Part shown: in pieces, positions 1-64,000 of the stretch | Numbering within the stretch: position 1 is the stretch's first letter | Layout: the number at the start of each line of letters is the position of its first letter | Assembly: GCA_948567375.1 (NCBI GenBank) | Contig: OX419756.1 | Coordinates: 48,498,333-48,562,332 of the forward strand | From: Lunularia cruciata | Taxonomy: Eukaryota > Streptophyta > Marchantiopsida > Lunulariales > Lunulariaceae | Direction of reading: 5' to 3' | Length of the DNA: 64,000 bases | Notes under the pieces: model-generated | The model's input: the letters and a program-made list of their open reading frames with translations, nothing else | Database searches by the model: none | Told to the model about the DNA's origin: nothing | Translations under genes and position numbers: made by a program

Positions 1-97
1 ATTTGATCAACCATTGTTTGATGCGGCACCTGGCCCTCCTCATATTGTTCTTGTGCAATCGGCTTGATCCACACCGCAAATACAGACTTATCTTCCT

Positions 98-283
98 CCA
101 AAGCTTGCTCTATGGCTGCTTCATTAACAAACTTCCCTTCTAGGGACTCATCTCTCTTCCAAGCTTGCTCCATGGTTGCCTTCTTGGCAAACTTCCCATC
201 TTGGGACTCATCTCCCTTCCAGATTTGCTCTATGGCTACCTTCTCAACAAACTTCCCATCTTGGGACTGACTATTCTTAGGTG
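98..283 (-). repeat. Three 63-bp tandem repeats in the GypA polyprotein linker
   Basis: Three near copies of a 63-bp unit lie in tandem. On the minus strand they encode a 21-residue charged unit of the type ESQDGK..KVAMEQALK. The homologous position of the other GypA copy (48917-49102) has the same triplication, so the array is a family trait and not a local event. Confidence 0.7.
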
Positions 284-1901
284 TCTTACTCACAAGTGCC
301 AGACAACCTAATCGGAAATTCCTACCTTGGTGTTGTACTTGAATTTGATGTCGGGTCCAATCGAATTAAACCTTATGAAGTTCAAGCCAAGGTAGACCCA
401 GAATGATATCATAGTGTAGAGGTGCCACTACAAACCTCATACACTCCAAATACTCCTTCTCAATTTTGAAGGTAACAGGATGCGAGGTGCAGAATGCAGA
501 ACCTTTTCTACCATCCGCCATCATCAAACTACTTCCAATCACTGGCTTGATAGGAATACCCAATTCCTTTGCTACTTGCATAGATATGCAATTCTCTGAA
601 CTTCCAAAATCAACCAAAATCCTACAACCCCAATAAGATATCGTACCTTGCAAGTGAAGCAAACTTGCATAGGTCGAGCCTACAATCCCATTGGAACTAA
701 TCAAGCTCCCAGTAGGTGGCTCAAAATCTCCTATTGGGATTCTTCATTTCCCTAATCATTTTGTTCCACAAACTCCATCTGGGCAACTTGTTGAGGTCGC
801 ACATTCCTAAGTGGACATTCAGCAATGCAATGTCCAACTTGGCAACAATAAAAGCAACCTCCATTATGTCGTAATCTTTCTCTATCTACTGTGCCAAGTG
901 GTCTTCGTTGGAGGGCAACAATCTCCATTGGTACCGGTTCTTCCACTCGTGGTACTGGTAGGTTTTGTATAGGTCGAGGTCGAGATCAAGTTGTCGCAAC
1001 TAAGGAATCAAAATGCTTAGCCAATTGCATGGCTTCTTCTACGTTTTGTAGCTCTTGCATGGTCACCTCCAATCTGGTTTGTGACTTCAATCCTTGCACA
1101 AATCGATCCAGAACTTCACCTTCTTGGATATTTGGAATTTGCATGATGATATTCTGAAATTGTGTGATATAGCTTCTCACTAAGCCAATCTGCCTCAATT
1201 CCGCCAATTTATCTCGTGCAGCTCGGGTGGCATTTATAGTCTGAAATTGACCAAGTATTACATCCTTGAATTCTGCCCATGTCAAAATTGGTGTAACAAT
1301 TTGTCGTTCAGCTCTTTCTACTCGGAATCGCCACCAAAGTTTTGCCACGCCATCCAACTAGCTAGAAGCCAAGAGAATTTGTTTCTGCTTGTCTTGAAGA
1401 TTGGTGGCTTCAAAGTAACATTCACGGTCAAACACAAAATTCTCCACTGTGCCTGGAAGATTCTTGCCTTCAAACACCTTGGGTTTTGAAAATCGAATGC
1501 GATCTTCTCCATCTCAAACTAGCGCTTTGTCTATCTGTTCTCATCATTGTTGGTCTCGTTCATCCAACAATCGAGTAAGATCCTCGATTTGTTGTTGCAT
1601 TGCAAGGATAACATCCGGTATTGCCGCCATCGCTACTACTCTATTTCACTACCCTCAATTTATCTAGTTGATTAATACATAGATACAACACGTCCACCGT
1701 TCTCCATAAGTTACAACTGGAAGTATCAAGGGTTCCTCTGACACAATGATCATATGTAGAAAATCTTGCCCAAAGCATGAGGTGATGAATTGTGTGAAAC
1801 GATGCTTTGGTAATATTTGGACATGAAAGTCCCAATGGTTTAGCGGAAGTGGATTTGGTGGTCCATAAATTCTATCCATCCCATTCCTGCTCTGATACCA
1901 A

Positions 1902-2327
1902 TGTAAAAGACCGAAACCGAGGAGAGAAATAGGAGAATAGAAACTCACATTGGGACACTTGAATGAGGGAAAACTCTGAATGCCTAGCATGAGCTTTGGC
2001 TTTGGTATTTATAGGTAGCATACAAGGCCCTTGAGAAACTTCTCAAGAAGCTTCCTCAAGCTGCTTTCTTAGAGTGCAAGCCAAGTTAACTAGGAAGTTT
2101 CTCAAGAAGCTTCCTTCTAGAAGCCGCCTACTTGGCGTGCAAGCTAAGCTAGTTGGAAGCTTCTAGAATCTTCCTTCTAGAAGCTACTTACTTAAGGTGC
2201 AAGCTAAGCTAACTAGGAAGCTTCCCAAGAAGCTTCCTAGATACTTCCAAAATATTCTAGGCTAATTTGTCTTATGTGCTACTTCGCGAGCCTAATTGAC
2301 TTCGTCGCTAAACTCCATATTGTTACA
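1902..2327 (-). repeat. GypA long terminal repeat (5' LTR)
   Basis: On the plus strand it runs from TGTAAAAGACCG to ATATTGTTACA, so it has TG...CA ends in both readings. It is about 426 bp and clearly similar to the LTRs at 42249-42716, 44574-44940 and 50722-51133. In transcription direction (minus) it holds heat-shock-element repeats, then a TATA box (TATAAATA, complement of 2006-2013), then the PBS-adjacent end. Confidence 0.9.
2056..2184 (-). promoter_or_regulatory. Heat-shock-element array in the GypA LTR
   Basis: At 2156-2173 four alternating units fit the canonical element exactly (GAAgcTTCtaGAAtcTTC), followed by TTCtaGAA at 2175-2182. Further GAAnnTTC dyads lie near 2060. All sit upstream of the TATA box at 2006-2013 when read in the element's transcription direction. 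This is the arrangement expected of a heat-inducible U3 promoter. Heat-shock-factor binding itself is inferred. Confidence 0.6.
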
Positions 2328-2637
2328 TTGAGTTAGTGTATCTAAGATATATAAGCTAAAAGAATCCTCATCTCCAAGAAGGGAAAGCAATGCACTCAAA
2401 CCTCCCAATGGGAAGTTAGAGGAGGTGAGGATTATATTTGGGCTCTAGACCTTGCATTTATGAGTCTAAACTCATAAACCCAAGGTCTCAAGATAAAGTG
2501 TGAAGCATGTACTGCCCAGGCTATATCCTCCATGGGACCCAAGATATGAGTATCATCCAATAGAGATAGAAAAAGACATGTGGAAAAGGTAGCTACCACT
2601 TCTCACAAAAGATATGTAGTGAGCTATTGTAATAATC
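2328..2637. other. Short spacer between GypA LTR and a solo LTR, no gene
   Basis: No coding signal is visible. An imperfect hairpin of two 19-nt arms lies at about 2447-2488 (arms AGACCTTGCATTTATGAGT and its near complement). Nothing else was recognised. Confidence 0.4.
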
Positions 2638-3365
2638 CGAGGACAAGAGAAGAGAGAAAACATAGATTTCACACTCAATCATCCGATGCTTCAAAGGAGC
2701 ACCTTCTCTTTATTTTACAAACAAAGAGGATCTCTTCCAAGGAAGCTCCACCATAGGATTAGGCACATAGATAGGTGACATGTTAGCAAGCTCCACCCTT
2801 GTATTACTTACTTTGATGGGTGACATGTTGGTCATGGTCCTATCTGGTTGGTCAAACAAGCTTTGACCAGAGGGAATCTTTTAGAGAATCTTCTTGTAGG
2901 AATCTCAAAATCACATGGATGAGGTACCATTGGAAAGTCCTTGGAGAGACAAAGCAAGGGGGAGGGATGGCCAGCCTTTCGACTCTTTAGGGAGGAATTT
3001 GCATATTTTTGAGACCTAATTCATCCATTTAGACCTCCAAAATTGCCTTCAAAGATTTTAGGCATATTTTGGTTCATACTCTATTATTAGGAGTCCCCTT
3101 TTGGTGATACCTCTTTCTGATCTGTTTATTCCATCATGTATAATATCCATCCATATGTTACCAAACCAATTCTCACCTTTAAATCATATGTCTAGCTATT
3201 GATTCTAAGGTTTTCAAGTCTATTTTGGTTTCTGCCCTATTTGTAAAAGTACTCTTTTAGTGATACTTCTATCTGATCTATTTTGACCATCATGTATAAC
3301 ATCATTCCAGATGTTACCAAGCCGAATTTCACATCTAGATCATATAGCTAGCTCTTGGTATTACA
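2638..3365 (-). repeat. Solo LTR, family GypB
   Basis: A 728-bp segment runs from TGTAATAATCCGAGG to TTGGTATTACA, with TG...CA ends. It aligns along its length with the segment at 21749-22476, and in the opposite orientation with 51918-52655. It is flanked by GCTAT and TCTAT, a near target-site duplication (4 of 5 bases). No internal region adjoins it, so it is a solo LTR left after recombination. Strand is given by analogy with the GypB body at 51.1-54.4 kb. Confidence 0.75.
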
Positions 3366-5060
3366 TCTATGGTAAATAAGCACCTTCCCAAAGGATCTCC
3401 CTTGCATGTACCCTTTGTTAACACTAGTTGAGTGAAGTCTCTTATGGTAGTATGGTGGCCGTACAACAATGGTGTCTCAATGCCATAGAAAGTATGCACA
3501 AAAGGAATCAAAGATGGGATATGCTTCTTATAAAACAAAGAGCTCAAAATGACATCCACTTGGATGACCACCCAATCAGGATGGAGGTCCAAGGAAGCTC
3601 TAATGCCCGCAATAACCATCTCAGAACCACATGACTTGACTATTTCATATTGTGAGGAGACAAGAAAGATGAAAAGGATTTTCAAAGTTGTAGGCAAATG
3701 GTGCATGACAATAAATGCAAGAAGACCCCCTTATGGCTATGGAGCGTATACCAAATGTCTCCTTGGATAGAGCCAAGAAATGAGATGCACCAAACAAACA
3801 AGTTATACTTGGGGGCACCAAGCCCAAGGCAAGATGCTGGCAAAAAGTAAAAAGAAGAAGGAAGCTTGAGTCTGGCAAGTTGGGAGAAAGAAAATCATGT
3901 AAATGCTCAAAAACTAGCCTAAAGGACCCCTTGCTGAGAAACCTAGAGAGTGGAGTAGAGCATGTGCAAAGAAGGACTCTACAAGCTATGACTTCTCATT
4001 AGGTATAATCATGGACAAAAGAAGGAAGGTCATATGTGGCAAATGGGTGGAGATCCTATAAAGCTAAGAGTGTAAATAGAAAAAGGTATTGGTCTGGAGG
4101 GTGAGAGTGCCTATACTACTTGCTGATACTCCCCTACCTATCCTAACATCAAAGAATGACATAGATGACAATGCTCTAGAGGTAGAGTGGAGCTTGTGGA
4201 GACTCTATGATCTGTCTGGCTTCCACCTTTGCTCAGATGGTGTACTCTTCCTGTAAAGCAACCCAATCTCTTCATTAAAACCAATGAATCTGATGGTTGT
4301 CTTGCAATGTTTGGATGCAGCCCCATGTACAGGAAGAAGTAGAGTTCATTAAGGGAAGAGAGCTAGTAGGATACAAGTAGAAACAACTCTCTCTTGATTG
4401 TTTGCCAAGGTATTGCATAGGAGTATGGAAAGTGTGAAGCCCACAAGGTAGTGAATGGGCATCGAGATCATGGTATACATGCAAGGACAGGAGAGGCTTG
4501 GAAGTAGGGCCTGAAGGAGATCCTAAGAGTGGAGCCAAGAGTAAGACTTAAGTGGTGCATGTAGTAAGAGGGTTAGGGTATGAAGAGGGTCTAGGGGGGT
4601 AGGCAGTGAAGTGGCCACTACTCTCATCCATAAACATTTAGCTTGCTCTCGATGTTGTGCCAAGCCAAACCCCACCCATGGGCAATCAAGACAAGACTAC
4701 ATAGGTCGCTAGTGAGGTGGGATGTAAGGGGGTGCTATGGGGGCAAATTGAAGGATGATGAGGGGTCTGGAGGGATGGGGGAGAGGATCAAACCAAGTGA
4801 AGGTGGTGGTGGATCTAGGAAGCCAAGAAGAAAGGTCATGGGAGGAGGAGGAGGCACAAAAGGGATAATGGATGGAGGATCCTCCATGGGACAATCCACT
4901 AATAGAGTATCCTCTAGAGGAGCATCAACCAATGGAGTATCCACCATAATAGAATCAGCAAAAGTAGGTTCCTCATCTAAGGACTGTGGAGGATACGGCA
5001 AAGGAGGAGAGGTGACTCCATCAAAAGGTACGTGGGCCCCTATGGGAGTGTACTAGATTA
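3366..5060 (-). mobile_element. Decayed LINE-like retrotransposon with reverse-transcriptase remnant
   Basis: On the minus strand 3335-3706 reads as a reverse-transcriptase core: a VVIQVDV catalytic-strand-like stretch, a block around FVHTFYGIETPLLYGHHT, and a GDPLG turn. This is the order seen in non-LTR type RTs of plants and protists. Upstream, 3645-3878 holds a GIRSIAI block typical of the RT fingers (compare GIRPIAI), in another frame. Further upstream (4138-5001) are open stretches including an acidic/proline-rich segment (VDTPLVDAPLEDTLLVD followed by PPPPP and DPPPP, 4735-5001) that may be the N-terminal part of the same element. Several frameshifts separate the blocks, and the catalytic YxDD-type box was not found. 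The left end is cut by the solo LTR. The family assignment is by motif order only. Confidence 0.55.
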
Positions 5061-8000
5061 GACGGTGCCTATAGTGATGTTCTAGATGCACATTAGGGAT
5101 ATGGGGTGCTAGATGATGAATGTTGCATGTGGTAGTTCCTCTAGCTACTCGTGCCAAAGAATGAAGTGAAGGCATTGTGAAACAAAATACTGAATCTGCA
5201 AGGAGTCTCTCAACTCCTTGTAGATGTAATCCAATGCATGATTAAAAAAGTACTTACCAAAACCCCAAACTAAGACACCAATAGCCAAAAGATAAAAACA
5301 CCAACACATTTGAACATATCTAGAATAACAATGAAAATTGAAAAAACTGAACTAAGATGACAAAAGCAAAAAGATGAAAACATCTAAAAACACCCAACAC
5401 ATAAACATGTAGAGAATAAAAATGAAAACTAAAAAAAATGAACAATGGTGGAAAGATAAGGAATGGAGGAAGACAGCACATCTGCTAGTGAGTGATAGTC
5501 TTCATTCTGCAAGCTCCATTGTGTCTAGTACAAGAACCTTTGGTACAAGAAAAAATTGATAGAAGAACCTTATGGCAAAAGAAGTTTCAGTATAAGAACT
5601 TGACCTCACCAAATCCCCAAATTTTCCCAATGCTTCTCTTACCACAATAGGTGATCTATTTACATAATCTTATCCCAAAGGAGAAATGAAAGTAAACTTT
5701 CTCCTTATGCCAAACAGTACCAAATGGTCACCAAAGCCATGCGCTACTAAAACCAGGTCTAAAGTTGCATCAGATCAGATCCCGCACCCGCTTGGCCCCT
5801 GTCTTCTTCCAAATATATTCAAGACATACTCATTTCCCTTCCATGGTCTCAACAACTGATTCTTCTCGCAGTCCAAGAGGATAGTGCACCCGCTACCACA
5901 TGCGGACAGCCTCTAGATCCACAACGAGTTCAATTGAACTGCCCCGTCATACTAGTTCCATCTTTCCATGCAATGGCTCGATCGACCCACTCGCTTGGAA
6001 ACGTTCCTCAAAACCTACAATTTATAGTACTTGTTCTCACAAGAGCACTTACCAGACCTTATAATTTTGGGAGAATGATGCATACTGTTGTTGTCTCCGT
6101 TCATGCATTGTTGGGTTACATACAAGCGGTACTAAATTGAAATAAGTTGAAAGTCGCTATCGAAGGTCTATTGTATTTGTCAGGTTACCAGAGTTTGCAT
6201 TGTTTGGTGGTTCGATGTCTCCTACACTTGCAAATCTAGCCTCCTTAGAGGAACTAGACTTGAGCCATATCTATTCTGAAGAAAAATTTCACCAGAGCTC
6301 AGGCAGACCTTGTTCCAGAGTGTGTTGAACTATAGTTAAAATGGTACATGTAGGTATCAGGTTAAGATAGCGTGAATGTCCTCAAGGGGCTTGTAACCTC
6401 TCGTCCATTACTATCCCACTGCCCGCACCAAACCCATCTTCTATAAATCATTGAATTTTCAAATTTTCTCTGCAATTCTTTAACGGTTCAAGGTTTGAAT
6501 TTCTAAGTGCTCAAATCCAAATGGTAAAAACCTCTCATCTCAATCATGGCAAGGAATCAACTTTTACTCCACTCGAAGCTCTCTAATCTACTCTAATTTG
6601 GCTCTACTTCTCATGCATTGAGGCGCCCGTTGCCATAGCCAGCCATCGTTCACAGCACGTTTTTCCAAGATACCGTCAAGAGAAGTTAAATAAACTGCAC
6701 TCACACGCCAAAAGAAGTCATGAATGAAGACTTTAGTAGCACTTCGTGGTGGGCATTTCCAGGCTTCAATCTCCATAGAGCATACACACACTGGAGCTTT
6801 CCGTTATACCCAAGAATTTGGATAAATACTTATGTCAACTAACAATATAAATAGAGGTCTTGTCCGAAGAGGTCCCAATTTGCCCGACAAAGAAACACAA
6901 TCTTTATGATACTTTTCAAGAATATGAGTGTATATCGTGCATGACAAGACCTTTATGTTAAGGTAAAAATAGATTAAGTATCTGGACACTCCCGACATAG
7001 AGACCACACAACTTTTATGAAGAAGATTTCTTGCATATGGATGACAATAATCGAAAGACGACAACTTATCCTCCGATTCGATAAAGATTATGTATCCTAA
7101 ATCTTTGGAGAAAAGCAAGAGGGCACGTAAAAAAACAGGCGGCGATTTGAAAATCATTCTGGGCACAAATTCTTTTCTGGAATATTTAATGGAAAAGAAA
7201 AAGAAACGCCAGAGCATTTTGGGTATAAGAAACATCTTTTAAATGCGTAATAGTATCACAGAAACAAAAGGAGAGGGGAATCATACCTGTCATTGCCGCC
7301 CAACTACCCTTCCCTTCCCAAACTACAGTAGATAGGATGCACAGTTGGGAGCTGCTTTGTTCCTTCATCAGATATCATGGTAGAAAGTTGCAGTCTGTGC
7401 ATGCCACCTGTCGCTCAACTGAGTGTCCTACAGCGGTAGTCTCTTACAGCTAAGGTCGATCGGCATCCGAGGGATGGTCATTTGGTGGACGGAACAAACG
7501 GGGTTTTCTTCGTTCCCAAAGGAATGTGCTCTAGTTCTAAGTCAAAGTCAAGCATCCCTGGCACCCCTCTCGAGGCCACTTAGACCCTCCTATGTGTTGC
7601 CCTTGGGATAGGCACCTATAGTGGTCGTGTGTTTAATGTTTTCAATTTTCTTTGAGCTTTACGTTCACAATATGAATGAATAAGATATATATCTACTAAT
7701 TTTTTTTTGTCTAGTGGTTGTTTAGATGCACCCTCTTCCTGGTACATCCTACCCTGCCTTTCTTTACATAATCGTATTCCCTTTCTGCAAAAGTACCTTC
7801 ATGGAGGGTAATATATTACAACGCACTAATATTGAGACAGTGCATGTCGTAGAGTAGTATTTGCAAAGGTTGAGAGGAAACCTTTAGAAACGACAAACTT
7901 GAAGATACGAGCGATATTTTGAAGTTTGTTATATACTTTGATATTTGTTTATATATCTCGGTTTGATTCTTGAGTCACGTAAGATCTGTGAAAGTGTCAA

Positions 8001-9190
8001 AGAGCCTTTATCACTAGGCGTCTAACATTATATTAGAAGCTATGAGAATGAGTCAGTGTCTCAGAATGAGAATAATTTTACGCACCCCTTGGTGATCTAA
8101 CTTTTCTTGGAGGTGGGCCATGATGTGAAGTGCTTGTGATAACTCGGATCATTTTATCATCTGCTAAGAAAGACGTCCCTCAATCTTATTCAATAGCAAT
8201 AGCAATAGTTAGACTCATTACACTCTCAATTACAAAATTGAATTTATTCTCTTATTCTTTGTAAGCTCTTGGGGTTGAGATGGAGTAGATAAGGCCTTCA
8301 AGGGAACTCAACAGCTCAATGTGTAACTTTCAAGACGATCTGCAGAAAGTATCGAAAAGGTATGAGTAGATCCCTCAACGCTGATGATCATTCTTGATCC
8401 GAAACCCTTCCAAATAATTCGCATGGCAAGAATCCGCACCAGCATCAGCAGTTTGTAACCATTCTGCGTCAAGTTTACAGGTTCCACCGTAATGATATAT
8501 AGAATCCAAAGGGTAGCTCAAGTTGAGTTACAGGAAACTTCAAGAGCCATAAAAAGGGCTGTGATCATGAAACTCAATTGATAAAGATCGTACACGTTTC
8601 TTGCAATTTCAAAGAGCTCCTCCCTGTTCTTTTAATTAACGGGCATTGTACAGAATGATCGAATTCCGTCGTACATTCCATTATACGGGGTGGAGTCGAT
8701 GCCGCAAAGGCATTACAGTACACGTGTGGTCATCCTGCTCGAAGGGTTCCGGCACAATGGAGTGTTACTTCCAGGGCGTGCCCCATATGGCGGAACCGCA
8801 AGACTATAGGCTTAGCCGTCGCGTCCACAGAAACCCAACCCTCTGCCCTGGCAACTAACCTGGGTTACCCGCAAACCCTACTTGGCAGCATCCAGTTGCT
8901 ACGCACCATACAACAATACTGTATTAAGAAAGGCACATACCTGACGGACGTCCCGTATGGAGCTTCACTTGGACGGGCTGCGGGAGGTGTTACTCAAGTT
9001 CAAACTACAGTAAACTTCCTCAAGGACGCGAACTCTTCTCCCATAGTCTTCCCGCAATGCGCAGAGTGGAGTAGGGGGGTCGGATCGGGGGTTAGGAACA
9101 ACTCACGCACCCGGCGCAGGGAGGGGTTAGTTGGGTACTGACTTTTTGTTTTTACGTCCGTCCGTTGCCAAAGTCTGTCCGCCATTAGGA
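5061..9190. other. Intergenic region, no gene recognised
   Basis: Only short open frames without recognisable domains occur here. The longest (6804-7235, minus) has no motif or codon pattern that suggests a protein. Around 6190-6300 a short plus-strand stretch resembles a leucine-rich repeat and is listed separately. The segment from 5240 to 5450 is A-rich and low in complexity. Confidence 0.4.
6183..6318 (+). pseudogene. Possible leucine-rich-repeat gene fragment
   Basis: Starting just after a good acceptor-like site (TTTGTCAG, ending 6182), one frame reads LPEFALFGG, then SPTLANLASLEELDLSH, then a stop after about 45 codons. The LxxLxxLDLSH pattern is that of plant LRR proteins. No neighbouring repeats or kinase domain were found, so it is at best a stray exon or a chance match. 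Confidence 0.25.
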
Positions 9191-10092
9191 AGGAACGCCT
9201 GCATTACTGGCCGAAATCACTCCTGCTTACTGCATACTGCAAGCTGTAGAATCTGAGAAGAGTCCGTGCTCTTCTTGCTTCCATCCTTCTTCCTTCCAGA
9301 ATAGTGGGCATTCCCCACATTCAAGAGAGGGAGAGATATTGGCCTCCTGCACAACCAACCCCGGGTGCATTCATTGAATTCCAGAGAGACAGAGCAGACC
9401 GCTGATCTCACTTTCACAGCTCCCTCCTGCTGCTGCTGCGACTCAACATCAAAGCTAGCCAGACACTGAGAGGAGCAAAGCGATTGAGAGAATACATACG
9501 TCTACGAGAGTTGTGCTCCGTGCGGATCCTCGGCGCATTGCAGTCTTTCGGTGGCATCGGAGGAAGCTTGTAGTTGTCAGTGTCTTCATCCTCTCTGGTT
9601 GTGTTTGTTTGTATCGGCGGCTGTCGGGATAGATACAGATCTATCCCTCTCTCTGTGTTCCGTTACTTGTGGTGGCAATACTTACATATTTCTTTCGGTG
9701 CTGGGACGAGTGTGACTGGAGCTGGACAGCGAATAAGCAAGGAACGGGACATTCATTCAGATGTGGAAGAAGAGGAGGTAGAGAAGAGCTGGAAGGGTGA
9801 AGTGCAGAGTTTTAGGAGTGCGACAATCGGATCGAGGAAAGGAGGAGTGGTTCGTTCCACATTGGGGGGAGGAGGAGTAGGAGATCAGGTAGTCGGAAGA
9901 GCGTTTCCGTCGTTGTTTTTTGGAGAAGAAAGACGTGTGTAGAGACGAGAGCGTGGTGGGTTCTTTGCTGTAGAGCGAAGAAAGGGGGAAAGGAGGTAAG
10001 TTAGAGAGGAGGCTTAGTACAGAGGTTGGAGGGCAAGGAAGGAAGAAGGCGAAGGACATTGCGGGTAGCACAGTATTGCAGAGATTGAAAAC
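9191..10092 (+). promoter_or_regulatory. Upstream region / probable 5' leader of the glycosylase gene
   Basis: This is a CT- and GA-rich stretch immediately before the glycosylase start codon. An open frame at 9574-9942 starts with TTG and has no ATG inside, so it is not taken as an upstream ORF. The ATG at 10093 has A at position -3. No TATA box was recognised, and the transcription start is unknown. Confidence 0.35.
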
Positions 10093-13000
10093 ATGTGCAG
10101 GGAGAGGGACGTTGAGAGACAGCTTGGAGACGCGGACCTCCTGACATCGGTCCAGCCTCCAACGGAGAAGGACGGTGGGGGAGGTACCAAACCCCCCAAG
10201 ATGTTGTCCGTGAAACTTGGGGGAAACCCAAACCTTCCCCCGGGGGATAAAGAACAAGAATCAAGGTCAGCTAAGGATTTAGAGAAGAGGGAAGATTTCG
10301 TCCGCCCAGTTCTTGGTCCTCGCAGGACCACTGCTCAATCGCCTAGATTACTTCCTTACTTCCCCAAATCTGCCGTCACCACTCCCCCCCAGCCCAAATC
10401 TCTTGCTCGGAACCCATCCCCTGTTTCCAGAGCCACTGCTCGCAATCCATCCCCCGGACCTGCTGTTAGGGGCCCTCCCCCGCCTCGCAATCCCTCTCCA
10501 GCTCCAGCCTCCAGAGCCACTGCTCGCAATCCCTCCCCCTCTCATGTTCCAGCTTCCAGAGCCACTGCCAGAAACCCATCCCCCACTCCCTCTGGTCCAG
10601 CCTCGAGGGCCACTGCTAGAAACCCATCTCCAGTTCCCGCTTCCAGAGCCACTGCTCGCAATCCATCCCCCACTCCTTCTGGTCCCGCTTCCAGAGCCAC
10701 TGCCAGAAATCCATCTCCCACTCCAAATGTGGCCCGAGCCGCTGCTCGTAATCCATCTCCTGCTTCCAAGGGAACTGCCCGGAGTTCGTCTCCAGCCCCT
10801 GCCAAGCTTTCATCTTCGTCCACCACGGGAGCTGGTCCGCAAGCAGCAATGAGAGCCGCTACCAGCCTGTCGAGAACTAACAGCAACAGCAGCAGCACCT
10901 TGGCACCCGGTCGCAGGGCTGTTTCTCCATCGGTGGGGAGGAGGGAAATGCGATCAGCTCCTGGTGTTAATAGAACTAGTACTATTAATACTACTATAGA
11001 TGGTGTGAAGAGATCACCGGGCTTCAACTCGTTGTCAAATGTGCTGTTTCCATCGTCCAAACCTTCTTCACAGATGGCATCCCAAGCATCACTGATGTCG
11101 ACCTCCTGTTCCTCGGATGGCTCCTCTTCATGCAAAGAGGAATGCCCTCTGGAGAGTCCGATCTCCACGAAGAGACTCTCAGCGCTCGAAGATCTTCAAG
11201 CGCTCAGAAAACATCTGTCTTCGACGAGCTCATCGGATGGGTACTCGAGTACGTCCGCCAGCAAGGAAGAGCTGCCTCATGAATGCAACAGTCCTGTGGT
11301 TTCTGGTGGCAAGCTCGCTGTCTTGGACTTTACAGCGCTCAGGAAGCACCGAGAGTCTTGCTCTTCTTCGGATGGATCGTCGTCTAAGGGTGACGAAGGG
11401 CTTCCAGAGGCTGAGAGTCCAACAATCTCAGGGAAGAAACTGAGCGCTTTGGATGTGCAAATGCTGAAAAAGCATCGCCTTCTCAACAGTCTCGGCAAAA
11501 GAGCAGGCCCTCCGAAGGCCGGCCGGGTCGCATGCGAAGGAATGCTACCAACTTCCCCTGTTCACGTCACTGACACCAAGAAGAGATGCCACTGGATCAC
11601 TCCTCAGAGTGGTAACGATCTTGAACTTCTGTATTGCCTCATTACTACATTGCCTTTTCGTTGTGAGTCCTGTTCTGAGTATCTCCACAGGTTTAAAGGA
11701 CGGTTGCTTGATTGTGATGGTGAACACTTCTCTTCAGTCACTTACTGTAAACAGGACAACAAATCAAACGGATGTTGTTAAGTACGAGACTATGATGGAG
11801 AAGACACACAGTCAGAATGTTGTCTACACTGGTGTCTGCATCATCTTCCTTCGTTCGTGCTTTGGATGGTGCCTCGACTTCGTTCGTACTGGGTTTGTTC
11901 CATTTGATCTTGAAAATTGATAATAACCGCCATCGTTCTGGGCTCAACTCCCATCTTTCAAGATGGGATAGATGGGAAATTTCTTGACGCCTTCAACGAG
12001 GAGGACCAGGAGCTTTCTCTCGTCTAGGCTATGGCTGGGCCGAGTAGCAGCATAGTATGTGTCTAGACACGCTTACAGTGGAACCCACATTCTTGAGCTC
12101 CTCCTAGATGTCCTCATCCAGTAGTAAGGCGTTAATTGTCAGCTGCAATTGTGGACAATGGGATCAGTAATTGGGTCGAGGATGGCTTTTCTTTCCGCAG
12201 CAAATAAAGCACTTTAAGATTCATTCCTTCAGGTTTTAGAGCCAATGGACTTTATCGTGCGTTTAACAAGTTCTTGGTAGAGTAGCACGCGAGCAGTTCA
12301 GTTCAGTTTGCAGTCGCTCTGTTGCATCCTGCCGTGAGTAATCTCGTGTGTAGGCTTCTTACCGGTGTGGGCTCGTGGTAATTGCAGAACCGACTATCAT
12401 CGCGTACCATGACGAGGAGTGGGGCGTTCCGGTCCACAACGACAAGTAACATATCTGCACCGTCTCCCCAATCAGTCCCCTATACTAAGCAGCTCCCGAC
12501 TCATATGATTGAGATGAATAGCTTGTTATAGTGGCTCGGAAGCTGTCATGAGCAGAGTCGAGGTTTACTTGAGGCTTACTGTGATTGCCGAGGTTCTTGT
12601 TTAATTTTGACGCCGGAAATTACAGGTGGCACTGATGCGGAGTATTGAATGCTTGTTTTTTAGGATGCTTTTCGAGCTTATGGTGTTGGAAGGTGCGCAG
12701 TCGGAGCTCAGCCGACCCCAGATTCTGGGTTTGAGGGATTATTTCAGGTTTCATTTCTTGTTCCCTCTTGTATTTCAGCTGTCTTTCACATGGTCCAGCA
12801 ATGCTCATGCTAAACACTGTTCAAAGAAGCGTGTCAAGGGTCACTGGCCCTTAGTTGTACTGGTTGTAGGCATTGTAAATTTGAGTCTGGAAACTGAACA
12901 GCAGATAGGATTCTTCTCGGATGATTTTGAGCTTTTCAAACGAAATCCTCACCAGAGGAATCGCTGAGGTCTGTCTGTACTGAGCACCTGTTTTCCTTTT

Positions 13001-13564
13001 CCCCCACCTCACAGAGAGGTGTTTGCAGGTTTCGACCCAGAAGCTGTTGCACAGTTTGATGAGAAGAAGGTAGCTGCATTGGCCTCCGATGATGTCATCA
13101 GGCAGACAGAGGCCAAGGTTCGAGGAGTCATCGAGAATGCCAAACAAGTCGTTAAGGTGGGAAGTTTGTTCATCCTGGCAATTGTCCAATTCAGTGCATT
13201 CTTGCTGGGAAACTTGTGCTTGAATGGAGCTACTAAATTCCGACTAACTAAGGCTGTGGGTTTGTAACAGATTGCTCAGGAATTCGGATCGTTCAATAAG
13301 TACCTGTGGATGTTCGTGGGCTTCAAACCAATAGTTAATTTACCACGTCTATTCACACAAGTCCCTGTTAAGAGCTCCAAGTCAGAGGCTCTTAGCAGGG
13401 ACCTAATGAGAAGAGGATTCCGCTATGTGGGTCCAACTACTATTTACTCCTTTATGCAGGCTGCAGGTATGGTGAATGATCACTTGACAAGCTGCTACAG
13501 ACATAGTCAGTGCAATTCAATTTCACAAACAGTGGCGGAGAGCAGTGAGAAGAGGGTTTACTAG
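10093..13564 (+). CDS. DNA-3-methyladenine glycosylase I (TAG family) with long repetitive N-terminal extension
   Basis: Five exons join in phase: 10093-11611, 12388-12445, 12664-12747, 13015-13156 and 13271-13564, giving 698 residues. All introns are GT-AG. Residues 1 to about 490 are a low-complexity extension: repeats of SRATARNPSP with S/T-P spacers (about residues 113-235), Ser-rich blocks, and three related SALxxLxxLRKH units (about 355-470). The catalytic TAG domain fills the last 200 residues. The zinc ligands of the family are all present (Cys499 in KKRCHW, His514 in AYHDEEWG, His672 and Cys676 in VNDHLTSC), as are Tyr513 and Glu535 (LEGAQ) of the base pocket. The usual tryptophan of the ELSWP block is Arg543 (LSRPQ). 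The enzyme excises 3-methyladenine from alkylated DNA to start base excision repair. A nuclear or organellar location is not evident from the sequence. Confidence 0.9.
10426..10790 (+). repeat. Degenerate tandem repeat coding RATARNPSP units
   Basis: About eight imperfect units centred on a TCCAGAGCCACTGCTCGCAA core encode A/S-R-A/T-T-A-R-N-P-S-P with variable Pro/Ser spacers. The GC-rich composition keeps other frames open too (plus 10313-10852 and minus 10542-11168), but these lack any family similarity and are read as shadows. Confidence 0.75.
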
Positions 13565-16344
13565 AGGAAATCCACTTGTCTTAGATTGAGAGCATTTAGA
13601 GGTTTAACAGTGCGTTTCTTCCTTAGAAGTCGGAGACCACACCTGGGTCCTCTTTCCTCTCGTCGTTTTTGTGAGTGAGGCTTTCCTTGTCCAAACGATA
13701 TTTTGTACTCTAGACATGAAAGTTGTACTATAGTTCCAAAAAAAGCATTGTTACAGTCAATGAAAGATGATACCGGAAAGGAAAGTCACTTTGTAGTTAT
13801 AAATTCTGTTAATAAACTCCTGAAATGGTGACTTCTTCTCCAGATCTCCACTGAATCTATCAATTTCCCTTCCTCTCAATCCTTTCGTCTTTAGATGTCG
13901 ACGACAAAGTACCCTCTCTCTCTCTCTGTTGCATTGCATCCTCCATCCCCAGTTGCTTGATTTCATGAATGAATTGTAAGTTACTGAACATCTTATTTTC
14001 CCTCGTGTTGATTGAATCGCCAGTTCGTATGTATGCACTGTCAGTCTGAGAGCAGCAGGAGTAAGGACCGAGATCGTTCGTTCCAGTCAAAAGTGAGGCT
14101 TATCTGAAGCTGCCACTGTTGGTCAGTCTTTCCAAGTCAGAGGCTCTAGAACATGTATGGATTTGGTGGGCGTGTGTATGTGCGTATGTGGGGCCTTTGG
14201 TAGGTGGAATAGTGAAACTCCACTACCGCTGTATGCGATGCACATAGTGCCATCTTCATTATTGTCGATCCTTAGCTACATGTCCAATGTTACACCACCA
14301 AAAGGCTACAACCACACAAACCTAGACGATATAGCTGAACGGTACCAATACTTGAAGGAATCCTTCACGCCAACCTCTCACTTCTATTTCTCGACAGAAA
14401 CACTGGAGTCTCATAGGTTCTCAACGCACTTATAACCTGACGCACCCATCATCGCAGAAGATTTCTGTACTAAGCCAGCGAAGGGTTCTGAATTAAGCAA
14501 TGAGTAATATCCCTATGCACTGACCTTGTCCTCGGGTTCAGAACCCCAAGTCCGTAGTCCGTAGCGCGCCGTGGGTTCAGAGAATCTACGCTTTTCTGTT
14601 GCGACACGAGAGCTGAGCAGGCGGGAGAAAGGAACTCGTGGGGGTGGCGAAGAAAATCACTAAGCAACCTGAAAGGAATCCCTCGCCTCTGGACTCAAAG
14701 CTGAAATGAAATCAGGCACCAGAACCAAATCTGCAGGATGAGGGAGTCTCTGAAAGTTATATTCTATCTGGGACCAAGGGAGCAGAGCCGCTTTGAACAG
14801 AGTCTTTGATGCGCCGCAGGCCTTTCCAGTCGGTGAGATCTAGGACCTAACCGACAGTTTCTTCCCGCCACCCTTCGCACGTACTGCAGTTTATCATAAC
14901 ACTACGGATAAGCTCCAGTTCCCAACTTGAGAGCCTGAACTGTTCCTCCTTATATCCAACTCCCCCTGCCAAAAGCGTGCAGCCGTCAGTCCTCCATCAC
15001 CAGTAATGTTGTGGTTCTCCAACCCACGGCTGCCTACAGCCAGCTGGTGCTGCTCAGAAGTCTCCGCGTAGTCGGGAATTGCAGTTCCCCTGGAGATTTC
15101 GAGAACCTGTCATATCCGCGGGCTTCATCTAATCCACCGAATTCTTCTTAGTTTTAGGTGAAAATTTCACGAAGGCATAGTGGGTGCGTACCGATGAATT
15201 TCCCGCACAGTTAGGAAAACCTCGGAAACGAATCTCTCTTTGCGGAAAGTTCTTGCATACCGGCCGGCAGAGCTCAGCTTCTATCGGGACGAATTACACG
15301 ATGTGCCGGGACTCCCGATCAGTGGAGTCGGAAGTTTGGACCCTGAAAGTCGGCTTTGGTTATGGGGTGGCTTGTTGGCTTCCCCGAGGCTCTTCAACGC
15401 CACCATCACAGGGTTCTACGAACATAGACACCGGACTCACTGCTGGAAAAGAAGAATGGGATCATGGACTTCTATTAACTCGTTCCCGACGTCAAGGCCC
15501 ACTACTAAGCGAGCCTCTCCATTCGATTAGAGTCGTTTGGTCGTCGTGCCATGACCATGTGAGTACTACAAGCCACACAAATTACGCTTATGCCTTTAGT
15601 TGTCCCAATCTCTGCAAATATGACTTACCAGATTTGCACAGCTTTCTGCACTTCCAACATGATCTTCGTTTTGACCACAATCCAAGGAATGTGCGAATGG
15701 TCCAAGTGATTCAGTGAATGCAATGATCCATGCACACGAAGCGATATTCCTTTCCTTTCCGATCGAGTACATAGATTCTGAGGAAACAGGAAAAACATGA
15801 ATAGTAGTAGCTAAACTACTGCACATGCTCAACAATGCTGCTCAACAAACTCAACTCGAGTGGCTGGAGAGGAATTTGACTCTTTGATTCTATCCATGAT
15901 CAAAACTGTGAAGAGAATCTCCAGAGTCTTGTAGAAAAGAACTTGCGAATGTTTTCTATACGCAAGTTCAGAAGGCAGAAAGCAATGCCGACCTTTCTTC
16001 AATTTCAGTGCAGTAAAGGTGATCACTGCACCAAGGAGATGCAATTGATCACCTCAACTTTCTGGATGGTACATTATGCAGCACGCATAACAGTCCCTTA
16101 TGATTTTAGTATATGTGTAGGAAAGCTCGCTCGGCTGCTTAAAAGGAACCAGAGCAGCTGCATCATTGCTCTCTCTTTGCCCTTACGTGGAAGTTTAAGA
16201 TCTTTCACGTCATCAATGTGGAAAGGAGGAACAGCCTAAGCTTCGAAGACCGCAAAGGCTTTGCTAGATAGTAACTGCTAAAATTGACGAGAAAAGTATC
16301 ACAAAATAATGCAAACCGAGCTCCGATGATGCGGACAAGGAAAT
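13565..16344. other. Region downstream of the glycosylase, no further gene recognised
   Basis: The first few hundred bases are the probable 3' UTR. A short CT microsatellite lies near 13912-13928. Open frames at 15184-15717 (GTG start) and 15240-15530 overlap in different frames and show no domain. No RNA gene was seen. Confidence 0.4.
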
Positions 16345-16507
16345 CTGCAAGAATAACAACAGAGATGGCGACTGCAAGTTGACTAAATTGACAAAAAATC
16401 AAGGCCAAAAAAAAGCAAACCTGCAAGAATAACAACAGAAGAGATGGCGATTGCAAGTTGACTAAATTTACAAAAATCAAGGCCAAAAACGGGCCTATTG
16501 ACAAAGG
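16345..16507. repeat. Two-copy tandem repeat, period about 86 bp
   Basis: CTGCAAGAATAACAACAGA begins near-identical blocks at 16345 and 16431, each ending in ATCAAGGCCAAAAA. The two copies differ by a few substitutions and small indels. The minus-strand frame through the repeat is not recognisable as a protein. Confidence 0.7.
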
Positions 16508-16509
16508 TC

Positions 16510-19500
16510 TCGACCAAATTGCCGTCGAAAGGAAAGATAGTGCATTTATTATAGAACCATTTGTGGACGGACATGACAAAAGATAAGTCAGTCCGCGAAA
16601 CTTCCATAGATTTGGGAACAAGCTGTAATGATTTTTCTTGATTGGTTTCCATGATGGTGATTGTTGGAGAATGAAGGCATAGCCACAAGACAACGGAGAA
16701 TCATTACATGCGTTGAGATGAGAAGCTTCTTTCAATTCACAAGCAACCCACTTGGGAACTCTTCATCATCATCATCACTTTCATATTTCTAGATGTGGTC
16801 AAGAGCTCCAAAAGTGTCCTCGAGGTTCACAGAAATATCAACTTTAGCTTTTCCACACCAGCTTATATCCTTGATATCATCTTGCCTACCGAACACTATT
16901 GTATTTTTTTTTCTTTTTTTATTTGTTTGTTTACTTTATTATGTTATAGTTTTTTTAACTATGAAAAAAAAGTCATTATTGAATGAAAAAAAAAATTTCA
17001 AAATTTTTGAGCTGATTTGATAATAACAGCTGGTACTGTAACTATGAAAATCCGTGAGCCTTCTACCTCCACGCGGCATTGCTCCGTCAGGCTTTCGCCC
17101 ATTGCGGAAAATTCCTTTTCTGAGTTGACTGGGAACGATTGAAGGCATTATTATGCTGTTGTGTTTGGTTGACATTTTCTTCTTGGGTCCAGGATGCACA
17201 AATTAATTTTAAATGGTGTAGTTGGAATTCAAAAAGAGTGGATGTAATGCAAAATTAAAAAACCTTGTTAGTTAGTGCAAATTTATAGTTTTAGTTTACA
17301 ACATCTTGACGCTCTATCACAATTGGCTGGAAAAAGAAAAGATTAAATTCTATATGGGAGTCAAGATTAAATAAAGCCCTCAATTAAGTTCTTACTAATA
17401 TTCTCTATTTCCGTTTTCTCCACAATCTTTGAGTTTGTGAAATATTAGACGATGATGACTCAAGTGAATAACGAGGAACTTTTTATGAACAAAATATACA
17501 AATGCTAAATTTTGTGATAATCTAAAAGATGAGATTCTTCCTAATAAAAATAAAAAGATTTAAAGGAATTTCCAAACATGAGATTTCAGTCTCCTTCATA
17601 TTTTGTAGACTGAGGTTATGCTTTGCTATTTACTAGAGGAAAATAAAAGTTTCGAAATACATTTCCAAACTATAGAGATTGGAAGCATTAGCCTTTTTTT
17701 ATTTCAGTATCTTAAAAAAATCTCTTTACAAAATTCAACTCAAAAGAATTGTATTTTTTAATATATAAACTTCCTTGAATAATTTTCTAACCCATGGTTG
17801 TTGTGAGTAAAAAACTAGTAAGAATATAGAAATCCCTTAAAATTTTAATCCAAAATTTAGTAAATAATATATATAGTGATATTTTTATATATTTCCATAA
17901 ATTTAATTATTACTATATATTTCAAATTATAGAAATATCTTATAAATTTTATACTTGAATAATCTCAAGAACAATGCTTTTGAGCTAAAGACTTAGGAAC
18001 AAGAAGACATGACAAGTTTGTAAGTATATTTTATATTCATAGATGATCCAATTATCTTTAAATAATTAAGCCATATGTGACAATCCAATGTCAACATACT
18101 AATAGTATAAATGATAAAAATAGGTTGTTCCCTCAAGGAAATGATTAAAATGAAATGAAAGTGTCACAAGCCATACTTCGTTTATTATTTTCTATTTAAG
18201 GAAAGACCATAGAGGTTAGTGTGAGGCAAGAACTACTCCAAGAAGTGAAGCTTCTCCTTAGTGAGGCAAGAATCACTCCAAGAAGGATGTAGTGTCACCC
18301 GTTGTGGTGCACTATAGAAAAATAAAACTAAAATCAAATTCATGGTTGATTAATCCAAGGAGATCCCGTAACGTGATGGTTCACTTTGGCACAAAGATTG
18401 CAACTACTAAGTCATGTACTACCCTTCCTAGAAAGCACAACTCCAAAGGAGTCTTCTTGTTTGCCAAATGTCATGGCCTTTTAATTCAGTGGTATTGGTA
18501 TCCTTTCCTTTTAATTCAGTGGTATTGGTAGTGCTCTTAACTAAGTGGGTTCCTCTTTGCACTACTTTGCTTCTTTAGAACCCCCAAGAATCCAAAATCT
18601 TGATCAAGTGAAAATTTCCCCATTTGGTACTCAAACATTTGTGCTCCTATTGCAAAGTTCCTCACCTCTACTTGAGCATGGACATTTCAACAACCTTCAA
18701 GATAAAATGACAATAAGACTATGAAGATTGGATGTTGCTTGACAACCAAATTATTGGACTTCACTTTTACACAAAGTTGCCTAGAAACGTGAATTATGAA
18801 ATTATTGGGCTGGAGCCTTATATACAAATCCTACTTTTCCACAAAGGGTATTAATGAGTGAAGATTTCTTGAGAAGCTTTTATCTCTACCTTAGGATCCT
18901 AATCCTATCTTATCTTAATTTAACCACCTAATTAAGCTTCTAATAATGTCACAGAAGTTGCCAATTCTTCCCTAAGCTAATTTGAATTTATACTACATTA
19001 AAGTGGTACTTGACCAAAGTACTTCCTCCAAAAAACCATGTATTGGACCAAATGCATTCCTCATGAAGAAGAGGTGCAAGGCCAAAGTCCTTCTTATAAA
19101 CTAAACAGAAGGTGAAATGCATTCCTCTTGAACTACAATTGCTAAGAGATCTTCCCCAAGACCAATTGTGATGCTCTCATTTCTTCAAAATTTTCTTTTG
19201 TTGATCAAATCATGCTTAAGTGCTAAGGAAAGACCATGGAGATTTTTAATTACTAGGGGAATACCCCTAAAAGAAGACCTGTAGTTGTGTCACAAAAATT
19301 AAGGACGAGTAGCACTTAGAGGGATGTAGAATAATCTTGAGTGCTTGTAGGACAATCAACACTCAGAGTGCGCTATCATGAGCACTTGGAATGCTTATTG
19401 GTCGGGTGCTTACAGGTTTGAGTGTTGAGTACCCTTGACACTTGTACTTAAGTGCAACCATGATTTGAATGTGCCACCAAATTAGTGAGGAGTTGTTGGC

Positions 19501-19900
19501 AAGGACCTCTAAACTCAAGACAACCACTGGCACTTGGCGGGCAAGCTTGGTGCATGGGAAATGAGTGGAGGAAAATCATTTGCATATGGGAGAATTACAC
19601 TTGATCAAAGATGACATACAGATGCCTTCACATGTGTAGATGGCAAGTGCACACCTGCTTCCCAACCGCCAAAGGGCTGAAGAATGACTAGGGATTTGGA
19701 CTATAAAATGAGAATCTCAACTAGTAGTTGCATTTTTCATAGATTCCCTTGTCAACATGGCTGAGCACTTACTGCTTGCACTTTTCTTGAAACCATAAGA
19801 GATCATTTGGCATTATTTAGTGAGGTAGCACTCAGAGTGATAGAGAGTACTCAAAGTAGAACCAACTATAGTTTTCTCTTTCCTTTTATTATCAAGAAAC
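16510..19900. other. AT-rich intergenic region
   Basis: There is long A/T-rich sequence with homopolymer runs (16900-17000, 17690-17960), a small CAT microsatellite near 16757-16772, and no coding signal. A 27-bp direct repeat (CTTTTAATTCAGTGGTATTGG core) lies in tandem at about 18477-18531. A loose repeat of GTGAGGCAAGAA..ACTCCAAGAAG lies at 18217-18285. Confidence 0.45.
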
Positions 19901-20859
19901 ATGGTGTCTACACAAGAACATAAAAAGAGATTCCAAAGGCTATCCTTAGATCTCCTATAATGAAAAAAAATGGGCCATACACTATAAGACTACAATAATC
20001 CAAGGCAAACACTAGGGATTCTTGCTCTAGAGTTGGGAATTGACTGATTTCACCATGATCCATGAGATGAGGGAGAAGAAGAAGATACCAAGAGGAATAA
20101 GAGGTAAGCCATATAATTGGACCAAGGACTATTTAGAAAATGGTACTTGGCCCGGATGTTGGAGTTTCATGAGCAATGACCTTGGACTCCAAATTTGTAA
20201 ACAAGGGGTTGACAATCAAGATCAAGGGCACTTTCAATGATAAGAGATTGAAGAATAATGGGTGGAGGGTAGCCAATTACAAAGACCTTGCAAGAAGAGT
20301 CATAGTGGAGGCATTTATGAACCTTTTCAAACTCAAATGAACCACCTACTTGAAAATGGCCAAGTTGTATTTTTGATTGCATGTACTTAAGCAAGCCTAT
20401 AGGTTGGGCACAAATATTCAATCAAAAAGGCAAGATCCTGCACCAAGACTTTGAGGAAGACAAGGTGCTACTTACCTTACTCCATTTGCTCCTATTACAT
20501 GGGAACCAATCTCCTAACTAGAGAGAAAAGGAAGAGGTTCCCCACCCACTTTCATCCTGCAAGTTATTTTGATGACCATCCTGAAAGACCAATGTTGATC
20601 GCCAAGTACATAGTGGAAAATGCTAAATTTGCAAGAAAAGGCTTTTTTGGGCATGGAACAAAGAGCTGGTGGTGTTAAAGGCTTCCAAAAGGAAGAACAT
20701 CACCCTAAAGAAGCAATCTTCCTCAGCCAAGAAGCCAAGAGCCAACACTTAGGTAGTAGAGGTATCCTCTTAAGAAGGAAAAGCCAAAGTCATACATCTA
20801 GAAGATTACTAAATCACAAATCATGCTAATGAGGAGTATGTTGACATTGATCTTGGTAA

Positions 20860-21550
20860 AGAAGGTTGATTGAATTGTGATTTGTGATAGATGGAGGATC
20901 TACAATACTGAGTATTGCCTTCAGCTGAGTGGTGACTTCACTAAGTACACCCAAACCATCCTTATTGAGAGTGACTTGCCTTGGATCACCTCCTTTTCCA
21001 ACTTTGTATGAGGTAGTTACAACTCCTCAGCATGCTTTGCCTCAATCTTCTTTCTCTTTGCTTCCTGATGAGCAATGTGGGCTTCACCCCAATTCACCAA
21101 ATCTCATAAGCATTGTTTTTCTTGTCCTTTGTTGGCTAATTCCCATTGCAAGGCCCAATTTTTGTTTGCCATGACTTGCCTTAACTCCTCCATTGCTTGT
21201 TCATGCATATGAATCTATAGTCTTTGATGGCCTAAGTTGGTCTATGCAGCTTCCAACTCTTTCCTTCTTCTTTTTGAGCTCCTTCTTTTACTCCCTCAAT
21301 TCTTCCTTTTGGTGCTCTAAGTAGCCACCCTGTTGCTTGAAGCTCACTTGCAAGTCATTGAAGCTTTGTTGTTGGATTTCCACATCAACCCAAAGTACTT
21401 CCGCTTCCTCCTTACTTTGAGACAACCTCACCCTCAACTACAAGATTTTTTCTTTGAACACATCTTTGCCAGTTGAAGCTCGTCTCTTACCTTTGGATGC
21501 TTCTTCTACAACTCTAGCATCCTCTCTTGCAAATACACTAATTTTAACAC
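20860..21550 (-). pseudogene. Decayed ORF coding a coiled-coil protein, family unknown
   Basis: On the minus strand from about 21537 the translation reads FAREDARVVEEASKGKRRA, ASTGKDVFKEKI, SQSKEEAEVLWVDVEIQQQ and VSFKQQGGYLEHQKEELRE, then a Lys/Glu-rich helix. There is a stop after KEKIL and another after EELRE, with likely frameshifts further on. Heptad-like spacing and the K/E/Q content indicate a coiled coil. It could be the structural ORF of an old mobile element or a host pseudogene. Open stretches at 20040-20240 and 20451-20678 (+) nearby have no clear relation to it. Confidence 0.4.
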
Positions 21551-21554
21551 CCAT

Positions 21555-22957
21555 TTGTGTATGTATATATTATTTTGATATTTAGTTTGATATTATAAGT
21601 ACTTGAGAGATATTATTTCATATAAAGATAAATGATGGTTCTATATTAGTCATGATTAGCTAAATTTAGTCATAGTTAAGATAAAGGGGACTTTACTTTA
21701 GAAAGGTGGAAAGGATGAATATCACTATTTTGGATTCTAATGTATTGATGTAGTACTCCGAGGACAAGAGAGGAGAGAAAACACAGATTGCACACTCAAA
21801 CATTCGATGCCCCAAAGGAGCACCTTCTCTTTATTATATAGACAAAGAGGATCTCCTCCAAGGAAGCTCCACCATAGTACTAGGCACACAGATAGGTGAC
21901 ATGTCAGCAAGCTCCACCCTTGGATTACTTACTTGGATGGGTGACATGTCTGGTCTAGATCCTATCTGGTTGGTCAAACAAGCTTTGACCGGAGGGAATC
22001 TTCCTGTAGGAATCTCAGAATCAAGTGAGTAAGGTACCATTGGAAAGCTCTCGATGAGACAAAGCAGAGGGAAGGGAAGGCCAGCCTTTAATTTGTTGGG
22101 GGGGTTTATTCTACACATTTTTTAGGCCTAATTCATCCGTTTAGGCCTCCGAAATTGCCTTCAAAGATTTTAGGTATATTTCAATTCCTACTCTATTAGT
22201 AGAAGTCCCCTTTTGGTGATACCTCTTTCTAATCTGTTTAGTTCATCCTGTGTAACATCCTTCTAGATGTTACAAAACCAATTCTCACCTTTAAATCATA
22301 TGTCTAGCTATTTATTTTAAGGTTCTCAAGTCTATTTCGGTTTCTGCCCTATTAGTAGAAGTACTCTTTGGTGATACTTCTATCTTATCTATTTTTACCA
22401 TCATGTATAAAATCATTCTAGATGTTACCAAACCAAATTTCACATCTAGATCATATGGCTAGCTCTTGGTATTACAATTGACTTGTTATTATTCTTAGGT
22501 GTTTGGTTTTGAGGAAAGAATTAAGAACTCTTGGACCCATTAGTCATTTTGCTTTGGATTCTCTTATTGTCCAACGATAGCCCATGTGAAAAAATCTTAG
22601 TGGTTGGGTCAAGATAAGACCACATGCTTAGGAGAATATTCCCATGAGTATGGATATTCTTTTAGACTTTAGACTTTTTTTTACTTTTAGCCTAGTAACT
22701 TGAGTTTCTCCAGTAATTAGTAACTTTGGTGCATAGATATTTCATAAGTATATAAACTAGGGGTGAGGAGGTACTAATCATCCTTTTATTTACATATATT
22801 TCTCTCTCATTGAGTTCTCTAGTGAACAATGCTTTGAGTCTTGGAGTGTTAACCTTGGAGGAGTGCAAATGAGTTGGGGTTCCTTGCCTTCTTAGTCTAT
22901 GGTATGTTACCATAATAGCCATTGGAGGTTCATCCTAAGTGACACACATGAAAACTC
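21555..22957 (+). repeat. Possible older LTR with a degenerate primer-binding site, split by the GypB solo LTR
   Basis: The sequence on both sides of the solo LTR ends near 22957 with AAAACTCACA. It is followed by TTTTTGGTTCCATTGCTAGG, which resembles the PBS block TGGCGCCGTTGCCGGGGA of Tat/Athila type Gypsy elements. A TATA-like TATATAAAC lies at about 22750. No second LTR or coding body was identified. Confidence 0.3.
21749..22476 (-). repeat. Solo LTR, family GypB, with perfect 5-bp target duplication
   Basis: A 728-bp segment runs from TGTAGTACTCCGAGGAC to TTGGTATTACA and is flanked on both sides by ATTGA. The perfect five-base target duplication with TG...CA ends and no internal region identifies a solo LTR. 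It is the same family and orientation as 2638-3365. A TATA-like string (complement of 21836-21842) is present when read on the minus strand. Confidence 0.9.
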
Positions 22958-22959
22958 AC

Positions 22960-25415
22960 ATTTTTGGTTCCATTGCTAGGACCTCTCTAGAAGGCAAGAT
23001 AATATTCCGTGAATAATTCTATATTAGATAAAAAGAGGTTATGAGAGCTTACTTGGAGATAACATTACATGAAGAGAGTGCATAGCGTACGTTAGAGAAC
23101 TTGGACCTATTTTTATAATCTATAGTTCATTATGATATGTTTGAGGTGATATTGTACATACTATACACATGAGAGAATTTGGAAAGATTGTGTGAGGTGG
23201 ATTGTAGATTTTGGGAGTACGGTGATTTTGGGCATCACCTCAAGTTTGAGATCTGGACTTGAAATTTTCACATAGAATAGCTTGGATTATATGTAAGGCA
23301 GGAGACTTAAAATTTTTGTAAGGGCTGTTACACGCATTGAGCAAAAGTTTTTGGAAGGTGGTAGGGTAAATTGTTTTTGGTAAATTGCTTGCTCTTTGGA
23401 ATTTTATATAGAGTTTGCCATTTCTTCATTTTTCATTGGATTTTTCTGAAACTTTCCAAGAAATTTAGTGCATAGTATTCTACCTTTTAGCCCAAGAATT
23501 GGAGAAAGATTGTTCTTTCACAAGAAGTTATGAGTAAGGGAGTGGTTTTCAGACCAAATCTGAAATATGTGTGCTAAATAGAAAGATGCCTAGGCCAAAT
23601 GGCTCAATGAAAATATCAGAAATCTTTCAAGAGAGAATGCCCTGGGGTCTTGACCAAGTGTGAAAAATTGTGAAGTACTGTGACATACCAGTTGAGAGAA
23701 TTTAGTGATATTGTGAGCTGGGGTCAATTTTAGAAAGTTGAGATCTCATGCATAAGGAGTGTGAGAACAACCAAGAGCATGTTTGAGTGTTTAGACTCAT
23801 CTTTGGGAACATAGAGGGTCACCAAGAGTGAAAGTTGAGGCTATGTAAGGTTCCCTAAGGGTTTGAGTTGATTCTTGGGGTTGATTTGAGGAAAATAGAG
23901 TTAAGAATAGAATAAAGTCTACAATTAAACAGTTCTTCAAGTCGGACCTCCGAACCCCGGAAGTCAAACAAAGTAAGTGCGAAGTTGAGTGTTCACAAAT
24001 GGATTTTGTGCTGGCTTTCCTTTTCATACCCAAGGTGCTCTTCGTATCTAAACTACAAAATTTCGCAATCAAAGTGGGAAGTCCAAAGTCGGACAGAGAT
24101 ATAGGATCCATGGAACTGCCCATGTTAACGAAAGCAATGGTCACTGAAAGTGGAAAAGTTTGAGCTAACTCTCTTAGCCATCATTTGGTCCACTAGTAAA
24201 ATACACAACCCAGTTATGGAGTCTTGGTGTACAGCAGAAGTTGACATCAGTATGTTGTACGCCAGAACGTGTACATGAGTTATACTATTTGCATAGCTCA
24301 GATACACTAGGTGCTTTAGGACAGATTTCTCATCTCGATACTCTTGGGTTTAGCCCCATTTTATCTCTTGACGGGGTCTTCCCATCCTCGTTATCCTACA
24401 CGGTCTCTGATGAATGTGGGGTGATGTTGGTCTCAGAGACTGAAGACAAGGTGGTCCGAACCCGTGCTGTGTGTTTAGAACAAGCATCCCAACTACCCAT
24501 CATTTGGTTTGAACAGATTATCATTCACATTCAAATTTCGGTGTGAGTGCCCCATCGAGTTGGATACAACAGAAGAAAAGAGGCGTCATTTTTCGATGGC
24601 TTTGCATGGAAGGAACTTGAGCTGATTCCTAGGCTCAACTTGGATATGTCGAACTGTCAATGTCACGTCATAAAATATCACTAATCTTCGAGGGATTACA
24701 TGCTTAAAGCTTCCTTCTTGTGGGTTTAAACCACTGGCCAAAATTTAGTTCTCTCGCCGTCCTTAAATATCGTCTTTCTGCTGAAGAACGTTTCAACAGT
24801 ATTCCTAGGTACATGTTAGGGAGAATCTAGGAAATTATATTTTTATTTCGTCCACTCTTTCATTCCTCTCACACAGGACTCTCAGTTTCTTTGATTTGTA
24901 TCTCAGAACCCATCACACAGAAGTTTCGTTTCTTCAGAAATTACAGCACTTGAAGTGGATACATGTAGAAGTTCATTTAGGATCAAACAGGTTGCGTCTC
25001 GTTGTGCTTACGATCAATTGTGCAACAAAATGGGTGTGAACTTTGAACCATTGACATGTACAAAAGGGTAGAAACATTAGCGGAACGAATCACTTGAGCA
25101 CTCAACCAAACTCAACAGAGCTAGCTGTAACGGCAACTTCGCTTCGAATCGGCAAAGCCTTGTAAATCGATTTCAGTTTATGTACAGCGAGGATCCAGAT
25201 AGACTCTTATGATGACTATTTATAATCTATACATTTACATAATTCCATTCGGCATTTTCCTCATAGCATGATAGGTAGACTGAAACGTCAAATTTAAGAC
25301 GAATCGCTCACTAGCCGCCTTCCTTGTCCTTCAGAACTCTGTATGTACAACATCTAGACGTTTCTAGTGAAGGTACTCGCCTGTACATGAGATATACAAG
25401 ACAAGCACTGCACAG
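22960..25415. other. Intergenic region with probable old repeat DNA
   Basis: No gene was recognised. Open frames at 23797-24144 (-) and 24241-24546 (+) lack domains. The stretch 24340-24410 is clearly related, in inverted orientation, to 57685-57755 (shared core CTTGACGGGGTCTTCCCATC), so this region holds a fragment of a dispersed repeat. Confidence 0.4.
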
Positions 25416-28400
25416 CTAAGGGAGAAAACCTGTACCATGGAGGCTAGCCGGCCCTGGCATTAGTTGACTTCGAGATTGCCCATTCGGTACTTGATTGCTC
25501 GGCAGCTGATTCTGCAACTGTGCTTGAAGCTGATTTTGTGCAAATCCACTCTGTCCCATAGTATTCTGTGTCAAGCCACCTTGCCCCACTGCATGATTTT
25601 GTGACAAGCTATTCTGTCCCACAGAGTGATTTTGAGACAAACCACTCTGGTTCACAGAATGATTCTGCAACAGGCTACTCTGATTAACAGTGTGATTTTG
25701 TGACATGCCACTCTGAGCAACAGAATGGTTTTGTGAAAGGCCACCTTGACTAACTGGATGATTTTGTGACAAGCCAACCTGTCCCACGGCGTGACTTTGA
25801 GCTTGAGGTGCTGTGCCACCCGCTGCTGCCTGTTGCTGTTGGCTTGAAACTTGAGGTTTGACATGAACCATTTCCTGATATGAGAGAAGGTAATCAGCTT
25901 GTGAATGGAATCTAGACTTTACATTTCTTTTGGTCCTCGTTGAGAATACCTTTTCTGAAAGAAAGTCATGGTTAGTATGAAGAGCTAAAGTACTGACCTA
26001 AAAAGAGCACAATAATTTGAGAATTCTGGCATAGGATTAGGTTCAGAATAAGTTTATCATCATTTCGTCATCTTCCTCGAAATCCTCTGCGGACAATCAA
26101 ACGAGATTCATGCACATGTCTTGACAACAGCATATAGGACAAAGAAGGCCTCACCCCTGGAAATAGCATTCCGATCATTCGACCAGGTTTCTCTGTGCTT
26201 GCAAGTAGAAGAGTTTGACTGGGAAGTTGTATCACTGCACACTGAGAAAATATAGACGAACTTAGGACCTCAAATCTGGTTATAAACCGATTCACAGATG
26301 TCAATGCAAAGCTGAATCGTTTAGCACGAAATAGATCCAAGGGGGGCACTGCTGACTCTGAAACCCGAATTTTGTACAAGAACAAGACCAAGAAACCGAT
26401 AGATGAAGGCTGATTTACCAGCTTCTTTTCTGCCAACTGGACGAGGAAGTCGTGCTGTGTCAATGGACGAAACACGAGCAATTCAGCTTTGCGTTGATAA
26501 TCTCTGCTTGACCAAAACACCAGACATATCAGATGCACGTGTTGCGTAAGCAACCAATCTATACCCATGAGGCAACATCGACTATGGACAACGTAAACAT
26601 CTTATGTTCAGAGTTTAAAATCACAAACCAACACAAGGTATGCTAGAAGTCCTAGCACGTCCTGTGCTAGAAGTACTTGAATAGGTAGATAAAGGGGCTT
26701 AAGTATTAGCTCCGTCATTATTGGAGAGCTTCAAGACAACGGCAAAAGCACTCTAAAGCAGCAGCCACATGAGGAGAATAAAGATACCCAGGCTAAAATT
26801 CAGAGTTCAAAGTTCAGAGTCCAGGGACTGGCAAACAACCATACTTCTGGTTCATATAGTCCTGGGGTATAAGGCGCATTATCTGCATTGTTGTTGGCCA
26901 GTCTTGAGCCAGCCTGCGAAATAACCAAAGATTGAATAAGTGAACCTTTCAATAAATCGTTCTTACCTGAGTATCTCACAGAACACGTCATGGTGAGTTC
27001 ACAGCGGTTTTGAGCACAAATCTGATCTGAGGTTCGATACTTAGAGCAAAATGTGATCACAACCGACGGCAGGAGTGATCGTTGTCAGGTTTCTACCCAA
27101 AGTACAACTTCAGAAATTTTAGATAGAATCCCCAAAATGAAAACAAGGGTGAAATAACTCATACGTTTCTGGCGATAAGGTTTGTCGATATCCCTGGTGA
27201 ATCAACAAATGAGAAATTAAAACCAGTGAGTCGCAACGAGAAACAGCCAAAAGCCATGCAACTAACTACCCATTTCCATCACCGTGTGAATGCCACATGC
27301 GTAACTTGTTTAAATACTGCGGAATTTAGAAGAACACACCTCAAGTTTGCAGATGGGAATGGGAACAACATTTCCCTTTCTTTGACCAGCAAGAATACCC
27401 TGCGAGGATGCAGTAAAACAACACTTTAAATGGCGCGAGGTACCTTCTCAGCTGTCAGAAGCCAAAAGTTGGATGTCTTGATGAAGGACGAACTTGAGAG
27501 AGCAGGGGAAGATTCACCAACCTCCCACAATTTTGTGTACTTCGCAGGCGCATTCACAGGTTGGGCAGGTGGATGGTTGGCCACCTGTGCATTGTTGACT
27601 CCAAGAGGCTGACCTTGACCGGGTGATTGAGGTATTCCGGGAGTTGGAATCATCGTTCCAGTTCCAGTATTCACACCAGTATTACCTTGACCGGGCATTG
27701 TTGATCCTAGCCCGCTAGAGGCCATTTGATTTGACATACCCAGGCCACCTTGACTATTTACTCCTGTGACACCCCCCTGTCCAAGACTTCCTAATCCTTG
27801 TCCGGTACCTGATACGCCTGTGTTAACTAGTGACGGATTTGTCTGTACTGATCCAAGCATTTGGTTGTTTACAAGGCCCGTTGTACCAGAGTTGTATCCA
27901 CCATGTAAGTTACCAACACCTACTCCTCCTTGTCCGACATTCAAGCCAACTGTTCCATTCGAGCCCATCCCAACTCCGCCTTGTTGTCCAGTGACACCCA
28001 AAGCACTTTGGGAATTAGACATCGAGTTTGCTCCTCCAGGAAGACTTGACATTATGTTGGACACTGAAACCCCCACTCCGGATGATTGCAAACCGCTTAA
28101 GGGACTTGCTGGTGGTAGTGAAGGTGAACCAATGGTATGGCGTGACTGCGATTGAGATGGACTATGAGCCATGAGGCTGTTATTAGAAAGAGAGTTACCA
28201 ACAACAGGTCGAAGTGGCTGGGTAGAGGGCATGTTTCCTAGAACCTTGAAATCCTGCTGGCTATCTGATGAAGTTATAGAAGTCAAGGAAGACTGCAATG
28301 TATCTTGATTGGACAGAGGTCCAGATGAAGGAAGCTGCTGCATTGGGAGAGAAATACTGCTGCTTGTGTTGCCGTGCTGTAACAACGAATTCAAATTTCC

Positions 28401-31400
28401 TTGCGTAACCGCCTCCTGGACAGATTAAGAACTTCATGATTTTAGTCCAAGGTGGCAAGTTCTCAAAACCACCGATAGATACCATATAAAACAAAGAGCG
28501 GTAATTCTCAATAAACACCAATAAGTTCACTTATACCATGAAGTTGGAACACCAGAGTACCTTCTATCCTTTGATTTAGAAATCCATTCAGTTCCAAAGC
28601 CTACATGAACAGGAGAGAGTCGGAGCAAGTACCGTTTTGACAGCGACTGGTGGTATGGACATGTTGGAATTTGGTCGCCCAGGCATAGTACCAAATCCTG
28701 TGAGGGTGTAGGTGTATGCAGAACTACTGGTTAGATCTTTGAGATTGTCAAGAAGAACTAAAAGTCATGTACCCTTCGTTATGACCAGCTATGCCTGAAG
28801 ATGGATGGAACCCAATACCACAGATAGTTTCAACATGTAGAAAAGTGTTTCTGGGAACTCTTCACGTCCCACACCACAAACACAGTTATTTCGACCTTAA
28901 GAGATACTCTGGGCACGGTTATGATGAAGTAAACGAACTTGTGGTGTAATACGCGAACATGTCAGAAGCAGACTACATGCTTGACAGAAGAAGCATCCGC
29001 CTCACATGAACACTTTCCAGCAAATTCACTTTCACAAATGCTTCACCCACCTGTTGACACCCCCGTGGTAGGCCTTACTCCAACTAGAGGGTTCTGGTTT
29101 GGAACCGATGAGACATTGACGGATGGAGTTTGATGCTGCTCAATCTTGGGAACATTTGTTCCCATGGTGTTTGGCACAACATTTCGGTGTAGGGCCATTC
29201 TAGCTTCGACGAAGCCATCTGAAAGAAGAACCATGTGCTGTGCGCTTACTTTCAGGGGATCACTGGCCGCTTCAGAGGCACGTGATGTGCGTTTAGCCTG
29301 TAAATCATCGATGGAATCAAATCAGTTCAGAAGCTTAGGGCTTGCACTGGGAAAGGAAAGAATGTTCATACGAGTAGCGGCCGATAACGATGTCAAATAA
29401 TCTGAAAGTTTATCACCTAAGGAGGGATGCATTGTGTGAACCCGTATTCATTGTAGACGATTGTTCTAAGTCCAAAAATGGACCTTTTCCTCGTGCCTCG
29501 ACAACATGTTTTGTAACTAAGGCATAATAAGGAAAGTAAACTATGTATGCGGAGAAACTTCATGTATACAAGCATGGAAATATTTTCAGGACCTCGAGAA
29601 AGATAACTCTTCCAGGGCAAGGTACAATGAGGACAGTTTAGTTGAAACCTGAGAGAATATGTTTTTCAACATTGGGAGCTGCCTCGGCGCTATAATGGAA
29701 AGAGAAACTGAACACTGCAGAAAAGAAGTGAAGGATAAGTTCAACAACTTCAGACAAAGCTTATCCTTCTAGTGTCAGCAATATCCTGCTCTCCTCAGTA
29801 GAAGAACTGGGAGGAGTCTGGATGTTCCCTCCATGTATCTAACCCTAAGTAGTTTATGAAATAAAAATTTCCGCAAATAAAAATATTCATACTTTTATGA
29901 GAAACGAACATGGTGCTTATCCAATCCCCCGCAAGAAACCTCTATAGTGAGGAACCAAACTCGAGAACTGTAGACAAAAGTTCTCGAAAATGAAAGGCCT
30001 TCGCACTAATAACAACATTGATTTTATAAGTTAATAGGTACGTACCGGAGGAAAAGCCTGGGACACTGTTTCAGCATCAGCAAGAATCCAGTGTTCCATC
30101 TGCATATCTGCACTGTTTCCCTGAGAATTTACAAAACCGGAGACTGGAGGAGATGCAACCGGAGTCGGAAGTCGATGTGGATTAGACACTGCAACCAAAA
30201 GAGTGTGCTTCTGTCGCTCTGAGACTTGTGGAACAGCTGGAACATTTGGCCCTGGACAACACATCTGACGAGCATTATATGTTAGCCCCTGGTCTCAAAG
30301 TAATTTGTTTTGAATGGAAATGTTACTCGCTCTTGAATTCTTGTGTACAGCAGTTGAGACTTCATTCTCCAGTCACTATCGTCTTTTATATATAGAGACG
30401 AGGACGGACTCGACATCCACAGCATATACGATTCCAAAGAGGAGCTGGTTCTTGTCAAGGATTACTGTCCCTAGGGTTCCGCTGATTAAAACTCATCTTC
30501 TCAGCGTCTTCTCCTCCCTGTGCGGTGCTATAACTGAAATCAGCATAGCTCAACAAACGAAGTGCCTATTTTGGACCTCTAAGAATGTTTTGGCAACACT
30601 GCATTCAACCTACACGGCTCTCATCAAGATACAAGTTCCTTTTCCTGGCTTAGCGGATCCCAGACTCCGTTCATCTGTATTCAAACCAGTATTCGAACCT
30701 TATGTAAGATATTTGATTTGGCTTGGAAGACAGAAGCCCACAATAGCTCAAAGATAAGAATCTTTTGTAATCCAAAGCTTGCTGTCATGGAGGAGTACTT
30801 ACCAAGAGAGCCTCTGAAAGTCCTTCTGCAATGGCAGCGTCTCCAAATCCTCCACCCACGAAGTGAATAGAAGAGAGCCAGCGAGAAAACACATCAAAGC
30901 TTGACGTCCAGCCACTTCGTTGGACCAAGCAACCTGGCAACAAGGTTTTCGCTTTCAGTCTGTGCGTGACATCTTCTAGTCGTTATTAATGACCGGTAAC
31001 TACTGTTCCTGAAACATTTTTCAACAGTACTCATTCTTCGAGCTTCTGTTCTCCAAGAATGAGCTCTGTCCGACGGTCATGAAAGACACGTACGAATAAA
31101 AGACCAGAGCACAAACATGGCCCTACAATCTCTAAATTCAGGAAAACTTGTACCATTGTTACACCCGTGACTGTAGAACACAACCAAAGCCATCTCTCCA
31201 GCAGTCCCAGTTTGTTTCTGCATCATTGAGATCAGTTTCAGTACTAACCAAACGGCGTCAACAAGTTTGAATCTTGAGAAAACCAGTATCTTGCACACTC
31301 TAGGTTGAGTTTCCTACTAGTAAGTAAGCTAAGATTAGTACCTGACCATTGTACCCACTGAATGCCCTGCATACAAAAGGAAGACACACAAAGTTAGAGC

Positions 31401-31872
31401 AACTCCCTGATCTCAATTCCAGAAAATCCACTGCGCTCAAGGAACTACTAACGCCTATAATACAACTTAAAAGATTGAGAGCAAAGTCACTGCATCTAAT
31501 TGATTGCCTTCTCAATTTTTGTCAAAGTCAATACGCCAGGCGAGAAGTCCGTGTCAAATTCGAAAACTAAAGACAGCAATTTCAAGAGGTGAATTGTGTA
31601 AACTGCACTTCACTTTGAGTTATAATATTACTTCACACTGGCCATATTGAGAAACTCCTGAGCAGAGACTCTGTCTTATTGAAGAACTTGAAAGGTGACG
31701 TTTGGGCCAGTTCCGTAAGTGGACGACACGAGTATCCCATTCAGACAAACCTGGCGATTTTCTCCACGTATTCGGTCTGCAGCGAGGGCCAGGTAGGTCC
31801 TAAAGCGGCACTTCCCTCCACGGCAACAACTAGCTGCCGCTGCTGCTGCTGTTGAGAATTCATCATCAGCAT
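25416..31872 (-). CDS. MED25: Mediator complex subunit 25 (MED25 / PFT1)
   Basis: Fifteen exons join in phase on the minus strand: 31872-31751, 31366-31342, 31217-31154, 30933-30803, 30264-30046, 29714-29649, 29297-29051, 28697-28633, 28415-27522, 27399-27340, 27193-27165, 26913-26845, 26503-26419, 26241-26155 and 25874-25416 (873 residues). The start is chosen from VAVEGSAALGPTW, the conserved N-terminal block, and its nearest upstream ATG. Residues 10-230 form the von Willebrand A domain that docks to Mediator (AGEMALVVFYSHG, CLVQRSGWTS, GGGFGDAAIAEGLSEAL, LLVAVSNPHRLPTP). Residues 314-605 are a Ser/Gly/Asn-rich linker. Residues 607-721 are the ACID domain that binds activators (KYTKLWEG, AELLVFRPLTQHDFL, CAVIQLPSQTLLL, GRMIGMLFPG). 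The C-terminal tail is Gln-rich and built of 11-residue repeats. It bridges transcription factors and RNA polymerase II in the nucleus. In Arabidopsis the family acts in jasmonate, light and flowering responses. Confidence 0.95.
25545..25772 (-). repeat. MED25: 33-bp tandem repeat in the last MED25 exon
   Basis: Seven consecutive units encode an 11-residue pattern, LSQNHxVxQxG, the last one a residue short (residues about 756-831 of the gene model). A diverged unit (AQSHAVGQVG) precedes them. All units keep the reading frame. Confidence 0.9.
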
Positions 31873-33600
31873 CGTCACTCCCCGACTTTCTTTTTTCCCA
31901 ACTCCGCTTCCCACTAAACTCCTTGTTGCTCAAATAGAACACTCTTCCCCTCCCTACCATCCGCGTCCACTCCCCATCTTCCAGCGCAAGGCAGCCTCCT
32001 CCGAAACTCTTTTAACGCTTAATGCCCCCTCCAGTCGAGTGTCAATTGAAATTCGTCCACACAACGCCCCCCGAACGCTTCTTCGGCAGTAGCACTGTAA
32101 ACACTGACAATTTGAATCCGTGCTCAGTGCACAGGACCATCAATACTTCGGTGGCCCAGACACGAATCGAACCTCCCTGCCTCTATGAGTCGAGAATTGA
32201 ATTCGTCTGGGATCGAATTGATTCCCCGACTGTTACGTTGGGTTTAGCTTTACCTGACGGGGTTGCTCACATTGGGGGTTTTCACTTGACCGCCGTCGCG
32301 GTCACCGTTGCTTTTCTTCCCGACTGCACTGCAGTGGCAATGAAAACGCGTTCAAATATGGGACGGGGATCCTTTTATGCCACTCTATCCGATCTATATA
32401 TAAACAGGGAAGATGAGGTCTAGGGAGGAGCACACCTATGATTCTCCCCAAGTATAATTGAGAATTTTGAGATAATCTTGTTTTAACGCTCTCCAAATTT
32501 GGAACCAATCCCCATCATTCTAGATGCATAGCATTGGTAAACACTTAAACATTAGACCACCCTTAGCATATGCGCAGCACGCCCACCCAAAGAGTTACAT
32601 TTATGTTATGATATACTTGCAAAGACGAAAAGAAAGTAAATATTCAAACCCGAATTTTCTATCGGACCTTTCGAACTAATTACACACCACAGCAGGGAGG
32701 GATGACAAAAACACTCGCGGGGAAATGAGACTTTCTTGGTGGTTAATAGTTCGTTATATCCCCCTCTGTTAGAAGAATGTGGAGAAAAACAAGGAGATAA
32801 CTATATCACTGAAATTGACAGTTATCCCAATGAAACTGATAGTTGGTATAGTTGCAACTGAAATACATCAGTTTATGATTAAGATTACTCAAGTGTACAG
32901 GTATAAAGCAAGATCTATGGAGAGCAAGTAAAATCATCCATGTCACTACTTCGATAATGTGGCACAATTTCACACTTTGAACGCGATTCATACTTTGGAT
33001 AAAACTGACTTGTTTGGATAATGTGATCATTTGGCTAAAATGGTCTGTTAAAGTTCATTGTAGTCCATACCGAACCCTTTTATTAGAGATAAACTGTATT
33101 AAAACATGATTGTTAATACAATCTCAATAAATATTCTATCTTATGCTTAACAATTACTCCCAAAACCACATAATTAATTTATTTTCTAAGTAAGAGCCAA
33201 TTTCAGTTTAGAAGGAGAAAAATGTAGCGTTAAATAGGTTACTATACATTAATTTGAGATGTTCAATGTTTTCGTGTGATGTGATTAATACTAAGTAAGA
33301 AATCAGTTTAGAGGGTAGAATTTTCTTGAGGATTTATGAAAATTATTAGGTGGATCTTGTAATACTACTCTTGTAATTTTATGAGAATCAATGAAATCGA
33401 AAAAGTAAAGTTAATCACCATGAAAATTATTTTGATTCAAGAGTTACTAAAAATTTACATTTTCTACAAAAGTTTTTAACTCTAATTTTAGAATATAATC
33501 ACATCAATTTATTATTATGCTTTTTCATCATCACCAATAATATTATGATATTATATAAGCTATAAATTATGTAATTTGGACTTAACCTATATAATTTCTT
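31873..33600. other. MED25 upstream region and AT-rich spacer
   Basis: The first few hundred bases should hold the MED25 promoter. A TATA-like TTTATATATAG occurs on the minus strand at about 32393-32403, some 520 bases before the ATG. The plus-strand frame 32022-32423 has no family similarity. Beyond 32500 the sequence becomes AT-rich, with no gene seen. Confidence 0.4.
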
Positions 33601-35400
33601 TGAAATGAGCTTGCTAATATTAGGTGAGGTAATAGAAGAAAAAGAGAATAAAAGGTTTCAATCTACAAATATCTAATATATAATGAATATAAAAATGGTC
33701 ATAAGACATCAAGGTGAAAAGCAACAAGAGACAACTTTTAAAATAAACAAGATGCCAATTTATATTGGAGCTAGTTGAAAACTTCAGTATCAAGATGTAA
33801 AGGAAGATTTTGATTTGGAAGTATAATTTTATAATCAATTATGAAAGATCAGTTATGATCAAGGGCATCTACATGTCATGTTTAGCAATTTTAAGCTCAT
33901 TTTGAAGTTTAATAAGATGAGCATGTGCTTGTAAGGAGAAAGATAAGGTGAAATAAATAAAACAAAAGTACTAAGGACATGAGACGAAGATGTATTAGTT
34001 AAAAACTATTAATACTTAAGAATTCTTGATTGTAATAAAGAAAGAAGATTGAGAATTCTATATTTTCTTGTTTACAATTAAAGGTAAAATTTGAAACGAG
34101 AGTATTCACATTGATTCATAAAATGCTCAAAGCATATCGTATGTGCACACATTGGTGCATTTGTTTGAACATCAATTTATGTTTAACTTGATGCCTAAAA
34201 TCTTGAATAGCATTGGCCAAACTAATCAATGAAACTTACTAATGAAGTTGGATCTTTCTTAGATATAACTACTTGCAAGAGACAATGAAGCCAAAATCTT
34301 ATGTTAAAATAGAGTTTAGTTGATTGGATGTCTATGTTATGTCACCAGAAATACTCAACTAAGTGGATTTCATTACTCAGTTTATCTATGAATATATTTG
34401 TACATTGTGGCCTTGCAAATAAGCTAAGTAGATTTCTATGCTTAATCCAAAAATATATTTTTAGCCTTAAGAGTGATGAGATCTGAGCTATTGTACTCCC
34501 AAGACAAAGTAGAGATTAGCCACCATTAAAGCAAACTTGGTGGTTTCAGATTTAAAGCCTTGTTCCTTGGTAACTTTGACCAATATGAATAAATATATAA
34601 CAACCTTGAGCTATATCTTGTTATCACAATAAATATTAAAAAATATAGAAATATTATGTAGTATCTTGACTAAAAAATGACTAGAGTTGTGAAGACTAGG
34701 TGCTTTATGGACAAAGAGTAGAATTAAATAGAATATATATATTGATTTTCTTTGTATAACGATCCACCTGGTGTAAAACATAAATTATACCTATTATCTT
34801 GAATTGCAAGTTGTGTTGATATATTTAGAAGAAAAAGGTCTCTTTAATAGCATATTGTCATTAGTATTGTCTTGCTCATTTCTCCTTTTTTTAAACCATA
34901 ACCAGTATTTAATACAAATAGAAATTTTCAGGTTACATGTATTTAAGTATAAAAAATAGTGTTGAATTGTCCAACTTAATTTTATGTAGCTTGAGTTTCT
35001 TTTCCTAACAATGACGTAAACTCTTCACATACTCCAATAACTAGTATATGGTCTATGTCATAAAGATACTGTAAACATATCATGTACTCCAAATGAATAG
35101 TTTAAAACACTACTATATGGTCTATATGATGATGAATTTTCTTACCCAAAAGATAGTGCACCATAATTTAGCGATAAGAACAATAGATAATTGCTTTCAC
35201 TCACATGTAATATTATTTCTTTGAAGAGAATTTAATCCCTTTGAGATAGATGTAATTAGGTAAAGATCATAACCTAACTCTTATTATAAACTTTGAAAAC
35301 TGAATTTAACCAAATAAGGTACATAGCAATCCACTTTCATGCTAACAATAGATTTTTCTTTCTTTTTATAATTTTCATAGAGTAATGAGAGAGTTCAAGA
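33600..35400 (-). mobile_element. Possible fossil Copia-type LTR retrotransposon
   Basis: This is AT-rich sequence. The minus strand around 34980-35080 gives a stretch resembling the catalytic core of Copia reverse transcriptases (YLYDIDHILVIG, compare YVDDILI-G). The region is heavily decayed and no LTRs were found, so the call is tentative. Confidence 0.25.
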
Positions 35401-35878
35401 AAGTTATTAAGGCTAGAACAGGAGATTATGCCTTTATCACTAATCTAGAAAATAACTCTATAGGAGGACAAGAATATAACATAAGAAAAGCACAATGGCT
35501 CTTCATACCCATGGATCATAATAATAATGATTCTCATACCTCATAATTCTTGTGATAGTGATCATGATATCTCATGGTGATGACTATAGGGCTAAATTTT
35601 GTGAAAAAGAATTCTAGAATGACACCATTGGCCTAGTCGAACGTCACTGGCTTGAACATCAAGGGCATGGAAGACCTTTGGCCCAAAATACCTTGGTGCA
35701 TGACAAGGCTGATAACTCTATGGTTAAGTGTCTAAATGAAGTGAGCTTTACTTTGTTGAAAGTATCCATTTATGAGCTTCTATTGCTACCAAAATTGTAG
35801 CATTTAGAGGTCCATAGCAAATGATACAACCATACAAAGTTACAACATATGACCAAACAAACTTTGTACAAGGATGTT

Positions 35879-36445
35879 ATACCTCATACTTCATATCTTG
35901 TACTTTGTCTCATATCGCATACCTTGTACTTTGTCTTGCATCTCATACTTTGCCTTGTAATTCACCTCATATTTCATATCGTATATCTCACCTTGTACTT
36001 AATATCTTGTACTTTGTCTTGTATTGCATACCTCGTACTTCATCTCGGACCTTACCTCCTACTTTGTATCTCATACTTTACCTTATAACTCACCTTGTAT
36101 TTCATATCTTGTACCTTGCCTTATACTTTGTATCTCATAAATTTGCCTCATATTTCACCTCATATTTCACATCTTGTATGTCACCTCATATTGTATCTTG
36201 TACTTTGTCTTGTCCCTCATACCTCATACTTCACCTTGTACCTCACCTTGTACTTCATAACTTGTACTTTGTCTTGTACCTCATACCTTATATTTCATCT
36301 TGTACCTTATACCTTGTACCTCATATCTCATATGTTGCCTTGTACATCACCTTGTATTGGATATCTCATACCTTGTACCTCATTTGTACCTATAAATGTA
36401 TTGTCTTGCACTTTGTATCTCATAATTTGCCTTGTACCTCATGTC
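35879..36445. repeat. Pyrimidine-rich degenerate minisatellite
   Basis: About 570 bases are made of variable 8-11-nt units such as CTTGTACTTTG, CTCATACTT and CCTCATATTTCA. All plus-strand frames stay open for 80-230 codons because the units lack stop triplets. The predicted peptides (repeats like SCTLYLVPHTSY) reflect the repeat, not a gene. No flanking duplication was seen. Confidence 0.8.
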
Positions 36446-38189
36446 ACAATATTTGTAGCGCCAAAGTTAGGTTGCTCGGACGTTGGAGTGGTAGTGTTGG
36501 TAGTCATAGTTAATTTGGTGGTCATAGTTTAGTAGTTACTCATGGACTACTTGTTGGTGGTCCAATTTTATGTTAGGACTATTGATCAAATGGTAGGACC
36601 TACTATCACTTACTTTGTTAACGGCGCCAATAAGGTTGGAGACTTAGGTTGAGTAAAGTGGTATACCTTCAAAGTGCAGCTCCAAAGAGCTCACTTCTTT
36701 GATGTTGAGCCTTTGAGTTCTTGGCCATGGTGGACATAGCCTAATGAGCCCACTTGGAATCTCTTAGCTAGAGCAAGTGTGGCTTGACTATAATCAGTGC
36801 CTAGTTGTTAGAAGATTGTTAAGTGAAGGATTGAGTACATATCTGATTTGAGTGGAAGAATGAACTAATTACATCAAAGAAGTGGGAGTCAAGAGGAAAT
36901 TAGGTGCAGGAATTGAGGGTGTTGGTGGTGTTTCCAAGCTTGGCTAATTGTTGGTACATTTGATTGTGGTCCTAGATTTCCTTGAGAGTGATTGTGTGTG
37001 GAAACCCTATGCAAGTGGATGTAGAATTGGTAGTGAGGCAGATGGTGTGCAGAAACAATGGTCAGATTTATGAGGATTGAGACAATGGGTGTCTGATTTG
37101 AGCCTAGGAGGTGGAATCAAGGTTGATGTGGTGCAAATTGAGCTCAAAGTGCAAAATTGAAGGTGGAATTAGAAACCAATTCCCTTTAATTAAGAATTTG
37201 GAGATCATTATAATCTCAATTTGGCTCAAGTTGAGAGCTAGTAGAGGTTTTGGCAGTAAGCCAATTATAGAGGAGGTGTGTCAAATTGGTAGAGGTTGCC
37301 TAAATTGCCCTAGCTAGTGCTCAAGTTGGCCAGAGTTGGGTGAAGCTTGGCTAGATTTGGAGAGGGTTTGGATTGGCTAAATTTTGGCATTTAGAGGCTT
37401 TGTGGCATAGGGAAGTGGGCTAGAGAGAGTACAAAGGCCTAGAAGGGCCAACAAGCTACTTTGCTTGCATGAGGCTAGCTATTTTAGATGACTTTTTGGT
37501 CATTGTTTGGCAACATCTGCCCATCCTTCTAGATTATACACAAAAGGGTATGAACCCAAATCTCTAGGGAGTTCTTAGATTGGTGCCCTAGCCAATTGAT
37601 CCACCTTCATTTGTTGTCCTATTGATTGCTTGATTGATATTTATATATATGTAGCTTATGAGTAAGTAGGTAGACATTCTTATTATGTCAAATGCCAAAT
37701 GGTAACAAAGTCAATCTGGTGTTGATATATGAGATGGAGAGGAGGGGGGTTTATTTAGACTTCTTATGATTGGACCTCCTCCATTCTTTGCTTCTTGTTT
37801 GTGTACCATGTTTGTGTGAGGTGCCTTGACTTTAGAGTATGCTCTCGGTAGTGAGGTTGGAGTGATGACCAATCAAGACTAACTATGTTTCTCTCTAGTG
37901 AGGCAAGAAGTGATGACTTATAGATCGTGAGAGTGTGTGTTGTGATAGTAGGTTACAAGTTGCACTTCTCTCAAGTGTAGTTGTTGTAGTTAGAGCTACA
38001 TTAGTGAGTAGTGTTCAATTGGTGGTGGCACTTGGTCGTGATCCTTGGTGGAGTACTTGTGGTGGTTATGGTTACGGTTTGAGTTACATTGTCACGATGG
38101 AGTTCTTTGGGGATACTAGAGGAGATATAAATGCAATAGGCAATGGGTTTACCTAGAGTGGCTTTCAATATCAACTTGTTTCTCAAGTC
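36446..38189. other. Spacer, no gene recognised
   Basis: The sequence is G/T-rich on the plus strand, with short open frames only (37111-37317, 37935-38156). It may be the 5' part of the decayed LTR element that follows, but no LTR or primer-binding site was identified. Confidence 0.3.
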
Positions 38190-41100
38190 CTAATGAGTGA
38201 GGAGATTGACTCTGATTTTGAGTTTGATACAATAGCTAATTTACTTGAGAGTGCACTTGGGATGTCCGCACCATTGTTGTGGGACATGGACAAGATTTAT
38301 GTGGCCTCTAAAAGCCCCAAGCGCTACTTTGGTACAGTGTGTACCATTGAGGTGGATGACTTCATCAATGAGTTTGATAGTTGGTGTGATCTATAATGGA
38401 ACCCAACTTTATTCACACCCTTCTTGGCATGGAAGGGGCTATTTTAACACTTGGAAGGTCTACCAATGGATGATTATCATGAGTTTAGGAGAGCTCACTT
38501 GAAGGAGATCTAGCAATGGAGACAATATTGGTCTCCAAACTATATCTCCATCACTTCAAGCTTGGTTGCTATGGGTAGATTTGCATTACCCACAAGTTCT
38601 AGCTCTAGTAGAGGTGCACTAGTGGAGATGGTGCTACTACAAGTAGGAGTACCACTACAAGAGGTGGTGCAATATTAGGGTTTAATCCTATGGTGGAGTT
38701 CTTCCATTGCTTGAGATGGAACTACCAAGGAGTGTAGATTGACAAGTTGAAGAGCTTGCAAGAGTTACAATGAAAGGCTGGAGAGAGCCTACATGAAGGA
38801 TACACTTGCATGAGATGGCTAATCAATTTCACTCAAGGAGTTATTGTGGCCCAAGCATTTAGTTTTGGTATGGAATCTTATACAAGGAGTTGCAACATAG
38901 AGTACATAATGCTACATTGTAATAGGCTACTTCACCTACTTTTAGTTTGGTTGAGCACATTGAGCTCCACATGGTGGTAAAGAGAGTCGTGACATCTAGA
39001 TTTGGTAAGGAGACCTCATCTATAGTTGTTACTTCTTCTAGTTGCAATAGAGTGCACCATACAATGTTGGCTTTTGAGGACAACATGGACAGCCTAATCC
39101 TATGGAGAGAGTAAAGGGCCTAGTGTAGCTAGACCTTTACTTTCATTTTTAGGTCCATAGCAGCCAATGAGTGGTAGTGTTGCTTGTTGGACTTGTGGTG
39201 GACCTCACCACAAGAAAGAGTGCACTTAGTGTAGCGTACATGATAGCTTTGGTGCATCTCAACCAAAATAAAGATAATGTGACTATTATCACAGATTTGG
39301 TCACACTAGTGACCCATGCTTTGACCTTCACTCAGAATTACCAAGTGGTAGGGCTACTATGGTAGGTGGTAGAGGATCCACACTTGGTAGGGGTGCAGTA
39401 CTTGCCCTTGCTTTTGATACAACCATGGCTACTCGGATTGAATAGTTGGAGCAGAGATTGGCTAGCATGCCATAGCTCAAAGTAGATCAGATTTGGATGC
39501 TAAGGTTTCCATCTCTTATGTTGGTGATAGAGACATCTTGGACTTTATGTGCGGAGCAGCATAGGTAGATGCATATACCGTAATGACTAGGAGTGTAGTG
39601 CATGCTCTAGAGCTAGAGGAGCATCAATGGAGTTGGATCCACAAAGAAGAGAGGTTGGTAGACAAGTTAGACTTCCCTAGTCTTTCATACTCTTTGAGGA
39701 ACTACAAATGACATTCATGGCTCCTAGATGTCCTAATACAAGTGTCGTAGGTGGTGATAGAGTGCATGCTAGACTAGATGTTATTCAACCACCTACTACT
39801 ACACAGATTGAGTTTGGTGTAATGTTGAGAGCAACTTAGTTGATTATGTGCTTCTCTTTGTTCTAAACCAATGACATGTTGACATTGGGAGTTGACTCAA
39901 CTCTAGTGTTCCAATTGGTTGCCACACTTTGTAATAGTAGGGATGATGTGGTTCTTGCTTCTAGAGCAAAGGTGGTTGATAGTGGAGCTGACTTGGTTGA
40001 GGAGCATGGGACCCACTCAACAACCAATGGTTTATGGCATGCAAAAACAACTAGGTTGGAAGAGTTACCAACTAGACCTACGTTTGAGCAAGCATAGTTC
40101 ACACCTAAAGTTGTCCTATTGGATAACTAAAGAGGGATTTTCTGTTTGGTGGGACCTTCAAAGAAGGTCTATATACCACAAAGGGTCTTATTAGACTCTA
40201 GTGTACAACCCTTTATGTTGGGGAAGGTTGTAGTTGTTGGCCTGGAGCTATAGAAGATCAATGTGGAGAGATGTCCAATTTAGATTCAAACATCTTTAGG
40301 GGGTGGTTCTACACAATACATCACATGTAGGGAGCTCATTGTCTAGATTCAGCATAGTCATCGACTAATAGCTTTGTGGTGAGAGCTCAAGCCATTGCAA
40401 CAATAGTAGAGTCATATGATGTGCTAGTTGGTGGAGCAATCTTATACCCTATGGGTTTCAATACTGACTACTGGGAGGAGACCATCTCTTGTAGACCAGG
40501 TTGGCAGGCAAGTGAGGGATGGGTTTGGTGCCTACTAATATACTTTAGTAGTAGTAGTCTTGGCTCACTACAGTCAAGTACCATGGCATCAATGTCAACT
40601 TTCAATGGTTTTGTTACTTGGTCTAGTGACTTATTGGAGGGGAATGATCATGCAAAGGATACTCTAGTACCAAAGGAAATCACTCGGATTTGGAGTATGA
40701 GTAGGATCTTTCTATCAACCATAGATGTTCCATTGTAGAGTTTTGAGGAGGTTTTGCAATAACATGCAAATCAATTGGTGCAATAGGCTTGGAGTGGAGT
40801 CTTTGTACCATTAGGAGATTAGTGTAAGGATGAGCTTCCAAAGTTAATAGCCTTATTACCTTTGGATACCACATTCATTGTTTGGCAATATCTAGCAGAG
40901 GGAGTATGTCTATTAGAGTTGTTTGGTGAGATTAGCATTGGACTAGCTATGGTCTTATAGGCAAGTATATGAGTACAAAGGTACTTGTCTATAGAGAGAG
41001 ATGAGACTACTAGGAAAATCTCTCTACAATATGTGACATACTTGGCCTATCTATATACTAAGTTATTACTAAGTTATTATGTTAGTAGTTAAAGGTTACC

Positions 41101-42248
41101 AAAAGACCTTATCAATAGATATTTCCTTATTGGGGGTATAAGATTTAGAGAGATATGGTCCTTCTCATTTGGTGATTTCTAAATGGCCATGTTAGAGACA
41201 TACCCATGCTAGCTAAGGTCAAGGTATCTAGGATCTCCATTTTGTTGTGTTTTGGGAAATATTACATATATTTTAACATCTCCAAGTTCATCAATCCATT
41301 TATCCAAACTACATCTGGCAAATGTCCCTTATGATTATAGGTGATTTTTTTGACCGTGTCGTGGCAAGTACACATTAGGTCCATTCTTGGATAGGACTTG
41401 TTGTATTGTTGGATGCAGCCAGAGTGGGATCATGAGCTCCTCATCTTTGTCTTTGGTGGACAAACATTTATCTTAGAGAGGTTCTACAATATGCTTATGA
41501 TGGGATTCAATGACTAGACCACCTTATTGTTTATGACATTTTGGATATTGGGTGCTAGTCTCAAGTAGTAGTAGTGGCTGATAGGTTACCTATGGCAATG
41601 ATGAACCTTGTGGGATAGCCATAAGTCACTTCACCCACACTTACGAGTTTCCCATGCTCCCATGCTTTTCAAGAGGAAGGTCATGGACTTGTTTGGGACT
41701 CACAATTATAATAGTTTGTGGAGCTCAATGTTGATGAGATGGAGCAGATGATGGGTTTTTGTACCACTATTAATTTTATTATAGTAGTGTCAAAGGCATC
41801 CAAGCATCAAGTGTTAGGTCAGGCTATGGATATAATATTTTTGACTTGGATTGTGAGCATTGGCTTGGCAAAGCAGCGTAGGATATGGTTGATTGACATC
41901 ACTACTCGGACACTTGTGAGTTTTATGCCCATCAAGACAATTCAAGCACATGTTGGGGGCAATGGATTATTGGGTAGGGTACTCTTGTGGACACAATCAA
42001 TGGCTACTAGTGAGAGTGGTCTACTTGAGATCCATCTAGGTGAGCATGGTCTACTTTGATTATATCCTTGGTCTACTTGGGATGCAGCTAGAAGATGTAT
42101 GGACCTTGCAGCCAAAGAAAAGGGAGTTTTTCACACTAAGATTGGGAACTCAAGTGATTACGTGCATGACATTACTGCTCCCAAAGGCCCAATGTAGCAT
42201 CAAGTTAGTACATCTTCCACTCCTACATCAATTACAAATTATACTTGG
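38190..42248 (+). mobile_element. Fossil LTR-retrotransposon-like element with gag zinc knuckles
   Basis: The plus strand begins with a gag-like stretch (38193-38550, including SKSPKRYFGTVCTIEVDDFI). Two closely spaced zinc-knuckle boxes follow in the same frame at 39185-39223 (CWTCGGPHHKKEC) and 39278-39319 (ending GHTSDPC). Later parts (39870-42240) are open only in short pieces and were not matched to domains with confidence. The element is a fossil with many breaks. Ty3/Gypsy is the likeliest family. Its right end is cut by the GypA LTR at 42249. Confidence 0.5.
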
Positions 42249-42716
42249 TGTAACAATATGGAGTTTACTGACGAGTTAGTCAAGGCTAACAAAGTAGCAA
42301 ATAGGCCAAATTAGCCTAGAATATTCTAGAAGTATCTAAGAAGCTACTTGGTAACTTCCAAGTATTCAGTATGTGCATGCCAAGTGGTGAGAAAGCTTCT
42401 TGGGAAGCTTCTTGGCTAGCTTAACTTGCATCCCAAGTAGGTAGCTTCTAGAAGGAAGCTTCCAATTAGCTTAGCTTGCATGCCAAGTAGACAATTTCTA
42501 GAAAGAATCTTCTTGAGAAGCTTCTTAATTAGCTTGACTTGCACTCCAAGAAGGTGGCTTTAGGAAGCTTCTCAAGAGCCTTGTATGCTGAATATAAATA
42601 CCAAAGTCCAAGCTCATGCTTGGAATTTGGAGTTCCCTTCATTCAAGTGTTTTAATGTGATCTTCCACTTTGGTCTTCCATTCTCTTATTTCTCTCCTTG
42701 GTCTTGGTCTTTTACA
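42249..42716 (+). repeat. GypA LTR (plus orientation)
   Basis: It runs from TGTAACAATATGGAG to GGTCTTTTACA, about 468 bp. It contains heat-shock-element-like arrays (for example 42446-42462, TTCtaGAAgGAAgcTTC) and a TATA box at 42593-42600 (TATAAATA), in the correct order for a U3 promoter. Confidence 0.85.
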
Positions 42717-42758
42717 TTGGTATCAAAGTAGGAATAGGATGGATGGAATTTATGGATA

Positions 42759-42856
42759 ACCAAATCTATTTCCACCAAACCATTGGGATTTTTGTGTCTA
42801 TAGGTAGTACATGGACACAAAAATCCTAATGGTTTGGTGAAAATAGATTTGATGGT
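42759..42856. repeat. Fold-back inverted repeat, arms about 40 bp
   Basis: The left arm 42759-42798 (ACCAAATCTATTTCCACCAA...) is the near-complement of the right arm 42814-42856, with a 15-base loop. It lies directly inside the GypA primer-binding site region. Confidence 0.85.
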
Positions 42857-44573
42857 CTAAAAGGAAGTTACTTTCTTGGTCACAAGATCTCATTAGAGGA
42901 GATCAAGATGGAAGAGGAGAAAATCAAGGCTATTATTGATTGGCCTACTCCAAAGAATGCTATAGAAGTATGGGCATTTAATGGATTGGCAATTTTTTAC
43001 CAATTATTCATCCACTACTATGTTCATGTAATTGCACCATTGACCAACCTCTTGGGAAAAAACTTGAGCTTTTAGCGGACCACCAAGCACAAAGAACCAT
43101 TCCAAAAGTTGAAACATATGGTGTCTTCAAGACCCATTCTTCAACCATATGATCCTTCAATACCTTTTGTGGTTGATTTTGATGCTTCTAACTTTGCAAT
43201 TGGAGTTGTGTTGCAACAAGAATTCCCAAAATGGGTTACATCCTATTGCATTTATGTCTCATTGACTAAATACCATAGAAAAGAATTACTTTGCATGAGA
43301 TCAAGAACAACTAGCAGTGGTATATGCCACCAAGGTATGGAGGCATTATCTCTTGGAGAAACATGTGATCATGCAAACCAATCACAAACCCTTATTGTAG
43401 ATATTGAATTTGGAATACATAAAGAGTTGGCATCATTGATGGGAGAAACAACTACAATTGTTTGACATCAAACTTGAGTACAAACCCAATAGGTTCCATG
43501 TCATCCCCAATGCCTTATCATGATGGGTTGATCTTCCTCTTATCATGGCGGCAGTTACAACGATGTCAATCACCTCATAAATCCAAATTGAGTTTAAGAT
43601 AACTTTACAACAAGATCTTTTCTTTCAGATGGCCCGAGGTCATCTTGCAACATGCAACAAGAAATACAACACCTTCTCCTTTGAGGAAGACCTTCTATTT
43701 TATGAAAGCCAGATCTATATTATAGCCAAGAGTGATCTTCAACTTGTGCGCCTTCAAGAAGCCAATAATTTACCAATTGCTGGTCACATGGGTGTGGATA
43801 AGACTTTGAGTACACTCCAATGCCAATGGTGGTGGCCCAACATAGCACAAGATGTTTGACAATTTGTGTGATCTTGTGAGAGCTGCCAATGCAACAAGGC
43901 TAGCAACCAAAAACTAAACGGACTCCTTCAACCACTCCCCATCCCATATGCTTGATGGGAACACGTGAGCTTAGATCTCATCATATCCTTATCCAAGACA
44001 AACAAGGTCACACAACAATTGTGGTGTTTGTGGGTAACCTTAGTAAGCAAATCCATTTAGCATTAGCATTTGATATCATGGATGCTCCAACATTGGCACA
44101 TATCTACTTTGACAATGTCTTCAAGCATCATGGAATGCCGTGTGTACTCATCTTCAACCGTGATCTTCAATTTGTTTGAAAATTTTGGCAAGCATTCTTC
44201 CAAATACTTGGCACCAAGCTTACTTCGTCCACAACCTATCATCCTCAAATTGATAAACAAACCAAACATGAAAATTGCACCTTGGAGGATATACTTCATG
44301 CTATGTGAACATTCATTATACCAATTGGGATGAGTATCTTGCAATTGTTGAGTTTGCATACAATAATTCCAAATATTTAAACACCCAATTCTCTCCTTTC
44401 TTCCTTAATTTGGGCCAAGACCTACTTGTTCCAAATTCCCTTCTTGCTCCTCTTCCATCTCATGTTCCTCATCTTCCACCTTCTTGAACATCATATCCCA
44501 ATCCTTCCAACAAGCCAAATCTCATCTCCTTGTTGCTAAGCATTGTCAAAAACAATTTATGGACCACCATTGT

Positions 44574-44940
44574 TGTAAAAGACCGAGACCGAGCAGAGAA
44601 ATAGGAGAATGGAAACTCACATTGGGACACTTAAATGTGGGAAAACTCCAAATGCCTAGCATGAACTTTGGCTTTGGTATTTATAGGTAGCATACAAGGC
44701 CCTTGAGAAGCTTCTCAAGAAGCTTCCTTTTAGAAGTCACCTACTTGGTGTGCAAGCTAAGCTAGTTGGAAGCTTCTAGAAGCTTCCTTGTAGAAGCTAC
44801 TTACTTGAGGTGCAAGCTAAGCTAGCCAGGAAGCTTCCCAAGAAGCTTTCTAGATACTTATGGAATATTCTAGGCTAATTTGTCTTCTGTGCTACTTTGT
44901 AAGCTTGACTAACTTTGTTGTTAAAATCCATATTGTTACA
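44574..44940 (-). repeat. GypA LTR (3' LTR of the 6.6-kb copy)
   Basis: TG...CA ended, about 367 bp. A perfect four-unit heat-shock element lies at 44769-44786 (GAAgcTTCtaGAAgcTTC), with two GAAgcTTC dyads near 44706-44726. The TATA box is the complement of 44678-44685, downstream of the array in transcription direction. Confidence 0.9.
44769..44786 (-). promoter_or_regulatory. Perfect heat-shock element in the GypA LTR
   Basis: GAAgcTTCtaGAAgcTTC matches the eukaryotic heat-shock-factor consensus of alternating GAA/TTC triplets with two-base gaps in all four units. It is palindromic and so reads the same on both strands. It lies about 85 bases upstream of the TATA box of the LTR. Confidence 0.65.
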
Positions 44941-45089
44941 TATTCCCCTGCCGCTAGTTGGTGACGTCCTCATTGCCAGTGAAGCTTTGAAATCCTAGAT
45001 GGCTGTCTATGCATTCTGGAGGTGAGAAAGAGGTTCCCATGTGGCATCATGAAGGGGATACCCTTTCCAAAGGACCTTGTACTCCATAT

Positions 45090-45480
45090 TTTGGCGACGG
45101 CCTTGTTGAATATGGCAATGCACAAGGATACAATCAACTTCAAACTCCTCATGATCATTGATAGGGACAAGAAGAGGAGGAGGTTGGACTCGAGAGGAAA
45201 AGGAAGAGGGGTTAGGAACAAAGGGTTTTTACCTTGCCTTGTCACATGCGTATCCATCCTGTCTTTCATGTTTCCCTTGGAAACATGAAAGACAGGATGG
45301 ATACGCATGTGACAAGGCAAGGTAAGTTGATAAGCAGCAAGAGAGACAATTTGGGTGATATCAAAGGGTCCTATCTAATTAAGGGCAAGTTTACGAACTT
45401 GGGTATCAAGTAGGAGAGAGGTTACTAGAGGATAGCATGACTTTATCACCGATTTCAAAGGTGAGATCACGACAATGGTG
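45090..45480 (-). repeat. Second copy of a GypA 3'-internal segment
   Basis: 45090-45480 and 46125-46470 are copies of the same segment (shared GGATACAATCAACTT, CTCCTCATGATCAT, GGTGAGATCACGAC) in the same orientation. The unclassified 0.57-kb repeat lies between them. Confidence 0.8.
45229..45325. repeat. Perfect 47-bp palindrome with 3-base loop
   Basis: The arms 45229-45275 and 45279-45325 are exact reverse complements (left arm starts TTACCTTGCCTTGTCACATG). The related segment at 46245-46320 shows only the right-arm orientation, so the left arm is an inverted copy of the right one. Confidence 0.9.
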
Positions 45481-45482
45481 AA

Positions 45483-46072
45483 ATTTTTTAGCAATGGGAG
45501 ATCAAGTACTTGATTGCAATGCAAGCTCACATTTAGATGTAGAACCAATGGGCGCTATTGAGTGGCCATGAGTGGCTATGGGCCCCCATTGAGTGGCAAC
45601 ATGAAAAAGCACATTTAATCCTAAATTAACACACTACACAGTGTGGCAATTGATGTTGACCAGATTCACTCCAAACCTAGCACTTTATTAACCCTAAATT
45701 GTAATTAATGCTTTATGGTGTGCCAACCAAAACTTTGTTTTGTACAAACCACATGTTATGGAGTTTTTTAATAATAACGGACTTGGACACAAATTTGTAG
45801 TGTGTCCCTTTCTTCCTCTTGCTCGTACCCTATATTGATTTAGTCATCACTTTGTAAAAATCTAAATGAAAATATATAGAGCTTTGTAAAACTATTTTTG
45901 AAACCCCCTATTATGTATACATAATAGGGGCAAAATCAAAAAAGGTAAAGGACAAAAGGGATTTAAGAATCATGTGTGAAAAATCATAAATAAATGCAAT
46001 TACAACACATGGTATTGTAAGGACTTTGCCAATTGTAAGGACTTGAAAAGTGGAAGTAAGAGCCTTGTAATT
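45483..46072. repeat. Unclassified dispersed repeat, copy 1
   Basis: It aligns over about 575 bases with 56662-57233. It starts near TTAGCAATGGGAGATCAAG and ends near GGAAGTAAGAGCCTTG. It has no coding potential. A 26-bp perfect palindrome (centre GTATAC, arms from CCCCTATTAT) lies at 45905-45930. The terminal AAGTGGAAGTAAGAGCC motif is repeated once more at 46087-46111. It is inserted in GypA sequence. Confidence 0.8.
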
Positions 46073-48916
46073 AACAATTGTAAGAGACTTGATAAGTGGA
46101 AGTAAGAGCCTTTGTATGTTGTCGGTGTCCTCGTTGAATGTGGCAATGTGCAAGGATACAATCAACTTTGTACTCCTCATGATCATGGATAGGGATGGGA
46201 GGAAGAGGAGGTTGGACACGTGAGGAAAAAGAAGATGGGTTAGGAACAAAAGGTTTCAACTTGGAAATATGAAAGACAGGTTGGATGCGCATATGACAAG
46301 GTAAGGCAAGGCAATAAGCAATAGGAGAGATGATTTGGGTGACATCAAAGGGTCCTATCCAATTAGAGGTGAGTTTCCAAAATTGGGTATCAAGTGGGAG
46401 GGGTAGGTTACTAGAGGATAACATGACTTTATCACCGACTTCAAAGGTGAGATCACGACGATGGTGATCCGCATATTGTTTCTGACAATTTTGAGCAACA
46501 AGGAAGTGAGATTTGGCTTGTTGGAGAGATTAGGATATGGTGGTCAAGAAGGTTGAAGTATGAGGGACCTAAGATGGAGGAGGAGAAAGAAGAGAATTTG
46601 GAACAAGCGGATCGTGGCCAAAATTGAGAATGAAAGGAGAAAATTTGGTGCTTGTCTATTTGGAATTATTGTAGGCAATGACAAAGGCATGCAACATATC
46701 CTCCAAGGTACAATTTGCATGTTTGGTTTGTCCATCAATTTGAGGATGATAGGCCATGGACAAAGCAAGTTTGGTGATGAGTATCTGGAAGAGTGCTTGC
46801 CAAAACTTATTGGTGAATTAAGGATCACAATCAAAGATGAGTTTATGTGGCATCCCATGATGCTTGAAGATATTGTCAAAGTAGATTTGCGCTAAGATTG
46901 GAGCATCATGGTATCAAAGGTTGGTCCCAAGTAGATTTGCTTACTAAGCTTATCCACAAACACCACGATTGTTATGTGTCCTTGCTTTGTCTTGGGTAAC
47001 GATATGATGAGATCCAAGCTCACGTGTTCTCATTGAGCAGATGGAATGGGAAGTGGTTGAAGGAATCCACTCAGATTTTGGTTGTTGGCCTTGTTATGTT
47101 GGCAGCTCTTACACAATTGGACAAACTCTTGAACATCTTGTATCATGTTGGGCAACCACCATTGGCGTTGGAGGGTACCCAAGGTCTTGTCCACACCCAT
47201 GTGACCAACTAGTAGTAAATCATGGGCTTCTTGAAGGCGCACAAGTCAAAGATCACCTTTGGCTGGAACCATAGATCCGGTCCTCATGGAATAGAACGTC
47301 TTCCTTGAAGGAGAAGGTGTTGTACTCCTTGTTGCATGCTATAAGACAACCATGTACCATTTCAAGTAAGGGATCTTGTTGTAGAGTTGATTGAAACTCA
47401 TTTTGGACCTTGGAGTCAATTGACACCGTTGTAATTGCTGCCGTGATGAGAGGAAGAGACCTCAAATCAGGTCATTGTGATAGCGCATCAAGGATGACAT
47501 GGAACCGACCTAGTTTGTACTCAAATTTGATGTCAAAAAAATGGAGTTGCTCCTCTCATCAATGATGTCAACTCTTCATGTGCTCCAAGTGTAAGGTTTG
47601 CAACAATGGTTTGTGATCAGTTTGCATGATCACTTGTTTCCCCAAGAGATAATGCCTCCATACCTTGGTGGCATATACCATTGCAAGTTGTTGTTGATCT
47701 CAAGCAGAGTAATTTTTTCAGCCATATTTAGTCAGCAAGACACAAAGGCAATGAGATGTAGTCTATCTAGGAATTCTTGTTGCAACACGACTCCAATTGC
47801 AAAGTTAGAAGTATCAAAATCAACCACACATGGTAGTTGAGGATCATATGTTGAAGATAGGCCTTGAAGACACCATATGTTTCAACTTTTGGAATGCTTC
47901 TTTGTGCTTGGTGGTCCATTGGAAGCTCAAGTTCTTCCCCAAGAGGTCAATCAATGGTGCAACCACATGGTATAATAATGGATGAACCATCGGTAAAGAC
48001 TGGCCAATCCATTAAATGCCCATACTTTTGTAGCATCCTTTGGAGTAGGCCAATCAATAAAGGCCTTGATTTTCTCCTCTTCCATCTTGATCCCCTCCGA
48101 TGAGATCTTGTGACCCAAGAAGGTAACTTCCTTCTGCCAAAAGGCACACTGTGATTTCTTATAGTAAAATTTCCATTGTTGTAGTTGTCTTAGGACTTCT
48201 TGCACATGATTCACATATTCTGCCTATATCTTGCTATAGATTAAGATATCATCCAAGAACACCAGCACGTACCAATCCAATAGTCTATCCAACACTTGAT
48301 GCATCTGATCCATGAAGACTTTTGGAACATTAGTGAGCCCAAAAGGTAGAACTCTCTACTCAAAATGCCCATACCTTGTGCAAAAGGTAATCTTTTGCAC
48401 ATCTTTCCTATCAATGTGGATTTGCCAATAGCCACTATGAAGATCCAACTTGGAAAAGTATCATGCTCCCCTCAATTGCTCAAGAAAGTCATTGATCCAA
48501 GGCAAGGGATATGCATTTTTCATTGTTTGCTTATTGAGCCCACGATAATCAATACATAAACAAAGTCCTCCATCCTTCTTGGGAACAAATAGTACCAGTG
48601 CTCCCCAAGAAGAGGTGTTGTGTTGTATGAAGTCCTTCTTTAACAACTCCATAAGTGTTGTTTGCAACTCCTCCAACTCCTTTGGTGAGAGCCAATAGAT
48701 TGATCTACTCACTGGAGTACTCCTTGGTAATAACTCAAATCTTGAAGGGCATACCACGATCAAAGGGTAATCCCTTAGGCAGATCAGCTGGAAACACGTC
48801 CACAAACTCTTGAACTATGTGATCAACCATTGCTTGATGAGGCTCTTGGCACTCCTCAGATTGTCCTTGTGCAACCGGCTTGATCTTCACTACAAAAATA
48901 GACTTATCTTCCTCCA

Positions 48917-49102
48917 AAGCTTGCTCCATGGCTGCTTCATTAATAAACTTTCCATCTAAGGACTCATCTTTCTTCAAAGCTTGCTCCATGGCTACTTTCT
49001 TGGTAAAATTCCCATCTTGGGACTCATCCTCCTTCAAGGCTTTCTCTATGGCTACCTTCTTGACCAACTTCCCATCTTGGGACTGACTATTTTTAGGTGT
49101 CT
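48917..49102 (-). repeat. Three 63-bp tandem repeats in the GypA linker (second copy)
   Basis: Counterpart of 98-283. On the minus strand it encodes units of the type ESQDGNFTKKVAMEQALKKD between the protease and reverse-transcriptase regions. Confidence 0.75.
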
Positions 49103-50721
49103 TACTCAAAGATGCCAAACAACCTAATCGGAAATTCCTACCTTGGTGTTGTACTTGAATTTGTTGTCAAGTCCAATCAAATTGAACCTTATGATGTTCA
49201 AGCCAAAGTAGTCCTAGAATGACATTGTAGTGCAGAGGTCCCATTACAAACCTCATACACTCCACATACTCCTTCACAATCTTGAAAGTAACAAGATATA
49301 AGGTATGGAATGCAAAACACTTTCTTCCATCCGCCAACATCAATCTACTTCCAATTACTACCTTGATAAGAGTACCCAATTCCTTTACTACTTGCATAGA
49401 TATGCAATTCTTTGAACTTCTAAAATCAACCAAAATCTTACAACCCCGATTAGATATCATACCTTGCAAGTGAAGCAAACTTGCATAGGTCGAGCTTTCA
49501 ATCCCATTAGAACTAATCAAGCTCCTAGTAGATGACTCAAAATCTCCTATTGGGATTCCTTGTTTCCTTGATTGTTCTACTCCACAAACTCCATTTGTGC
49601 AACTTGTTGAGGTCACCCATTCTTGAGTGTGCATTCAACAATACAATGTCCTAATTGGTGACAATAAAAACAACCACCATTCTGTCGCAATTTCTCTTTA
49701 TCTGTAATGCCAAGTGATCTCTGTTGAATGGCATCAATCTCTATTGGTGCCGGCTCCTCCACCCATATGTAGTGTAATAGTAGGTTCTATGGAGGTCAAG
49801 ATCGAGACCAAGTTGTTGCAACCAAGGAATCAAAAAATTCGGCCAACCGCATGGCTTCCTCCAAGTGTTGCGACTCTTGCATGGTTACCTCTAATTTGGT
49901 TCTTGACTTCAAGCCCCTCAAAAATTGATCTAGAGCTTCACCTTCCAATATATTTAGAATTTACATGATGGTATTCTAAAATTGCATGATGTAATTTCTT
50001 ACAGAGCCAATTTGTTTCAACTCTACCAACCTATCCCGTGCAGCTCATGTGGCATTTATAGCTTGGAACCAACTAATTATTGCACTCTTGAATTTTACCA
50101 AGTCAAGCTTGGTGTAACAATTTGTCATTCAGCTTGCTCCACTTGGAATCTCCACCATAGCTTTGCTAATCCATCCAATTGGCTAGAAGCCAAGAGAATT
50201 TGTTTTTGCTCATCTTGCAGATTGGTAGCTTCAAAATAATGTTCATAGTCAAATATAAAATTATCCATTGCACCCAAGAGATTCTTGCCTTCAAATGCCT
50301 TGGGTTTAGGGAATTGGATTTGATCTTCTACTTCTCAAACTGGTGCTCTCTTTATGTGCTCTTGTCATCAAAGCTCTCGTTCATCCAACAATCAAGTAAG
50401 GTGCTCAATTTGTTGCTGCATAGCAAGGATAACATCGGGCATTGCCGCCATGGTTGCTACTCTATCATGCTACCCCTAATCTATCTAATTTGTTAACACA
50501 TAGAAACAACATGTCCACCATTCTCCATAAGTTACAACCGGAAGCACCAAGGGTTCCTCAAATATGGTGATCATATGCAAAAAATCTTGTCCAAAGTGTG
50601 AGGTGATGAATTGTATGAAACAATGCTTGGGTAGTACTTGGACACAAAAATCCTAATGGTTTGGTGGAAGTTGATTTGGTGGTCCATAAATTCCATCTAT
50701 TCTATTCCTACTCTGATACAA

Positions 50722-51133
50722 TGTAAAAGACCGAGACCGAGGAGAGAAATAGGAGAATGGAAACTCACATTGGGACACTTGAATGTGAGAAAACTCCAAA
50801 TACCTAGCATGAGCTTTGGCTTTGATATTTATAGGTAGCATACAAGGCCCTTGAGAAGCTTCTCAAGAAGCTTCCTTGAGCCGCTTCCTTAAAATGCAAG
50901 GCAAGTTAACCAAGAAGCTTCTTAAGAAGCTTCCTTCTAGAAGCCACCTACTTGGCGTGCAAGATAAGTTAGTTAGAAGCTTCTAGAAGTTACCTGCTTA
51001 GGGTGCAAGTTAAGCTAGTCGCAAAGCTTCCCAAGAAGCTTCATTGATGCTTCTAGAATATTTTGGACTAATTTGGCTTATTCTCTACTTTGTTAGCCTT
51101 ACTAATTATGTCATTAAACTCCATATTGTTACA
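50722..51133 (-). repeat. GypA LTR (5' LTR of the 6.6-kb copy)
   Basis: About 412 bp with TG...CA ends. Heat-shock-element arrays lie at 50855-50874, 50914-50942 and 50976-50988, and a TATA box (TATAAATA) at the complement of 50826-50833. Confidence 0.9.
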
Positions 51134-54100
51134 TGCATTGTATCGTCCTTCTTCTTCACAAACAAAACAAGAGCCCCATATGGTGATACATTAGGTTGGA
51201 TAAAACCCTTTTGCAACATATCCTTAATTTGAGCCTTACACTCCTCCAACTCCTGAGGTGATAACGGATATGGGGCCTTACAAGGAGGGGTCTTCCCCGA
51301 AAGTATCTCAATTTTATGATCTACTTTCCTTTTTAGTGGTAATCTTAGAGGTAGATCATCTCGGAAGACATCTTGAAATGGATTTACCACATCCTTCAAT
51401 TTCTCAAGAATTTGTCCATCAAGTTGTGCACTTTAGAATTCTCTTATTAAACCCATGAAACATCTATTTGTCTTACGAGTAATGGTTGTTCTTGTGACAT
51501 AAAGAGGCAATTTCTACCTATGTGCTTTTTCTCTAACCCCAATGATCATCCATTGGCGTGTGCTCATTGCTTTCTTCCTCCAATCTACCCTAGGGTTGTA
51601 TTGCTTCATCCAAGGCATGCCTAAGATTGCATCATAATGAGCTAATTATATCACTCGCCACTCAATTGCTTCTTGATATTCTCCTATAGAGAGTGTTACC
51701 CTTATGGATAACGACTCAATCTTCTCTATTTACCCATTAGGTAACTCTACTTCTTCACTCTCATCTTTCTCTAGATCCATCCCCAATTTTATTGCAATAG
51801 AGCAAGATAAGAAATTCTTTGTTACTCCAAGATCTATCAATTCTCTCACTTGATTGCCTTCTAGGACCCCATTCACAACAATCAATTGTGAGTTTGCTTA
51901 TCTAAATCTTTGTGCATTGTAATACCAAAAACTATCCATATGATCTAAATGGGAAATTTGGTTTGGTAACATCTAGGATGATGTCATACATGATGGTAAA
52001 AATAGATCAGATAAAAATATCACCAAAAGAGTACTTCTACTAATAGGGCAGAAATCAAAACAAACTTGAAAACCTTAGATCCAATAGCTAGACATATGAT
52101 TTAAAGGTGAGAATTGGTTTGGTAACATATGGAAGGATGTTACACATGATGGACTTAACATATCAGAAAGAGGTATCACCAAAAGGGGACTCCTACTAAT
52201 AGAGTAGGAACCAAAATATGCTTGAAATCTTTGAAGGCAATTTTGGAAGTCTAAACTGATGAATTAGGCCTTGAAAATGTACAAATTATTTCCCAATGGA
52301 GGAGAGGTTGGCCTTCCCTTCCCCCTTGGTTTGTCTCATTGAGAGCTTTCCAATGGTACTTTACCCATATGATTATGAGATTCCTACAAGAAGATTCCCT
52401 AAAATATTCCTCTTGGTCAAAGCTTGTTTGACCAACCACATAGGACCTAGACCGACATGTCACCCATCCAAGTAAGTAATCCAAGGGTGGAGCTTGCTGA
52501 CATGTCACTTATGTATGTGCCTAATCCTATGGTGGAGCTTCCTTGGGGTAGATCTTCTTTGTCTATATAATAAAGAGAAGGTGCTCCTTTGGGGCATCGA
52601 ATGATTGAGTGTGAAATTTTTGTTTTCTCTCTTCTCTTGTCCTTGGAGTATTACATGCACTCATCTTCTTCCTCCCCTCACTTGTCCACTTCCCTATTGA
52701 GCCAATAAGGCCGCAAGGTACCTTTATTGGCAATCTTTGTTTTCCGAGGTGATTTCTACCTCCTCTTCTTCCATGCGTCTCTCCATGTTGTTCAAAGATC
52801 ACTTGTATGGAGGCCAAGGGCCCCTAGGGAGATGAACACAATAGTTAATGGACATATGCCCAATACTACCATAATTGTAGCAACAATGTTGTTCTCCTCA
52901 AATTCCTTCTCCTTGTGAGACTCCATCTCTCCATTCTTCCACCCGTCCCCGCTGTCCATGAAGCAGTCGTGCTCCTCTATCTTGAAACCAAAGGTTGCCC
53001 AATTCCATTGGTGTTTGTCCATCCATGTGTAGCATTTCTGCTTGATGGTGTTGAGATAGAACTACTCCTTCACCTCCTCCAAGTGCTCTTGCTATTCTTT
53101 GAGCACAAGCAATGGCTTCAAATACAGTGCGAGGATTTTGTACCATGACTTCTTGGCAAATTCAGTACTTCAACCATTGTTTGAAATTGTCTAGAGCCTC
53201 TGCTAGACTCATGTTGGTTATTACAACTTGTAGATCCAGAAATGCTTCCACATACTCTTGTGTGCTATTCTTTTATTTCAATCCCCATAGCCGGATTCGG
53301 GCCATCTGCACGGAATCCACAGATTGTAAATTCTTCAAAAGTTCTTCTTGCATTGTTGTTCACATGAACTCCATTCTTTTTGCAAACATTGATCATTCCC
53401 AAGCATCATACCATGTGAGGGCTTTATCGGTCAGTTTCCGACATGCAAACATGCCTATGGCATGCTCAATGATCTCCGTCGAGAACAATTGGAAGTGTCA
53501 ATTCAGTCTTGAGATCCAATTCTCTGCTACTCCTATAGCACGCTGCCCCTTGTAAGGCTTGATATTGCATGTCTTTTTCATATGTAGTAACAATGTGGCT
53601 TCATCATTGGTCGGGTTTGATGTCATAAGCACGGGTGCCTCTCCAAGTACTTCAATTGTAGGTACTATGCTTTGAGATGGTTCTCCTTCTTGCATTATTT
53701 GATCATTTTTGAGGGTTTGTACTTGATTTTGTAATGCCTCCATGGTCATCTTGATTTCTTGAAACTCTTTCAACATCCCTTGTATTCCTTGCATTGGCTC
53801 TTGCAATTGCGGATCCATGATTCCTACATACAATTGATGTTCACTTGCTACTTCCTACTTCAATATAGGGTTAGAATGATCACTCAAGAGGGTACAAAAA
53901 CTATGGAGACTACCATTGGGACCTCAAAGGCCATCACTCGTTGATAATATTCATCACCAAAATTGTGGACTACAAAATCCCTAACCATCATTTTTGGTCT
54001 AACTACATAATAGATTTCTACTTGCATGTTGGAAGGGTGAGGATTTGGTACATTCAAATCCATCACATCATAATAGAATGTAGATTATCAAATCTCAATC

Positions 54101-54428
54101 CCTATTGTATACCACTATAGGTAGATCAATGAGTTTGGTTAATTCATCACTTTGTCTATGAATTTTGCTCCAAAGTGATAAACCAGCAATACTCTCATTT
54201 GCTCATGCTAGATGTATATAGTCTTGATGTGGAATGGATTCAAGAATGAGAAGCTAGGTGCATGAAATTGTCCTCCCGGTGCATCCATCCCATCCACTCT
54301 CTATAGCCCTTCCCAAGTCTAGCAATTGCACTATGTTCTCCACCTTGAATTACTCAATTTTAATTGCTAGTGCTCTTCCAAGAAGGGTGATCCACTCTCT
54401 TGGATTAAAACACTTGCTTTGATATCAT
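51134..54428 (-). mobile_element. Old Ty3/Gypsy element (GypB) body, interrupted by a GypB solo LTR
   Basis: On the minus strand: a primer-binding-site-like block next to 54429 (TGATATCAAAGC), gag (53833 to about 52900, including QVQTLKNDQ and AENWISRLN), a zinc-knuckle-like stretch near 52860 (GSIGHMSINYC), a protease-like region (about 51900-51540, AHYDAILGMPWMKQYNP), and the beginning of reverse transcriptase (51399-51140, SPQELEECKAQIKDMLQKGFI and PYGALVLFV). The left end stops at the GypA LTR. A solo LTR in opposite orientation sits at 51918-52655. It is a fossil with many breaks. Confidence 0.75.
51918..52655 (+). repeat. Solo LTR, family GypB, inserted in the GypB body
   Basis: It runs from TGTAATACC to GGAGTATTACA (about 738 bp), the reverse orientation of the copies at 2638 and 21749. 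It is flanked by TGCAT and TGCAC, a near target duplication (4 of 5). A TATA box (TATATAATAAAG) lies at about 52563-52574 in its transcription direction. Confidence 0.85.
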
Positions 54429-55090
54429 TGTAATACTTTGAGGACAAGAGAATTCTTCAAGAGAGAAAACACAAATCTTGCACTCAATCCTTTGATGCCC
54501 CAAAGGAGCACCTTCTCTTTATTACATAGGAAAGAGGATCTCCTCAAAGGAAGCTCCACTCTTGGATCAGATATGTGGATTGGTGACCTATTAGCGATGA
54601 GTCCAAGGGGGAGTGGGGGGTTTCTATTTTTTAAGGTCACCAATCCATGTATCTGATCCAAGGGTGACATGGATAAGCTAAAGGTATTACCAAAATTTAT
54701 CCATGTAGATAAGCTAGAGGTATGACAAAAAGAGTACTTCTACTAATAGGTCAAAAACCAAAACATGCTTGGAAACTTTAGAATCAATAGTTAGGCATAT
54801 GATCTAGAGGTGAAACTTGGGGTGGTGACATTTGGAAGGATGTTACAGATGATGGAGAACGTCAAATAGATAGAAGTATCACCAAAAGAGCACTTCTACT
54901 AATAAGACAAAAGCCAAAAATAGCCTGAAAACTTTAAAGCCATTTTTGGGGCTTACAATGGAGGGGGGATTTTTTCTATTTTTGAGGTCCAATTCATTTG
55001 TTTAGGCCTCCAAAATGGCTTTAAAGTTTTTAGGCTATTTTTGGCTTCTGCACTATTAGTAGAAGTGCTTTATATACTTTTTTCATTCCT
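54429..55090 (-). repeat. GypB LTR-derived block with fold-back rearrangement
   Basis: It begins with the GypB LTR end (TGTAATACTTTGAGGAC) beside the primer-binding-site-like block, consistent with the 5' LTR of the element at 51134-54428. The collinear LTR match is soon lost. 54546-54573 is inverted against 54636-54663 (CTTGGATCAGATATGTGG type arms). About 54885-54946 is inverted against about 55010-55066 (arms with AGCCAAAAATAGCCT). The block is therefore made of LTR pieces in both orientations. Confidence 0.75.
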
Positions 55091-55327
55091 TGTATGTTAT
55101 AAATGATGTGTAGCTTTGCATCAATATTTATGACAATTTTCAACAACTCTCTTCTCTCATCTAATTTCTTTCTTCATGATTCTAGTACATCTTGATTTTC
55201 TCCTTCATTCCTTTTTTTTTAACTCCAATTCCTATTCTACCAAATTCTTCCAAATTATTCCCTTCCTTTCTGTAGTTGAACTCCCTCTTGTGCACTCTTT
55301 AGAAATCTCACTCCCCTCTAACTCTAT

Positions 55328-55646
55328 CTTTTGAATTCCCACTCGTTTCAAATAGCAATACTTTCAAATATCAATATTACTGGTTTCTGATAGCAACTTC
55401 TTGCATAGACATTGATAAACATTGCAAATCAACTTGTTTGACCTTGCAAATCCACCATAGAATCTCTCATTGTACTTCACACCAACCTTTTGAATTCCCA
55501 CTCGTTTCAAATAGCAATACTTTCAAATATCAATATTACTGGTTTTTGATAGCAACTTCTTGCCATAGATATTAATAGACATTGCAAATCAACTTGTTTG
55601 ACCTTGAAAATCCACCATAGAATCTCTCATTGTACTTCACACCAAC
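55328..55646. repeat. Tandem duplication, two copies of 159-160 bp
   Basis: Copies at 55328-55486 and 55487-55646 share nearly every base (both start CTTTTGAATTCCCACTCG and end CTTCACACCAAC), with only a handful of differences. The duplication is therefore fairly recent. No coding function was seen. Confidence 0.9.
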
Positions 55647-55649
55647 CCA

Positions 55650-56660
55650 TCTTGCATATTCTCCTTGACAAAAAAAATTACTCTCTTAATAGTTTTTTGA
55701 TAATTTTTATAATTGATACAATGCACTCATGGATCATCTCATACTCTCAGGGGTTTCTAATGCATTTTCATTGGGTAGGGATCCACTATCCCATGGTGGA
55801 TAGTCATTCTTACATTCCACAAGTCCAAAGCATGGAGTACTATCTTCTTCATCTTCACTCCAATAGTCTTTTGCTTCCTTTTATTCATAGTCTGGACTCA
55901 TTCATTATCCTCTCTACCTTGCTTCTCATTATTTCTCAAAAGCATTTCCCTATTTTCTTCTTCAATCAGAGATTGTTACTACTGCATGGTATCGGTACTT
56001 GTGCATGATATTGCTTCTTGCTCAAAATTGGGACCAAAATTGCACTTTGAATTCTCAATGTGAATTGAATTGACACTTTAAGGTGGCACTAATGAAAGCA
56101 AGAAATGAAATAGGTTAATTGTGTCAAAGATGCAAATGAGTAGTTTGTATGTCAAGCATTTGTACCATTTGTTCACACTTTGCTTTGTTGGACTTTGACA
56201 CTCTTCTTGCTCTTCAAATTTGAATTCAGGTCTTGATCTTGATTCATTAATTATTCAATTAGTGTAAATTTAAATTCATGTTAAAAACCTATCACCCTAA
56301 AATGCTAAGGATTATGATTTTGATTTCCCAACAAAGTAAGGCATCTCAGTCTGAAAAAGACTATGGTCGAGTAAAAAGAATAGTATGTCGCACAAGTCCA
56401 AATAGGTATAATTTCTTAACCATCCATAGAGAGCACTACGATTAAAGGGGACATTAGTGGGGTTTCAAAAATAGTTTTGACCAATGATTATGGGGTAAAT
56501 GACAAACTACTTAACTTATTTTAGTGAAATGAGGAATATGTATTCCATATATTAGTGCGGCAAGGGAGATAGTGCAAGTTATGGAAAATGATACACACCA
56601 CGATGTGGCAACCAAGAATTTGATTGAGGGATGAGGAATTTTACTCCAAAAGGGCAACAA
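55650..56660. other. Spacer, no gene recognised
   Basis: The open frame 55598-56008 (+) is rich in His/Ser/Leu, overlaps the tandem duplication, and resembles no family I know. The rest is AT-rich with no clear signal. Confidence 0.35.
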
Positions 56661-56661
56661 A

Positions 56662-57233
56662 AATTTAGCAATAGGAGATCAAGTACTTGATTGCAATGCA
56701 ATCTCACATTTGGATGTAGGACCAGTGGGAGCCATCGAGTGGCCACGAGTGGCTATAAGTGCCATTGAGCGGCAATTGGTGAAAGCCCATTTAATCCTTA
56801 ATTAACACACTACACTGGGTGGCAATTGGCACCGACCGGATTCACCCCAAACCAGGCACTTTATTAACCTTAAATTGTAATTAATGCTTTATGGTGTGCT
56901 AACTGAAAGCTCCATATCCTACAAACCACATGTTATGGAGTTTGTTAATATTAAAAAAGTTGGACAAAAATTTGTAGTGGGTACTCTTTCTTCCTCCTGC
57001 CTGCACCCTATACTGATTTAGTCAACGCATCGTCAACGCATCAAAATCTATATGAAAATATATAGAGCTTTGTAAAACTATTTCTGAAACCCCTTACTAT
57101 GTATACATAATAAGGGCAAAATCACAAAAGGTAAAGGACAAAAGGGATTTAAGAGTCATGTGGTAAATCATATATAAATGCAATTACTACACATGGTGTT
57201 GTAAGGACTTGACAAGTAGAAGTAAGAGCCTTG
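56662..57233. repeat. Unclassified dispersed repeat, copy 2
   Basis: Homologue of 45483-46072 in the same orientation, here without Gypsy sequence around it. The palindromic core (about 57091-57116, centre GTATAC) is kept with one mismatched pair. Both copies stop at the same AAGAGCCTTG, which supports a discrete element. Confidence 0.8.
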
Positions 57234-58020
57234 ATTTACCTCTAATTAATGTTTGTCCCCTCCCATACCCACCCTAAACCCCACGGAGAATTTGTGCGTA
57301 ACGTTTTATTTTTGCCAGTCGATAATACTATGAAATGTTGCGCTTACCTCATAATTTAAAATGTGTACCCTGTTTCACCTATCATAAACAAATTCAGAGA
57401 CCCCCATATCGTTTCTTACGTTAACTTAAATTACAGGACCCGAGAAACTCCCTAGTATTTCAGTTATGAGTGGAACACCCGTAAATTATAGTGGTACCGT
57501 CGGACCTATTGCCATAGAACGTCTTCGAACAACCTATAAATTTTAGTACTATTCTCGAATCCTTAGCCCGAAAGAAATTCACCTGTAAATTTAGCTCCGT
57601 TGCCGTAAAATTTTTACGAACAATGGGATGTCTTCCGGCATTGAAAAACTAAATCTTAACCCCCAGTAAAGAAAAGAGAAAAGGTGACCGCGTAGGAAAA
57701 ATGAAGGATGGGAAGACCCCGTCAAGCAGTACAAGGGAGAGAAAAAAAAAGGTAACATGGGGCTAAGCCCCAATAGAGTCTGTATGAGAAATCTGCCCTA
57801 CCGCACCTTAGATATCCGAGCAAGTCGTACCCCCCTAATTAGAACCATACATATTCAAGCCATTTGTTTATAGTCAAACAGGGTTCTGAAAGGAAGAAGC
57901 CTTCACGGACTTTCAGCAGCCCTGAGACATAAAATGGTAGGATGAGAATCCAAAGTGGCATTAGGATATTAAATTACTTTTTCGATTGATGATTAGGTTT
58001 CTTATATTTTGTGAGTCAAG
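57234..58020. other. Spacer upstream of the small heat-shock gene, with a dispersed-repeat fragment
   Basis: No gene was recognised. About 57650-57780 is related, inverted, to 24330-24450. The composition (short CG-containing words) differs from the flanking AT-rich repeat. Confidence 0.35.
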
Positions 58021-58058
58021 GTTTATCTATATTTATATATCTAGAAAAGTGTGTCTTA

Positions 58059-58066
58059 GAAAATTC
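58059..58066 (+). promoter_or_regulatory. Minimal heat-shock element upstream of the sHSP gene
   Basis: GAAaaTTC is a two-unit match to the heat-shock-element consensus, about 490 bases before the ATG. Isolated GAA triplets follow at 58195-58225 (CTCGAAGAAATTAGAAGG). A strong multi-unit element close to the start was not found, so regulation by heat is inferred mainly from the protein family. Confidence 0.3.
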
Positions 58067-58557
58067 TGCCAAGTCTCCTGGAAAATATTATTGTTCTTTT
58101 ATTAAATATCTATTGTGGTGACGTTCTTATACGAGAAAGCTGTGATTTGGAACACTTCTCCAAATGTCAAGAGCTTGGAAGTGTGGAGAATCTGCTCGAA
58201 GAAATTAGAAGGGCCCGGAAAGCTCTAGAGGTGGCATCTCAGAGATAGAGTTGAGCCTCGCTCGACACATCTCGGTGGATCTGGAATCTGAGTTCGTTAC
58301 CAGAACAACCAGCGAACACCTGTATCAATTCTGTTACTTGACATGCAGCCACCACAGTCGGGATCTAATTCTTAGCGGAGTTAGCGGATGAAATTTTTGG
58401 GAGCGTTGCAGATTACGTAGAGTAGTGTTTCGTCGAGCGCCATCGACCATTCTCTGGTGAAAGTGTTACTACTGCATTGAAATTCTATTCAACTCCAAGG
58501 GTTTGAGCGTCGTGAGTCTTGTCAACCGTTCGACACTCGGAAGATAGTAACTCCGCG

Positions 58558-59165
58558 ATGAGTGTTGAGAATTTGGCATTTCTACATCTGTTGAATCTGC
58601 CTGATGAGGTGGATAAGTATTCAAGCAAACAAACGCACACTTATGTGCAAGACTCCAAGGCTATGGCCCGGACAGCTGTGGACGTGGAGGAGTTTCCTGA
58701 GTCGTATGTCTTCGTTGCAGATATGCCCGGACTTAGATCCGCTGATGTCAAGGTGAGGTTCAACTTAACACTGCAGTTCCACCTGTAAGTGGAATATGTG
58801 AAGAGATAGAAGCAGACACACGATTTGCAACCTTAGCCGCTTGCTTTAGCAGAAGAGTGAAACTGAACGGCTGATAAGGTTTGTTTTGGCACTGAATGTA
58901 TTGGGAATGAATGAAGGTGCAATTAGAGAATGAGAACATACTGTCCATCAGTGGTGAGCGCAAGCGAAAGGAGCCAGAAGGTGGGAAGTTTCTTCAATTG
59001 GAACGCAAAACGGGGAGATTCATGCGGAGATTTACGCTACCCAGCGACGCGGACCTTCCTAAAATTGGAGCTGCATGTCAGGATGGAGTCCTGACAGTAA
59101 CTGTACCAAAACTTCCTCCTCCGGAACCCCCAAAGCCGAAGGTCATTGACGTCAAAGTGACATGA
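58558..59165 (+). CDS. Cytosolic class II small heat-shock protein
   Basis: Two exons (58558-58752 and 58917-59165) with a 164-base GT-AG intron give 147 residues. The ATG at 58558 is used; the longer open frame begins with TTG at 58519 and is not needed. Residues 30-43 carry the class II signature ([13 protein letters not shown], compare DAKAMAATPADV). The alpha-crystallin domain spans about 43-132 ([50 protein letters not shown]). It ends with PPPEPPKPK and the VIDV form of the C-terminal I/V-x-I/V motif that links dimers into oligomers. Such proteins hold unfolding proteins during heat stress without ATP, in the cytosol. The intron after ADVK is unusual, because seed-plant class I and II genes are generally intronless. 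The nearest gene, on the other strand, is the SKP1-like gene 1.2 kb away. Confidence 0.95.
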
Positions 59166-60342
59166 GTCGGGTTCAGCTCAGGAAAATACCCTGGCGAGAG
59201 GTGGTTATTCCAGAATTCTCCATCAGAGCTTCGATATGGTCCAGTGTAGTAAGTAGCCCGTGCCGATTCGGACCTTAGACCCTAGCTGCATTCTCCGATC
59301 GAGAGGATGACGAAGATGTCCTAGAGAGTAAGAAACTTTAACCACATGGAAAAACGCTGTTTAATCTACCACATGGAAGACCGCTGGTCATTCTCGGAAC
59401 GGTCCAAACTAGAAATCAAACAGACTTCATATCATGAGACCTACGCTTTTATACCCAGTAGTTGGGACGTCAGAAGTGAACATGGGCTGTGGACCACTCT
59501 GTTCATGGGTCATAAGCACAAGATGTACAGAGCTGTCGAGGTCTTCCACGAGATCAGTTAATAAACATGAAGTTAATGTGAAACAACTCGTCGTTGCATC
59601 AGTAGTTGGAGGTGTGTATCTCTAAATCACTCAGCAGTTCAGAAAATTGCCTGTATACACAGCCAACTTGGGTTGTGGCCAAAGTACTTTATATATAACG
59701 ATCCCGAAGGTACAGCTCTTTCACTACTCTCAGAGGTGCAAGGAGCTCACTGAGAGGCTTATTTCAACTCGACGGTCCTTGTGTTCCAGTTGAATTCTCC
59801 AAGCACCTTTCTCTGCTCTCTAATCCGCACGTCCATCTATTTACATGATCTCGATGGGGTTCCTTCTCACGAAAAGAAGCACTGCTAGCTGTTACTACAT
59901 ATGCAAGGCCGCGAAAGCAAAGGTCCTCTGTATAGAGAGTCAAATCAGGTCCTGGAGTAGTTGCAAGAGGGCAGTCCTAGTTCCTTGATTGCAAGTAGCT
60001 CACTCAAACAGAGCTTGTGATTTCCCGTGTCGTTTTTACATGATCTATACAACTTTATGTTACCTGTCCCTCCTGCTTCGAGCTATATTCATGTTGATTA
60101 AGCTACGGTCATCGCCGCTGGGAAAAGGAAGCTCGATGCTTCGCATTAACAGTGACAGGCCCACTAGAAGACTCCCGTTTCACGCTGCCGGCTTGCCACA
60201 AAATCATCTGTGTACGGCGTGGCAGTTTCTCTCTTGACAGAGATTTTACGAGTACCCGGCATGTTTGCAGAAGAGCGTCTTTGAATCTCTAGAGGATTTT
60301 GAAACAGTGGCCATTTGAGGTAAAGGATTGACTATGGCCGGG
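59166..60342. other. Intergenic region between convergent genes
   Basis: It holds the 3' ends of the sHSP gene (+) and the SKP1-like gene (-). The short frames at 59346-59625 and 59989-60237 have no domain similarity. Confidence 0.4.
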
Positions 60343-61085
60343 CTAATCCATGTAAACTTCTGTCCCTTCTTGGTCGTACATGCTCATCAGACGCACACGG
60401 AAGCAACACCATAAAAGATCGTATAAACTACTCATGTGCAGAAATTCAGCGACCTGCATGCCAGCATGTGACTTATTAGCGGAAATTGAGGCGATCAAAG
60501 CCACTTAGCCCCACGAATGTACGATTCAACATTTATGACTGAACTGAAATCAGTTCGCCAGTTTCGATTCCTTACCTTGAGGGTTTCATCAGCGAAAGTG
60601 TCAAGGTCCATTCTCCATGCGATGCGGAAGTAGAAATACTCTCTCCAGTATTCTTGCTGCTCCTCTACGCTCATGTGCGTCTCCTCATTGGAGAGTTTCA
60701 CATCCAACTGGAGCTTTGCCGTGAAAAACTCGACTAGAGTTTTCAGGACTTCAGTCGAACACGGTAGCTCGAGCGACTGTCGTTTGCAGTACTCCAAAGA
60801 CTCATAGCGCCCCATATTCGCACTTGCATCCTCAATGCTTGTGATATAGTCCCTGAGTCTGGAGGAAAGTTGTACAGCAATGACAATAGGAACCGCATAT
60901 TTGTCCCCCTCTTGGCTCAATAAAAATAACTCCCTTACTTTAGGACCGGGATTCGAGTTAAGTGATGGTCCCGAGCCCAATCTCCTCCCACTAGGAGTTA
61001 CGGATGGATCACTCCGGGTTCTGGAAATCCGGTGCGTTTGATCGTTCAGCATGCTGCTTTCCGCAGCTCCTGGATGTACCAACAT
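60343..61085 (-). CDS. SKP1 / elongin-C-like protein, divergent
   Basis: Two exons on the minus strand (61085-60576 and 60453-60343) join in phase 0 to give 206 residues, with a GTAAGG donor and a GCATGCAG acceptor. Residues 1-48 are a Ser/Arg/Pro-rich leader. Residues 49-130 look like the POZ fold of SKP1/elongin C: RELFLLSQEGDKYAVP as the opening strand pair, LSSRLRDYI, then LELPCSTEVLKTLVEFF, the block that in SKP1 reads I-L-P-V-(x)n-L-x-K-V-I-E-Y. The second exon supplies VAEFLHMSSLYDLL, matching the AANYLxIKxLLDL helix. The SKP1 C-terminal F-box-binding tail (ending NQWAFE in plants) is absent, so it may be an elongin-C-type adaptor or a plant-specific relative. Membership in a ubiquitin-ligase complex is inferred. 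Extra exons on either side cannot be excluded. Confidence 0.6.
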
Positions 61086-64000
61086 CGTGCACCAGTACCT
61101 GTTCAGACAAAAGCACCCGACGAGCTTGAATTACGAGAATTGTTCATATCTGACCCAGAGATGGATGATGACAGTCGTATTCATAAGGAGGAAGTATTAC
61201 ATGCTATGGATTGCTTCCACTTCTGCACTCCTAGAAGAGAATTTGTCAATTATGGCCGTACTATGGCGCCTGCTATTAATGACTTCGTCAATCGTGCTTA
61301 CAAGCAACTTATGCTTACACAGCTTCTTCGACTGTCGCGAATTTAAGCATGTCGTATGCTTAAATTCGCGCCTAACAATTGGTGCCAATAGGGTATCTGC
61401 AATTCTAGTCACTCAAAACGTGTGATGAAGCATTTGTCATACAATTACCCCGAACAATGGTCTTTGAAGTGCCTCGCGACTAAAAAAAGGGTATCTGCCA
61501 GTCATCCCTTAAAAAGCAATAGTGGAATTGCAATTTGGTCAACTTGGCTAGTGTACCGTAGTTACCTATAGGCGGCAATCGGATCTAGAATGGTATCTAG
61601 ATTGACGTCGTCGATATTTTTGATAGCCGCTCCGGATTCATCGCCACGCGGTGCCGAAAGCGTCAAAAGTCGTTCTTCTACCTCCTGTCAGACATGGTCA
61701 ACTTCTCTTCAACTCGTCAAGGAAATTCGCACCCTTTTGAATGAGTCAAGCTCTAGATAACCATTCTCCCGGTCTGAAGCGTGATTGGAGAAAGAAAACT
61801 TTGACAGCCGATATGTTGACGGAACTATCATCAAATAAACGACGTAATGGTTTGAAATCAGGCGATTGTTCAGGAGTTGATGAGCATTTTCTCTTGACTC
61901 CCAAGGTTTTGTTTCAGGAGTGAACAAAATCTGCTGCTTGATGGATTTCAGACTATCATGACAGGAATAGCATCCTCTTCTATACTTCACTCAGTTGAGC
62001 CAGTGAGCATGGTTACTGGAGCCAAAATATGCGAGCCGACAACGAAATAGTTTCAAGAACCTCGGAACATTCGGTGAATGCTTCTCGACGCCGCCATGGA
62101 GATACTTGACAAAGACGCGCCTATGCTGAGCTTCATCGCGCTAAGCATATTCACTCTTGAGACACTCTTCGAAGACGATGCAACCAGTGGCCGGAAAGCA
62201 TATAAAGATAGCTCCTCTCTGTCCCTCTACCAAAATATACTCGTGTAGTCTAAATAACAGTAGTGAGAACCGATACTGTCAAGTTACTGATACTTTGCTT
62301 TGTCTTCTGGTTTCACCAATCGGCAGAGACTACACAAAGCTACAAAGAAAAGGAAATATGGCACCATTCGGTTAAGTTGATTCCTCTATCTAAACTTTAC
62401 CGCAGTCCTCTCAAACGTCTCAGACAAATATTGGAGAGAAAAGTCCTTACTTGCTCAGCTCTTAGCAGCTTTGTCGCATTCGGGTAGTACACAGCCCAAG
62501 GTCTTTAACATCACAATAAGCTTCCAGTTGTCAAAGAAATTCACTATCTCGGCTTTGACTGGATCGTATCAGGGCAGAAAACGTCTTGATCAAAGTAATC
62601 ATGCAGTCCGATTGCCCTGTTGAAACTTGTTTCCAAATTTTCAACAGAAAGGTTGGATTTGAGACATTTCCTGAACAATGACTTTGACGCTGGCCAACTT
62701 CTAGTAAAACATAGACACACAACTTGGTGTATCATAATTCTTGATTAGGACTGATATCCAGACGGGGAGAGCAATCTCAACTTTGGTCATACTGCCGTTT
62801 CGAACCCGAGTGGAGTCACACGCAGTAAACTACAATGAGACCTTTCTAATCTGGCAAGAAGTGAAAACTCCCAAGGCCTGCAGCCCCCTGCAAGACCGAG
62901 CAACAGCAAAACTAAGCCTTACCTCATTCAACTTCAGCAACAGAGCATTGTACCTGTGTCATGCCAGCCCAGTCCGTTGTTTCCGTAATATATCTCGAAT
63001 CTCCTCACTCGTATATTGGACAAGAGATGTATTGAACAAACGTGTGGGGTCCTGTACCTATATGCAGGAAATATACTACGGTACGATGACGGAGGGGAAG
63101 AACCAGACTGCTGTACGTGTGGTAGTCTAGTTTCAACACTTGCAACAGATGGCTGCTTTGTCAACACGAATCCCAGGGACCTAGAGCACGTTCCTCAAAG
63201 CAGCCTCCAGATCAACTAAGAATATAAGCTGCCAACAACAGTCAAACAAATCGGTAATCCATACATTCATGTGGCTCACCTGTTATGCCATCTGCTTTGT
63301 CAGAAATATTACTCACTTCCTGCTATGTTATAGCACCTTCACAACTGATAGCTGGGGCGCGCTTCATCTGAATCATCTTCGGTTACCAGATAATTCTGGC
63401 GCGGTAGCGTAAGTATACTTGTTATATTCGAAGAGCTCGCGCACGTGGCAGACCAAAGCGTCAGCAGAACAAGATGTGCAGCGCGTAAGAGCAGCTTTTG
63501 AGTTGTATTCAAGCGTCGAGAATCCTTGGCCTCCAAGGAAGTACACGGTAAACATACTCAGGGTGTGGACGAAGACACCTGCCCCAACTTACCGCAGCAG
63601 GTAACAGAGAGAAGGCTAGTTGAAAAGTTGCAACGCCAGTTGTAAAAGTGTTGTTTAGTATTGCAATCACTCGAGGATGATAAAATCCAGTATAGTCTAG
63701 TACTGATATAATTTTCCACTAGCATGTTGTAACATGATGGGCGGGTTGCGGTGCTAAGATAAGTTTCTTCCTTCCGTTGGGGTTGAACGTTTTCGCTGCC
63801 ACAATCATAATATGCTCTCAAGAATTGTATTATCTCACGGATCATTCTCATAGAACTCTTACTTCTTCTAAATACAGTGTACACAGTCGATCAAGGCCCT
63901 CAGTTTCTCAAAAAAGTTTTACCAACTGCTCGTGAGGCACAACGCACATTCGTGTCTATCTGGTTACCAATGAAGCATTTTTCTCAGACGTGTGAAGGGA
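61086..64000. other. Intergenic region at the right edge, no gene recognised
   Basis: Short open frames occur on both strands (for example 62741-63130 + and 63558-63884 -), but none shows a domain, a splice pattern or a family resemblance. The only clear structure is the hairpin at 61336-61370. Confidence 0.4.
61336..61370. repeat. Perfect 15-bp inverted repeat with 5-base loop
   Basis: CGCGAATTTAAGCAT, GTCGT, ATGCTTAAATTCGCG: the two arms are exact complements. It lies about 250 bases upstream of the SKP1-like start codon, outside any recognised element. Confidence 0.85.

Follow-up and report, generated by a model that had tools for sequence, protein, structure and literature searches.

Heat-shock-element arrays in the LTRs of an abundant Ty3/Gypsy chromovirus family of the liverwort Lunularia cruciata: a candidate ONSEN-like promoter

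The closest described system is ONSEN (ATCOPIA78) of Arabidopsis, whose LTR carries a heat response element (HRE) that resembles the arrays described below and has as many as four perfect units in a row (class 4P) (PMC3907296, PMC5059998). Full activation of ONSEN is reported to require HSFA1 and HSFA2, and HSFA2 binds the HRE in the LTR (PMC3907296). Of the HRE classes, the "four perfect unit" one ranks as the most efficient, and strong heat induction is a feature of the species that carry it; in A. lyrata a rise with heat is described for all copies with a predicted four-unit HRE, while species with no or weak HREs gave no strong heat response (PMC5059998). Two copies without an HRE also scored in that study, which was ascribed to ambiguous reads, and regions other than the HRE were found to be conserved as well as the HRE itself (PMC5059998).

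Ty3/Gypsy elements have been linked to heat as well. PHRE1 and PHRE2 of moso bamboo belong to this superfamily and were studied under heat stress, but their LTRs are described as interacting with TCP, DOF and GATA factors, and neither HSE nor HSF occurs in the main text of that report (PMC8656106). RLG2 of the moss Physcomitrium patens, which we liken to the present family by description alone, is a Ty3/Gypsy element of a non-seed plant that is strongly induced by heat and ABA, although an HSE array is not part of its description there (PMC7466625). Outside plants, TCN3 and TCN12 of the fungus Cryptococcus have LTRs with putative HSEs and show raised mobilisation at 37 °C, but the putative HSEs number only two and one per LTR (PMC12810828).

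Here we describe LTRs with arrays of heat shock elements (HSEs) in a 64,000-nucleotide stretch of the Lunularia cruciata genome (the window), and follow them through the assembly. On the basis of sequence, we consider that the U3 arrays probably act as an ONSEN-like, HSF-driven heat-responsive promoter of an abundant Ty3/Gypsy chromovirus family, and put the probability of this reading at about 0.7. ONSEN is a Ty1/Copia element with 24 copies in A. thaliana (PMC5059998), whereas the liverwort family is Gypsy, numbers its copies in the thousands, carries about 13 dyad sites and has a heat response that we infer. Because ONSEN is a Copia element, an independent gain of a heat-responsive LTR in a Gypsy family, as proposed in a first-pass annotation of this DNA, is plausible by analogy. 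Given the bamboo and moss reports, heat-linked plant Gypsy elements as such are already known. Judged by title or the start of the abstract, none of the matches listed in a literature search, with subscription journals mostly outside its scope, concerned HSE arrays in a liverwort Gypsy LTR, and a search with the letters of the dyads gave no LTR-element paper by title among the matches listed.

LTRs and element remnants in the window

We call GAAnnTTC or TTCnnGAA a dyad, and four contiguous units with two-base gaps a four-unit element. As Table 1 shows, the four LTRs named in the first-pass annotation are present at the bounds it gave, have TG...CA termini and contain several alternating GAA/TTC triplets, which make up 11, 9, 7 and 9 dyads in LTRs A to D. 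Both four-unit elements that it listed were recovered at their positions, and in 4/4 LTRs the arrays lie upstream of the TATA box TATAAATA in the direction of transcription. The array that had been placed at 2056-2184 is there but is wider than this, since the dyads of LTR A cover 2035-2236. In 2000 dinucleotide shuffles of each LTR the mean number of dyads was 0.24-0.42, and 0/2000 shuffles of any of them matched the observed number of 7-11. The lone three-unit element of LTR B was matched by 15/2000 shuffles and that of LTR D by 12/2000. The spacing within dyads is likewise specific: in 12 LTRs, comprising the four from the window and eight from the grid sample below, GAA-N2-TTC occurs 80 times, as against 0, 1, 3, 1 and 1 times at gaps of 0, 1, 3, 4 and 5. 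Gaps of 6 and 14 between GAA and TTC (n=20 and n=25) and TTC-N4-GAA (n=30) are also frequent, because the layout of the LTR is itself repeated.

Table 1. Coordinates of the LTRs, their motifs, the coding remnants and the neighbouring heat shock gene (window positions unless a contig is given)
Feature	Position	Strand	Remarks
Primer binding site TTGGTATCAGAGC	1889-1901	-	adjoins LTR A
LTR A	1902-2327	-	5' LTR; its element extends left beyond the window
TATAAATA of LTR A	2006-2013	-
HSE dyads of LTR A	2035-2236	-	n=11
60-bp tandem module of LTR A U3	2035-2238		3.4 copies, 77% matches
Four-unit element of LTR A	2156-2173		GAAGCTTCTAGAATCTTC
3' partner of LTR A	C2:48495011-48495434		~3 kb left of the window; 96.0% identical
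LTR B	42249-42716	+	9 dyads
Three-unit element of LTR B	42319-42331
TATAAATA of LTR B	42593-42600	+
Truncated interior of element B	42717-44573	+	LTR C directly after
LTR C	44574-44940	-	7 dyads; shorter than LTR A
TATAAATA of LTR C	44678-44685	-
Four-unit element of LTR C	44769-44786		GAAGCTTCTAGAAGCTTC
Chromodomain piece	45007-45228	-	PF00385, E 3.3e-10; beside LTR C
Integrase C-terminal SH3 (SH3_Tf2-1)	46071-46529	-	PF24626, E 1.7e-15
Integrase zinc-binding H2C2	47030-47245	-	PF17921, E 6.7e-18
RNase H piece	47732-47881	-	PF17919, E 3.9e-7
Reverse transcriptase C-terminal piece	47951-48223	-	PF00078, E 0.0094, under the curated cut-off
LTR D	50722-51133	-	9 dyads
TATAAATA of LTR D	50826-50833	-
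Three-unit element of LTR D	50976-50988
HSP20 gene	58558-59165	+	domain match 58905-59156; start codon ATG at 58558; apparently a single intron; LTR D is 7.4 kb away

The stretch from 44941 to 50721 was taken as eleven stop-to-stop pieces, each of which was searched separately for protein domains. The integrase SH3, H2C2, RNase H and chromodomain matches pass their cut-offs and the reverse transcriptase (RT) match is weak, as are those of the gag/protease pieces (Ty3_capsid, E 0.0015 and 0.0071; SCAN, E 0.0014; gag-asp_proteas, E 0.021; TAXi_C, E 0.026). No domain match was obtained for three of the eleven, among them the RT piece at 48461-48814 and the integrase piece at 46892-47029. With the RT piece weak, the order on the minus strand is RT, RNase H, integrase, as in Ty3/Gypsy elements, and the chromodomain lies beside LTR C, possibly in another insertion than element D. 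By these predicted domains the element is a Ty3/Gypsy chromovirus, in agreement with the Gypsy assignment made earlier; the ONSEN/COPIA78 family proper is ruled out by the Gypsy domain order and the chromodomain, which do not fit Ty1/Copia. The primer binding site beside LTR A is presumably of the initiator-Met tRNA type.

LTRs B, C and D come from truncated or nested copies. Five inverted repeats (I3, I5, I9, I16, I22) link parts of the interior of element B to the RT-integrase region of element D. LTRs C and D are 75% identical, and a stretch near the integrase end is present twice between them; their direct 5-base flanks differ, but CATTGT occurs on one side and, shifted by two bases, on the other, and the two LTRs may represent one old insertion. 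A different repeat, 84-93% identical between 45487-45981 and 56664-57167, has one copy that separates the coding pieces on the side of LTR C from those of element D.

The LTRs had been described as old fossils. This is apt for LTRs B, C and D but less so for LTR A, given its partner (Table 1); the same five bases, TTGAG, stand at both outer sides of this pair as a matching target site duplication. Nor is the family only fossil, as three further LTR pairs are 98-99% identical. In the expected 3' stretches of 20 elements, 12 matches of at least 200 nt and one of 101 nt were found, with none in 7. Dropping L048, which is a short LTR end followed by an inverted LTR, left 11 pairs with identities of 99.1, 98.6, 98.3, 90.8, 88.0, 88.0, 86.4, 84.4, 83.6, 82.8 and 78.0%, of which those of low identity may be unrelated neighbours. 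Four units are present in both LTRs of 4/4 pairs at 96-99% (including the LTR A pair) and of 1/8 pairs at 78-91% (Fisher p 0.01), a pattern of loss in old pairs that neutral decay alone could also give.

Arrays across the genome and their position before the TATA box

Across the 565.8 Mb of the assembly (74 contigs), the perfect four-unit element GAANNTTCNNGAANNTTC occurs 7,083 times, as against 117 for the control pattern read backwards. We also sampled 200 kb of contigs C1, C2 and C6 as twenty 10-kb stretches placed on a fixed grid, and found 8 LTR stretches of the family in them, or about 40 per Mb; one of them, L019, is the same copy as L004. Provided that the grid is representative, this density corresponds to roughly 10,000-45,000 in the whole genome (Poisson limits). 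All 8/8 have at least four dyads, and 16/17 three-unit and 4/4 four-unit sites of the 200 kb lie inside family LTRs. Only 77/216 dyads of this sample do so, which counts against reading them as HSEs.

LTR-PBS junctions number 6,085 genome-wide (at most 2 mismatches), and the first 40 listed were taken independently of the motif; all are exact matches on contig C1, hence the sample is biased to less diverged copies. L048 was removed, giving 39 LTRs, and the truncated L054 and L070 were retained and scored as misses. (L048 is also left out of the 50 LTRs and the pair list, but is retained among the 51 LTRs of the alignment, spacing, word-rank, conservation and tree analyses.) Other copies do carry the arrays: at least three dyads are present in 39/39, a three-unit element, meaning at least three contiguous alternating nGAAn units upstream of the transcription start or TATA box, in 34/39, and a four-unit element in 22/39. 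Counting against the HSE interpretation are the five LTRs that lack a three-unit element (L034, L044, L045 and the truncated L054 and L070) and the 17/39 that lack a four-unit element. L046, L050, L059 and L067 have three units only, despite a nearest neighbour at 95-97% identity. In a tree of the 51 LTRs the four-unit class does not trace to one gain or one loss; it requires 13 changes against a shuffled mean of 17.0, with 19/500 shuffles as low as 13, the bootstrap not settled and L048 on a very long branch.

The arrays occupy a fixed place relative to the TATA box. TATAAATA starts 112 nt before the LTR end in 36/51 LTRs and 110-113 nt before it in 42/51; it is found at other places in 3/51 and is inexact in 6/51. 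In 50 LTRs, 506 dyads lie upstream of the TATA column and 1 lies downstream. Homologous GAAnnTTC/TTCnnGAA sites number about 13 in the U3 of a family LTR, and their starts lie some 27-290 bp before TATAAATA. The order holds genome-wide: a four-unit array followed by TATAAATA 126-156 bp on gives 5,349 matches, in which overlaps may be counted twice, and the reverse order gives 20, while a three-unit element followed by TATAAATA at 75-104 bp gives 662 as against 25 backwards. The shuffles, the genome-wide backwards control and the order of array and TATA box together rule out a chance origin. The arrays are thus non-random, directional and common to thousands of copies, some of them recent.

Under the ONSEN-like reading, heat would cause the host heat shock factors (HSFs) to trimerise, the trimers would cooperatively occupy the four- and three-unit arrays, and array-bound HSF would promote the start of transcription at the TATA box. 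The RNA started in the LTR would then be copied and integrated. HSF binding, heat-induced transcription and heat-linked transposition are the steps that we infer; in favour of the reading are the HSF DNA-binding domains present in the host genome and the report that Marchantia HSFB1 binds HSE DNA in vitro (PMC12445474).

Conservation, layout and competing explanations

The spacers of the dyads are strongly biased, with GC in 294/366 GAAnnTTC and TA in 141/154 TTCnnGAA; these are the spacers of an optimal HSE. In 51 aligned LTRs the column agreement is 0.945 for the triplets, 0.916 for the dyad spacers and 0.877 for the other U3 columns. Triplets exceed spacers at p 0.03 (p 0.046 in a thinned set of 30 rows) and other U3 at p 1e-4; by base, A and T in the triplets lie above the spacers, C does so slightly and G does not. 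This column test replaces a reference-labelled test (triplets 0.937, spacers 0.868, other U3 0.807), and shows a smaller effect; the earlier test was set aside because a reference copy chosen for its intact motif biases the triplet value upwards. GAA..TTC is the commonest of all repeated gapped words, and ranks 11th by conservation among 86 of them, with TTC..GAA 27th, in a control that uses the same reference-labelled values as the test set aside. The HSE words are therefore not exceptional among repeated LTR words and conservation is not specific to HSEs; taken together, the column agreement and the word ranks indicate that the arrays have been kept, yet to no greater degree than certain other parts of the LTR.

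These data bear on the strongest alternative, in which a 60-bp module that by chance holds AAGCTTC palindromes was duplicated in tandem, and the arrays arose as a side effect and are not used by HSF. Such a module is present in LTR A, where the dyads multiply with it and so are not independent events, and the linker words of the LTR are as well conserved as the HSE words. Duplication by itself, however, leaves the preference for a two-base gap, the contiguous four-unit arrays throughout the genome, the excess of triplet over spacer and other U3 columns and the ending of the dyads at the TATA box to be explained, and in LTR D, for all its 9 dyads, the finder reported no tandem array. We regard this alternative as unlikely. 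LTRs differ in length, LTR C being shorter and L036, L056 and L071 apparently longer, and HSE dose may vary with the number of 60-bp modules.

Somewhat less likely again is that the HSF-bound arrays act chiefly as an enhancer of constitutive or developmental expression, or that they are bound by a repressive class B HSF, the element not being induced by heat. A six-frame search of the genome located the HSF DNA-binding domain in at least two places (C14:50658-51116 and C10:53595627-53595803), a lower bound, and so small a number would suit such a role, as would the report that the liverwort factor tested in vitro, and found to bind HSE DNA, is Marchantia HSFB1 (PMC12445474). Against it, the same four-unit class in ONSEN accompanies strong heat induction (PMC5059998). 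The HSF place on C14 reads across stops, perhaps an intron.

Pairs of dyads separated by four bases (12 bp apart; for example at 2035-2054) number 107 in 45/51 LTRs, with the loop TTGA in 72/107. They could form a hairpin with an 8-bp stem and are out of the 5-bp register of a canonical HSE, which counts against reading them as HSEs. That the paired palindromes (GAAGCTTC-TTGA-GAAGCTTC) serve instead to form a hairpin, whether in DNA or in the RNA of the 3' U3, for example in RNA processing or packaging, is nevertheless very improbable, as it accounts neither for the contiguous GAA-TTC-GAA-TTC arrays with TA between dyads nor for the GAATATTC dyads.

Host genome and implications

HSP20 gave 28 matches in all. 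The single host heat shock gene in the window, an HSP20 gene, has no perfect HSE in the 1 kb upstream of its start at 58558. Only three-unit matches at 8 of 9 positions occur there, one at -370 and one at -656, and the window as a whole has 0.8 such matches per kb as background. This counts against the ONSEN-like reading, and use of HSEs by the host is accordingly presumed here.

The genome has 12 dynein heavy chain matches, which point to flagellate sperm and hence neither a flowering plant nor a conifer, in line with the probable non-seed plant of the first-pass annotation; cycads and Ginkgo have flagellate sperm too, but far larger genomes. Eight large contigs make up about 555 of the 566 Mb, with C7 at least 66 Mb. 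For Lunularia cruciata, a genome of 580-581 Mb with Ty3/Gypsy bursts and a uniquely small U chromosome has been reported, and the word "heat" has 0 occurrences in the main text of that paper (PMC9985172).

If the arrays work as proposed, the stress switch of a low-copy Copia element is also present in a liverwort Gypsy family of thousands of copies, and heat may have driven the spread of that family. This would give a direct, testable cause for the Gypsy bursts of Lunularia, which were published without a link to heat (PMC9985172). About 7,000 perfect four-unit sites would then stand against the two HSF places found, itself a minimum. A more speculative scenario, possible but doubtful on present evidence, is that gain of the HSE array made the chromovirus heat-driven, that its bursts helped to make the Lunularia genome nearly twice as large as that of Marchantia, and that the thousands of perfect four-unit HSF sites left behind may titrate HSF or rewire the heat response in a plant with very few HSF genes.

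Finally, CG is depleted in the 51 LTRs, with an observed/expected ratio of 0.32 as against 0.45 in the window. About 6 CG per LTR are left, whereas the cytosines of the ONSEN 1 and 2 stretch are, according to the figure legend, CHH only (PMC3907296).
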